64,000 bases of DNA from Ceratodon purpureus. Lineage: Eukaryota; Streptophyta; Bryopsida; Pseudoditrichales; Ditrichaceae. A model generated the notes under the pieces. That model was not told the DNA's origin. It did no database searches and saw nothing but the letters and a program-made list of their open reading frames with translations. Made by a program: the position numbers and the translations under genes. The stretch spans positions 15,224,517 to 15,288,516 of the forward strand of contig CM026426.1 in NCBI GenBank assembly GCA_014871385.1, written 5' to 3'. Shown here in pieces: positions 1 through 64,000 of the stretch; the stretch's first letter is position 1; every line of letters begins with the position of its first letter.

Positions 1-1107
1 TTCTTCTACTGTCATCGGGTTGCTAGGCGGTGTAATGCAATACTTGAACAACCCGTCTCTCTTCAAAACAATCTTCATTCTAAAGGCCCAGAGGCCGTAA
101 TTTTCTATTCCAGTGAGGTGATAGGCTTCCGGGATGGTAGTCTGACTCGTGACGTGAGTGGACGGTGTGGAAGTGAGTAATGTGGTTCTGGACGCTGCAG
201 GCGTCGACTGACCTGTAGGACTGATAGTATTTGCCATTGCGGCTCGATCGGTACCCTCTGTGGTATCCCTATACGTCTGATGAACTCTGTTGCTAACCTC
301 TGTATCCGAGGTAGACATATCAACTATGAGGGGTGATACTACGGCTGAAAAGATAAGAAACTATGTGATCCTGCTCTCATACCATGTAAGACGCTAGGTG
401 TAATGCCGAAGGGAACACTGTGTAGTTCATTAGAGAAAGGGGACACACAGCATTAAGTACCCTGAACGTGAGCCAGGGACAGAGTCCATACCTAGGAGGA
501 CTGATGTACGTAGTAGTAGATGAAAACCTAAAAGGAATGTGAGCATAAGCAGTCAACAGTTAAGACCTTCACTAACTACATAAATAGCCAATTTTGAACC
601 AAAAGATCATGTACAAATGTCGGATGCCACACTTAGATGACCCGCAAACATGCTATAAATTTTCAAGAGAAAACAGAGTGGAACTGTTATGTTCTGATAA
701 TGAGAGGCACAAAAATGTCCCCCACTTCCACGTGGATTTGAAGGACAAGTAAAGAAATCAGGCAATTTGAGACGGACCGTGAACAGACCGATGGATCTCC
801 ACGTATGCATACGTAAATTCTATTCTGTCGTACATGATGACAAATCTGATATGGCATGGAAAACGAAACGTCATAGTACTCAATCTGACGTCAATGTCCA
901 GGTGTGAAGAAGTTGGGCAGGGCCAGATTCATTGAAACAGGGGAGGAATCTATTGGGCCTGATCTGTACTTCTACGCTGAGAGCAACGTCTATACTGAAC
1001 GAGTACTTAATGAATTACAAGGACCAGTACCTGCGGTATTCCAGAAACGACAGGGAAGTGCCAGCAAGCAATGACGGACAGTACCTCTTATATGTATTAG
1101 CCACATA
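1..1107. other. No recognised gene
   Basis: Only short open frames (at most about 70 codons) occur here on either strand and none resembles a known family. The stretch lies just downstream of the 3' end of the tnp2 transposase relic, so it may be the outer part of that CACTA element, but no CACTA-type terminal inverted repeat was found. Confidence 0.4.
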
Positions 1108-3534
1108 CTACATTCTTTGATGGTTAGGATGTGAACATGCATTTTGAAGACTAAGGGAAAAGTGATCATAAGTCAAATGTCTTACCTTCCAATAAGGTAA
1201 CGCGAAAAGAATGCTCGCTCTCTTGACCCCATATGTCTTGACAGGGTCTTGGGGTGAGTCTTCCACGCCACCGTTTCGCAACCAATTCGCTCGGGCCCTG
1301 CCCTGTTCCAGCACATGATCTCCTGTCCTACGGGGAGGAAGCACCCCGAACTCTTGTGAGCTGTCGAATGCCGCTCTAGCTCGTCTGAAGCGATGGCCCT
1401 CTAACAGGAATCGTCTGTGGCCCAAGTATAACATTTTCTTCAACTCAGAAGAGTGTTCAGCACATGTAATCTCACCACAAATAGGACACGCCATGTACCC
1501 TTTCACAGTTTATCCCGCTATCAAGCCAAAAGCGGGAAAATCATGTATACTCCAGAGTAACATCCCTCGCAGAGTGAAGCGGCGACTTCCCACAGGTTTA
1601 CTCAAGTTCAGCGCAGGGACACCATCCCATAATTGGAGAAGCTCGAGGACCAAAGGTCTAAGGAAAACATCGATGGTGTCAGAGGTGGGTGCCTTCGGGC
1701 CTGGGATTAATATTGAAAGGTTCAAGAAAAATTTCTTAGTCGCAATCCAGCCCGGAAAGTTATATATCGCGAGCAAAATGATCCATGTCGAATGCCTACT
1801 GGATTGGTTACCATGCGGGCATACACCATCTGCAATGAAACCCATACGGAGGCTGGTTGCATAGTCCCGGAACAAGGGGTACATTTGCGAAACTTCCTTC
1901 CACTCGTGGCTGTCCACAATTGATGTCATGACTTGAGAGTCAGCAGAATTCCCGTTGAAATGGTTCAGTAACTCCGCGATGGTGGGGCACCGATAGAGGC
2001 ACAGCAACTTTGGAATGATCGGGAAATAGGGAGTCACTGCATGCGGCACCTGTGTGTCTTCAGAAATGTACCTCGGGTGCTGGCATCGTGGGCATTCTCT
2101 TAGACCTCCGTGAACTTCGCCCTCAAAAAGAATGTGCCCATGGGGACAAGAATCGATCCGTTGATGATCCAGGCCGATCCTCATGATCATCCGTTTCAAC
2201 TCATACGCAGTTCTCGGGAGGAGATTCTGCTTAGGCAACAACGTCCCTGCTAAATAGGTTAACAATGCAGAGAGGAAAGTATCTGAGACTTTGAATACTG
2301 TGGCGAGGGTCATAAGCACTATGCCACTCTGCATCCTGCTCTCTCGTGAGCCCAAGTACAAAGGTTCTATACACTCCGACATAGTGTTTTGAAACTCTAC
2401 TTCGTTATCATGTAATTGGTCTCCACCGTAATCATCCGGCAATTTGGGGGCACTATCTGCAGCATAGGCTTCCCATTCCAATGAATCGGCCCGACCGAAC
2501 GCATCATACGCCAGTTGCAAGCTCTGACCTCCTCGTCTTCCACCTGATCGGACGAACCCTCTTCTTCTGTTTCGGAGTGAATCCGTTCATCATCACGTCC
2601 TCTTTTGCGCCTGAAAGTGGGGCCCCGCAAAGGGAGGCCGTGAACTGACTGTAGAACAGTTCGCAAAATATAAGCAGCTGAATTTACAGAAAATTTCCGT
2701 AAAAAAATAACGTGAACTGAATGTTCACATGTGCTAAAGCTTTGCTGCTATCGGTCTAGATCAATAAAGGAGGGACAGATCTAAATTCGCAATGACAATG
2801 TAGAACACAGTATGGGTTCAGAATTACTGACCAGAACCGGATGAGGCAGATGTAGATCTCTTCCGAACCTCCGATGGTGTCTGATGACAGTCTCCACATT
2901 CCGCACTCGACCTCCCCGACACCTCGCACATGCACATGGGTACTCCGGTACCCCTAATCTCAAGGCTATACTCCTCTCTATGTAAAATGCCGCACACAAT
3001 CAACGATGCCTCATTGCAGATCTCCTTGAACAACATGTCTTCTATCTTCCAATGTCCAATAGTACTCTGTCGGCGAAATGTACGTAACGTAGATGCTGAC
3101 AACAAAGCCACGCTGTGTTTATTCCTCTAAACTCAGAGTGTACAAATTTTATTGCCCATACATTTAGAGATTGCAAAAACGAGATATGTTCACATGAGAT
3201 ACTAGGCTTCCGTGGAATATGGCATGAGAGAACAGAAAATGTACTTCTGAACCTCTTTCGGACACAACTTACCTTGTCAGTACCGTACTTCGTAGGGCCA
3301 GTTGCAGCACATGTACTCGAGGTAGTAGTCGAACATGTTGATAATTCTTGGATCTTTCGTGAACAACCTGAATCTTCTACAGCATAACCCCAATTTCTCG
3401 AATGCTACCACTTCATCTCGTCTCTCTGCCAACCCAATTGCCTTTTCAATGGCCGAGTCAAGGAGTCGCTCCATGAAGATAGCACAAACCATCTCTCCTT
3501 TGCTCTCGTTTTCCTCAGTAATAGACCTCTCCAT
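1108..3534 (-). pseudogene. CACTA/EnSpm transposase (tnp2 family), broken
   Basis: The core frame runs from about 2520 down to 1108 and matches the plant tnp2 transposase family. The N-terminal part has the CPHG...CPRC cysteine pairs. It is followed by a DG-CPHG stretch, then IYNFPGW, LIPGPKAP, LRPLVLELLQLWDGVP, FTLRGMLLWSIHDFPAFG and, after the break, GYMACPICG and LYLGHRRFLLEGHRFRRA, all in the family's order. An in-frame TAA at 1510-1512 lies where relatives usually have Trp, between the DFPAFG block and GYMACP. Upstream, an acidic linker lies in a different frame (2397-2666). Two further exon-like pieces with good splice sites (about 3066-2831 with two CxC/CxxC pairs, and 3534-3280) may be the 5' part. 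Tnp2 proteins bind subterminal repeats and move CACTA elements. This copy cannot make a full protein. Confidence 0.85.
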
Positions 3535-5335
3535 GTTGGTCTGTTTTTTATCTGCTCGCGAAACTACCTGCAGGATAAAGCACCGCCGAGAACCGAGTTA
3601 GTGCGCTGTTGCAGGTTTATGAATCGTCCAGAATTACTATTTCGCAAAATCATGTCCGTAGTCTTTTACAGTATGCAATGTATTACACATCAGGTAGGGA
3701 GGGACCGGTCTGTGTTTACTGCTGTTAACACCAATCGCAGAATGACTACACTGTTTTCCGAAATGTCCATAGGATGAGCAGTCGTATACCAACTGCGAGG
3801 AAGTGCTAAGTATGTTAGAAACAGAATAAAGAAGGGCGAGACCATCACGGAAGGTTTGGGTATTACCAACGTAGACTGTATACGCTGTTCTAGTTTGACC
3901 TTGGTCCCGCATTAGGGTAACCACATTCCGAACACGCTCGAGGCAAACCCCCCGAAATAAGATAGTCTGTGAGGATGGAGAAAAGCAGATTAGCCACATC
4001 AACCTTCACAAATGACACCCTACGCTGCACAGACCCACAAAACACTAAACCCTACAATAAACTAACGGGACCTTTTGTGTTTACTTACAGTGAATGATTC
4101 AACTATGCGAAGCGCTATCAAAGGCGCTCTGTTTCTCCACTTCTACTAGCACCAATTGCAGAAGTCAGTACTTGCTTTGTCGGAAATGCATACCACCCCG
4201 CATGTGGTAAAGTAGAACTCCTTTGAAGGACACCGCTCTCCCGACGTCCTGCCCGAAGCTCACCGTCTCCCTGAGAGCGCCTCGCGTGGCCACAACGAAA
4301 AGATTAGAAATACCTATCATAAAACACACGTCTTCAGTCTGAACGGAATGGGAACCGGGAAAGGGAAGATTGATCATCCTGAAAACAGCCCATTTAACCG
4401 TACACTAGGCCAGAGAAGTATACCCGTTGGGCAGAAACATAAAGCCACACCGTGTGTCTTCACTGTCTCCCAAAATCCTGTCTTTGAAGCATAACCCTGT
4501 ACGCACTGTAGTACATTGTTCCGCATGGCACTGTTCACATTATGGTGTCCACTGCATGAGCTCCTGTCTTAGTGCTCAGAATAAGCCAGCACTTCAAGAA
4601 CATAACGGAAGTGGGGATTCATGATTACTACGGTTTCAATATGAATGCATGTATGGTTCATACCATAATGACCTCACCTCCCTATGGCGAATTACCTATA
4701 ACAACGGTACTAATGAATTCTCTGCATAGGTCCCCTGTGAATGCCTCACGGAGTGGTCTTAATGACATGGAAGCGCAGCCTCCAAACTCTCTCGCAAGTT
4801 CCTCAAGGGACTATTTCCACCAAGTTGGGTATATGAGAGTGAAGTTTTTGCAGCCGTCTTAGCAACCCGGGGGGTCCTATGCTGGAGAGTACGTGTTGGG
4901 TGACGTTATTTCATAGATTCCCGATTCCTCCTTCTGAAGTTCAAATCATGTATGCGCTTCATCTCCGTTATTGATCCTGATCCTGATCCGACATTAGGTT
5001 TGTGATTTTGCAGCTTCAATTGTTGTCCTGAATTGTACTCACGGGTTCTTCTCTGCGACCTTTTCGGCAGACTGATCTGCCGCCGCCCCTACTGATCAGG
5101 TCAGATGGATCTGATTTTGTATACTTCCGATCTTTCTGTTGGAACTACATAATATCACAGGTGGAATTTATCGAAGTCGAATGCTTGCTTAGGTACTGTT
5201 CGCAGACCCTAAATGTTGCTTCCATGACCTGTCATACGCATCATTGTTTCCCAACCTGCGAACAGGTTACACACAATTCACGTGATATTTCACGTTGGTT
5301 TTTTTGCTTCCCATGACCAGATCGTCATATTTCCT
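3535..5335. other. No recognised gene; region between divergent CACTA genes
   Basis: Short unrelated open frames only. The stretch separates the 5' side of the tnp2 relic (minus) from the Transposase_24-like gene (plus), so it would hold both promoters if the two belong to one element. No clear TATA box or subterminal repeat was recognised. Confidence 0.4.
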
Positions 5336-7740
5336 ATGGCTCCGGGTGTGAAGCCGCGACAAGCATGCCAGAGTTGGGCGTTGACATAGCGAAAGGATGC
5401 TCCGAGACCCCCCTCGGCCTCCGTAGAGGAAGGAGGTTTTGTACGCGACCACGATTTGGTGGATTCAGGCAATCCACAGAGTTCAGGAACGGCATCAACC
5501 AACAAGAACAGAGTTGCCCCAGGTACGAAAAAACTTCCCCCGGGTCCCGATGCAAGCGAGGATGTGTTTCAAGAGTATAGGTCGAAGGCGCAGAAAAGTG
5601 CTCCCCCTCCTCTCATCATAGACAGACCCGTTGAACGCCCAGCACCCAATTTTTGCGCTAGGCAGTCTCCAGGTATGCTTTTCACCTTGCATAAACCGTA
5701 AGTCCCGTTCTTTTAAACATACTGTCTTCCTCATGTTATATTGTAACTCAATGCTTAGAAGTCATTGTTTACCGTCAGTTTGATGACATAGCATCGTTAC
5801 ATTTCACCGTGACATGATATCTCACAACACCCTCTTGCTCTGATATCTCAGGCCCTCCCCCCCCCCCCCCCCCCCCCCCCCCCCCGATTTTATTCACTAT
5901 TTTTTTCAATCTCTGCAGTAATCTTATTGCCATACATTCATATATGTCTTAAATGTCCAGGTGGCCGAAAGTCCCCCGTACTATGCCCAGACTCCCCCGA
6001 TTGTCACGGAGCAAATACTCCCCGCTTCACAGAGCAGGCAGTGGAAGGTGTCCCCATGAGACACTCCGATCGTTACGAGTCTCCATCCAGACCTACCAAC
6101 CAGATCGAAGCGAGAATCCGTAGACGAAGCAGCACGGACCATGAAGAAGTCTATGTGGACTCTGAGGGGGAAAGAATACGCCGCAGGCGTAGTTCAGCGA
6201 GCAATACCTCTAGGCATCGCTCTCGATCTAATGAGCCATACTCCCCAGAGTCTGCTTACGAGGTCTGTACATCTGATCTCCATCTCTACCTGCTGAATTA
6301 CCTGAATGTGTCATTGGAATTTCTTACCAATACGTGGGATGTTCCACATGAATGTAGAGACATTCACGGAGTAGACGCCGTGAACGGAGTCGTTCGCGAA
6401 CTCCATCCTCGCCCGAATTCAGCCGAAGAAGCAGTCAGTATGTGGGAAGTGCAGCGGACTATTCAGCAGGAAAGGCAGGTGACTGTGGGCAACGTCACCT
6501 GGATTCCTACCGACGTGGTTCCACGTCTGCAGAATTTCATAGGCACAATCGTGTTACGCATGACACGGGGGACAGAAGAACGGGAGAAAGAACACGTGAC
6601 AGATCCCCTTCGCCCCACCGTAGATCAGATCATCCTTCATGGGCTCTATCCCCTACACCTCCCCGGCAGCGTTTTGAGGAATCAAGGGAGGGGCGCACAC
6701 ATTCACGCGACCAGTTCTCTGGTTTAACGGAGTCTATACCCAGGATTGGAAGATCAGGCAGGCTTCTCACCGGTCTGCCTCTCAACTTTGACAGCGCACA
6801 GCGACAGGAGCGGAGGGACCGCGAATCTCAGCGCGAGGAGAGCGCTGCTAATAGGTATGGCACCGGCAAGAAACCTCATTTTGTGAACGTTAACTCTCAT
6901 GGTAAATCCTATGGACTCGGTGTGTCGGTGTGGAACGACGCTCTTGCAAAGGTGGTCCGTGGGCTCGACCCCTCATATATAGATATTAGACAGCAGCCTT
7001 TTCACAACATCGAGATTCTCATGAAGAGGCTTGATGACGACTTTGATTATTCCGAGCCTCTTAATCCCTCCTACCTTCGCACCCGAATTGGGAATGCCCT
7101 TTCATCTTACCGTCACGAGATAATTAGGATGATTCAGTTGGAGCACGATCGTCCACCATGGGTTTCTGAAGATGTATGGGATAAGCTTACGAGACTATCC
7201 AACTCTGAAAAGTTCAAGGCCAAATCAGCACAGATGAAATATGCTAACGCCTGCAGGCGCAGCGAGGGACGAACTGGCCCTCTCGGAGAATATGGTATCG
7301 CCGAGCGCCTCCGCTTACAACTGCAGCGTTCCCCTACAAGCGATGAGATTTTTGCTGAAATGTCTCGTTATAAGGGATACGGTGGGCGCACTCGCAGGGC
7401 ACCCCGGATTGCCATCTCTAAATCCCCTTCGGATGAGGAACGTGAGGTGATGATCGGTGAGCCAGATAATTGTAACATCCCCAATGAGCAGGTAGATCGC
7501 CCTGACATTGTTACGGAAGGCGAAATTGCACGTCCAGAGATCCCCATCTGTCCGGAGGCGCGTCACCTTCTACTACCCCCCCGAGCAGTGGAACCATTTC
7601 TCCGCCATCTACGATCCCCTGAATGCATGAAAACCCGTTGTGCGCCATCCTCGAGCGTCAAATTCAGGAGCTCACGCAATGCAGCATGGGGCAAACGCCG
7701 AATGGACAATGTCTCATCAAGACTCTTCGTTTGCAGTTAA
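5336..7740 (+). pseudogene. CACTA-associated Transposase_24/TNP1-like gene with SR-rich N-terminus
   Basis: Reads as three exons in one frame: ATG at 5336 to 5672, then 5961-6262, then 6358 to a TAA at about 7738. Donors are gtatgc (5673) and gtctgt (6263); acceptors are tccag and atgtag. The spliced frame holds a Pro/Ser-rich head, then an Arg-Ser domain (RHSRSRRRERSRSRTPSS). A C-terminal globular part of about 250 residues follows, with WNDALAKVVRGLDPSYI, DVWDKLTRLSNSEKFKAKS and RTGPLGEYGIAERL, resembling plant Transposase_24 (Ptta/EnSpm) proteins. A TAG at 5387-5389 interrupts the first exon. Near 7620 coding character seems to shift to another frame, where a coiled-coil-like tail (7623 to about 7880) continues, so a small frameshift or a missed intron is likely. 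The gene diverges from tnp2. Confidence 0.6.
5857..5885 (+). repeat. Poly-C tract of 29 residues
   Basis: An uninterrupted run of cytosines lies inside the predicted first intron of the Transposase_24-like gene. It could form i-motif or, on the other strand, G-quadruplex structures. Its exact length is prone to sequencing error. Confidence 0.9.
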
Positions 7741-9930
7741 AATCTCTGAAAGGTGGGTCCAAGGCCTCCGAGACTGAAGGGCTCACACCCGCGCCTCATG
7801 AGAACAGTAGTTTCCAACCCCTTCAGGCCACAGCAGCAGTCCCCTCGTCATTGGACACCACTCTGGAAGAGGTAGGTCAATGTCCTTTGCTTCATTTCAG
7901 TACGTCTCCTGTCAAATTCTGCCAAATTGCAGTCTGTGTTCTCAATCATGGAACCGTACCGCAACCTAGGTACATGATGCCACGAAATGCTCCCTGGATT
8001 CCCTCACACGCTCTAAATTGATCATTCCTGTGTCCCCCTCCTTTCCTTATACATTATAAAGGTAGTGTACAGCTGCCGTACATAGGCAGTACTCAAAGCA
8101 TCTGAGGTTGCAATCCTCAGGACATGAGTATGTTCAATGTACTTCTCACACGGTTGATGCTTTTTAGACTGCAGACACCAGTGGAACAGTTGGGATCGAC
8201 CGTTACAAATTAGGAAGTGACAAAGACAATTCCGCCACAAAGGAAAAGTGGACGGGCGATCAAGAAAAAAGTATCGAGAGACTAACGTATGAACTTCTTG
8301 ACCCACTCTTGTTTGCTTCGTAGGGGCATCGGTAGTTGAATTGAACCGCCCTGATCCTACGTTACGCATTGCGGTACAGTGCCAGATTTCCCATTACCAG
8401 CATCTCGGAAGTAACTGTTTCTCTGTAATTTTCCAGGCACGTCGCAGCATGGTGCGTCAGCGTTCAACCATCAGGTAGTATGCTAGTGCTAATACTCAGT
8501 ACTGTTCTCTTGGCACAGCCCGTTGTTCATGTGTCATATCGTATACAGTCGATTATCAGCAACATCTTCTCCACTTGCTCATCGTTCTACTCTAGCAGCA
8601 TAAGTTTCAATTTGATCGGCTGAATACTCTTCATGTTTGTACCGTGTACAGGAAATTAAGACAATCAGACGCTACCATAAACCATATTTTTTTTGCCTCC
8701 CAGGTTTCCTGCCTGGCCCGAAAGTGTCTTGGTGGCCTCCTTCACAGGATTTCGCGGAATAGTTCTGTGTGCACTACAAGTCCTGATCTCGGCTTGACAC
8801 GTTCCACTCCGTGTTCCAGCCATATCTCTTATATGTTCTTCGTCCTCCTAGCATCGGAAACCATGCTCATCAGAGCCGGCCTCACAGATGGTTATCTTCA
8901 CAGATGCGCAGTGATGATAACGTCACTTAGGAGCGGCTGCTCTCTCGAATTGTCCAACCATGTCGTGTGCACCCCACACAGATCTGTTGAGGCTTTTTTT
9001 CATACGAGGAACATGGAGTTTTTTGACGAAGTGGATACACTTCCAACTAAGATACGGAATCAGTGAACAGTGTACTCCTTTTATGATCAAATATAAATAT
9101 TTTTTGTTTTGTATTTCTCAAATATTCTCCGAGGATTTTCAGTTCTTCCCGCACGGATTGTCACAGAACCCATTTTCTGATTTATGATCCTCCAAAAAAG
9201 TAATTTGCGTATAATACTCTTCAGTATTTTCTAAACCGTATTCACTTTGGTATTAGATTTCTATACCGTACACATTTCGAATGAAACCCTAGCACGGGAA
9301 CCTCCAGGTGTTGGACACGCGTCAACACATGGAACAATCATCTCATGCCATCCGAGGGGCTGAATTGACCGTAGGAATGCATCGCATGGAACCACAGTTG
9401 TTCACGTGTTCGTTTCTGTGCCGTAGATGTAGATCTACACGGATCGTGAGATTGCGCCACCTGCCTATAACACAGGGTTCCCATTGAACCTGCAACCATT
9501 ATTGCACATGTCCTTTTTTCTATCGTACTCGACACCATGGTTGACCATTTATGTTGAAGATTCTAAGGAATTAATGGAGGCACGGTCAAACTAGTCTCTG
9601 CAGACCGGTCTTCGTATTCCGGGTATCAACGTGTCCACGCACTCACGGGTGTACACCGTGGCAATGGACCGTGGCAATGGACTCGCGATGCACAAGAAAA
9701 TCAAGTAAACTCTCTCCCTGTCTCTTGAAACCAACTTGTCCGATTCAAGAGCAATCAAGAGAAAGAATCAACAGAATTCTCTTCCAGACCACTTGATTCA
9801 CCTGCGGGTTTTCTAGTAGTGATTGGATTGTTTATACAGATAATCTCCAGAGAAAGCTCTAAACCTTCGAATACTATGTGTTTCTGGGGCCTAATTCTCG
9901 GTGACGTTGTGATTGTTTATCAATTTGCAG
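7741..9930. other. No recognised gene; right flank of the CACTA region
   Basis: Apart from the possible coiled-coil tail of the preceding gene (to about 7880), only short unplaced frames are seen. The longest (8644-9066, 140 codons, plus) shows no recognisable motif. The missing 5' exons of the ABCG pseudogene that begins at 9931 were looked for here and not found. Confidence 0.4.
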
Positions 9931-11937
9931 GAGAAATGATTGTCGGCCCTCAGAAGGTGTTGTTCATGGACGAGATATCCACAGGGTTAGACAGCTCAAC
10001 AACATTCAGCATCGTCAGAAGCTTGCGGACGTACACACACGAAATGTTGACAACACTCATGATCTCGTTGTTGCAACCAGCGCCTGAGAGCTTCAATCTC
10101 TTCGACGATGTAATCTTACTGTCCGAGAGCCAGGTTGTCTATCATGGTCCGATTGCTCATGTCACGGAGTTTTTCGAGCTGTGTGGTTTCAAGTCTCCTG
10201 AGAGAAAGGGCATTGCTGACTTTTTGCAAGAGGTAACTAATTTCAATCAACCATCTCTCCCATTCATCACAATCAAATCTGTGCAATGCTTTGCAAAATT
10301 GGTATTTTTGTGCACTAATTGTAGAATGTTAGACCCTCGAAAATATATGGAAATGTTGAACATCTCAATTTCGTTCGCTGCCAGGTCACATCTCGGAAGG
10401 ACCAAGAGCAATACTGGATGGATAAACGCAAACCTTACCGATACGTTCCTGTGAAGAAATTTGTGGAAGAGTTTCAGAAATTCCATGTAGGCACCAACAT
10501 CAAGGATGAGCTTGCGGATCCATACCCAAAGGAGAAATCTCACCCGGCAGCACTAATAAAGGAGAAATACACGATCTCAAAACTTGAACTCTTCAGAGTG
10601 ACCTTCGAGCGGGAAGTCGTCCTCATGAAACGAAACTCCATCGTCGCAATTGTGAATGTTGTGGAGGTAATATACACCTCGGATAAGCTAGATCATTTGC
10701 ACAGAAATTCTCTGTAGACAGTAAACTAGTTCCATTTTCAAGCTCAGAGTGATGCATTCTACCAGGAAGAATCGTGCATTGATCAAATATACATGTCTTT
10801 TGCAGATCGCAGTGAGTGCATTCATCTCGATGACAGTCTTCTTCCGCACACGGCTCAACCAAGACTCTGTCGGCTCAGCATCCCTGTACCTGAATGCTCT
10901 CTTCTACGCAGTGATCGTCATGATGTTTACAGGGTTTGGCGAGCTAGCAGCAACAATTGGGCGGCTCATTCGGCAACGTGACATGCTCTTCGCCCCTGCG
11001 TGGACCTACTCCGTCTCAGCCATGGTGCTAAGCGTCCCACTCTCACTGCTCATGTGCGGGATCTTCACCGGCATGACATACTACGTAACTGGATACTCAC
11101 CAGATGCGAGCCGCTTCTTCAAGCAATTCCTGCTCCTTTTCTTAATCCAACAGCAGGCTGGCGGCATGTTTCGCTTCGTCGGTGGTGTGTGTCGCACCAT
11201 TACATTGGGTTTTACGTTAGGATGGATCCTGATTCTGCTCATCTTCATGCTTGGTGGTTTCATCATGCCTCGTCCCCAGCTTCCAATATGGTGGCGGTGG
11301 GGTTACTGGACAAGCAGCCTAAGCTACTCGGTTTACTCCATCGCTTTCAACGAATTCAAGTTGAACGGTGGAATAAGGTAATCTACACAAATGATTGTAT
11401 TGTTCACCCTCATATTTTATGTATTGTATTCTAATGGGTTCTGCCTCCATGAATAATTGCAGCCTTCTGCTCCAGGTAGCAGCGAGAGCATCAGTGACAG
11501 TATTCTAAACGCTTACGGCCAGCACACAGGTGAAAACTGGTATTGGATCGAAGTCGGCGCTCTTATTGGATTCTACGTGCTGTTCAACCTTGGCTTCACC
11601 ATAAGTCTTGAGTACATGCCCGGTGAGGTCTTTTGCTTCCACATTATCATGCTGAAGATTTAGTTTCAACTCATCTAGAACTTTCCATAATGCCCTGTTC
11701 CTCACAACGATTTGCCATAGTCATTGGTAACTGTTGAATTCAGGCTTGGGGAAACCTCAAGCGGTTATGTCCGAGGAAGAGCGGCAGGAAAAGAAGCAAA
11801 CAGAACCGGTGACACATTGAGTCTAGGCAGATCAAAGTCACGAAAATCTGTGGGCGAGTCCCAGTCACTAGCAACCATCATGGGCTCAAGGAAAGGTGCA
11901 GCAACGCCTAACAACCAGAGCAGGTGGGCGACATCAG

Positions 11938-12079
11938 TGTTGGCACAAAAGAGATAAGCTCTGAAGAGAGATTGATCATTGTACGAAGTGAATAAATACA
12001 GGTTTAGCCGGAGGCTGTGTTAACCTAAACCTAATTCTATAATTAGAGTTAAAACCCTAATGGATGTAAAGTGTGAACA
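11938..12079 (-). repeat. LTR (3' LTR in element orientation)
   Basis: This 142 bp repeat is identical, base for base as read, to 14520-14661, and begins TG and ends CA on either strand. It contains an AATAAATA stretch. Identity of the two LTRs indicates a recent insertion. Confidence 0.95.
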
Positions 12080-12090
12080 CCCCCTCTCAA
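12080..12090 (-). promoter_or_regulatory. Polypurine tract
   Basis: On the minus strand TTGAGAGGGGG immediately precedes the 3' LTR, as expected for the primer of plus-strand DNA synthesis. Confidence 0.85.
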
Positions 12091-12153
12091 CCCGATACGG
12101 GGAGTGTCGGGGTGTAATTGCGAGCTTTGTACAATTTTGTCGGAGTAGATACA

Positions 12154-12883
12154 ATGGACGTGCGGAGCAGTGTTGTCGGAAGCCGGGGCACCTGGGTGGA
12201 CGTAATATTCCTGTTGATTTGGTCGGTGTCGGCGGCAATATTCGTTGTTGTGCGAGGGGTCTTTGAGGTGGTTGACAGCTGGGTAATGCGCCGATGGAGA
12301 AGGATCGCTGATGTAGAATGTGTCGCAGAGGAGGAGCGTGACGAGCGCAGTGGTGAGCGCCGACTAAGCGGTTCTTCAGCTGGTAAGTACTCAGAGACTC
12401 GTTGTATGATGATCGTGAAGTGTGTGTTTATCGGTGCGGTGTTCCTCCGTTGCTTGATTTGATTAGCTGCTGCGTTCCTTCAGTTTTTGCGTGATTTCAA
12501 ATCCTTCCAGCGCTGTGTAATTGGTGCTGTGTTGCGCGTGCGTGTCTCTCATGGCCTTCATCGGTTGGTGAGATAACACGCTGCTGGTTGCTAATTTTCC
12601 GTTTGCTGTAGATAAATCCGAGTCCCGAGTCTGTGCAGCGGAATGCTCGACTACAATTGGGATGACACGAAGAGAACGGGTTAGGGTTTTGCCAATCGAC
12701 CCGAGCACAGTTAGGAGGAGTAAATCAGGTTTTAAATCTAAGTTCTATGCAGTTAGACGAGGTAGGGTTACGGGAATTTTTCTGAGCTGGGAGGATTGTA
12801 ATCTACAGGTATGTAGGTTTAGAGGTGCCGAATTTAAATCATTCGGGACGCTGGAGGAAGCAACTGTATACTTGACAGGTTAG
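12154..12883 (+). CDS. Antisense two-exon gene: membrane segment plus RNase H1-type hybrid-binding domain
   Basis: Exon 1 is 12154-12382 and exon 2 is 12612-12883. The donor is G|GTAAGTACT and the acceptor TTTGCTGTAG|A. Splicing keeps one frame of 166 codons plus TAG. Residues about 15-40 form a hydrophobic segment (VDVIFLLIWSVSAAIFVVV), followed by an Arg/Glu-rich stretch. The last 45 or so residues match the small N-terminal domain of eukaryotic RNase H1 that also occurs in caulimovirus P6: FYAVRRGRVTGIF, SWEDCNLQV, FRGAEFKSF, TLEEATVYL. That fold binds RNA/DNA hybrids and double-stranded RNA. The gene runs opposite to the RT frame, and the two stop codons overlap (TAA 12880-12882, TAG 12881-12883). 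A promoter was not identified. The hydrophobic segment and its function are inference; the domain match is strong by eye. Confidence 0.7.
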
Positions 12884-14520
12884 GATTTGCTTCTTAGGTA
12901 GGAAAGGCTATGGAGATTTAGGCTGTTCCTGTGGAGTTCAAATTTTACTCGTCCTAGAGGTTTTGTAAGGATGTCTGCTGGCTGTTGCGATGTACTAATA
13001 AACTTCAAGCCTATTTCCCCCTCGAGTACACGCTCTCTTATAAAGTGGTGGTGGATTTCTATGTGTTTGCTACGGGCATGGAAGACAGGGTTTTTCGCCA
13101 ATTTAATGGCGCTCTGGTTGTCACAGTAGACTTGTACTGAGGGTTCTAGGTGTGATTGAATGTCTGTATTGGCATGATGAACTGAAACGGGTACTTGCGG
13201 GAGAAGGCGTAGCTCTTGGAGGAGGCGAGAAATCCATACAGCTTCCTGGACTCCGTCACTCAGGGAGCGATACTCAGACTCAGTGCTGGAGCGTGAGATC
13301 GTGAGCTGTCGTTTACTTTGCCAGCTTAGGGGTGCACCCGCAGCGGTCATGAGGTAAGCTCCCACACTTCTCCTTGTATCCGGGCATGTGCCCCAGTCAG
13401 CATCAGTGTAGCCTCGGATTTCAAATTTCTGCTTGTACTGGTAAAGAAGACCATAGTCTAGAGTTCCCTTTAGGTACCTTAGGATATGATGAGCAGAATC
13501 TAAATGGCTTTGTTGAGGACAGGACATATAGGAAGCTATTCTATTGACTGCATAGGAAATGTCTGGCCGAGAGATTGTGAGGAAGATGAGTTTACCCACT
13601 AGTTTAGAGTAATAGGTAGAGTCTATGTTAGGAGTTCCTGTGTGAGAGGTAAGAACCTGACCTGCTGGAAGTGCGACTTTCGCAGGTTGAAACGAGGATG
13701 GCAGAAATTCTGCGACGATGGAGGCAGCGTAGTCTCGCTGGTGCAGGAATATGCCCTGAGGTATGTATTCAAACATAACTCCCAAATATTTTGAAATTCT
13801 GCCGAGGTCAGTCATCTCGAAGGTCTTTTGTAGATATTGTTTTATCCAGGTTATAAGGCTTGGACAGCTACCTGTAATGAACAAGTCATCAACGTATAAC
13901 ATTACTAATAGAATGTTGCTATTTTGATGCAGATAATAGAGATTTGGGTCGAAGGAGCTCCTGCTGAGACCTATGTCGCGAAGAGAACCATCGATGCGGT
14001 CGTACCACGCCCGTGGTGACTGTTTTAGTCCGTAGAGGGAGCGGATAAGTTTGCAGACCTTCGTTTCTTGTCCTGGCACCTCGAAACCGGGGGGCTGTTT
14101 CATATAAACCTGCTCTTTCAAGATTCCGTGAAGAAAGGCAGTCCGGACATCCATGTGGTGGATGTCCCAGCCATGACTCGCTGCGAGGGCAATAGAGGTA
14201 CGTATTGTTACCCATTTGATGACTGGCGCGAAAGTTTCATCATAATCCAATCCTGGTCGTTGTTCAAAACCACGAGCTACTAATCTTGCTTTATGGATCA
14301 CAGGTGTCTTAGCAGGTCCCTGCTTGGTGCAAAAAACCCAACGGCACGTGATCGGTTTCACACCTTCAGGTAGGCTCTCCAAACTCCATGTATTGTTGCG
14401 GTAAATACTCTCCATTTCTTCTTTCATAGCAGTGTACCACCGTGGGTCTTGGAGTGCTTGTTTGAACGTGGGTTCAGAAGTCGAGTCACCGCTGTCGCCA
14501 ATGGAATGCTCTGATACCAT
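12880..14520 (-). CDS. Copia reverse transcriptase-RNase H, pol C-terminal part only
   Basis: An open frame of 546 codons. After about 20 residues read from the primer-site region it enters the copia RT domain (FKQALQDPRWYTAMKEEM, CRWVFCTKQ, KARLVARGFEQRPGLDYDETF, HHMDVRTAFLHG). It has the catalytic YVDD in LLVMLYVDDLFITG, then SRPDISYAVNRIASYM. The RNase H part follows (YTDADWGTCPDTRRSVGAYL, SSTESEYRSL, VYCDNQSAIKLAKNPVFHAR, HHFIRE) and the usual tail with PADILTKPL. All motifs of an active RT are present and no stop or frameshift is seen. Normally this is the C-terminal half of a gag-pol polyprotein; here gag, protease and integrase are gone and the frame starts with the ATG at the LTR junction. 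Its TAA overlaps the stop codon of the antisense gene at 12154-12883. Confidence 0.93.
   Translation of the reverse strand: MVSEHSIGDSGDSTSEPTFKQALQDPRWYTAMKEEMESIYRNNTWSLESLPEGVKPITCRWVFCTKQGPAKTPVIHKARLVARGFEQRPGLDYDETFAPVIKWVTIRTSIALAASHGWDIHHMDVRTAFLHGILKEQVYMKQPPGFEVPGQETKVCKLIRSLYGLKQSPRAWYDRIDGSLRDIGLSRSSFDPNLYYLHQNSNILLVMLYVDDLFITGSCPSLITWIKQYLQKTFEMTDLGRISKYLGVMFEYIPQGIFLHQRDYAASIVAEFLPSSFQPAKVALPAGQVLTSHTGTPNIDSTYYSKLVGKLIFLTISRPDISYAVNRIASYMSCPQQSHLDSAHHILRYLKGTLDYGLLYQYKQKFEIRGYTDADWGTCPDTRRSVGAYLMTAAGAPLSWQSKRQLTISRSSTESEYRSLSDGVQEAVWISRLLQELRLLPQVPVSVHHANTDIQSHLEPSVQVYCDNQSAIKLAKNPVFHARSKHIEIHHHFIRERVLEGEIGLKFISTSQQPADILTKPLGRVKFELHRNSLNLHSLSYLRSKS
14508..14519 (-). promoter_or_regulatory. 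Primer binding site for initiator Met tRNA
   Basis: On the minus strand the bases TGGTATCAGAGC directly follow the LTR. This is the standard plant Ty1-copia primer site, complementary to the 3' end of initiator methionine tRNA, where minus-strand DNA synthesis starts. Confidence 0.95.
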
Positions 14521-14661
14521 GTTGGCACAAAAGAGATAAGCTCTGAAGAGAGATTGATCATTGTACGAAGTGAATAAATACAGGTTTAGCCGGAGGCTGT
14601 GTTAACCTAAACCTAATTCTATAATTAGAGTTAAAACCCTAATGGATGTAAAGTGTGAACA
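14520..14661 (-). repeat. LTR (5' LTR in element orientation)
   Basis: Identical partner of the LTR at 11938-12079. Its inner edge abuts the primer binding site, and the ATG that opens the RT frame is formed exactly at the LTR/primer-site junction: the last LTR base is the A. Confidence 0.95.
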
Positions 14662-17600
14662 ATCAGCGGGCCAACGTACCGAATCCGATGTCGAAGATGT
14701 CGAAGTTGCCGATTCAGTTCAGAAAACGAAGCGAGGAATGATTTTGCCTTTCCAACCGCTATCAATCTCATTCGATGATGTCAGTTACTTCGTCGACATG
14801 CCTGCTGTAAGTCTAATCCCCGACCTCACCCAAATTTTCATCACACTTCAAGCAACACTAATCTTCACATGGTAACCAAATCTTTGAGGTGCATTTGTCC
14901 TCATGGGCATTACATACTCGACAACTAAATGTGCAGGAAATGAAGTCAGCCGAAGTGACGGAGACTAAGTTGCAGCTACTCAACAAAATCACGGGGTCTT
15001 TTCGACCAGGTATACTTACGGCCTTGGTCGGAGTTAGCGGTGCCGGGTAAGCTTCAAACTCTTGATCCTTTTCATTTCACCGCAATTCTTCAAGGTGTAT
15101 GTTTCAAGCAATGTTTCTTCAACCAGACTTGATCAGTAGCAAGGTTAATGTATATGCAAGTCTTAGCTGGATTTATTACATAGAGTGATGTGATAATTCG
15201 AAGACACTGCAAAAGGGTGAACTTAGACTTTTGTTTCCTTGATCACTCATTACTACATGAAAGTTTATGATTTACTCATAATCTGAATCCGACATTTTGA
15301 TTATTCAGGAAGTCGACGCTTATGGATGTGCTAGCAGGACGAAAAACAGGTGGTTACATCGAGGGCGATATCCGCATCTCAGGATACCCGAAGAACCAAA
15401 AAACCTTTGCGCGTATATCAGGTTACTGCGAGCAAAATGACATACACTCTCCACAGGTGACAGTCCGGGAGTCTCTCATCTACTCAGCTTGGCTTCGGTT
15501 AGGATTCGACGTTGACGACGAGAGCAAAATGGTGAGTATTCCATCACACATCATCTTCTCTTATCATCGTATGAATATTTTCAGTTGATATTTACAGGTT
15601 GAACGTTACTCAATTCAGCAAGCAATCGTAAAATTTTCTTCATTTTATACTGTCTGTCAAGGTAATATTTATTTGAATGTTTACTCTCATATCATTTTTA
15701 GCAGAAGGGTTATAAATTGTTGTTATTTTATAAAGCTTTTCTGTGTTTCCAAGCCTTTGTGGACGAAGTCTTGGAGTCGGTGGAGCTGACGGCGCTGGAG
15801 AATGCGCTTGTTGGGGTGCCTGGCATCACGGGGTTGTCAACAGAGCAGAGGAAAAGGCTGACGATTGCGGTGGAGCTGGTTGCGAATCCGTCAATCATTT
15901 TCATGGACGAGCTCACGAGTGGGCTGGATGCGCGAGCGGCTGCCATTGTGATGCGGTGTGTGCGCAACACGGTGGACACCGGTCGAACTGTTGTGTGCAC
16001 CATCCATCAACCGAGCATTGACATCTTTGAGGCCTTTGATGAGGTATGCAAGTGTCAAATTATTTTATATGTTTGTCCATGTTTGGTTGTGAGATTGCAG
16101 ATTAGTGGAAGATGATTGGTACCTTGTTCTTCTTAGATCCATCTGTTGTAACAATATTCTTGATTGCTGTTTGGTTCCGTCTTTCACTTCTTTTTTATCT
16201 GTTGGATGAGCAGCTTTTGTTGATGAAGCGAGGTGGGCAAGTCATCTATGCAGGCGAATTGGGTCACAGTTCAGTAAACTTGTCGAGTATTTTGAGGTAG
16301 GTACCTCCTTCAAATTGATATCGGTACATGTTACATAATTACGAACAATCATGCAGTGGAAGTAGAAATTGACAGGATAGTCTGTTGAACGGTATTCTTC
16401 GTGCATTTTCATTATGCCAAACGTGCATAGATTGTACGAATTGTGGTCCGTTCAAGTCATTTCTGACTGTCAAAAGTACTCCTGTCAAAATTCTTTTCGT
16501 AGACCTAATTAAACCAAGTTTCGGCACTGTCTGTGAAGGGAATCCCTGGAGTCTCCAAAAACACGGAGGGGTACAATCCTGCAACATGGATGTTGGACGT
16601 GACCAATGTTGAAGTGGAGGCACAGCTTGGAGTGGACTTGGCAGATATTTATCGGAAGTCCGACCTTTACCAGTACGATTCTACAAAACCACACTTATCA
16701 TTGTCAAGATAAACCTGAACTTTCATGCTAATTGAAACGGATAGAGAAGGTATTCTTCTCTTAAATCAACAGCTACGTGTGTGTATCTGGTTCTGTTTAA
16801 GTGAATATGATCTATCGTTAACCATGGTGTTATTGAGCAGGCGTAACAAAACTCTTGTGAACGATCTGCGTGTCCCAGCCCCGGGATCAAACGACGTTCA
16901 CTTCCCAACAGAGTTTCCTCTGTCGTTCATCCAGCAGCTATGGTGCATTCTTTGGAAGCAAAACTTGACGTATTGGAGGAGCCCAGATTACAATCTCGTC
17001 CGATATGGCTTCTCGTTCTTCACTGCGCTCATTTGTGGAAGCATCTTCTGGGGTGTTGGACAAAAATTGTAAGCTCCAAATCTTAATATGATCCAAATGC
17101 AATACGAAGCCATACCCAAGTGATGCTTGAATTTGATGTTGTTGCTCTTGTTCTTATGACCAACTTGTCTGTTGCAGCTCAAAGTCTTCGGATCTGGTCA
17201 TCACCATGGGTGCATTATACGGATCAACGCTGTTCATATGCTTCAACAATGCCGGCACAGTGCAGGCGATGGTGAACCGTCCACTACAAAGAAAAGGCAG
17301 CCGGGATGTACTCTGCAATTCCGTATGCATTGGCACAGGTATCTACTTCTCCATCCTCGCCATTTTTTTACAATGGTTCATAAACTCCTCAAACAAGACA
17401 TAATTCTTTGAATTGAACCAGGTATTGATCGAGGTTCCATATGTGCTGGTGCAAGCAACCTTGTATGGACTCATCACATACTCAATGCTACAATTCCAAT
17501 GGACAGCGGCAAAATTCTTCTGGTACCTCTACATATTATTTATCAGCTTCCTCATCTACACATTCTACCGAATGATGATGGTGGCCATCACTCCGAACTT

Positions 17601-17745
17601 CATCCTGGCGTCCATCTGCAGCGCTTTCTTCTACACGCTCTTCAACCTCTTCACCGGCTTCCTGATTCCACGCCCCGTAAGCCCAACCCACTTGCAAAAC
17701 CTCTTCAAGATTCTTTTCCCGTACTCTGCAATGGTCATCCGAAAC

Positions 17746-17782
17746 CTTAAACCCTAAACCCTGAAACCCTATACCCTAAACT
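17746..17782 (+). repeat. Degenerate plant telomere-like repeat in an intron
   Basis: Several copies of CCCTAAA and one-base variants follow one another inside the penultimate intron of the ABCG pseudogene. This is the plant-type telomere unit (TTTAGGG on the other strand) as a short interstitial tract. Confidence 0.7.
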
Positions 17783-18088
17783 GATCCAAATTGGTTGTGA
17801 TGATTGAATGTGCAGGATATTCCGCCATGGTGGATCTGGTACTACTGGTTTTGTCCCTTGGCATGGACCATCTACGGCCTTGTGGTGTCCCAATTCGGTG
17901 ATTACTCGGGTCCAATGGAGGTGGTTGGATCCACAGTTCCAACAACAATCCAGGGATATCTTTGCCATACCTTCGGCTTTCGGCATGACTTTCTCGCTGC
18001 CGTGGGGCCTGTTCTTGTCCTCTGGATGATGCTCTTCGCCGGCATCTTCATCTTCGCAATCAAGTTCCTCAATTTCCAACGTCGGTGA

Positions 18089-19665
18089 TGAGCAAGTTGT
18101 CTCTGTAGTGTTGCTTAGCCTTACATGATAAAATGTAATTGAAATGTAGGCTTTTGTACAGGAAACAGAGCAGATAAGGCTTCGTCTGGAGATTACAGCT
18201 TCATGCTTTGCTCTGTTAGAGATGAATCAATGAATTATTGAGGATTTTGTTGCAGTCCACGTTAGACATAATTTCTGTTGCACAACAAGCAATACACTAC
18301 TTTTGGCTAATAGCACCACTTACACTTAACCATTTACTCATGGTTATGTTTTTTACTTAAAATAAATAATTTTACCAAGAATTAAGATATTGATATTATT
18401 CAAGTGGAATAACCATCATCTATATCTATAGTAGAATCCATTTGGGTGAATTTTAGTTCTCAATGGACCCTTGAGAGAGCTCAAAGCTCAAGCCAAAATA
18501 TTTTGAAAAAGTTCCAAAAAATGTTGCAAAAAAGCTAATAGGATAAGCCCAAATTTGGCTCCTCCGCATTGTTGTCGAACATGTTTGCGGCTACTCTCCT
18601 TGATCGTCTACCTGAGTGCCAAATCCTAAGGAGCGCGAAGTTTCAGTTTGGATGTTCTTGGATCTAGCGCCTCAAGGAAACACTAATTCACTTGGAGTTC
18701 ATTAGCTTGCCAACAGCAAGGATACTTTTTCCCCGAGACACGGGTCCTACATACTAGTATATATACACAAAAAGTTAGAATGTTTATTTTACATGAAAAT
18801 TATAATACTTAAACTGGAAGTCCGGGTATATAAAACGGGGACACGTTCTGCACCATTTGGAACCCTAGTCCTATGAGTCTCTCCACTTCTCTTGAAGCTC
18901 TCTGCAAATCAAAGAAGTAGTCAAATTTGCTTGACTTTGAATATAAAATTGTTGAGGTAACCTCGGGAGTGAGTGCGGGGACTACTGGTTTAAGTGGGAT
19001 CATAACACTTACGCAAAAGTGGTGATGCCAGCAAGTGTAGTTCAATGTGTAACTTTTTTTTTTGGGACACAAACAAGAACTTTATTACCTGTTGCAAATA
19101 ATGGTACAGATGCCAAGCACGAAGCTAGTAAGAAAGAATAGATTTTAAAAAGTAACTATCAAAGTTCAAACGAAACTCCCAACCTGTGGAGGTTGAAGGT
19201 TCCAAGTCATAGTGCAGCGAAGCTATCTTCTGAGTAGCGAGCGGGAGCAGAGAGCAATGGAGGCGTTTTTGACCAAAAAAAAAAATTTTGAAAAACACTA
19301 CGTTTTTTAACATTTTTTGGAAATTTTGGGAATTTTTGACAAAATTAGAGATAAATTACTAAAATTAGTAAAGGACCTATCACCGTGGATTTCTGTGGTT
19401 TTCTGGATATTTTTGTCAAAAAAGTTAAATATAGAAAAAAAATTCATCCAATATACACTAAATTTACTAAAATGCTGATCACTTTACAATAATTTTTTAC
19501 CCAATTTCTACGAAATTCCATGAATTTTTTTAATATCAAATTTTTTAAAAAAAAGAAAATTCGATCACAAGTGCATTCAGGAAAGCACCCAATGGTGACG
19601 CGTAGAGCTTGTCATTTCCCGTGTTAAGGTAACAACACAACTATATCCAGGATACGGAATAGTCG
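18089..19665. other. No recognised gene; AT-rich 3' flank
   Basis: Contains the 3' flank of the ABCG pseudogene and AT-rich sequence with several A or T runs. No coding frame or transposon terminus was recognised. Confidence 0.5.
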
Positions 19666-22600
19666 TTACCCTGTAATACCGCAATCGTCCATGAGAGCGG
19701 CGCTTTCCCACTTGTTACGGTGCTCCACAGTTGGGGCATCAGAGTTCCTGCGAATGGAATGCCCACCTCGGAGCGTTGGGTGTGCATTAGGATCCGCTCG
19801 TGCCTTGAAATGGGATCTCGGAAGAGGCCAGTTACAAGCTGCTTGGAATTGGCGGCGTGGTGATAGAGCGCCACACTGTTGCAATTGGAAACTTGCTTCT
19901 TCCAGGGAGAGTACCTCCTGTCGAGTGAGATTGGTTCCAATTTTGACTGGCCATACCACAGGAATTCCCGGCCAATCCACAACAAATGACTTAAGACCCC
20001 CCTTCACGCATCGATTGATATCATCAGAGCAAAACCAAAACTCCGCTGCAGTCAAGCGTCTAGTGTGGAAGTCCTTCTTCTGTCCGGAATATGTAGGTGC
20101 CGCTGTACCCCGAGCTCCCTTCGAAATCTTAGCGTCGCACTTCTTACGAGTCTGCGCCTGAAGTGCTTGACATTTTCGTCCAGACCGGTTTGAAAGGCGA
20201 GCAATGTGCCACTTGGATGGATCACACTCTGACTCTTGCACGGACGTGGTGTGCTGTACACCACACGTTGGATCCAAAAGAGCCTCCTGAATCCGCGCCC
20301 TTGTTGACCGAGTCCCCATCGCAGGAATTGAATAATTGACCGTATCGGAGCCGTGAGAGTCATGGGCTGAACCAGGAGGAAGATCAAGCTTCCTCTTCAT
20401 AGATCCGAAAATCTCAACTCTCTCGAGTCCCTTCTCCTTCGTTAAAACGTCTGCAGCTCCGGAATACGCCTTCATTGCCTCAGCTATCATTTCCAGGTCT
20501 AAGCTCCGTTGTGCTTGACGGAGGTGGAGCTCTACCTTGTCTAGTCCTTTTCCTCCCCTCCCTCCCTTCAGATATATTCTGTACTAAGTGATCTGTATAA
20601 ACACACGCATCATGTCGTCCACATTTGCAGCGTAGAGGCAGTCGCCTGTGTTACGTGACTGTTGAAGCCACTTGTTGTGTATAGTCTCTGCTAGGTTGCA
20701 CGACGGCATGTCCGCTCTCTCTTCCAGAGATAGGTTCTGCATGGGTAAGTGGAAGTGTGGATGTGAGATGATATATTAGAACATATAATGGTACTCATCA
20801 TTTTGGTAGTTCGGAAGACACTTACAAGTTGCATAGATCCACCCCATTGCCTCTATCTGTAATGTCAGAATACCATCCAATCATTTAGCGCTCGTTTGCT
20901 GCCCTCAGATAGGACACAACCTCCAGATTTCCACCATCCTTGTATGACGTTGTACATGTCCTCGGCCTCGTCTTGAGTCTTTGTGTCCTTCCATTGTTTA
21001 CAAAGAGCTCTCATCTGGTCCTGGCCGTCTGTCTTGATATGAGCTAAGGTGACCCTCTCTAGACATTTCGTCCAGTGAAACAAACACGTCCTAAACCTGT
21101 CTTCCATTTTGTCGTCGATGTTACCATTCCCGTATACCTTGCGTACTGTGTGCCAATTTGCCCCAGCGCTGTCCGCCATGAAGCCCTTGAAGTTAGGTTT
21201 TGGATGTCCATTATCCACCATCACTCCATTCAATTACTCCCAGAAGAGTTCTTTCGCACTCGCATCCTCTGATTGCATGTCACAGTTCGCAATGGTCATC
21301 ACCTTACAGTATTCGCTGTCGTACACGTGGCAAGCCATGGTGCTCCACTTCTTCACGCGCTTCATGTGGTCGAACATTATCCATGAATCTTGCAAGTCTC
21401 CTCCAGGTTGCATGCGCTTCACCAAATCCGTTCCACTGCCCGGCAAATCGACGGACATCTTGAAGATGAAGACTTTCCCCTTAGTTTGGCCTGGAAATCG
21501 TCTATCGTGCACAAACTTGAAGTTATTGTGTTCCTTCAGTCGCATAATGTTGTCGATGAGACCGTTGCCTTGCCAAAGAAACTTCTTCGTACCTGCAACA
21601 AAGTTCCTGACATTGGCATCGGACATCGTCTCGAACTTGTCTATAGCCTCCTCCAACGAAACACTACGAAGATGGTTTTGTCCAGGAGTTGCTCGAATTA
21701 GGTAGTCGGCTAAGAAAATCTTGGATGCGCCCATCACAATTGCCGAATTCTTGGCATTCGAAGTACGGAGGACCTGCTCGCCGATACACTCATAGATATG
21801 GTCTAGTGTATCCTAGCAAGTGCCATCGGAAAGTGGGTGGTCATGAACCCCCAAGTGTATTGCAATGCGTGTGTAATCTCGCTCTCTCGACGTCACATGA
21901 TAAATTTGAGCATCACAAGGCGCTAAACAAACAGGAGGTGTGTGGCACAGCTTGCAAACCAGAGTCAACTAAGGAGGATGCGCCCCGCTTACTGGAATCT
22001 GTGTAGGAGTTAATCCAGCCCACTTTGTTGCATTCACCTTCGCCGGATTCCTGTCAACAAAATCACAAGCAGGATTTGGACATTGCAAATGCCTAGTACA
22101 CAAAGATTTCCGGAATTTCAGTCCAAAATCATTCCTAATGTTGGTGGTCATGGTCTTACACCATGCATGACCATCATATTGTTTTTCCATTCCATCCAGT
22201 ATTGTTTTTCCATTCCATCCATATTGTTTTTCCATTCCATCCATAAATGATGTCGGAATGCCTTCAGGAATCGGAGGCAACTCAAAGATCTTGTCACCGT
22301 TATATGTCAGAGGGAGATACTTAACCTCCACATCCTCTAAGGAGTCTAAGTCAACCAACACAATCTCTGACCGGGACCCTTTGCGCTTTGCCGTCGCTAT
22401 AATTGCATCGAGGATACTACGACGTTTCTTCGTGTTTAGATGAGCTAGGCGGCGACCAGAGGAGATTGACGAAGATCGCCTTAAGCTGCCTATTGGTAAA
22501 GACCGAGTGGAGCCAATACTTGTACGTCGTACAAAGGGGTTGACCTTTGTATCAGCTATATTGATATCTGGGACAATGTCATCGTCAGAATCACTAATGA

Positions 22601-23030
22601 CATGGACCTCAAGATTCTCGACTTTCACTCTCACTAACGCTGGGACTTGGACTGTTGACGTGGAGGATGGAGGAGTCAGAATGACTGTTGACATCGACAT
22701 TTCCGAATCAGACAAACCATAAACCTTAAATGTGCTGCTCGACAAAGTCTAGGAATAACCCTCCTCATCTCTAGACCTGGTCTGCAGAATAGTCTCGCTT
22801 AGTTCTCCGTTATCATCATAAATCTCTCTCTCCACGTACATTGAACCAATTCTAAAGTTGAACCTCAAACTAAGCAGCTGCTCTGGAATGGTAACTGTGC
22901 CGTCCTCCCCTAAGGATGTTGTGAAGGGCGTTGCTCTGCCATGTGCACGTAGAGACGCCATCCTTAAAGCCTGGAAGAAGATGGGAGTGGTATAGTCGTG
23001 CATTACAGAGAACAAGAAGGAAGAGGCCAC
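19666..23030 (-). pseudogene. MULE-like DDE transposase, decayed by in-frame stops
   Basis: From the ATG at 23030 down to 20865 one reading frame stays coherent. It is interrupted only by TAG at 22749-22751, 21969-21971 and 21813-21815 and TAA at 21234-21236, each where Gln would fit. An acidic Ser-rich head and a basic SR-like patch come first. A CPNPACDFVDRNP metal-binding-like motif and a histidine-rich part (GVHDHPLSDGTC) follow. Next is a DDE-like core with LQDSWIMFDHMKRVKKW, KVMTIANCDMQSEDASAKE and FKGFMADSAGANWHTVRKV. The final exon-like frame (20490 down to 19666) holds a coiled coil and FWFCSDDINRCVKGGLKSF. The overall plan and the MADSAGANW motif resemble Mutator-like transposases; the exact family is uncertain. 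The pattern of stops without frameshifts suggests decay by base change. Confidence 0.6.
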
Positions 23031-23842
23031 AGTAGGTGACTTGAAGGAATGAATTGGGGAAGGACTTGGAGCTTCATATACACTAACTCTTCGCTTATAT
23101 TATATTTGTCTTTTTAATATAGTTAGGATGTTAGGTGCATACATGATTCCCTCTGTCAGGTGTCCAGTTTAGGAGGGTTAAATCAAACAGGCATCATGTA
23201 AGTTCTAAATTATGGGTGTCCTAATTCGGGATTATAGACGAAATGTCAGGGTTGAGAAACGACTTTCAGATCCGAGAGTACATGAGTCATTTAAACTATT
23301 TTCCTCCAGATATGATATTTGTGCGTAAGTATTTAGAAGACTTTGCATAAATGTGCCATTAACTGGACACAGTTCCTTTACCATTTACGGAATCTATGTA
23401 CTTAAATAATTGTCAAAGATATTCTAAGAAAGCCCGGTGACGGTGATGGTCAGGAATATGAATGCACTTTCCGATCATTCTGTTGGAAATATTAATTTGG
23501 AATAAAGGTTGTCCACCAAGATTAGAACGGACGAATGAGGATAAGAGCATGTTGATCGAATACGCAAGCAAATGTATTAATATTAAAGCCTTAAAAGGCA
23601 AATCTCCCAACTTTAGATGAAAGTAGAGGCAGCCCAATGTACTTGCGGATCCGAGAGTTGTTCTGTGTAACGTGATATTTTTCTTCAGTTCTTGATAAAT
23701 AGCCCTAAATCCTGGCTAGTGCAAGTTATTACCATATATTTGAGGTTTTTTCCCAATTAAATGGACAGTTTATGATGAAATTGCTTTTATTAATGACATT
23801 TTTAATGTTTTTGGATAGATTATTGCGCATTACAATTGTAAT
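23031..23842. other. No recognised gene; GGATCC palindrome copies
   Basis: Between the divergent MULE-like and methyltransferase-like genes. It contains two loose copies (about 23,262-23,282 and 23,646-23,662) of the GATCCGAGAG-type motif that also recurs at 24-27.5 kb. No promoter element could be named with confidence. Confidence 0.5.
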
Positions 23843-26505
23843 ATGTCTCAGCCGGAGATGAGTCCCGAGAAACTTCAGTGCATAGCAACCGCCAAAGTTC
23901 CGGCCCAATACAAGCAACGATGGTTAAAATGGTGGAATATGAGCAAGGATGGACGAGAGGCCAACAACTTCCCAGAGCAACCTTGCGCTACTACCGCACT
24001 TCAACCATGGGTGGAAATTACTTCCTTCTACGCAGGCGTAAGTTTTCACTAGCATTATTCTTATTTTTTAGAAAGTTTAGTCTAGCTCCAGGGGTACTTT
24101 CGGATCCGAGAGCCATAGGGGGAGGGGCTAATATTTTCTCCATGAGTTTGTATATAGCCATTTGTTAGTTTGATAAGTGCTTCTAGAATAAAATTTTCGC
24201 AGTGTCCAGGGTACTTTTGGATCCGCAAGTCCTTCTGGAGGGGGCTGTTTTTTCCTCCGAAATCTTATAGGTCGTCAATTTCTGTACCGATTAGTGCTCT
24301 CCAAAGCAAAATTCTTACAGTGTCCAGGGTACTTTCGGATCCGCAAGTCTTTTTGGAGGGGGGGGCTGTTTTTTCCTCCAGAAATTTGTATATTGTCATT
24401 TGCTGTACTGATTAGTGCTCTCCAGAGAATAATTCTAGCTGCGTTCAATGTACTTTCGGATCCGAGAGTCCTTTTTGGAAGGGCTAATTTTTGCTAATCT
24501 TCTTAACTTTGTTGCAGCTTGAGGAAGAAGCAGGCAATCTGTACGGTCTCCAAATTCCTCGACCAGGCTTCGTAGGCGTCATTGTTGACATTTAGAAATT
24601 CATTCTTGACAGAAGCCAGATAATCTGGAAGAGAGGCTACCCAGAGTTACTTGGGAAGCCAAGAAAATTCAACAAGCAGCAGGAGTTTCTGGAGTGGGAG
24701 AATACAAAGGAAGCTCCGTGCAGGGCCGTGGTGAGATACTTTCACCAGGAGTTGTTGAAGAAAGGGGCAATTACCGAAGACCAATTTCCAGCTCGTTTCA
24801 GGAAATGGTTGGACACGGCAAGCGAGGACTGTATTTTTACTCCAAGCTAGCGACGCGATTTCACGAGGCCGCACCTTCATCGGTGCCCTTGGTACAATGA
24901 GCTCCGGCCTGCAGACCCTTGCCCAGATCATGAGCTCGAGATATTCGCCATCTGTAAGAGGGAGACTGACGAGATGAAGTCTAAAGGCCTGGACCTTGAG
25001 AATGCAAATGTGCTGGTGAATTTGATTGAACAGCAGCGGAAGAAGATGGCGAAGAAGCTTGAACGTGAGGAGCAAAAGGCAAAAGCAAAGACTGAGAAGG
25101 CGGAAAAGGAGAAGGCGGAATCGAACAGATGGAAGGAAGAGAAGCTTATTCGCATCACTCAAGCCAAGAAGGTGGAGAAAATGGGCTTGAAGAAGGTTGC
25201 TGAGGATGAAGGTATTTCACCTTCTAGAAGTAGCATGCCATCTGATAGTATTCACACGACATCTAGCTTACCTTTGCAATCTACCTACACTATCAAGACT
25301 CAAGATTCGGATCATGACTGTGCAAAAATCCTCATACTGAATGAGAGCGCCACAAGTATCCTCAACGAGTTCCAGATTGAGTCGTTGGCTGATGAGGACA
25401 AGAAGCTGCCGCTGTATTCGAAAATCCTGAAGTTTGTGCAGGAACATCAAAGACGTAAGCCTCGTACATATAAGGGGCGGGAAACAGACGAATGCGTGGA
25501 CTTGATTATTTGCGACATGCCCGAGGGCTTACCGGTTCCTAGATTCCCACCTGCGAAGGAGGTTCCTCTCTAGAATCAGCTGCTGATTACTCCACATGAG
25601 GAAGGAAAGAAGGAGGCAAAGTGGATCAGGCATGCTTTCGAGTTTGCGAATAAGTGGCTCTGCGACGATGAAGGTTTTCTTGTCATGTATCTTGATTCTG
25701 AATATATCACCAACGAGATTTCAGCATGGGCGCTTTGGTCCAACTTTAAGGTGGAGATAAAGTCAATCGTGACGAACAATATGCCTCTTACTAAACCGGA
25801 TTTCGTTGGGAAGTATGTTGAATACTTTGTTATGAAGTTGTTCGTTAGGCAGGAAAACCGCGAGGAGTCTTTTCTGGATGCCAACTTCCGTCACAATCCT
25901 CAAAGCCAGCTCCTCCATCAAGATGTTGATCTTATCAACAAAGGGGTGGTTACTAATTGCATATCCGAGGAATCTATTACCAAACAACGGCATTCCGGGA
26001 TTGCTTGGTGCGGGGCTCGTGATAAATCGGACAATTTGCTTCTGGCTCTAATTGACCTCTATACCGAAGAAGAAGACATTGTTGTCAATCTTTCAGCTTC
26101 CACAAGTGAAATTTCTTCTCCACTCCTATGATGATGTTCCATGGAATTCCTTAGAATGATTTTTGCTCTTAGTACTAAATTTCAGGTTGCATCAGGTGCC
26201 TCCATTCGAGCTTGCAGAGCTCTCCATTGCCATATTCTGGCAGTGGAGCAGGACAAGGAACTTTACCATGAAGTTCTTGTTCCATATCAGCAGAGCTCCG
26301 ATGAAGAAGAGTCTTCTCCACTGACCCCTCCATCTTCTTCAAAACGTCCCCCTTCTAAAGTTGTCATCGAACCAGAGATGAAGAGGGCACCAAATCGCAA
26401 ATGTGAGTAAGTCCATATCTCCATACTTAAGCAGTTTACAGTCTTCAATTTTCAGTGGAGTTCTTTGCTAATTTCTTGTATGTCAATGCAGTTGGGAAAA
26501 TGTAA
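23843..26505 (+). pseudogene. Permuted N6/N4 amino-methyltransferase-like protein, decayed
   Basis: Four exons fit one frame: 23843-24038, about 24520-26109, about 26194-26411, and a short last one ending with TAA near 26504. The order is: a lysine-rich head; a long coiled coil (about 24,980-25,200); ECVDLIICDMPEGLP; a middle with FANKWLCDDEGFLVMYLD; then RDKSDNLLLALIDLY leading to IVVNLSAST. After the intron come SIRACRALHCHILAVEQDKEL. This is the order of beta-class DNA amino-methyltransferases: catalytic DPPY-type motif first, SAM-binding FxGxG-type motif last. Here DPPY reads DMPE and FxGxG reads LSAST, so activity is doubtful. TAG stops at 24593-24595, 24848-24850 and 25571-25573 break the frame. 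The family assignment is inference from motif order and spacing. Confidence 0.5.
24086..24500 (+). repeat. Tandem repeat of about 120 bp in an intron
   Basis: Four copies start near 24,086, 24,203, 24,324 and 24,446. Each contains a GTACTTTCGGATCCGAGAGT-type core followed by a G-rich stretch (GGAGGGG) and a T-rich stretch. They fill most of the first intron of the methyltransferase-like gene. Confidence 0.85.
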
Positions 26506-27260
26506 ACAAAACAGCTGGAGAGGGGAGTTCATTTTGCTGGACAATGGAGAATTTTGCAAGCCCTGAAAGGTCATTCATATTACCTTCGTATGCAGAGCAA
26601 GCCGCTCAGACCTTGGCGTTGGCTCCATCTCCTTTCCCTTCAGAAAAAACACCAAGTCTAGAATCTTGTGTTGTTGAGAGATATTTAGACATACATGATA
26701 GTGAGGAGCACATTCCATTCCTAGACACTGTGGAAGATGACCGTCGTGCATAAACCTGTAGATACTGGACTACTTGTGTGCATATTTTGTAAAATTTGCC
26801 ACATGAACACTTATGCTTTCATCTTCGAACACTTATTGATTTCAATCAAAAGTGCTACTTCACATGCCAATTTGTAACTTCTGCTATTTTGGATGTCTGA
26901 TTTAAAGGTTTGCATGATTGACTCTCGGATCTGAGAACCAGCCCTCCACTTGCCCATTCTATCCCCCAGACATTCGGTATAATCACTTTCTGGTATTTCA
27001 TTCTTCTTTATAGATTTGATTATTACGAAGAAATGAATGTTTTTACTTCAGTTATGAGATTTCTGAAACAACCTTCGGATCCGCAAGTCCATTTCATTTC
27101 ATCCTTTTTCCATTCACTTCATTTTATCTTTTACAATTCGTAAAAATATTTGTTCTTCATTTTAATCATTTATCTCCAAACTATTTATTTTTTATTGAAA
27201 TAATTTATCAAAAATTGAGGGTTGTAGAAATGGTTCTCTGATCCGAGAACCGTTTTCTGA
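26506..27260. other. Downstream of the methyltransferase-like gene; one short unplaced frame
   Basis: A 69-codon open frame (26544-26753, plus) with an acidic C-terminus may be a last exon or chance. Two further copies of the GGATCC-type motif lie near 26,924 and 27,070. The rest is AT-rich. Confidence 0.4.
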
Positions 27261-27269
27261 ACCTTCAAT

Positions 27270-28102
27270 TCCCCCCCCCCCCCCCCCTTCCCCCCATCCC
27301 CCCATCCCCCCATCCCCTTCCCTCCTTCTAACCCCCCTTCCCCTTGCCTTCCTCTATCCCCCCTCCCCTCCCCTCTCAACCCCTCTTCCCTACCCCCTCC
27401 CCTCTCAACCCCTCTTCCCTACCCCCCTCCCCTTATCCTCCCACCTATACCCGGAGGAGGGGAAAAAAAGGGGTTGCGGAAACGGTTCTTGGATCCGAGA
27501 ACCGTTTCCGGGTCCCCCTTTCTTTCCCCCCTGCTTCATCCCCTTCCTTCCTTCTACCCACCCTCACATCCCATCCCTCTGTCCCATCTCAACCCCTTTT
27601 CCCCTCCCCATCTCAACCCCTCTACCCCTCTATCCATCCCCATCTCAACCCCTCTACCCCTCCCCATCTCAACCCCTCCCCATCTCAACCCCTCCCCATC
27701 TCAACCCCTCTACATCTCCCCATCTCAACCCCTCTACCCCTCCCCATCTCAACCCCTCCCCATCTCAACCCCTCTACATCTCCCCATCTCAACCCCTCTA
27801 CCCATCCCCATCTCAACCCCTCTACCCATCCCCATCTCAACCCCTCTACCCCTCCCCATCTCAACCCCTCTACCCATCCCCATCTCAACCCCTCTACCCC
27901 TCCCCATCTCAACCCCTCTACCCCTCCCCATCTCAACCCCTCCCCCTCCCCCTCCCCATCTCAACCCCTCCCCCTCCCCCTCTCAACCCCTCCCCGTCCC
28001 CCTCCCCATCTCAACCCCTCCCCCTCCCCCTTTCAACCCTTCCCCCTCCCCCTCCCCATCTCAACCCCTCCCCCTCCCCCTCCCCTCCCCCTCCCCCTCA
28101 TC
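27270..28102 (+). repeat. C-rich minisatellite
   Basis: Cytosine runs are followed by many copies of a unit of roughly 13-25 bp built on CCCCATCTCAACCCCTCTAC. Long open frames appear on both strands but encode only Pro/Ser/His/Leu or Gly/Arg/Val periodic peptides, the usual result of a repeat whose length is a multiple of three. Not a gene. Confidence 0.95.
27477..27508. repeat. Near-perfect 32 bp palindrome around GGATCC
   Basis: Arms GGAAACGGTTCT and AGAACCGTTTCC flank the eight bases TGGATCCG. A second weaker version lies at about 27,231-27,252. Both interrupt the C-rich region. Confidence 0.8.
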
Positions 28103-28236
28103 CACTGTACCCACATGGCCACTACTGTACCAATTTGCTTTTTAACTGTCCATCAACGGCCCATCATGAGTCAAGAATTTACTTCTTGAACCAAGATTTG
28201 AACCAAGGTGGAATCACAGATTTTCCTTGGGCTGTA

Positions 28237-28504
28237 TACCGTAACACCATAGCTGGTTCGTTCTTAAATAATTCCAAAAATAGAAAACGAAAAAATTTGA
28301 AAATTATGAAGACCAAAAAACGAAAATAGAATAAATTGTTTTTTCTGATTGTTTGTCATATCTAAGCCAAATGAGGTTATTTTTAGTAAATTTTTAGTAA
28401 AAAACGAAAATCAAGAAAATCAATTTTGGAGAGACGAACCTTATTTTTCCAAAAAAAATAATTATTCGTTCCACAAGGAACGAACCAGCTATGGTGTTAC
28501 GGTA
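28237..28504. mobile_element. MITE with TA target duplication (Tc1/mariner or Stowaway-like)
   Basis: The ends are perfect inverted repeats of 25 bp beginning CCGTAACACCATAGCTGG, flanked by TA on both sides (28237-28238, 28503-28504). The 264 bp interior is AT-rich and has no coding capacity. TA duplication is typical of Tc1/mariner derivatives; the terminal sequence itself is not one I recognise. Confidence 0.88.
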
Positions 28505-29404
28505 GAGGGGCTCTAGCTATCAATCTCTTTACCTTTCCTGGTGGGAATCTTGAAGCTACTTGGGTGGAGCTGTGTACGAAGCTGGTGATAGTTGATCGAA
28601 GCTGATTGACCATTTCTCAACATGTTTGGTTCACATGATTTAAACCGTATGCTGGTGTGCGATGTTGTGTGGTTGAGTGATGCTGCTAGGATGGCTGTTC
28701 GTCACCAAACTATTTTTCACTTCATAAGTGACTTCATGGTTGAAACGGCACTGTAGTATGCAGCTAATCCTACTGCTAAACTGCTCTCAGGATATCCTGA
28801 TGCCCCTCGCCTACTTATACATGACATGTTGTTTGCTCTTTGAATCTTGTTTACGTAACATACTCATTGCACCATTGTTCTCGGTGTTGGCTTACTCACT
28901 TCTAAATCGTCACATTATGCCAAATCAATATCGCAAATTTTGAGTTCTGATCACAGTTCGAGGACTGTACTCGATGGAGAACCTCGCCTGTGAGGTATGT
29001 ATATATTGCGAAGTATGTATACATGTTCTCAAGGCCGCACAGTTGCTGGTGAGGTGCTTGTTTCTAGCTTGAGCTGTACTTCGACAATCACAGCTAGCCA
29101 CAAAAAATTCCTAGTCGCGGTAGACGTTACAGCTCTGTGTTAATCTGATGAGGCTGTTTTGAGGGCGATTCACATATGGATCATGTTGAATTTCAGATGA
29201 CCTTGAAGGTGTCTTACTTCATCGTTCTATTTTCTGTTCGTCTCTCAATTTTGTATTATCGTCGTGGACAAGCAGCTGCTTTAGCTCACTGTACGCTAAT
29301 ATTCACATTGATCACTTTGAATCTTGTTTGCTTGGTTTCAAAGTTGAGTAGAAGTGAAGTTGAACTATACCGATTTGGAAGCTCACTGTACGCTAATATT
29401 CTAG
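28505..29404. other. No recognised gene
   Basis: Mixed-composition DNA with short frames only. No domain, terminal repeat or RNA gene was recognised. Confidence 0.4.
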
Positions 29405-29557
29405 CTCGCTCGTCTCCCGTCTCCCGTCTCCCGTCTCCCGTCTCCCGTCTCCCCCCTCCCCCCTCCCCCCTCCCCCTCCCCCTCCCCCCTCCCCCCTCCC
29501 CCCTCCCCCCTCCCCCCTCCCCCTCCCCCTCCCCCCTCCCCCCTCCCCCTCCCCCTA
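29405..29557 (+). repeat. CCCGTCT/CCCCTC simple repeat
   Basis: Five copies of CCCGTCT run into CCCCCTC and CCCCCTCC repeats. The tract overlaps a spurious 132-codon frame ending in poly-Pro/Ser. Confidence 0.95.
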
Positions 29558-32500
29558 GTCTGGGTATCTCCTAACCTTTACATTTTTTAATTTTTATATA
29601 CCACAAATATAAGGAAAATTTTCCTTTATGGACAAAATCCTATCTTAATCAGATTTTTTTTTAATGGTTTAGTTTCAAATTGCGTCCTGAGGGTATGAGC
29701 TTCTTCTATACCTCACCATGCCATGGTATGGATACGGATATTGAACATATGTTCTGCTGACAGCATCAGGAAACTCTCCCCAGTAAAATTTTATATAAAT
29801 TTCATATTAAACTGACTAAAAATAATCAATGTAAACTTGACATTAATTTATTGAATTTTGGTGGTTAGTGTTACAGAAAATTTACGTAAATTTTTTTGAT
29901 AGGAAAACTGTATTAATTTTCGTTCATACATATTATATCAAATTTATATCATCCGTAAAGTACTATGAAAATCATAACAAAAAATTAGGATATTTAATTT
30001 CTATTAAAAAAATTCTATATTAAATTTATAGTGATAAGCAACTTGATGTTAATTTTATACAAAATTGATATAAAATATTTTATATTAAACTTATATGATT
30101 TTAACATTAATATGATGTAAATTTTATATCAAATTTTGAATCATTAAATTGCGAGGCGATTCTGCGATGGGCAGTGGAATTAGGGTTTGAATTCTGAGTC
30201 GAATGTGTCAAAAACGTCTGCAAAACTTAGAAATTGATTATGATTTTGGATGCGCAATGTGGAGGTTGCAGATTGCGGAGGGAGGGGGGCCGTGGTTGCG
30301 GAGTGTGAACAACTTCGGAGGCCAGTAGGTGTGGGAGTATGATGACCAGGCGCTTGTGTTTGCTGCAAAGCTTTGCAACTACGGCATCTTTTTCACTGTG
30401 GTCTTCGGCCCCGTCTGAAGTTTGGGAGCAGTGTGAATGTCAATTGTGCAAATTAGCTTGGTTTGCTGCGTGTTTCAATCAATTTCCACCGTGGATGATC
30501 TGGAGGGTTTAAACCTCTACTCGGGAGTATTTTCCTTCTGAATTTAGTATGAGCTTTAGTGATTGTTTGGTTTCCTTCGTGTTGCTCTGGATTAGGATCC
30601 AGGTTCCTGTTACTCAAGGCTTGGAAGGACGTGTATTTTTGCATGTGAAAGTTAGGGAGATTGTTGCATTTTTGAAACTGAGAAGATTTTATTTTGTGGA
30701 CACTATGTTTAGGTTTTGACTGCAGAGAGTCGACCCAATTGGATGGAAATTTTGCTAGCACTCAACTTTTGGTTACTGCCAGCAGTTTTGTGGAAGAATG
30801 GCGGCTTCGATCTCGGGTTCGGTGTTGCGAAATCCATGTCAATCTGGATTTGCTCATGGGTCAAAATTTGAGGTACTAGCTGGCATTTTGACAGGATAGG
30901 AATTGAGTGGTGTGGGATTTGTTTCTTCATTCGTGTATGTTTTTTGTTGGGTTTTCTAGGTCTTTGTGAGGGATTTTGAGTGGTGGTTTTTTTTGAGAGC
31001 TCATGGATTGAGAATTTTGCGAACGATACCCCAATGGCGTAGCTGCTAGTCATGTTACTCTAGACTACTGGGGATATGCCCAGCAGCAATGTTACTTTAC
31101 TTGTAGGGAAGTAGATACGTGTATTGACCTAAGAAGAGGATCGAAGAGCTGCAATTGTCGACACAGAACTATATTCTTTTTGTGATAGATGTTCTCAGAG
31201 GGTTAGCACTGCACCCTAATTTGTTGCCAAGATAGCAAATATACATTTGTGCTATCATATTCCTGCTTATGTTTGCTATCTCAGCACTCTTTTGCACATG
31301 TATTGTAGAATTCATTCAAAGGTGACGAAGTGAAGCTGAACTGCGGATTCATTACTCGTCGAAAAGGAAAGCATTTTCAATGTAGAGCAGCTTGGCAGGA
31401 GGTACGTTGGTTGGCAGGAATTTAAACTACTCACTCAAATAATGAAAATTGAAGCCTCCGTATGTGTTGTTGACACAAAGGTATAGAAAATCTAATGTAG
31501 CTGGTCAGTGGGTATTAGCGAAGCCTGAACATATTTTGGATGCTGTATCATTTTCAAGCAGCTCATTCGGTTTTACACAATTGCCTGTGTCACAACGTAC
31601 TAAACAGACGATGTGTGTATTCACCACCTTGCTAAGAATACCTGTTTGGGCAATGTGGTTAGATAGCAGGAGTGGTTGTCTTCTCCGCGCTCCCATTCAC
31701 CATAGTTAAAGGCATTGCCAACAGTTCCATTGGTAAGCAACTCCAGCAGCGCATGCTGAAAACAAAGACTGCTGCTTAGGAAGCTGCAGGCGAGGCCCGT
31801 GAAGCTCAAAGTAATGGAAGAAATGCCAGGTAATGACATTTCTGCCTGTATCATCAGTGTGAATATGCGACCAATTTAGTTTGATTTTTGGGAGTATTTT
31901 TGCTGGCAGTAACCAAAAGTTGAGTGGTTTTGCGTTGGCCGTATCTGTGTCAGGGGGAACATCTCAGGTGATTTCGTTGTCTTCGGTGCTTATGTGATTG
32001 TATGTTTACAGGCAAAGGAGCTCAACCTTGAAGTCAAAGCGCAACAGCAAAGGTGCCAATGATTCGACAGATTGGTCTACTTACGGATTACGCATTTGAA
32101 TAATCCAGCTCAATTAGACATAACTTCTCCTTATTAGCATGTACTTTTTACCTTTTAAATCTATTCAATTGTTACATTTGATCTATTATACATCTGCGTC
32201 ATTATTACATTGCATGAATATGGAATGTACGTTTATATGTGTTTTATGGACTGCAAATCTACCATATATTTAAACTTTACTGATTCTAAATCTACCATAT
32301 TCCCTCATGTCTCCAACTCAAAATCTACCCTGCAGCTACATCAGCATTCAGTCCCAAATTTACAAATATTAAAACTTCCACCTCCAAAATTTAATAGAGA
32401 CGTAGATTCATGTGCAATTTTAAGATTTATTTCATGCAAATTTTATATGAAATTTATATAAATTTCATATAAATTTTACATTCAAAATTGTACTCATAAT

Positions 32501-35250
32501 TGATGTTATTTTTTAGTACACAGGATACTAATTAAATTGACAAAAAATTTACAATTTTTTTATATAAAAGGCTTGCTTGTTATATTCAATAGTAAATTCT
32601 TACAGAGTTTATATAAAATTTAGTCCATCAGACTTTCCTGATGGGTGTACTGGCAATACTTTTGGAACTGCAATTTGCAATTTGTATTGTTTGGGCCGAT
32701 CAGGCTAATCTCCTGGCAATGATGAATTGAATAGTTTGCACCTAAATTGGGCCAGTAACTCCATGTGGTATATGCATGCTGCATGCTGATTATGATCAAG
32801 CTGGAAGGTGATTTCATTTTGTTGAAGATTCGATGATCAAGCTCCAGACAGTGCAGAATAAGCTCTCGTTCTGCGACTATTTTGTTGTTGATTTAGCAGC
32901 TTTGAAGCTATGGTGGAATTATGGTGGATTTAGCAGCCTTGTAGCTATGGTGGATTTAGCAGCCTTGAAGCTATGGTGGATTTAGCAGCCTTGAAGCTAT
33001 GATGGAATTAAATCTGCTGATTTTTAATTTGCTGAAATTTGCTCCTTATGGCCTCAATGCTCGGGAATTTTTTATGACTCTCGAAGCTCTGGCTCCTTAC
33101 CTGCAGCGTGATTTCTTGAAGCTTCGATGATTGTACCTTGGATTGGATGCAATCTCTTGCAATTCCAGTGGAGACAATTATGGAAACCAAGTTTGTTTCC
33201 ATCGTAAGTGATCACATCGCTCTCGAATTCCACCATGTAGTCCAGCTCAGCCTGCAACGAGAAACGGAGTCCATCTATGGTCAATGGAATCCAATAGATT
33301 GAGCTTGGACGCTCCTTACTAAATAGTCACCAGAAATAATGGAAAGCTCACAATGCGAGAAGACGACCATAATGAAATTTGTCGACATGGCATAAAGGAT
33401 TGCTGAGTCGAATTGAGCATACAGTCAGTGGCATGCTTGTTTTCAAGCACCAGATTTACTTGATTCCTTGGTAAACTGAAGCCACATTCAGAGACGATGC
33501 CACTCAGCCGACGAAGTGTTGACGGATTTTCTTCTCAGACAGTTGATTGCAGGTTTAGTACTCTTGCTTCGCTCTCATGGATTGACGAGCTGAGGGCAAT
33601 TGCAGTTGCGAATGTTGACTTTATGTTGAGATTTAAAACACAATGGATTCAGTGCCTTGCATGTGCTCGGAGCGATCTTCTTACTCGTGGCACTTTGCCA
33701 TGTGAATAATGATTCACCTCAGTGGTCAGCATAAGCTAAATTTTGATACTCACATTATCTCCCAGACTTCACATCTCCATACCATGATGGATTCTGCAGA
33801 TGAGTGGGCAGGTTCATGGCAGCAAGAACTATCTTTATCATTCGGCCTACTGTTAGCGTTTGAATTTCGTTTCGGTGAACAGCATACAATCCAATTACAC
33901 CAATTTGGTTTTGAGTGCAGCACACCATCTGCTTGGAGTAGTCGCGGAATGCTGCTTGCACTGGTAGCTCGAAGACATAGATGAACTGTTTATCTACAAG
34001 GGGGCCATCCATGCCATTAGAGTCAAAGTCGTCTTCTTGGATTATGCGTGGATTTTAGAAGAATGACTTGGCACAGATCAGACTCAGACTCAGGCTTTCT
34101 GGGCGGAGGAGCTGAGGCTTTTAAAGGCGAAGGCTGAAATGTCGGTCAGTGTGCTTTGGTTATGGCCGTTGCAAAGCTAAAGTTATGAGTTCTCTCGCAG
34201 TTGGCAGGTTTGTTGAGGGCATGGATCAGTCTGGATGATTGTTCATGCAGGTCGTGTTACCTGGACTCTACTAGTTAAGGGGTTCTCTTTTTCACTTTCC
34301 CCTTGTTGTGGCTATATGTCCAAGTACTTGTGCAGTTATCCTCGTTGCTCTCACGGGTACTTTATGTGTTCGAGTGGTCGTGTAACTCATGTCAACCTTG
34401 GGTGTGTGAGAGCTATGTAAGCACTTGATGCTTGCTCCTCATATCACATTTTTTGCCTCCTCGTAGTCGCTACCTTCTCTTGTTGGTGCAGTTTTTCTTT
34501 TTTATTGTCTGCCTGGATTGGCTCTCTACAATTCAGTTCTTGGCGGCCGTGAGTTCGGTGAGCACTGGTGAATGATAGTTTGATCGATTTGTTGAGAGGA
34601 CTGTGGTGTTCTGGTTCGACATTTTCCCTTGCCATTGCAACATTTGTTCTCGGTATTCTGTCTGGATTGTACTCTAGGATTCGTTGCTGGATTGGACTGT
34701 GGGAATACTCTGCTGCTTTTTGAAGTGCTGTTTACTTGTGGCCTTCCATATGGCTCTCGGTTTACAGGTCAGCTAATTCCTGCTTGTACATTCCAATTTC
34801 ACTATTCCCTTTTTGGCTATATTCCCTTTTTGACTACTTGCTCAAATCCTCTCTAGTTGGATTCTTTTTTGATCCTGTTTCTGGCAGCTGTGGTCTTCTT
34901 GCTGGAAGGTTATTGGTATTTTTCAGCCATGACATAGCTCGTTGACAAATACAATCTGATTGGATTATTGGATTATTTGTTTGCTCAGCAGCAGCTCTTT
35001 GGTAGTACGCTGAGCCTAGTTTGTTGCAGATTGTTGGAGTTTCTGACAAGACTTTGCACAAGCTTTTTTCCTGGAGTTTTTTCTTTCTTGTTATGGAATC
35101 GGGTCCTTCAACTCAGGATCCGTTACATGTTTGTGTGTATAATTGAGAGGTGGATGCACAATGGAAGGGGTTTCATTCTTTTACCACCTTTCCATAACGT
35201 TTTTGCTATTTTGAGTGCAATTTTTCATCTTTGACAGGGATAACAACCAG
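29558..35250. other. No recognised gene; AT-rich and unclassified DNA
   Basis: About 29.6-30.15 kb and 32.1-32.62 kb are very AT-rich, with repeated words such as AAATTTTATATAAA. The remainder has normal composition and only short frames on both strands. A decayed noncoding or transposon sequence is possible but unsupported. Confidence 0.4.
32905..33003 (+). repeat. 26 bp tandem repeat, about four copies
   Basis: Copies of AGCTATGGTGGATTTAGCAG plus six bases follow one another with few changes. No function can be read from it. Confidence 0.85.
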
Positions 35251-35883
35251 GATCGCATGATGTGTCCTATATGTTTTATATTTTAACACTGTATGAACTA
35301 GTAGTACTGCATTAGCGGTTCTAGATATTTTCGGCATCGTTGTAGATTCATAAATGTTTGTTTGTAGAATTTGCAGAGGTTTAATTTTTTTTTCTTCAGA
35401 TTTCTAGGGAGTTTTAATTATCATGATGTTTTTCATTGAACTCTATCATATGTAGAGCTTATTCTCTGTACAGTTGAATCCATTGTTCTCCAAAGTAGAG
35501 TGCAATGCAGTCGTAATTCAATGATATTGTTGTATGTGTTTTTTATATATGCATTTTATGATCCTATTGTAATTGTGTGTTTGTACCCTCTACTATCATT
35601 TTCTTTGGTCTTTGCCAGACGTTGCAACTCATTTTGATGTTATTTGATATAGAAAAGTTCATAAGTATTCATGTTTGTATGTTTCATATTGATATGTGAG
35701 ATTTACAGTAGTTTAAACTCATTTTGAAATAGTAATGTAAATAGACGTTTAGCTCAATGTGAGCTAAACTATGACTAATTGGATGTAGAGTGAGCGAGAA
35801 GTGCGTTGAGAAACTGTAATGTTTAGCTCACTGTGAGCTAAAGTTGGCCTAATGTGCAATAATGTATCTTAGAGATAGAACAA
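35251..35883 (+). repeat. Left copy of 633 bp long inverted repeat
   Basis: Reads outward-to-inward from GATCGCATGATG to GATAGAACAA. The reverse complement of 56427-57059 matches it over the full 633 bp with no difference found by eye. Outer flanks (AACCAG on the left, TTCCTAG on the right) differ and show no target duplication. It carries two copies of the 21 bp palindrome (35748-35768, 35822-35842). It contains no coding frame of note. Confidence 0.92.
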
Positions 35884-37557
35884 GTTGGGTTGTCGCTTAG
35901 CGTGACTTCTGGTTGTTATCCCTGTCACGTTGTAGACACCTTGTGTACGTCCTTTGACCTATTGTTATATGTTGGGGTGGCATGGGCACAGGTGAGGCGT
36001 GACTTCCTAAGATTGGAGCTTTGCGCTACAACTAAGGCAGCTTTTTTTTTTTTCTTTTTTTTTTTCTTGTTCCTATTTGCTATTGATGATGATTTCTCTA
36101 ATTCTTAGTTTTGAGAAATATTTTTTCTGTTTTATCCATTTAAGCTTTCTGAGTACATGTTTATCATGACTCAAATGATATGGGTTTTTGAATTGAATTT
36201 TCTACTTAAGTTTTGACATGTTGAATTCTTACATGACAATATCATAGGTGAAGAAAATGCCGTGATCTGGGGTGTAAAGACTGAAACAACTGTCTATCTC
36301 TCTCTCTCTCTAGTTGGTGTTTGTATGTGTAAATGTCTTGGAGATTGCATTGTTGAGGTTGGGGAGCTTCCTGATGTCTGTGAGTAGTTGGATGTAATCT
36401 CATTTGCCTATTTTCCAAGCCTTAATTATTTAGTTAGTCGACACTTACTTATTCTAGACTTTGCATTTTATCTTCTAGAATTGTTTTTTTCCATAGCTTT
36501 GGCAGCTGTGGAATTTGTATTTTTACTTTATTGAAATAATTCCAATAAAACTAGGTTTGTTCACTGGAAAGACTATTGACAGGTTATTTGTTAGGTTGTC
36601 AACATTAATTCTAAGTTATCCTATGGAAAAATAATGAAGGTTTTCTTATATTTCCTACAAACACCAAGTCATGAACTCATTATATAAAGTTGAGAACTTA
36701 TCTCTTTCAATGCAGTTGCCAAATTGGCATCTTCAACTAGTCAAACGCTCCTTTGCTCCATTAATAATTCTCCATCCATTTCTTCTCTGCCTGCAAATTG
36801 TACGTTGCTTCTCCAATGGGCAATAGTTTATAAATATGCTTCTATTCACTACAATGACACTTCTCTCTTAAAAATAGTAAATAATATTTGCATGATTGCA
36901 TGGAGCTGAGCGGCAGAGGCAACGGAGCGCGATGAACTCGCGAGATGTTTCTCACTCAATTGCTTGCTGAAATGCAGCGGCACTCATTGTGTTCTCTTCG
37001 GATACGTGTTCCTAATTGTTAGCTTCGCTAATCTCGTGTTAGTAGGCTATTTAGTGCACGTTTCCTATTTTACTTTCCCCTCCCAATATTAGGGTTTCGT
37101 CCTCTGCCAGTTTTATCTCCTTTTCCACGCTTCTCTGATGTTCGGTTGACTTGTTTCTCCACGGAATCGTCATACCGTGACGCCCTCACACGAGGGACGT
37201 CAGAACCAGAACTCGTTCCATAGAGGGCACCACCAGGCCATCGCCATGTCCCTCCGTACAGAGTCATTAGCACTGAAATATCCCTTGCCTGTCTGTTGCT
37301 GTGCTACAGGATCGGAGACGCAGGGCCTCACGACCCATATCAAGCTACAGCCGATGAATAGCTCCCATCCGGTTTCTCCAGGAATTATCATGGCCTTTTG
37401 ATGCGGTTTCTGACGGCGGGACCCGAGCTGGATCAGGAGGTGATTCTTAGGGGAGCTTCGGCTCTCAAAGAAACGACAATAATAGCCAGCTTTGTGGGTT
37501 ATGAAGATACCGCAGAGCTCTGTTGCAAATTGGCTACAATCCTTGAACCACACTTTA
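35884..37557. other. No recognised gene
   Basis: Contains a long T tract near 36,045-36,066 and short frames only. No domain was recognised. Confidence 0.4.
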
Positions 37558-37821
37558 GAGCATCCCCAGTGAGCTGTAAACCTGTAAGCCTGTAATTATG
37601 AGAACGTCGTTCTCCCAAACCTGAGTGCCTTTCCGAAGCAAAACATTCCAAAACCGTTTACAGATTTACAGGTTTGCCCCAAAAAACCTTCCAAAATGAG
37701 GTTTCGACCTGTAAATTACAGACTTACAAGCTCGAATACAGGCTTGGCCTGAACCGCAATTCACGTCTTTCTACATCTTTCCAATTACAGGTTTACAGTT
37801 CAGGCCTCACTGGGGATGCTC
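37558..37821. mobile_element. Tourist-like MITE (PIF/Harbinger type), TTA target duplication
   Basis: The element starts GAGCATCCCCAGTGAG and ends with its complement CTCACTGGGGATGCTC, with TTA directly on both sides (37555-37557, 37822-37824). It is 264 bp and noncoding. Inside, further inverted words (CTGTAAACCTGTAA) extend the arms. GAGCATC-type ends with TTA duplications are common among plant PIF/Harbinger-derived MITEs. Confidence 0.88.
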
Positions 37822-37861
37822 TTAGGATTTAATGGAGTTACTCTGAGGATGACGTTGGGAG

Positions 37862-38949
37862 GGGGTTTCTAATTTTATCAACCAACTGCGTTTCTACTAC
37901 CCGGAAGGTAATCACAACGACCCCACACTCTACACCATGGGCCAATGCATATACCGGGAATGGATCCCGCACTTTAACCCAGATTATCCTTCTCTTTTGT
38001 TAGTCCAAGTCTGGATCAACCTCGTCAAACTGCCCCTAGAGTTCAAGCCAGTGGAGGGTCTAATCACAGCCTCCATTGGCCCGGTGTACCAAGCCAACCT
38101 ACATAACAAATTGTTACGTGATCCGAGGTTCTGTGTTGGTTTAGATTTAAGGGCAGCATGGCCTTCAATAGTGGAGTTTCTAGGACTTGACAGAGTTCTC
38201 AAGACCATTCTCATTAACTATGAGAATGCCCCGGTGAGATGCCGTTTCTGCCACTCACTCAGATACAAGGTCGCCGATTGCAGTGAGCTGAAATCCAACG
38301 GCGCCCCCCATGGTGGGTGATCTCAACCTCCTAGTCACAGAAATAGTCCAACTGGGGCTATTGTGGGTTTTTCACTGTAGCCCAATGTCAGAGCATGTAT
38401 CGGCCCAGACACTCACCCACCCAACGTCAACAAGGCTCCACCGGATGACGGTTTCACCCTTGTCCAAGGCCGGAGGTAGAAGAAACCTCCGATGCCCCCA
38501 GTCCCCGCTAAATCTCAGGCTTCTCCTAGTGTTGTAGCACCCAAGATCACACCAGCACCGCAGATTGTCCAAGAGCCTCCACCAATCTTTACCTCAGAGC
38601 ATGTCCTTGGTATGCTCTCCACCAACCCGGAGCAAGCAGACCGCATGCCCATGACTTGGTCGCCATGGCGTTATGGAAGGTACCCGGCTCCAAGCGGAAC
38701 GCTGAGAATGTATTTCAAACGAACTCCCCTGTGGATAGCAACGCCACTTCCAAGCGCCAGATTCTGTCTTTAGATGACAGCCTCAGATGCTCCCAGCTGT
38801 CCCTGGACGACGTCACCGGAGCAGCATGTGTCCTCCTCGACAAGCCTCTAGCAGAGGCATTCAAAAAGATAGATGAGATTCGGAAAAGGCTCAGCGCAGG
38901 AAACCGTAATGATCCTTCGAACCTCAGCCTTGATAGATACTCAACCTAG
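37862..38949 (+). pseudogene. LINE ORF1-like (DUF4283 and zinc knuckle) relic
   Basis: The frame 37937-38320 carries WIPHFNPDYPSLLLVQVWI, LVKLPLEF, DPRFCVGLDLRAAWP and then the knuckle CRFCHSLRYKVADC. This is the pattern of the gag-like ORF1 of plant L1-type elements. Two further frames downstream (38492-38773, 38656-38949) may be its shifted C-terminal part. No endonuclease or reverse transcriptase follows, so only a fragment remains. The TTA-flanked MITE lies just upstream. Confidence 0.6.
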
Positions 38950-39736
38950 TCTCTAGAGACTCTCCAAAGGAGAGAGATCAGCGAAGATGCTTCTTCCAAT
39001 CCTGTTGTTGGCCGGAGAAGGCTAAATCCCCTGTAGTGAGCTTAGCTGGCACGGCACGCGCGGCCGCGGCGGCCGCGGTTTTCCCCCTCGCCGTCGCCGC
39101 CGCGGTAACATGGTAAATTCAGGACACGGTAACTTCCCCAACGCCCAGAACACTGGCCAATGTCACAGCAAACTCCCGCCGAGACACTGGGCCACACATA
39201 CCATACATCCCATCGCATGCCATGCCATGGCCATGGCCATGGCCATGACCCATAGTGACACAGCCGCCCACTTTGAAGGGTACTCTAATTATTGCGCAGT
39301 GTTTTGGTCTGCGTATTTAGGGTTCATTGTGGACATTTGTTTAGGGTTTAGGGATGTAGGAAATGGCTGTCTGTTTGATGCAGCAGTGTCTACAGCGTGG
39401 TCTCCTGCTTCTATCGTGTTTGAAACTACAACTATTGACGCCACTGTCGCTAAACCCTAAAACCTGACTAGCATCCGTTTCTTAGATTTGATAATGTGAT
39501 GCGGTACCGTTCCTGGCTATCGAATCGTCCTCAGGGTAGCCGCGCGACAATATTTTAGCATGCCGCTGTCAAGATTGACGTGTATTCCTCGGTATTTCCG
39601 TGTCAATATGCACGTCGGTGCGATATGCACCAACTAGGTTTAGGGGGTCGCGGTTGTGACATTCTCGGACAGCCGTAGAGGAGGCCGCGATGAATGGGTC
39701 CGCGCGATCGAGAAGCTGCCGTGAGTAATTGTCTTT
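38950..39736. other. No recognised gene; short GC-rich patch
   Basis: A GC-rich stretch at about 39,056-39,105 (CGCGGCCGCGGCGGCCGCGG) is followed by repeated CCATGG words near 39,222. It lies just upstream of the MULE-type pseudogene and might include its promoter, but no element is clear. Confidence 0.4.
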
Positions 39737-42700
39737 ATGGCGATGCCGAAGAGTATGACCTCGCCAACGCCCGCAGCTGATTCCCAGTCTGCCGAAGCTG
39801 TTGGTGTACAGAATCCCGAGAAGCACAGGTTGTCGGAGGTCGATGTTCAGATCCTTGCAAACATCGAGAGGTCGGTTCAAAATCCACCGCTGGGTCCATT
39901 TGGGACACGAGATCTTACATGGACCCCGGAATTCAGAGCACGCCGTGGGAAGCATGGTCGGGATTGTGTCGTTCAGCAATGTTACATCCCTGCAACACGT
40001 ATACAGGATTTCATTGATGGAGTTCAAAGTTGGAAAGAGGGGACCCAATGCGTGTTTCGAGAGACCAAGGAAAATCATAAGCGGGCGGAGGATGCGAAGG
40101 AGGGGCCGCGAACTCCTCTCGACTTTGCAAGGTTGTTCTCATTCCACATCACTGATTCCTGGGTTTAGAGTTCCCTCATCTAGTGTCACAGACTAATGTG
40201 CTTCCTTTCCATGTAGATGGCACTGCGAATATGGTCCCGAAGATTACTCTGGATTAGTGAAAACTATATCCACGGATCTTCTACCTAGAGCACGGAAGAA
40301 GTTGACTATTGTGAAGGTCACCTCAGCAACTGAGGAAGGCCTTGCCAAGAAGTCACCTGCCAAGCGACAACCCAAGAGGAAGGCGCCACGGAAGTTCAAG
40401 CCTAAGCCCAGTGTCCCGCTTGATCTGAATGCAATCCCTGAAGAAGAAGAGGAGGATGAAATACCGGTAAAACCAACAAGGAAGCGGGCCCTGAGGAAGA
40501 AAATTGCATCGACAGGAAACGGAGGACAGTGTTCCGAATACTCCACTTCTATCAACGCCGTGCATCTCGCTGTTGTGTCCCACGTATCTACCGCGCTCCT
40601 TGACCAATCCATGTGCAATACGCTAGGGTCTTCGAAAGATGCCGGGGACGTCGTAGATCTTGCGGCCCCTTACGACCTCCCTGCAGATGTCGCCCACGTT
40701 CCAGGGCGTATGACCACGGGGTGTCACGGAAACCCAACGAAACCAATACGCAAGAGGAGTCCCCGTAAAAAGACCGTAGACAGCATACTTCCCAGTCAGT
40801 GTTCCAGTGTTTCAGTTGCTGAAAAGGACGGTGTTCTACTCCCCACGAAGGTCCCCCGGTTAAGGTCTCCAAGGAAGAAGAAGCTTGATGTCACAGATGA
40901 CGTCTCCAATCCACATTCCGGAGTCCAGAGCGATGCCCCTGCATGTGCCGATCTTTCTCCGAGTAAGAGGCCAACGCTGCTAGAGCCGCAGCCAAAGGTG
41001 GTCCGACAACGTGCCCCTTGGAGGAAGGTTCCCATACATTGTCACAGCAACGACGGTTCCGAGGCGGGGGATTGTATCCTCAATTTAGAAACTGACTCAG
41101 TGGACCATTCCCAGATCACTGTCGAGGAATCAGTAGTGAAAGCACCCCGGAAGCGTGCCCCAAAGAAGAAGCCGCTGCCTAACCTCAATGCAACACTATC
41201 TGTTCCTTCGTCCCCCAAGAAGACTACAAGGCGGAAGTATGTGAAGAAAACCATAGGGAAGGTTAGTTCACCGAAAAAAGGGGTTTCTGTGTTCCAGGGG
41301 CTAGGCACACTCCTCACTGCTCTCTGTGCGTCTATAGAAGGGCAGCCACACAGCGACAGTAGTGTGGCTGCGGGTACACACTCTACGAACGCAGGAGCCG
41401 ATTCCGTGAACGTGGACGACGGAAGTCTCAGGTCGAGTGACCGAATGGGGGAAGTGGACAACGTAGGGGCTCTACAACCTCTACGACTTGCATGTCCGTT
41501 CCGTTGCCGGAAACTGTACATGGCAGTGTCACGACAACTACGACGGGCGACGTCGAAGTATCCACGTGTTTTGTTTCCGAGGAGGTTGAGAAAAGCAATG
41601 CGACTGCTGCGATAGACCATAACCTTATACCTCATGACCCGCGCCAGAACCCCAACCAAGGCGCCAAGGGAGGAAAAGCCAAAACCAAGAAAAAGGACCC
41701 AAAGGACGTTAAACCCACAGATTCCAGGAAGAAGTGGGGAATGTCGATCAAGAGAGGCTGTCTTGCACGGTTTACTGTGAAGGTTCTTTTGCATGCACCT
41801 CACATAGCTGAAGTGTGCGTCATAGAGGCTCAGCATGTGAACAAAGACGGGGTGGTTGTGCATGGCGGTATGAAGTTCGGTGATCGTGGTTGCTTCGCCG
41901 CGCGCCTGTCTCCGACAATTAGGATATTCGTTGACGACTGCCTGCATGAGGGCTACACGGTTCACCAGATCATGAAGAAGCATATGAAGTTCCTGCGCAA
42001 GTGGGAGGCGGATGGTGGGGTCATAACTCGGGACTTGTTGTTAACACCAAAGGATGTTCGGAATATTGCCCGGAAGCATGCGAAGGAAACTTACATGTTA
42101 CACCCGAATGACGCACAGAGTGTGCGTATGTGGGTTCAGAGAAATCCAGATAAGGTTTTTCATTACACCGAAACTAATCAAACCAGCCCCGTGCAAGTTG
42201 AGGGTCAGCTAAACGGTGAGAATATTCCCTTCACGATTGGGATACAAACAAGTTGGCAAAGGAAGATGATGGCCATGGACATGGTGGAGGTATTTCAATT
42301 GACGCTACGTTTGGGACCAACAATAAAAAGGTATTTCCATACTCTGTAACATTGTTGTATACAGTAGTACCTAATGTTACATTGACAGCATTATCTTGTG
42401 ACACTGTAAAACGTTCAGATCGTGACATACAGAATGCATGTGCAGTTCCCCCTATACACCCTGATGGTGTTCGACGAATGGCATCAAGGCATCCCCGTCG
42501 CGTGGGTTCTGACATCGCGTTGCGCTGAACCGGACTTGACACCATGGATGGGATTGCTAAACGATCGGATGAAACAAGAATGTCCTGACTGGAGGCCATC
42601 TGCGTTCATTGTGGACTGTGCTCAGGGAGAAATTAACGCCATCACGTATGTCCTACACCTTTTTTGTATATGATTCCGGCTAGGATTACTGTTACGTTGA

Positions 42701-43955
42701 CCCAATACTACATGCCTGCGTCGTGACATGAGACGATTCTGTAACACTGACTCTTATATTGTGTACGCAATTTCTTTGGCTGGCACAGGGAGGTCTGGCC
42801 GAGAATTCCCATCTTCCTATGTCTGTGGCATGTTAGACGTGCATGGCAGAAGCATTCTTGTTATAAGATTAACGATACAACGCGGAGGGCTGAAGTGCTG
42901 CGAGAGTTGGGGCTCATGATGTACGACCGAACCTCACCCTCGGGGCCTGCTTCTGAAACGTGGGCAAAGGATAAACTCGAAGCTTTGAGTAAAAAATATC
43001 CAAGGGAGAAAGACTTCTAGGATTACATGAAGACTCAGTGGCTAAACAAGACTCACATGTGGGTAGTAGGATACCGTAACCTGCCTTATGCTGGACAAGA
43101 TGCGGCTATCAAAGGTTATCATGGCTTCCTTAAAGCAGTTTTAAAGTCTGAGAGGAGTCGCATGGTTGGGAGACGTGTTGACTGGAGCATTACCTGTCTC
43201 ACTCAAGATGTCCATGACCATTTCTCGTATAAAGGCTTGCGTAAGGAAAGCGGGTTCGTTGATAATAAAAAATGCAGGACTTTGCTGTCCAAGCGATCGT
43301 AAAGGCACGCTTAATTCCGGATGAAGATGTGTCCCTTAATCAGTCACCGGGAGATTGTGCGCTTGTCACATCAACCTCAGATCGTGATGTTCGATACGTG
43401 GTTCATAACCCAGGGGAGGAATGGGCTGGTTGCAGTTGCGCATGGGCATCACGGGGCAATATTTGTAAGCACTTGGTGAAGGTTTTGTTAATGATTCAGC
43501 CATAAATTGCAGAGGGCACAATTGCGAGGTTCTGTGGCAGACAGGTCGGGAATGTCCAAGGAGGTATGCGCCACGTTCTGGATCCATCCGTGGTCAGTGA
43601 CCATACAGACTGTTTTCCGTCCCCGGCTGCCACGCCGATTGCAACTCCTGCCAAAAAATCCGTAGCGGTAAAGGACATGGCCATTACCTTCCGGCAGTTG
43701 GTGGTTGATCTGACTCAAGACGTTTCAGGAGACCCCGTTCTTATGGACCACCTTGTTGCGGAGCTCAACCAGGTTCTAGGACGGATTCGTTCGTTGAAGG
43801 GAGAAATTCGCACCGGAACACTGCATCCTTTGGTAGAAACACCAGTGTTACAAACAGTTGGCGATGGAAGAGGTTTCAGTTTGGTAAGGGACATGGATTT
43901 CTTAGAGCGGGGAGGAAAGAGAGTTTCAAGACGTTTGAGAATGTCCGGATGCTAG
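39737..43955 (+). pseudogene. MULE transposase with SWIM zinc finger, broken
   Basis: Exon 1 (39737-40131) joins exon 2 (from 40217) in frame as ...FARWHCEYGPEDY. A long basic linker follows, with repeats of the type RKRAPRKK and SPRKKKLD. The transposase core reads GGGISIDATFGTNNKK (to 42330), then after an intron FPLYTLMVFDEWHQGIPVAW and FIVDCAQGEINAI (42446-42645). After another intron (exon from 42789) it reads IPIFLCLWHVRRAWQKH. The C-terminus has a SWIM finger: CSCAWASRGNICKH. First and second catalytic Asp are visible (DATF, VDCAQ). Frameshifts occur near 41,490, 42,250 and 43,270; stops are TAG at 43018-43020 and TAA at 43503-43505. Mutator-like transposases cut and paste DNA elements; this copy is dead. 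No matching long MULE termini were recognised around it. Confidence 0.85.
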
Positions 43956-46560
43956 TGGAATGTTAGCGGAGGTACTGTCGCGACATGCACGATACTTCCG
44001 GAATGTCAACATGGGATTAATTTTAACCTGGATCAGGGGTGCCGTATGTGACACTGCTCTGTGACATTACGTACCCTAACAGGGTATCGAATTTCTGGGG
44101 AAGCCTCAATCGTTCCAGCAACAACTATATAAGGTCTTGCTCACGATATAGAGTATATGGGTGACTTATAGACTCGTCAGTGTGTCGTGATGGATGATGA
44201 TAGTGTAGTAGATCTTGAGAGAGAGGTTGAGGAGTTCCTCCTAATCTGGAGTTCCTCTACACCAGACGAGAGTGTACCACTGGATGCAGGTACTCCACGT
44301 ATCGCGCATGGCGGTGTTTCTTCTAACGAGATCGCAGACATGGTGCGGCGGTTTCCTTCTGACGATGGTCACACACGGACGGACCAACGTCTTGGACGAT
44401 GTCACTGTCGTCGAGAAGCACGACAGCGCGAGACTGCGAGAGAGACTCACCCTTATAGGGTCAGTGACCATGGTCTCGCTCGTCTGTGTCCCTCTCTATT
44501 GACCGTTGGTTCCTATGCGGCGGAATTGAAGGCGACATGGCCTGCGAGATACTGGAAATTGAAAGAAAGTATGGACAGGATTTGGAAACGCCCATAGACT
44601 GGGTACACCTAATCATCTTGTATCACATTTTATCAGTACAAGTAATAAATGGCATCCTTTTTGGTTCATCCCATTGTGGTGTACTATGTCCAGACTCCAC
44701 AATGTACCGTGCATGTGAATGTATATCCAGTGTCACGGACTGATCGAGAAACTGTCATATGATTCTACAGTTTCTTTAAGTGGTGACTGGAAAACAGTAT
44801 GAGTGAAACAACATTGTAAAATATATATGGCGTGTCAGAAACCGCAGGCAAGTTTCTGCATCGACGGCTGCTGTGCAATTGGGTTCACTAGAATGCTAGT
44901 GAATGTGACACAGCCACTTCTGTGACACAGCCACTTCTGTGACACGAAGTCAGTGCCTCCGACACAGTCAGTGACACTGTAGATGGAGTGTTACAAGAAG
45001 GGATTCCATCCTACTATCAGTTCTTTCTGTCGTACGGAATTAGGTTCCTTCATGTTCACGCCAGACACCGCTTTCACATAAGTACTGCTGGGTTTCCTGA
45101 CTCGTCCTTTCTTTCACGCGGTCTTACTCCGTTGATCTGCAATGGAGACACCTGATGACCAGCCTTCGTTGTCCCCTTCGTTGCGAGTAATCTCATTGTC
45201 ACTGTTATTGTTTCCATGTGTGTTAGGTTGGACGTTCCTTGCCATGAAGATCACAGCGTGGGTTCTACAGTTTTTTGAGCGCGGTCATTCCGAGGAAGTG
45301 TCATCTGTCAGTGCAAAGGTCTGTGCGGGCGGAGATGACCCACGATGCGTTCAGTGTCACCTGTGAACATCGGGTTGTGTCCGGGCCGTGAATCTTCCAG
45401 AGCGGCTTTGGATTACGACGACCGCTCAGATGGCGTGGGTGGAGATGAAGACTGGGACAACGCGGTGAAAAACAGTCTGTAGGAGGAGTTCTACGGGGTC
45501 ATGGGCGAGGAGGAACTCGACAACTTGAGTAACTACAGTCCTCGGTAGGATTCAGTGGTTGTTCAGCAGTGATGCAGGAGACGTTGTGCACTTTTTGAGG
45601 GAAAGAAACATGCTCACGGTGTGTAGAGGTCTCATAGAAGTTTTTAAGTGTAGACACATCAGTCGACGCCGGTTAGGAAATTGTGACCCACCATGTATGC
45701 GAGTATATAAAACCGTAGTAATTTTCTTAGAAGAATGTAACGGGGGATGAATTGTCTAAAGAGAGTTTGTAGAGGAAGCCACGAATGCAATGTTATGAGA
45801 AGTGGATAGTGGACAAAGACGGATCAGTGCTCCTGGATTGTAAACTACTTATCTTGAAACATTCAATACATTCTCCATGTAATGCATTTGAGTTGTGATT
45901 TTCGACTTTCAAATTTTTTTGGGGGAATACATACCCGGGCGATAATAATTATTGAAGTGATGCTTAGAGAAATGTATATAATGACTGTGCAATCGCTAAA
46001 ATTAATTACGAATATATAATAAAGGGGTGACATAGAAGAATGCATGAATGTCTTTGCAAGAATGATCGGAGAAAGTACAACGCAAATACATAGTGGATTT
46101 AAGCATGTTTCAGTATGATGACAATTGGAAGTGAGTCGTTAATTTTTAAAAGGTAGAGGCTTGTTGACCATTAAATTTATTAAAAGAAGGGGTACTGACA
46201 TGGTCATATTGGGATCATTAAATGAAGTTACTATACTACGGAAAAAAACTTCTAGGATAAATGTACAGGGAAGGGAAAATATGGTTAGTTTTAGCATGTA
46301 AAGTAAAGGTGTTTGTTAAAGTAAATATAATTATGGTGGACAATATAGGGACAACAAAGCGTGGGAGTGACGAATGAATTAATAACATTTCGCAAAAACT
46401 GAAGAGGAAAAAAGGTAAGTGAATAAGTTCAATAAATTAAACATTTAGAGAGAAAAATAAGGGGATATTTATTGGTATATTAGAGTTTAAAAAATACAAT
46501 ATAAAGCAATGCACAAAGTGATTAAGAACATAACATACTAATTGAAGACAATAATTAAAA
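43956..46560. other. Unclassified; two short plus-strand frames, one with a membrane segment
   Basis: Frame 44187-44597 starts with an acidic head (MDDDSVVDLEREVEEFLLI). Frame 45142-45366 has an N-terminal hydrophobic segment (ISLSLLLFPCVLGW). Neither is recognised. The layout of the second (short head, membrane segment, charged tail) loosely recalls the antisense gene in the copia element, but no hybrid-binding domain follows. Small repeats of CACAGCCACTTCTGTGA occur at about 44,910-44,945. From 45.8 kb on the DNA is AT-rich. Confidence 0.35.
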
Positions 46561-46599
46561 AAAAAAAAAAAAAACAGGAAAATGAAACGTATCGCAAGA

Positions 46600-47000
46600 G
46601 GTTGGAGGTCATATATGTTGACTAAGAGAAGGTTAACCCTCTGGTGATAAGGCAATGGACGAAGTAAATAAGAACACAGCATAATAATGTCAGACAAGAA
46701 ATGGAATAAAAAATTTCACAAAACAAAAAACTATGCGAATAAGTTGAAGGTCATATACGTTGGCTAAGAGAAGGTTAACCTTCTGGCGATATAAGGCAGT
46801 GGACGAACTAATTAAGAACATGGCATAATAATGGTAGGCAAGAAATAGAATAAAAGATTTCACAAAGCAAAAAATTATGCCAATAAGTTGAAGGTCATAT
46901 ACGTTGGCTAGGAGAAGGTTTAGGGTTTTGGCGATGCAAGTCAGTGGATGAAGTAATTAGGAGCACATCATAATAATGGAAGGCAATAAAGGGAAAAAAC
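46600..47000. repeat. Tandem repeat of about 142 bp, three copies
   Basis: Copies begin near 46,604, 46,747 and 46,891 with AGGTCATATAYGTTGRCTA and diverge gradually. They sit in AT-rich noncoding DNA. No function is evident. Confidence 0.75.
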
Positions 47001-48345
47001 AATAAAAAAAATATTCAACTCAAACATATAATAATAGGGAGAAAATCATATATGTTTGTTCATAGAAATTTATGAACGAAGACATAAGGAAGTAGAATCG
47101 TGGAACATTAAAGATTTCAATTACAATAAGGACAGATAAGGCCGTGGGAATATTTGTTATTTTAAAAACATATATTACATATTAAAAAATGATGTTGCTC
47201 AGTGAAGGGGACCAAGCTAAACGGGATAAATCTGTATCCTTCGCGCCATGTTCTATACCAGTGTCACGGTGGAATGACTACAGTACCACCATTACTTCGT
47301 GTTACAACTTTTACGTCATTTATTCTTCAAAAATACTCACACCTTAAACATCGTAAAAACAGAAACTCAGTTCAGAATGTTGTTATACAAAGGAACTGAG
47401 ACCCGGCAAAACTAGAGTGGCCTTCAGAAGTCGAACACATCAAGTTACGAACAAAATGGCATACGTGAGGACAAATGCAGGCTTTAAAACATTTGTAATG
47501 CAGTGGTAGAATGATACTACCGTAGTAGCGACAGTACATCATAAACACAATCTCGAGATTCAAGAATCCGAATCACACCCTCTGATAAATGATTCAAGCG
47601 CAATATTACAGTAAACATTACCCTAGAGTTCCGTTACTCTCCGACAATGTTAACACCATATTCATTAATTTGGGACAAAATGGTGACTTTGGGATTTAAA
47701 ACCCTAGTTTTTCGGGAGCCTCAACCATGAGCTAAATCCACACTTAAGTCAACAATGAGCTAAATTATCTCAATAATTGAGCTAAATAAATATTGTTCAT
47801 TGTGAGCTAATATATTTGCTTCCTAATATTGTTGATAATTGTAGGGACCATTGAGGAAATTGCCTTCTGTGATGTATGAGTAGGGTTATATTGATTCAGG
47901 AAAACTATGTGAGCCATGTAGGATATAATACATACGTTACATAAACAATTACACGACACATTAAAGTATGCATTTAGTCCACAACGAGCTAAAATTCAAC
48001 CAAACAAAGCAGTTTCTTCTAACATCATCGCATTATGCATCTAGTCCAATGGGAGCTAAAATTTAAACAAAAGAAAGCGGTATCGTCCAACATCAAGGCA
48101 TTATCATCATTTTTGAAAGGCAAATATATTGAACTGATACGACATAGTATCACATATTTATTGCATGACGTGGGAATAATGAAACATTGAAATAAATTAA
48201 GTGAAGTAATTGGCCACTGAAATTTCACACACGGGACTTCATCTCCTCTCTTGCCTTGAGTTCTTCCATGGCCTTCATGATCGCACCCCTCCGCGAAACT
48301 GTTCTCAGGTGGGATTCAGAAAAAAACAGAAGTCTTTGTCTGAAG
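47001..48345. other. AT-rich stretch with degenerate GAGCTAAA words
   Basis: No gene is recognised. Half-palindromes such as GAGCTAAAT appear near 47,730-47,815 and 47,990-48,060, apparently eroded relatives of the 21 bp palindrome found to the right. Confidence 0.5.
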
Positions 48346-49029
48346 TCAAAGAATTGGGTGCGCTAAAGAGTCTCTCATCTGCCTCTTCAAGGTCGCTAGA
48401 TCTGGGCCTGTAGAGGAACAGGAACGGGTTGGCTGAAATCTTGATAATCGAGGAGGTTTAGGGGCACCACTTGACATTGTCGGCATTGCGTGTTTCGAAA
48501 CACCACGATCTCGACCATGATGCTCAATAATTGGCGTAGGCAAAGAAATAATACTAACTAAGGATTTTGTTTCTACGACATGATCTTCACTAGTATTAAC
48601 AACAGGTTTAGGTAATGTCCTGACTACCGAAGGGTCACATTCTGACCCAAGGGCCCCATATAATTGCCTTTGAGGGGTCAATGCTGTCTGAAGCGTGGGA
48701 GAGGTAGAACGCTCTCGTCTCGGAGTGCATCTCCCAACCAACTTCAAAGGAGAAGGTGAGTTCACTACAAATCGACCCCCTCCACTGCTAGGAGGACTAT
48801 TCACAACATCTTGCTCCAAGTCCCCTCGTGAGAATTCAATAGCCGCAGAAGCAGCATCAGTTGCAGAGAACAATAAAAACGGTTTGGAGTACTCTTGACC
48901 TCCTAATGCTCTACCTTCGGATATGGAGCATGTACCGACCACCTCCCTACTTGAAAGTATGGATGGCGCTCCCAAAGAACGATTGTACCTGCAATCAAAG
49001 CCACCAGAAACGGAGTGTACTGGTCGAAC
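48346..49029 (-). CDS. Ser/Pro-rich exon, unknown function
   Basis: The exon opens after a good acceptor (CTTTTCTCCAG|GTTCGACC) and stays open to TAA at 48346. The roughly 227 residues are rich in Ser, Pro and Arg (SPPSSGGGRFVVNSPSPLKL, RRERSTSPTLQT). No domain is recognised. It may be the 3' exon of the HAD-like gene immediately upstream on the same strand or of the longer ParB/methyltransferase-like gene. A disordered tail is the most that can be said. Confidence 0.4.
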   Translation of the reverse strand, partial: VRPVHSVSGGFDCRYNRSLGAPSILSSREVVGTCSISEGRALGGQEYSKPFLLFSATDAASAAIEFSRGDLEQDVVNSPPSSGGGRFVVNSPSPLKLVGRCTPRRERSTSPTLQTALTPQRQLYGALGSECDPSVVRTLPKPVVNTSEDHVVETKSLVSIISLPTPIIEHHGRDRGVSKHAMPTMSSGAPKPPRLSRFQPTRSCSSTGPDLATLKRQMRDSLAHPIL

Positions 49030-49184
49030 CTGGAGAAAAGATACAAAAAAAAACATTTGGATCCATTAGATAAAAGATCGGAAATGACAATCAATATAAA
49101 TGGCAATTTAGGTGAAAGAACGTTCAAAAAAACATTTAAGAAAACATTTCACAAAGTTTAAGGAATACTTTTATAAAAACATGT

Positions 49185-49455
49185 ACAAAATAGTCAACAG
49201 TTTAGCTCACTGTGAGCCAGTTTAGTCCGTCCTAAATGATTTCAAACAACCCTATGTTTGCCAACGCCAAAAACATATACTTCTGACACCCATGTTCTGT
49301 GTTAAAAGACATTTACGAAAACATTTACAAAATAGTCAAGAGTTTAGCTCACTGTGAGCAAGTTTAGTTTGACCTAAAAAAAGTTTAAAAAGACTAATGT
49401 TTGGCAACGCCGCAAACATTGAATTTGACACCCATGTTCCGTGTTGAGAGCGCCA
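49185..49455. repeat. Direct duplication of about 140 bp overlapping the HAD exon end
   Basis: Two imperfect copies share CAAAATAGTCAASAGTTTAG, the palindrome-derived CTCACTGTGAGC, YAACGCCRMAAACAT and GACACCCATGTTCYGTGTT. The second copy runs into the end of the HAD-like reading frame, so the gene's 3' border has been locally duplicated. Confidence 0.75.
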
Positions 49456-50358
49456 TCCCCTCTAGAATGTGATGAAATAGTGGATCGTCTTGGGACAGAG
49501 GAGGGATTCCGATTCTGTTTGCATCAACGTACTCTACTAGTTTCCCATTTCCCGCATTCTTGTCCAGCGTTGACAACCATGGGGCCAATATGGACATAAG
49601 AACACAATCTTTCGCATCTTTCTCAACCCATGATTTTAAAAAAACAGCATTTCCAGTGTTGTTACATATGCTCTTCTCTGGACTATCATCAATCAGGATT
49701 GTGTTTGCACTGTTGAAGGTGGAACTCTCCCCGAAAAGGGCCCTTGACAAAGTTTTGAGAAATATTGGCTTGTCCCCGTCCGGGTACTTCAAGATAGTAC
49801 GACGAGATGTTTCAATACGGTCGCAATCTTCTTGACTTAGTATAATCGAAGGCATTGGCAAGCCATTGAACAGATAGTTTACAACATCCATCGCTGTCGT
49901 GCACTTCATTGAACTCCAGACGACGACATGAGCAAAAGTGTTCACGAATGATATAAAATCTGAAAATCCCGGCCGAACATACACAGCCTTAGGACCTATA
50001 AGAGTGGGGAATGTTGGGCTTAGAACTCCTAGGTTAACGTGGTTCGTCACTAAGTCCTTCAATCCACTCCGCCTGTCGATGCATTTACTTAGAATTCCAT
50101 TAATGTCCAATACAACGTTCAGCCACTTCTTGGGAGCTACACCCTTAGAACCTCGTGAGACCTTTGTAGACGCTTTAGCCTGGAAAAGCAATGAAACAAA
50201 ACAAATAGCGTTACCTGATGAAATGCAGAAGGACGAAAAGGCAATGTCAATTTGAATTTCTGATTTGAACAATTTGAACGCAATTCCACCTCGCTAACCA
50301 GAGATTTAACAACAACCGGGCGATGAACATAGTCAGTTGCTTCTAGCTGACCATCCAT
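49394..50358 (-). CDS. FCP1/NIF-like HAD-family phosphatase-like protein
   Basis: The main exon starts after TGCTTTTCCAG at 50179 and is open to 49394 (about 260 codons). It shows the order of the FCP1/SCP (NLI-interacting factor) phosphatases: motif I region KKWLNVVLDINGILSK; YVRPGFSDFISFVNTFAHVV followed by VWSSMKC; then ILSQEDCDRIETSRR; and motif III ANTILIDDSPEKS. In active members motif I is DxDxT/V. Here the first Asp is kept but the second is Asn (DINGI), so catalysis may be altered. A possible 5' exon (50358-50215) would join through a 35-base GT-AG interval, unusually short, so the true start is unsure. No stop or frameshift breaks the exon. Same strand as the ParB/methyltransferase-like gene upstream. 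Confidence 0.6.
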
Positions 50359-50584
50359 TCAGAACAACAATTTAAAGAAGTCAAGTTCTTGTAAAAGTCA
50401 AAACATTTGTAATGTGAAACAAAAACTACTGTGAATACAAAATCGTATTAGGCTGAAATGGAAACCCGGATGTGGAGTTTTAAGCTTTATATATGTGCAC
50501 TGCCACACTTCAAAATGTCTGTACAATCACTTATCATTCAGATAAGGTATACTGTTTAAGCAAAGAACGATTAAGGCCTAACAC

Positions 50585-52000
50585 TTAGAGTTTTAGATTG
50601 ACGTAAATCCCAGAACCGCATACCTCAAGACCGTCTGCACCCTTCTCGCTCTCCAAGACAATGGGCAAAGCATCTAGGAGTGACAGTGATATCTCCGGGG
50701 AGTTCTCATAATCTACCAACTCATCCTCTTCGCCATTAGTAGGAAGATTTGTATCCAAGTGGCAGTCTGAGGGCCCTTCCTTCGAGCTCTGGTTGTTCAC
50801 CGAGTTACCCTGCCCCTGCTCAGATACATCAGAAAAGTTCTTAACAACTTCCATCGAGGTTCGGTCACCACTAACACCTCCATCAATGTCATCATCCTTA
50901 TCGGGAGTTTGAGGCACCGGGGTATCAGGCTTGCAGGTGGTCTTCGGAACCGGCTGTTGCAAATCTTCCTCAGAGGCTGTTTCAGCCAAGACAGGGGTAA
51001 TCACAGGTAATTGTAAAGGGGGAGGATTTTCAGCCATAGCGGTGTCGGAGCTTACATTGCCAGGTACATCCAAACCAGTTTGCTCATTGTGAGCAAAAAC
51101 CGTCTGGTCGATACTCGGACAAGGTGCCAAGGATGGAGCGGAGACAGAACCAGAGTTCTGAGCTACCATAAGAGCGAGCATGGCTTTCATGTCAACAATC
51201 TCCTTGTTGCGTTGCTTGTCTCTCTCTTGTTGTTCCCTCAGTTGAGTCTCTCCCTCTCCTTAGCAAGCCGGGCCTCCTCCACAAGAATTCGAGTGGCCTC
51301 CGCATCCCTCTCATTCTTCTCCTGTTTCTTCTTTTTTCGAGCCTGGTTCCAATCAAACCAATCAATGTCTCTCTTGACGACTGGTTCCTCAGGATGTGGA
51401 GCCTTACCGGCGGCGTTAAATACCTCATCTTCACCGTGTGGAACAGATTCAAGACGAACAGCAACAACAGGAATAACCGGTCTCGAGGATTCGCCTCAAG
51501 AATTGGCACTGGGAGGGGGCTCATCTCCATCATCGTCCTCGGAGTCGCTAAGTGGTACTATGGGAACCCCGTCAGAAGTCTTGGCATTGACCTTCACCAC
51601 AACTGTATCTTCCATCGGCTCTGGAACAACAACGTCATCGTTATCCCTGGAGTCTTCCTCCTCCCCTTTTGTGCTCCTCCTTGATGATGATCCCACGAGA
51701 CCAGCATTGAGATCTTGATCAAGGGTGAACTTCTTCACTAACCGGCGACCCAATCTAGAACTCTGGCTTCTGAAACGGGATTCAGGTAGAGGGCAAGAGC
51801 CTCGAGCCCGAGCAGACATGTTTAGCTCACTGTGAGCTAAAATCAGCTGCCTAGGCTCTGTCCGTGGGCTAGGCGGCGGCGCATCCTCTTCATCGAAGCC
51901 AGCTCCGATATCCAAATTTGGAACAAATACACATGAAATAACACTGTTAGTCACCTTCAAAGCTTCCCAACTTAGCTCACAATGAGCTAAATGACTTACC
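50585..52000 (-). pseudogene. Acidic/coiled-coil exons, unknown function
   Basis: Frame 51960-51496 (with RSQSSRLGRRLVKKF and a Ser/Asp/Glu-rich end) continues past a TGA at 51496-51498. It goes on into a Lys/Glu-rich coiled coil (WFDWNQARKKKKQEKNERDA), then shifts frame near 51,250 into LREQQERDKQRNKEIVDM and the acidic frame 51190-50625, which ends at a good donor (CTTGAG|GTATGCGG). This looks like the disordered C-terminal portion of the upstream gene. The TGA could come from CGA and the frameshift is a one- or two-base change. No enzyme domain is seen. Confidence 0.45.
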
Positions 52001-55000
52001 AGTCTTACTGAGGAGCTACACTACTGTTACAATCCACTTGAAGTACTAAGAAATTTAATCCCCTAAAAGCAATTGACGCTGCTTTAAACTTTAAATCCGC
52101 AAACATCTGAACAGAAGGAGATCTTTCCAGGATAGTGTTATAAATAGTCAGATATAACATTTCAAGTTCAAGAGAAAACAAATACAAGTATATAATATAG
52201 CAACATCTTAATACATCAAATGGTTTACTGTAATGACGATTCAACTCTGTTCTTCTATAAATTAGCTGACTATGAGGAAATATTATTTCTGAAAAACGAA
52301 ACTTAGAAAGAGATACGAAAGGCACATTATCACCTTACCATCAAGAATTTCACCTAATATATTGTATCAGATCGTATCAGAACAGTAAGGTAACTTTCAA
52401 TGGTTATATTAAATTCAAAAAATTATGTATAACGTTTAGCTCACAGTGAGCTAAATAGGTCAGTGACAACTTAGTCATTTTCGTCAAGAGTTGAACAATA
52501 TAAGATCAGATAAATACGACACAATTACAGCATTAGTTTTTCCTAAATCATATTAACGGAAAGAAATCTTACCCGAGCTGCCAACATGCACTTGGTTCCA
52601 CTGTAGACCCCCCAGAAGTTCTCACCCGGCATACAGAATGTATTTAGTAACTCCAAGTAGAAATCCATTCGCAATTCCCGAGCGTTGAGCCGTAGATGAG
52701 CTTCCTTGTACAGCCCATACACTGTATAGTAGTTCGTATTTGGAGCTGTATAAGACGCCTTCACTTTCTTCTTGTCATGTTTACCACCTGCACGCAACAA
52801 GAACACCAAGTACAATTCGTCCTTTCCAGAGTTTTGGGTGGTGTGGTCGTTGAGGCGTTCATTCTTAGCAGATATGTACCTAAAAGGAACTACTGTATAT
52901 CCTTTCATCTGTTTGTCGGCGTAGGCGATCGCTTGGGCATTTCGCTGCTGCGTAGTAGATATCCAGAGCCACACTTCCGGGTCCGAGATTGAAGGCCCCT
53001 TCACCCCCATCAGCTTCTTCAGGAAAGCCTTGAAGAATGGATTTTCCACCGTATCGTCCTTTGTAGAATGACCTGGTGTGTCGCGGAAATCCAGAAGTGC
53101 TAGACTCAGGTGAGAGATATTATCATACTTCCATTGTACTCCGAACTCCATCTTCAGAGCATTGAATAGCCGAGTTCGGATTCGACCGGTTGGAGCAACA
53201 AAGTTTCCCTTGACCTCCAAAAATCTGGCAAAGAACGGAAAGACCTCGGGCCACCGCTCCGTCAAATTACGTGCCCTCTTGAACATACCCTTCTTCTCGG
53301 CGCGAAATCCGTAAAATCCTTTGTCAGGCCGATCGAGGAGGACATTCAATGTAGCATTAGAAACACCGGACTCGGCTTTCCAGTCGTGCCACTTCTTCTT
53401 GTTAATCGTGTAGTCAGGATTGCAGAGCCCGAGACTTGGCTTGACATCGTGAAGCTCTTGGATGCAAATCCTCTTACGCTTCTTCCTCGCCATCCAATCC
53501 CCAGATGAGTAATGATGGGGTAGCACCGTACCGCGTGTCTTGTGCACAGATACTTTCGGGTACTTGTACTTCCAGTTCTTGGTAAGCATCAATAAATGAC
53601 GAACCAATGCCTTTGTTTCTTCTTCAGTCATGAAACCCATCCCGCGGAAGAAGCTACGCTGAAGCTGGAATGCTTTACCACCCTTAAATCCCTTCTTCTG
53701 ATTGAAGCGCTCGCATGTCTCAGGATCAATCAGTTCACCTGTGCTATGCTTCGTAATGAATTCCCTCCACAACGTGAAATGGTCCTCTGCTGCGGTAATA
53801 ATCACCATCTCATTCTTCACATCCGCCGGCCCCTGTACAATCTTACTGTCTTTGTTTGGGTCAATATTCTGAAACCGTTTGATTAAGCGCTCAAGAAATT
53901 TCTGAAAATCAACAGGTCGAAGAAAAATGTTAATAACTATGTATTTCAGCACACATAAGACTTATAAAGGAATTCAAACCCAATATAAAAACAATGAGAT
54001 TATTGACTGTATTAGCAGAGTCACTGAAAACTAAATGATTTATAAAATCACAAAACAGTTTATCACAATATGGCTTAATTCCTAATGTTTTCGAGTATGG
54101 GGTTGCAGACATCGATGCACTAAAGTCGGGTTCAGTTCAAGGTGAGAGAAGATGTAGATTTAGCTCACTGTGAGCTAAATACGGGACAATGACAATTTCA
54201 TATCCCTTTACGAGTAAGAAGTATACCTGAAATTTCTTCACATTGTAAACCGCATCATTGTTTCTCATATTATCCTTGATGTTTGTTGGTCTCCCCTGGC
54301 TGATCCAGACATTTCGGGCACTTAAGATATTCGTCCCCCACGTAGGTTGAGCATGGTTGAGATGGTTACACATATTGTAGAATTCAGAAATCCTCACAAG
54401 GATAAGGGGATCCTTGGACCAAACTATGTATGCATCCCAGGTTTCGAGCTCTTTCTTTCGTTTCTCCCCACATCCCTGAATTTGCAACTCCTGTGATGCA
54501 ACAATACTATGTTGCCCATTGATAATCATAAACTTCCCGTCCTTTATCTCACTCCATGATGTTGGCTTCTCTGGCAACAGCTCCATATTGTCCTGCACTG
54601 GCATAAGGCAAACTTTCTGTCTTTAGTTAATATCACCCATGTGTACGAGCTCCTCCTTCACGGACTTTACTATATCCCGCTCTAAGTTACGAATGATATA
54701 TTCATCCTTAGCAATGTGGCACTGCTTTACATTCACCGGGAATGTCGTATTCATATTGAATACGTAGGCCTCGGTACAGTCGTCCCAAAAGGTCTTCTGG
54801 ATCTCCGTGAACTTCTCGTAATCGGGCACCTCCTTATCCTTCTATTTAGTCTTCTTCGTCTCCTCAGTTTGCGTGAGGATTGAACCCGAACTACCGGCCT
54901 TTGCTGTCGACTTTCTCTTCTTCTTGGTAGGACCGTCTTCATCAGCTTCCAATCTAGTTTGCTTCAAGGCCCTGGACTTGGCCGGAGTTGGAACAGCCAA

Positions 55001-56562
55001 CGAAGGTCTTTGTTGAATACTGCCCCGAGAAGGTGTAGCAGAGTCGTCACGGGTGGAGACAACACCTGCACTCTGTAACGGCACGGGTGGGGTCTTCTCT
55101 ACTACCGTGTCCGTTATGAAGTGGGTCAAGGTAAGGAATACCCGTGAGAGTCTTCGTCCAAGTGCCACTGCTTTCAGTGGGCTACCGTCTGCACTCTTCC
55201 AGGACACCTTCTGAATTTCGTCCATCAAACTCTCTCCCGATGTACCCATTAAGCTGCTAATCAATGGCTCCGGGTCAAAGTTCGTGATCTTCTTTTCGAC
55301 TTCGATGACAAGGGAGTGCACATGTGTAAGGTCACACTCAGACTCTTGATCCACTGCCCCTACAACAACAACTATGTAGCTCCCGTGATGCTCCTCAATC
55401 ACCTTAACTCTCTCGACGACACATAGATCTAGATATCGAGGCGAATTCTTCTCTTTGTGTAATATCCGCACGAACTTCTGGTACCTAGAGACAGCCATTG
55501 ACCATCCCTCTACATGGTCTTTGAACTTCCATAGCGATCCGTAGGAGTGTTCCAGGGAGGCTTCGAAGAAAGGCTCGTCGGAATCCGGGTTAATAAAAGG
55601 GTCGATGAAGGGCTCGAGGTGACTCATATCATACCTGTCGGGCATGAGTACTTTAGGTATTATAGTCATCTGCAATGAATGTCGAGAACAAAGTTAAATC
55701 ATTTAGCTCACAGTGAGCTAAATATGCCTACTTCTATACTCTAAACAAAGTGTCCTATCCATTATATAAGTGAACTTTAGAATCATGTTTTGATGTTACT
55801 GAACATAAAGTGGTATTATAAATAATTTAGCTCACTGTGAGCTAAATTGCGTACCTTTCAGACCCTCCGATGGATGCTCCAAGTTCCTTTTAGAACAGTT
55901 GGAAAATAAAATTGCATACCTGAATTGAGAAATGAACACGGTATTAGATTCTAATGAAATGAGAAATTACTAGCACTTTAAATGATAAACAGTCCACAAC
56001 TGAAGCAGAATTCAGATCACAGTATGCTAATATGTTGTTAATCTTCTATGTAAAATCTAAATGCTAGTGAAACTGTCTTTGAATGTTTAAGTACTTAGCT
56101 CACAGTGAGCTAAATTGGAGTTAATCCCAAACTCAAGATGTTTCATTTTCTTCGAACCTCCTTCTTACTCGCCAAGTCCTTGATGTAAACATACTGTTTT
56201 TCTGGTTCTTAGATATATTTAGCTCACAGTGAGCTAAATTGATATTGGATTGGGCAGCATTTCGCCTCCAGTGATCTAAAATTTGACCAAATTGTCGAGA
56301 ATTTCGCTCATTGTGTACTAGGTCATTCCAAATGCTAGTAGAATTTAGCTCAAAGTGAGCTAAATTCTGGTCTATCTGATAAAGGTTATGTTTTCAGTGA
56401 ACAGAATACTAGTTTTACCCGGATTATTGTTCTATCTCTAAGATACATTATTGCACATTAGGCCAACTTTAGCTCACAGTGAGCTAAACATTACAGTTTC
56501 TCAACGCACTTCTCGCTCACTCTACATCCAATTAGTCATAGTTTAGCTCACATTGAGCTAAA
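51821..56562. repeat. Dispersed 21 bp palindrome (core TTAGCTCACWGTGAGCTAA)
   Basis: Full or one-mismatch copies lie at 51821-51841, 52435-52455, 54159-54179, 55702-55722, 55826-55846, 56096-56115, 56218-56238, 56344-56364, 56468-56488 and 56542-56562. Partial copies are at 49201, 49344 and 51972. All lie outside the recognised domains, in introns and 5' flank of the ParB/methyltransferase-like gene, apart from the copy at 51821 in an exon-like frame. Each could bind a dimeric protein or fold as an RNA hairpin. Confidence 0.9.
52573..55669 (-). pseudogene. ParB-like plus methyltransferase-like protein, decayed
   Basis: Exon A (55669-54227) follows the acceptor CATTGCAG. It contains a head domain, a basic linker (TKKKRKSTAK), then a ParB/sulfiredoxin-type region with DGKFMIINGQHSIVASQELQ, where the GQHxxxA motif corresponds to the ParB GxxRxxA signature. 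It ends KKFQ|GTATAC. Exon B (53901-52573) starts in phase and contains HLSLALLDFRDTPG at the place of a catalytic motif. It then has DELYLVFLLRAGG and a final RMDFYLELLNTFCMPGENF plus VYSGTKCMLAAR, which fits the SAM-binding end of permuted amino-methyltransferases. TAG at 54842-54844 and TAA at 54623-54625 interrupt exon A in frame. ParB and methyltransferase modules occur together in bacterial phages and plasmids; in a plant-type transposon this is unusual. Domain calls are by eye. Confidence 0.5.
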
Positions 56563-57059
56563 CGTCTATTTACATTACTATTTCAAAATGAGTTTAAACT
56601 ACTGTAAATCTCACATATCAATATGAAACATACAAACATGAATACTTATGAACTTTTCTATATCAAATAACATCAAAATGAGTTGCAACGTCTGGCAAAG
56701 ACCAAAGAAAATGATAGTAGAGGGTACAAACACACAATTACAATAGGATCATAAAATGCATATATAAAAAACACATACAACAATATCATTGAATTACGAC
56801 TGCATTGCACTCTACTTTGGAGAACAATGGATTCAACTGTACAGAGAATAAGCTCTACATATGATAGAGTTCAATGAAAAACATCATGATAATTAAAACT
56901 CCCTAGAAATCTGAAGAAAAAAAAATTAAACCTCTGCAAATTCTACAAACAAACATTTATGAATCTACAACGATGCCGAAAATATCTAGAACCGCTAATG
57001 CAGTACTACTAGTTCATACAGTGTTAAAATATAAAACATATAGGACACATCATGCGATC
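56427..57059 (-). repeat. Right copy of 633 bp long inverted repeat
   Basis: Inverted partner of 35251-35883, 20.5 kb away. It has the same length and appears identical, including the nine-base A/T run and both palindromes (56468-56488 and 56542-56562). Identity points to recent origin, gene conversion or mobility of the enclosed block. Confidence 0.92.
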
Positions 57060-59561
<2,502 letters not shown>

Positions 59562-59608
59562 GATGAAAATATGTACGTGACATATAAATATACACGTATC
59601 ATATGCAA

Positions 59609-59616
59609 ACTTTTAC

Positions 59617-59685
<69 letters not shown>

Positions 59686-59798
59686 GGATAAAAGTATGTA
59701 TATGACGTATAAATATACACCTATTATACGCAAATATGTACATTTTATATATATTTATGTATATATATATACACATATATATACATATACACATATAC

Positions 59799-59857
<59 letters not shown>

Positions 59858-59860
59858 AAA
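59609..59860. repeat. (TA)n and interrupted TATACA/TA tracts
   Basis: A clean tract at about 59,610-59,679 is followed by TATACATATACACATA-type interrupted repeats to about 59,858. Confidence 0.95.
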
Positions 59861-60757
59861 GTTAACTTGTACATTAAAAACTTGAATATGTCTAGATGTA
59901 ATATATATGTTTGTGGTTAGATGTATTAAAAGCATTTTCTGTAGAAGACTAAGGTCTTTTTTTTTTTTTTTTTTTTTTATAATGTTGTTCTTTGAATTTT
60001 GGTTACCAAAAATGTATTTAATTATGATAGCATTTAAAAAAATATGTTACCAATTATAGTTGTAAATGACTGTACATGATATGTTGTTTTATTTTTTCCT
60101 TTCATAACTGAAGGACATTATTTTGAGTAACAACAAATGCTGCTATTGTAAATTAAGCATGTATTTGTTAGCTAAAAAATGAAAAATGAATAATATTATA
60201 AATAATGATGTATATGTATATACATTTATATCTGTTTATTTATGTATTATATGTATATTGAAGTACATATTATAGTATTTAATATACTTAATATATATGC
60301 ATATAAAAACGTAATAATTGTATAAACATATTACGTAATATATGTATACATAAACTTATCATTCCAGAATTTAATATATTATGTTTTGTTTAATTTGTAA
60401 ATTATTTTTTGAAGGAATATTGCATCTTATATATTTTCATGAGGCTGATTTTAGAATGCAAGATTCAATAAATTAGCATATCAAGACAAGTGGTATCAAG
60501 TTTACGTCAAAAGTAATAAACATAAGTTAATTTTTTTAATTTAATACCAAATGACAAGGATTATTATATTTCTGATTAGCACCATTTTTTTTTATTCAGA
60601 ATTTAAACCATATTTCTAAACATGTATTAAATGTATATACATATATACACCTATCATACATTGTTATATGCAAGTATTATACATATATGATTACGTAATA
60701 TATGTGGCTTTAATAATCGTAATCTTTGCATTTACGTTAATGTGCTGTGTTTATATA

Positions 60758-60758
<1 letters not shown>

Positions 60759-60811
<53 letters not shown>
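60759..60811. repeat. (TA)n microsatellite
   Basis: About 26 TA units in the AT-rich stretch between 59.9 and 61.0 kb, which contains no recognised gene. Confidence 0.95.
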
Positions 60812-60814
<3 letters not shown>

Positions 60815-61189
60815 ACAAATACATATTCAAATACATATTTATGTATACAAGTTATTCATAGATATTTTTATGCTAAATTTATTAATTTTTATGAATTTTA
60901 TTAATGTATTTATGAATAAATCAGAACATAGAGTATTGTTTTCCTCGCCAAATCTATTTGATCCATTAATTCACGCCTAATACTACATTGTCAGAGCATA
61001 TCCTTGTTTTGTCGTTTTTCCTTGAAAGTCGTAATTGGATTCTGACGAGGTGCTGGATTTTAGTGGAAAGGCGACAAGAACAACCAGGGACCACTATTCT
61101 TTCATTGCTCATATCTAAGTCTTTCCAAAAACAGCCGTAGTCGTTGAAATTTTTATTTCTATGTTTATGCCCATGCCGCATCCACTGAA

Positions 61190-61890
61190 ATTCGCGTCAA
61201 CTTATTATTAGCTGAGAGCAAAAATATGACTAGCATTCATATCATTCCATCTACTGAATGGTCTATAGAGAATGTAGTTGTAAAGTGTCATATTTCCCGC
61301 CGGGAGTGGTGGTCAATGGATTTCCCGCTCAAATTTGAGAGCCGTTTCAGGATCCTTTCGATTCGGGATATAACAACTTGAGTCTTCATTGCCAGCTCTT
61401 TTTTTCTTGTTCCTTCAGAGAGTGTAGGTGTAGAGAGCTGCTTAGAGATATTAGGGTTTCACTTTGTTATGTCTTTGCTGGAGGTATGCGACCTCGGTGG
61501 ATTCTTAGTTTTGTACTAAATTTCGATGCTTGTAAGTTTGCATTCTAAGCTAGAGGAAACCTCTATAAACCGTATACTTTGAAGCTGTGTGTGGAGTCAG
61601 TGAGACAAAGCAAGTAGCTTGCAGGAATCGGCAACAACTTGTGTGGTGAGTATTCGTCGTCAATGCTGTTATTTGAATTCTAGATTTGGTACATTAGAGT
61701 GAACATGAACATTGTCGTGTTTATTGTGCGCGTATTCGGATTTGGGAAACCCTTGTTGAACTTTTTCTGTTGTGGTAGTTGCATGTGATGACACATACGC
61801 CCAGATGGTGAGAAGATGAAAATCGCAGAGTCCCCTATTTCTCCTAATTTTTCGGTCCACTAATTACGGCACGTATCTTAAGTGGATTAA
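61190..61890 (+). promoter_or_regulatory. Possible 5' region of the transposase-like gene
   Basis: Composition rises to normal here. A TATAAA-like word (CTCTATAAACCG, about 61,561) and a good splice donor (TGTGTG|GTGAGTAT, about 61,645) precede the palindrome array and the acceptor at 62,678. A noncoding first exon with a roughly 1 kb intron is possible. This is inference from spacing only. Confidence 0.3.
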
Positions 61891-62540
61891 TTTAAATTAG
61901 CTCACAGTGAGCTAAATTGGTTTACCTCTCAATTAGCGATGGTGGTATAGTCCACAATGTGCTTAATAGGTTTAGCTCACAATGAGCTAAATTGGTTTAG
62001 CTCACAATGAGCTAAATAGGTTTAGCTCACAATCAATTAAATAGATTCAGTTCACAATAAACTAAGTAGATGTCTCCTTACAATAAGATAAATTGGTTTA
62101 GCTCACTATGAGCTAAATTGGTTTAGCTCACTATGAGCTAAATTGGTTTAGCTCACTATGAGCTAAATTGGTTTAGCTCACTATGAGCTAAATTGGTTTA
62201 GCTCACTATGAGCTAAATTGGTTTAGCTCACTATGAGCTAAATTGGTTTAGCTCACTATGAGCTAAATTGGTTAGTTCAGTGTGAGCTTAAGATGTTATT
62301 ATCATTGCGTGTTAAACTGACTTAGCTCACAATCAGATTAAGCTGTATAGTTGACGGTCACCTAAACCTGTTTGGCTCTAACCGAGAATGAATATTTTGC
62401 TTTCTCTATTTGAAATGATATTGGTCACTCTGAGAGAAACATATCGAAGTTATTGTGAGCTAAACCTATTTAGCTCATTGTGAGCTAATTTTATTTAGCT
62501 CATTGTGAGCTTCATCTATTTAGTTCATTGTGAGCTAAAA
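61890..62540. repeat. Palindrome array with 25 bp tandem core
   Basis: Seven identical 25 bp units, each built on TTTAGCTCACTATGAGCTAA, occupy 62096-62270. Degenerate units continue on both sides from 61,906 to about 62,540, some with only one half. The unit is a variant of the dispersed 21 bp palindrome. The array lies directly upstream of the open transposase-like frame, within its predicted first intron or promoter. Confidence 0.95.
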
Positions 62541-62678
62541 TGGTTTTTTTATGTCATTGTAAGCGAACTAGTAAAATGGATTTCATGCATAAGTTATGTA
62601 TCATAAGTTTATTTTGCATATTTCTGTTTATTCCAAAGTTCTAATTATATCTAATAACAATTTTCATTTTTGGTCCAG

Positions 62679-64000
62679 TTCTCAAAGTGATATTGAGATA
62701 TAATCTGGAGAACTTCTCTGAAGTGGAAGATCCTCTATTTCCGCAGGAGCCTACTCTGCCAGACGACGTGGTTCACTGTGATGGTCTGTCTAGATCATCT
62801 TGGATTACTAAGTGTGTTACACTTGTGAACGAGTATGGCTCTATTGTTGCAAAGGGCATCTGTCACAGCGTCGACTCCGACCTTGTGATTGGAAGTGATG
62901 GAACAGCTCTCGGTGACGATCCAGTGGCAGTACAAATTTCAGAGTCCTTATGTGAAGATGACGTTCCATCCGAATGGATGTTTTCACTCCGAGCATGGCA
63001 TATACGAAACGTATTTGTGAATGGAGCGTCATTGTATGACCACGACGAAGTCGCGAAATATAATGCTGCCATAGCTTTGTCGAGGGGAAGGAAGCGCGTG
63101 GGAGTGCGACCATACGAGAGCTCAAGAGTACCGCAGCTCCCTGCAAGTACGCCCAAAGCAGAAGATAAACTGTCCTCTAGGTCTATTTCCGCGGTTTCTA
63201 GCGAGAACTGTTGTAGGATAAATTGTGTTCAGTTTTTTCCCCGTGAGAAAATCGAAGCCCTGAGAAATCAGTTCTGGAGAGATGGGACTGTTTATTTTAA
63301 AAAACATACCCAGCTTGATGTGCATCGGCAAATACACATTGACCCTGCTGGGAACCGAGTCGTCACATTAGAAGGACTTGATGTATGTCCTGTTGCATGG
63401 TACAAAGTACTAGGAGTATCACGGACTAGCTTCTTCCGTCACCAAGGCCTTGCAGATCAAGGTGTTAGAGCAGATCATCATGGGAATTTGGGCAGTAAGA
63501 AGCCACGTACGTACACAATTCAAGCGAAAGCCACATTGGGTTGCATGCTGGATAGTATTGCAGATCAGATGCCTCATAGGTCGAAGACCTTGGATAACGG
63601 TGAGAAGGTAGTATGGATGTCGTTACCTCCGTCCTGGAAATGGAAGGATTCGTTGTCTCAAGTCAATATAGTGAATGGCCAACTGGGTTTGAAGAAAGTA
63701 TCAGTCTCTGGGATCAGCAATATAAGGCGGCGTTCATTTCCAGAGTTCTCTGTGAAGAAACCTGGAGATAATTTTGCTCGCTGCGGTACCTGTGACAGAT
63801 TGAAATCGTTGAGAGCTGCTAGCACGAAAGGTTCTAGAGATGAAGATTTGTGGAAGATGAAGCTAACAGAGCACCTTGCCGCTCAACGGGCGCATCGGGA
63901 GTTATACTACGCCAATCGATATAGCTCTCTAACGGAGCCTGACAATGTTGTTACCGTGATCCACGATAAAATGGACCATTCGAAGACAGCATCGCCTGCA
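62679..64000 (+). CDS. Transposase-like protein of unassigned family (3' end beyond window)
   Basis: After the acceptor TTTTGGTCCAG at 62,678 the frame is open for 440 codons to the window edge, with no stop or frameshift. It shows an N-terminal region of about 170 residues; a CCRINCVQFFPREKIEALR motif; VCPVAWYKVLGVSRTSFFRH; then DHHGNLGSKKPR. Further on are a CGTCDRLKSL zinc-ribbon-like pair, a helical EHLAAQRAHRELYYANRYSS, and VVTVIHDKMDHSKTASP at the end. This succession (CC-C pair, VC..AW...LG.S, HGN, C..C..L, H...R..Y, then an Asp in a D-x-M-D stretch) recalls large DDE-type transposase-related proteins found in plants and animals. I cannot name the family. The Asp near the end might be the first catalytic residue. 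It is among the least decayed large frames in the window. Confidence 0.6.

What the first reader, a model, noticed from the sequence alone, without database searches (positions are those of the whole stretch)
12080..12883. Intact spliced antisense gene with an RNase H1 hybrid-binding domain inside a copia element
Seen: opposite to RT-RNase H there are an ATG, a strong donor, a strong acceptor and a frame kept across the intron (501 spliced bases, 166 residues). It has a membrane segment and a C-terminal domain with the FYAVRRGR...G.F.SWE.C..QV..F.GA.FKSF.TLEEA pattern. The two stops overlap tail to tail. Known: the RNase H1 N-terminal domain binds RNA/DNA hybrids, and caulimovirus P6 carries the same fold. 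Antisense genes are known in some plant LTR elements, though I know of none with this domain. Inference: an intron antisense to the genomic RNA survives retrotransposition. The product might guard or tether replication hybrids, or it may be a captured host fragment.
Basis: partly seen in the sequence, partly recalled or inferred. Interest (0 to 1): 0.88.

Follow-up and report, generated by a model that had tools for sequence, protein, structure and literature searches.

The report
Spliced antisense gene in copia retrotransposons

Summary
Window 12154-12382 + 12612-12883 (+) reads as a 166-aa protein with a hydrophobic helix and a C-terminal RNase H1 hybrid-binding domain (HBD; PF01693, E 4e-18). 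It lies inside a Ty1/copia element, tail to tail with RT-RNase H on the other strand. Of 150 RT hits listed in this genome, 132 have an HBD hit just beyond the RT end, 132 of 132 on the opposite strand (0.2 expected by random placement); 0 of 21 RT hits listed only by a second, more distant query do (HBD lists are capped). HBD dN/dS is 0.04-0.31 in 17 usable of 20 chosen pairs. RT and HBD distances correlate (r 0.73; 0 of 2000 permutations). A phase-1 intron between helix and HBD can be modelled in near and far lineages. The window copy lacks gag, protease and integrase; a copy with complete frames and identical LTRs also carries the gene. Best reading: a clade-wide antisense accessory gene for a membrane-tethered protein that binds the element's RNA/DNA or RNA/RNA duplexes. 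Expression, splicing, binding and role are inferred. New variant of the known antisense extra-ORF class.

The parts
11938..12079 (-). 3' LTR of the copia element (in the orientation of pol)
   Evidence: identical to 14520-14661, 142 bp; TSD ATCAG on both sides
12080..12088 (-). polypurine tract GAGAGGGGG (sense strand)
   Evidence: read from the sequence next to the 3' LTR; the block is kept in the aligned copies
12080..12153 (+). leader between LTR and antisense ATG; 67-96% identical to the window in the 12 copies compared
12154..12382 (+). antisense gene, exon 1 (76 codons + 1 nt)
   Evidence: dN/dS 0.19-0.54 in 19 usable of 20 chosen pairs
12196..12252 (+). codons of the hydrophobic helix VDVIFLLIWSVSAAIFVVV, followed by an Arg-rich stretch
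   Evidence: Kyte-Doolittle 2.61
12383..12611 (+). intron, phase 1, GTAAGT...CTGTAG, 229 nt
   Evidence: modelled GT-AG in 15 of 15 copies by hand from the alignment; diverged and indel-rich compared with the exons
12612..12883 (+). antisense gene, exon 2 (linker, HBD, stop)
12740..12865 (+). RNase H1 N-terminal hybrid-binding domain (residues 120-161)
   Evidence: PF01693 E 4.1e-18; PDB 3bsu E 1.9e-12; dN/dS 0.04-0.31 in 17 usable of 20 pairs
12880..14520 (-). RT-RNase H reading frame of the element, 546 aa; starts in the PBS because gag-protease-integrase are deleted here
   Evidence: RVT_2 E 5.3e-74
14508..14519 (-). primer-binding site TGGTATCAGAGC (match to the 3' end of initiator tRNA-Met is recalled)
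   Evidence: sequence read next to the 5' LTR
14520..14661 (-). 5' LTR of the copia element

Best explanation
It is a clade-wide accessory gene of a Ty1/copia lineage, placed antisense between pol and the 3' LTR. I think it is transcribed from a promoter in or next to the 3' LTR, spliced once (twice in deeper lineages), and translated into a protein of about 150-180 residues. The N-terminal helix would insert in a membrane, the Arg-rich flank would keep the rest in the cytosol, and the C-terminal HBD would bind duplexes of the element: RNA/DNA replication hybrids, or the RNA/RNA duplex that the antisense mRNA must be able to form with the genomic RNA. Holding or covering such duplexes at a membrane would favour the element's replication or shield it from RNA silencing. 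SHOWN from sequence: gene structure, domain, position, clade-wide presence, co-divergence with RT, purifying selection. INFERRED: transcription, splicing, membrane insertion, duplex binding, benefit to the element. Within the functional part I put silencing shield and replication helper about equal.
For: PF01693 match and 3bsu match, 25 of 44 aligned residues identical by my count, with the binding Trp and one of the two Lys kept (their role from passages of PMC10639055). 132 of 150 listed RT hits have an HBD hit within 1.5 kb past the RT end, all 132 on the opposite strand, 0.19 expected. dN/dS over the whole gene 0.19-0.40 in 20 of 20 chosen pairs. Mantel r 0.73, 0 of 2000. Of 27 RT hits in open frames of 1400 aa or more without stops, 25 have an HBD without stops, 1 with a stop, 1 no HBD hit. 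A complete-frame copy (open frame 1438 aa; gag and integrase domains; LTRs 141/141 identical) carries an intact 165-aa version. Phase-1 intron in 14 of 15 near models and in 3 of 3 far ones.
Against: No RNA or protein evidence at all. Splice sites were placed by hand, and one far model has 8 possible second acceptors. The second binding Lys of human HBD is Ser or Ala here. The hydrophobic helix is weaker in some lineages (down to 1.62). The linker is fast: 4 of 19 usable dN/dS values exceed 1. 18 of 150 RT hits lack a listed HBD. 3 of 15 gene models are broken. No second species could be searched.
Confidence: 0.72

Rival explanations
1. The antisense transcript itself, not a protein, is what matters (a regulatory antisense RNA); the reading frame is secondary.
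For: The transcript would be complementary to the genomic RNA over its whole length, and antisense RNAs regulate some retroelements (passages and text of PMC7264820, PMC12786077). The leader is highly conserved.
Against: dN/dS 0.19-0.40 over the gene, 0.04-0.31 in the HBD; exon 1 indels are all multiples of three while the intron's are not; frames stay open in 12 of 15 models.
Confidence: 0.1
2. A host gene fragment captured by the element and carried as a passenger without function.
For: Solitary single-exon ORFs with the same hydrophobic helix + HBD exist away from listed RT hits (L062, L063, L064, L068, L069), so a host source is possible.
Against: Presence at 132 of 150 RT hits, RT-like divergence pattern, purifying selection.
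Confidence: 0.06
3. The protein aids the element's own RNase H or RT in trans (processivity clamp on the RNA/DNA hybrid), with the membrane helix only an assembly or packaging signal.
For: The HBD is the RNase H1 domain for hybrids, and the element's RT-RNase H frame shows no HBD in the Pfam scan.
Against: Hybrids form inside particles, where a separately made membrane protein has poor access (general knowledge); nothing here tests it.
Confidence: 0.25
4. An independent host gene that happens to sit beside one insertion, or an ORF by chance.
For: None found.
Against: It lies between the LTRs, and the arrangement repeats at 132 loci.
Confidence: 0.01

Closest known systems
Antisense extra ORFs between pol and 3' LTR (aORF-3R / eORF-3'R) of plant Ty3/gypsy elements: Grande gene23, RIRE2, Retand TRP28
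   Same: Position, orientation, presence in most copies, and for TRP28 a predicted nucleic-acid-binding domain (PMC7264820, two of three text parts read; PMC11963269, passages).
   Different: Here a Ty1/copia clade; an intron-containing gene; an identified RNase H1 HBD plus a hydrophobic helix. The cited survey counted only ORFs of 250 codons or more (PMC6317226, passages), so a 166-aa gene in two exons would be passed over.
RNase H1 (N-terminal HBD)
   Same: HBD sequence and its key Trp.
   Different: No RNase H catalytic domain in the protein; a hydrophobic helix instead.
Caulimovirus P6/TAV (viroplasmin)
   Same: Shares PF01693; made by a reverse-transcribing element; P6 suppresses silencing (passages of PMC3836500, PMC7102451).
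   Different: P6 is 520 aa, sense-encoded, multidomain; only the HBD is shared. No direct sequence comparison was made.
HTLV-1 HBZ (recalled)
   Same: Spliced antisense gene read from the 3' LTR side of a reverse-transcribing element.
   Different: HBZ is a bZIP protein (recalled); no HBD.
capE, a PF01693 gene carried by a fungal Helitron
   Same: An HBD gene carried by a transposon (PMC4289320, passages).
   Different: DNA transposon, exclusive to one Helitron group, no antisense arrangement reported in the passages seen.

Membership tests
Antisense extra ORF (aORF-3R) class | lies between pol and 3' LTR | tested here: met
Antisense extra ORF (aORF-3R) class | antisense to gag-pol | tested here: met
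   132 of 132 adjacent HBD hits on the opposite strand
Antisense extra ORF (aORF-3R) class | present in most copies of the lineage | tested here: met
   132 of 150 listed RT hits
Antisense extra ORF (aORF-3R) class | transcribed from its own antisense promoter | not testable with these tools
   no RNA data
RNase H1 HBD domain (PF01693) | profile score over the curated cut-off | tested here: met
   65.8 bits against 21
RNase H1 HBD domain (PF01693) | binding Trp (human W43) | tested here: met
   invariant in 13 of 13 aligned copies, aligned to 3bsu
RNase H1 HBD domain (PF01693) | binding Lys pair (human K59/K60) | tested here: inconclusive
   first position Lys in 9 and Arg in 4 of 13; second Ser in 10 and Ala in 3 of 13
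RNase H1 HBD domain (PF01693) | binds RNA/DNA hybrid or dsRNA | not testable with these tools
   needs protein
RNase H1 enzyme | RNase H catalytic domain in the same protein | tested here: not met
   only PF01693 in the 166-aa protein
Ty1/copia element | RVT_2 RT; copia gag and integrase order in a complete relative | tested here: met
Bryco copia lineage (mosses) | PBS complementary to half tRNA-Met | tested here: inconclusive
   PBS TGGTATCAGAGC abuts the LTR and fits the 3' end of complete tRNA-Met by recall; lineage feature from passages of PMC6317226; no lineage tree was made
Caulimovirus P6/TAV | large sense-encoded multidomain transactivator | tested here: not met
   166 aa, antisense, one recognised domain

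The most novel reading that the evidence does not exclude
The element encodes a counter-silencing protein on the strand whose transcript itself provokes silencing: the antisense mRNA can pair with the genomic RNA, and its product, a membrane-held duplex binder, covers that duplex. The solitary helix+HBD genes elsewhere in the genome would then be copies taken over by the host, or the source of the gene.
Probability: 0.25. Interest if true: 0.88.

Novelty: new variant of a known kind. Interest (0 to 1): 0.74.

Why it matters
Antisense extra genes of plant LTR elements are known but their function is open (PMC7264820). Here is one with a domain of known biochemistry, an intron, a clade-wide distribution and clear selection, so its function can be tested directly. 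It also shows that surveys with a 250-codon ORF cut-off can pass over spliced antisense genes.

Tried and rejected
Considered and rejected: chance ORF, one-off host capture, non-coding antisense RNA only (see rivals). RNase_H profile search of the genome to find a host RNase H1 next to an HBD: the list looks like long-ORF elements (up to about 3000 aa) and I saw no row beside an HBD hit; I did not compute this, so the host parent stays unidentified. HBD tree with bacterial HBDs: 48 columns, far-lineage and solitary HBDs fall apart from the window group, bacterial ones interleave; unresolved, so a single origin of the HBD rests on intron phase and protein layout, not on the tree. Viral contigs and genome-contig scans gave 2 viral contigs and 44 prokaryote contigs with HBDs; no plant relative. 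Rfam scan of the window: 0 matches. Literature searches for this domain in antisense retrotransposon genes showed none in the open library; subscription papers are not covered. Organism: the contig sizes suggest the moss Ceratodon purpureus and its large sex chromosome, by recall only; a paper search to confirm it found nothing.

Dropped before counts: of 20 loci fetched, 16 went into the alignment (L023, L024, L026, L027 left out); L012 and L013 lack exon 2 and were left out of the 15 models; L014 was left out of dN/dS, where 20 of 91 possible pairs were computed. Mantel used 29 of 31 loci. RT and HBD lists are capped at the best 150 scored of 727, 247, 248 and 261 candidates.

Full report
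CHECK. The exons, splice sites, 166-aa product, overlapping stops and copia setting are as described. The protein matches PF01693 with E 4.1e-18, and the RT frame RVT_2 with E 5.3e-74. Among solved structures the HBDs of RNase H1 match (3bsu E 1.9e-12, 6vrd, 1qhk). In the 3bsu alignment 25 of 44 residues are identical by my count; the Trp whose change abolishes hybrid binding is kept, and of the Lys pair the first is kept and the second is Ser. The window copy has identical 142-bp LTRs and the target duplication ATCAG, but its RT frame begins inside the primer-binding site, so gag, protease and integrase are missing. The junction is found once in the genome.

FAMILY. The genome of the window is held (362 Mb, 151 contigs). 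A DNA search found 26 matching stretches. Aligned copies keep the ATG, a GT donor, an AG acceptor and the reading frame. I modelled 15 genes by hand: GT-AG in 15 of 15, phase 1 in 14 of 15, open throughout in 12 (one of these only to the end of the slice), broken in 3 (L009, L014, L022). Introns run from 80 to 270 nt. Against the window, exon 1 indels are 3 or 12 nt; the intron has many of other lengths. In exon 2 there are 3-nt indels, a 19-nt gap at the acceptor edge in L021, L025 and L028, and a 4-nt gap that is the end of the slice in L015. The leader between LTR and ATG is 67-96% identical to the window in 12 copies.

SELECTION. NG86 dN/dS over the whole gene is 0.19-0.40 in 20 of 20 chosen pairs; HBD 0.04-0.31 (17 usable), exon 1 0.19-0.54 (19 usable), linker 0.19-3.55 (19 usable, 4 above 1). 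The gene does not overlap another coding frame except at the stops, so this cannot come from the sense strand.

CLADE-WIDE ARRANGEMENT. Using the listed hits of an RT query and of HBD queries, 132 of 150 RT hits (identity to the window RT from 100% down to about 50%) have an HBD hit within 1.5 kb past the RT end. In 132 of 132 it is on the opposite strand. Random placement gives 0.19. A second, more distant RT query listed 21 RT hits absent from the first list; 0 of 21 have an HBD hit, so the gene looks lineage-restricted, with the caveat that HBD lists are capped. RT and HBD protein distances correlate (29 loci, r 0.73, 0 of 2000 permutations). RT stops and HBD stops go together (79/7 against 34/11, Fisher p 0.015). 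Of 27 RT hits in open frames of at least 1400 aa without stops, 25 have an HBD without stops, 1 with a stop, 1 no HBD hit.

COMPLETE RELATIVES. One copy (L010 with the adjoining L059) has an open frame of 1438 aa with copia gag, gag-pre-integrase and integrase domains, LTRs identical over 141 bp and an intact 165-aa antisense gene. The gene therefore belongs to recently mobile, apparently autonomous elements.

DEEP INTRONS. In three elements whose RT is 55-58% identical, the antisense gene can be modelled with a seven-codon first exon, an intron in phase 0, a helix exon, an intron in phase 1, and an exon with a Cys-pair motif and the HBD. Two of the three have one clear model; the third has 8 possible second acceptors. 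The phase-1 intron lies between helix and HBD as in the window. This speaks for one old gene with introns kept over long divergence, which fits an intron that is invisible to splicing of the sense RNA. One lineage (L060) reads through helix and HBD without an intron.

HOW IT MAY WORK. The 24 N-termini examined have a 19-residue hydropathy peak of 1.62-2.61, followed by basic residues in most. With an HBD at the other end, the simplest reading is a membrane-held duplex binder. The gene's mRNA is complementary to the genomic RNA throughout, so duplexes are expected where both are made. P6 of caulimoviruses carries the same domain and suppresses silencing, though probably through DRB4 (passages), so the shared domain does not prove a shared role. 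I weigh replication helper and silencing shield about equally.

KNOWN OR NEW. Antisense extra ORFs in this position are known from Ty3/gypsy elements, function open; the survey that classified plant LTR elements counted ORFs of 250 codons or more. My searches showed no report of an HBD in such a gene or of this gene in copia. I call it a new variant of a known kind.

LIMITS. One genome only; no RNA; splice sites placed by hand; lists capped; organism name recalled, not tested.

Noticed in passing
window 9819-16112: The element sits inside an ABC transporter gene of the ABC-2 type (Pfam matches on both sides; ABC_tran below its cut-off), interrupting it.
   Followed up: partly
L062, L063, L064, L068, L069: Solitary single-exon ORFs with hydrophobic N-terminus and C-terminal HBD without an RT in the sequence held; 84 of 216 HBD hits are not beside a listed RT. 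L062/L063 are 82% identical over 3.3 kb, pS 0.25, pN 0.10.
   Followed up: partly
genome contig C6: 127 of 214 HBD hits lie on C6, the 110.5-Mb contig that holds the window: more than its share of the 362 Mb.
   Followed up: no
L065-L067: Far-lineage copies carry a Cys-pair motif (such as CEHC or CPNC) before the HBD, and some near copies have Cys clusters in the linker: possible metal-binding site.
   Followed up: no
L015 1950-4402: Nested insertion: a 3' fragment like the window element lies within another copia RT that has its own opposite-strand HBD.
   Followed up: no
window 12089-12111: Leader block CCCGATAC...GTGTCGGG could form a hairpin next to the polypurine tract; conserved in near copies, not clearly in L021-like ones.
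   Followed up: no
G000:C6:15219961-15220194, 4.3 kb before the window: Another HBD ORF (open frame 128 aa) without a listed RT.
   Followed up: no
L070, L071; L072-L115: HBD relatives in 2 viral contigs and 44 prokaryote contigs.
   Followed up: no
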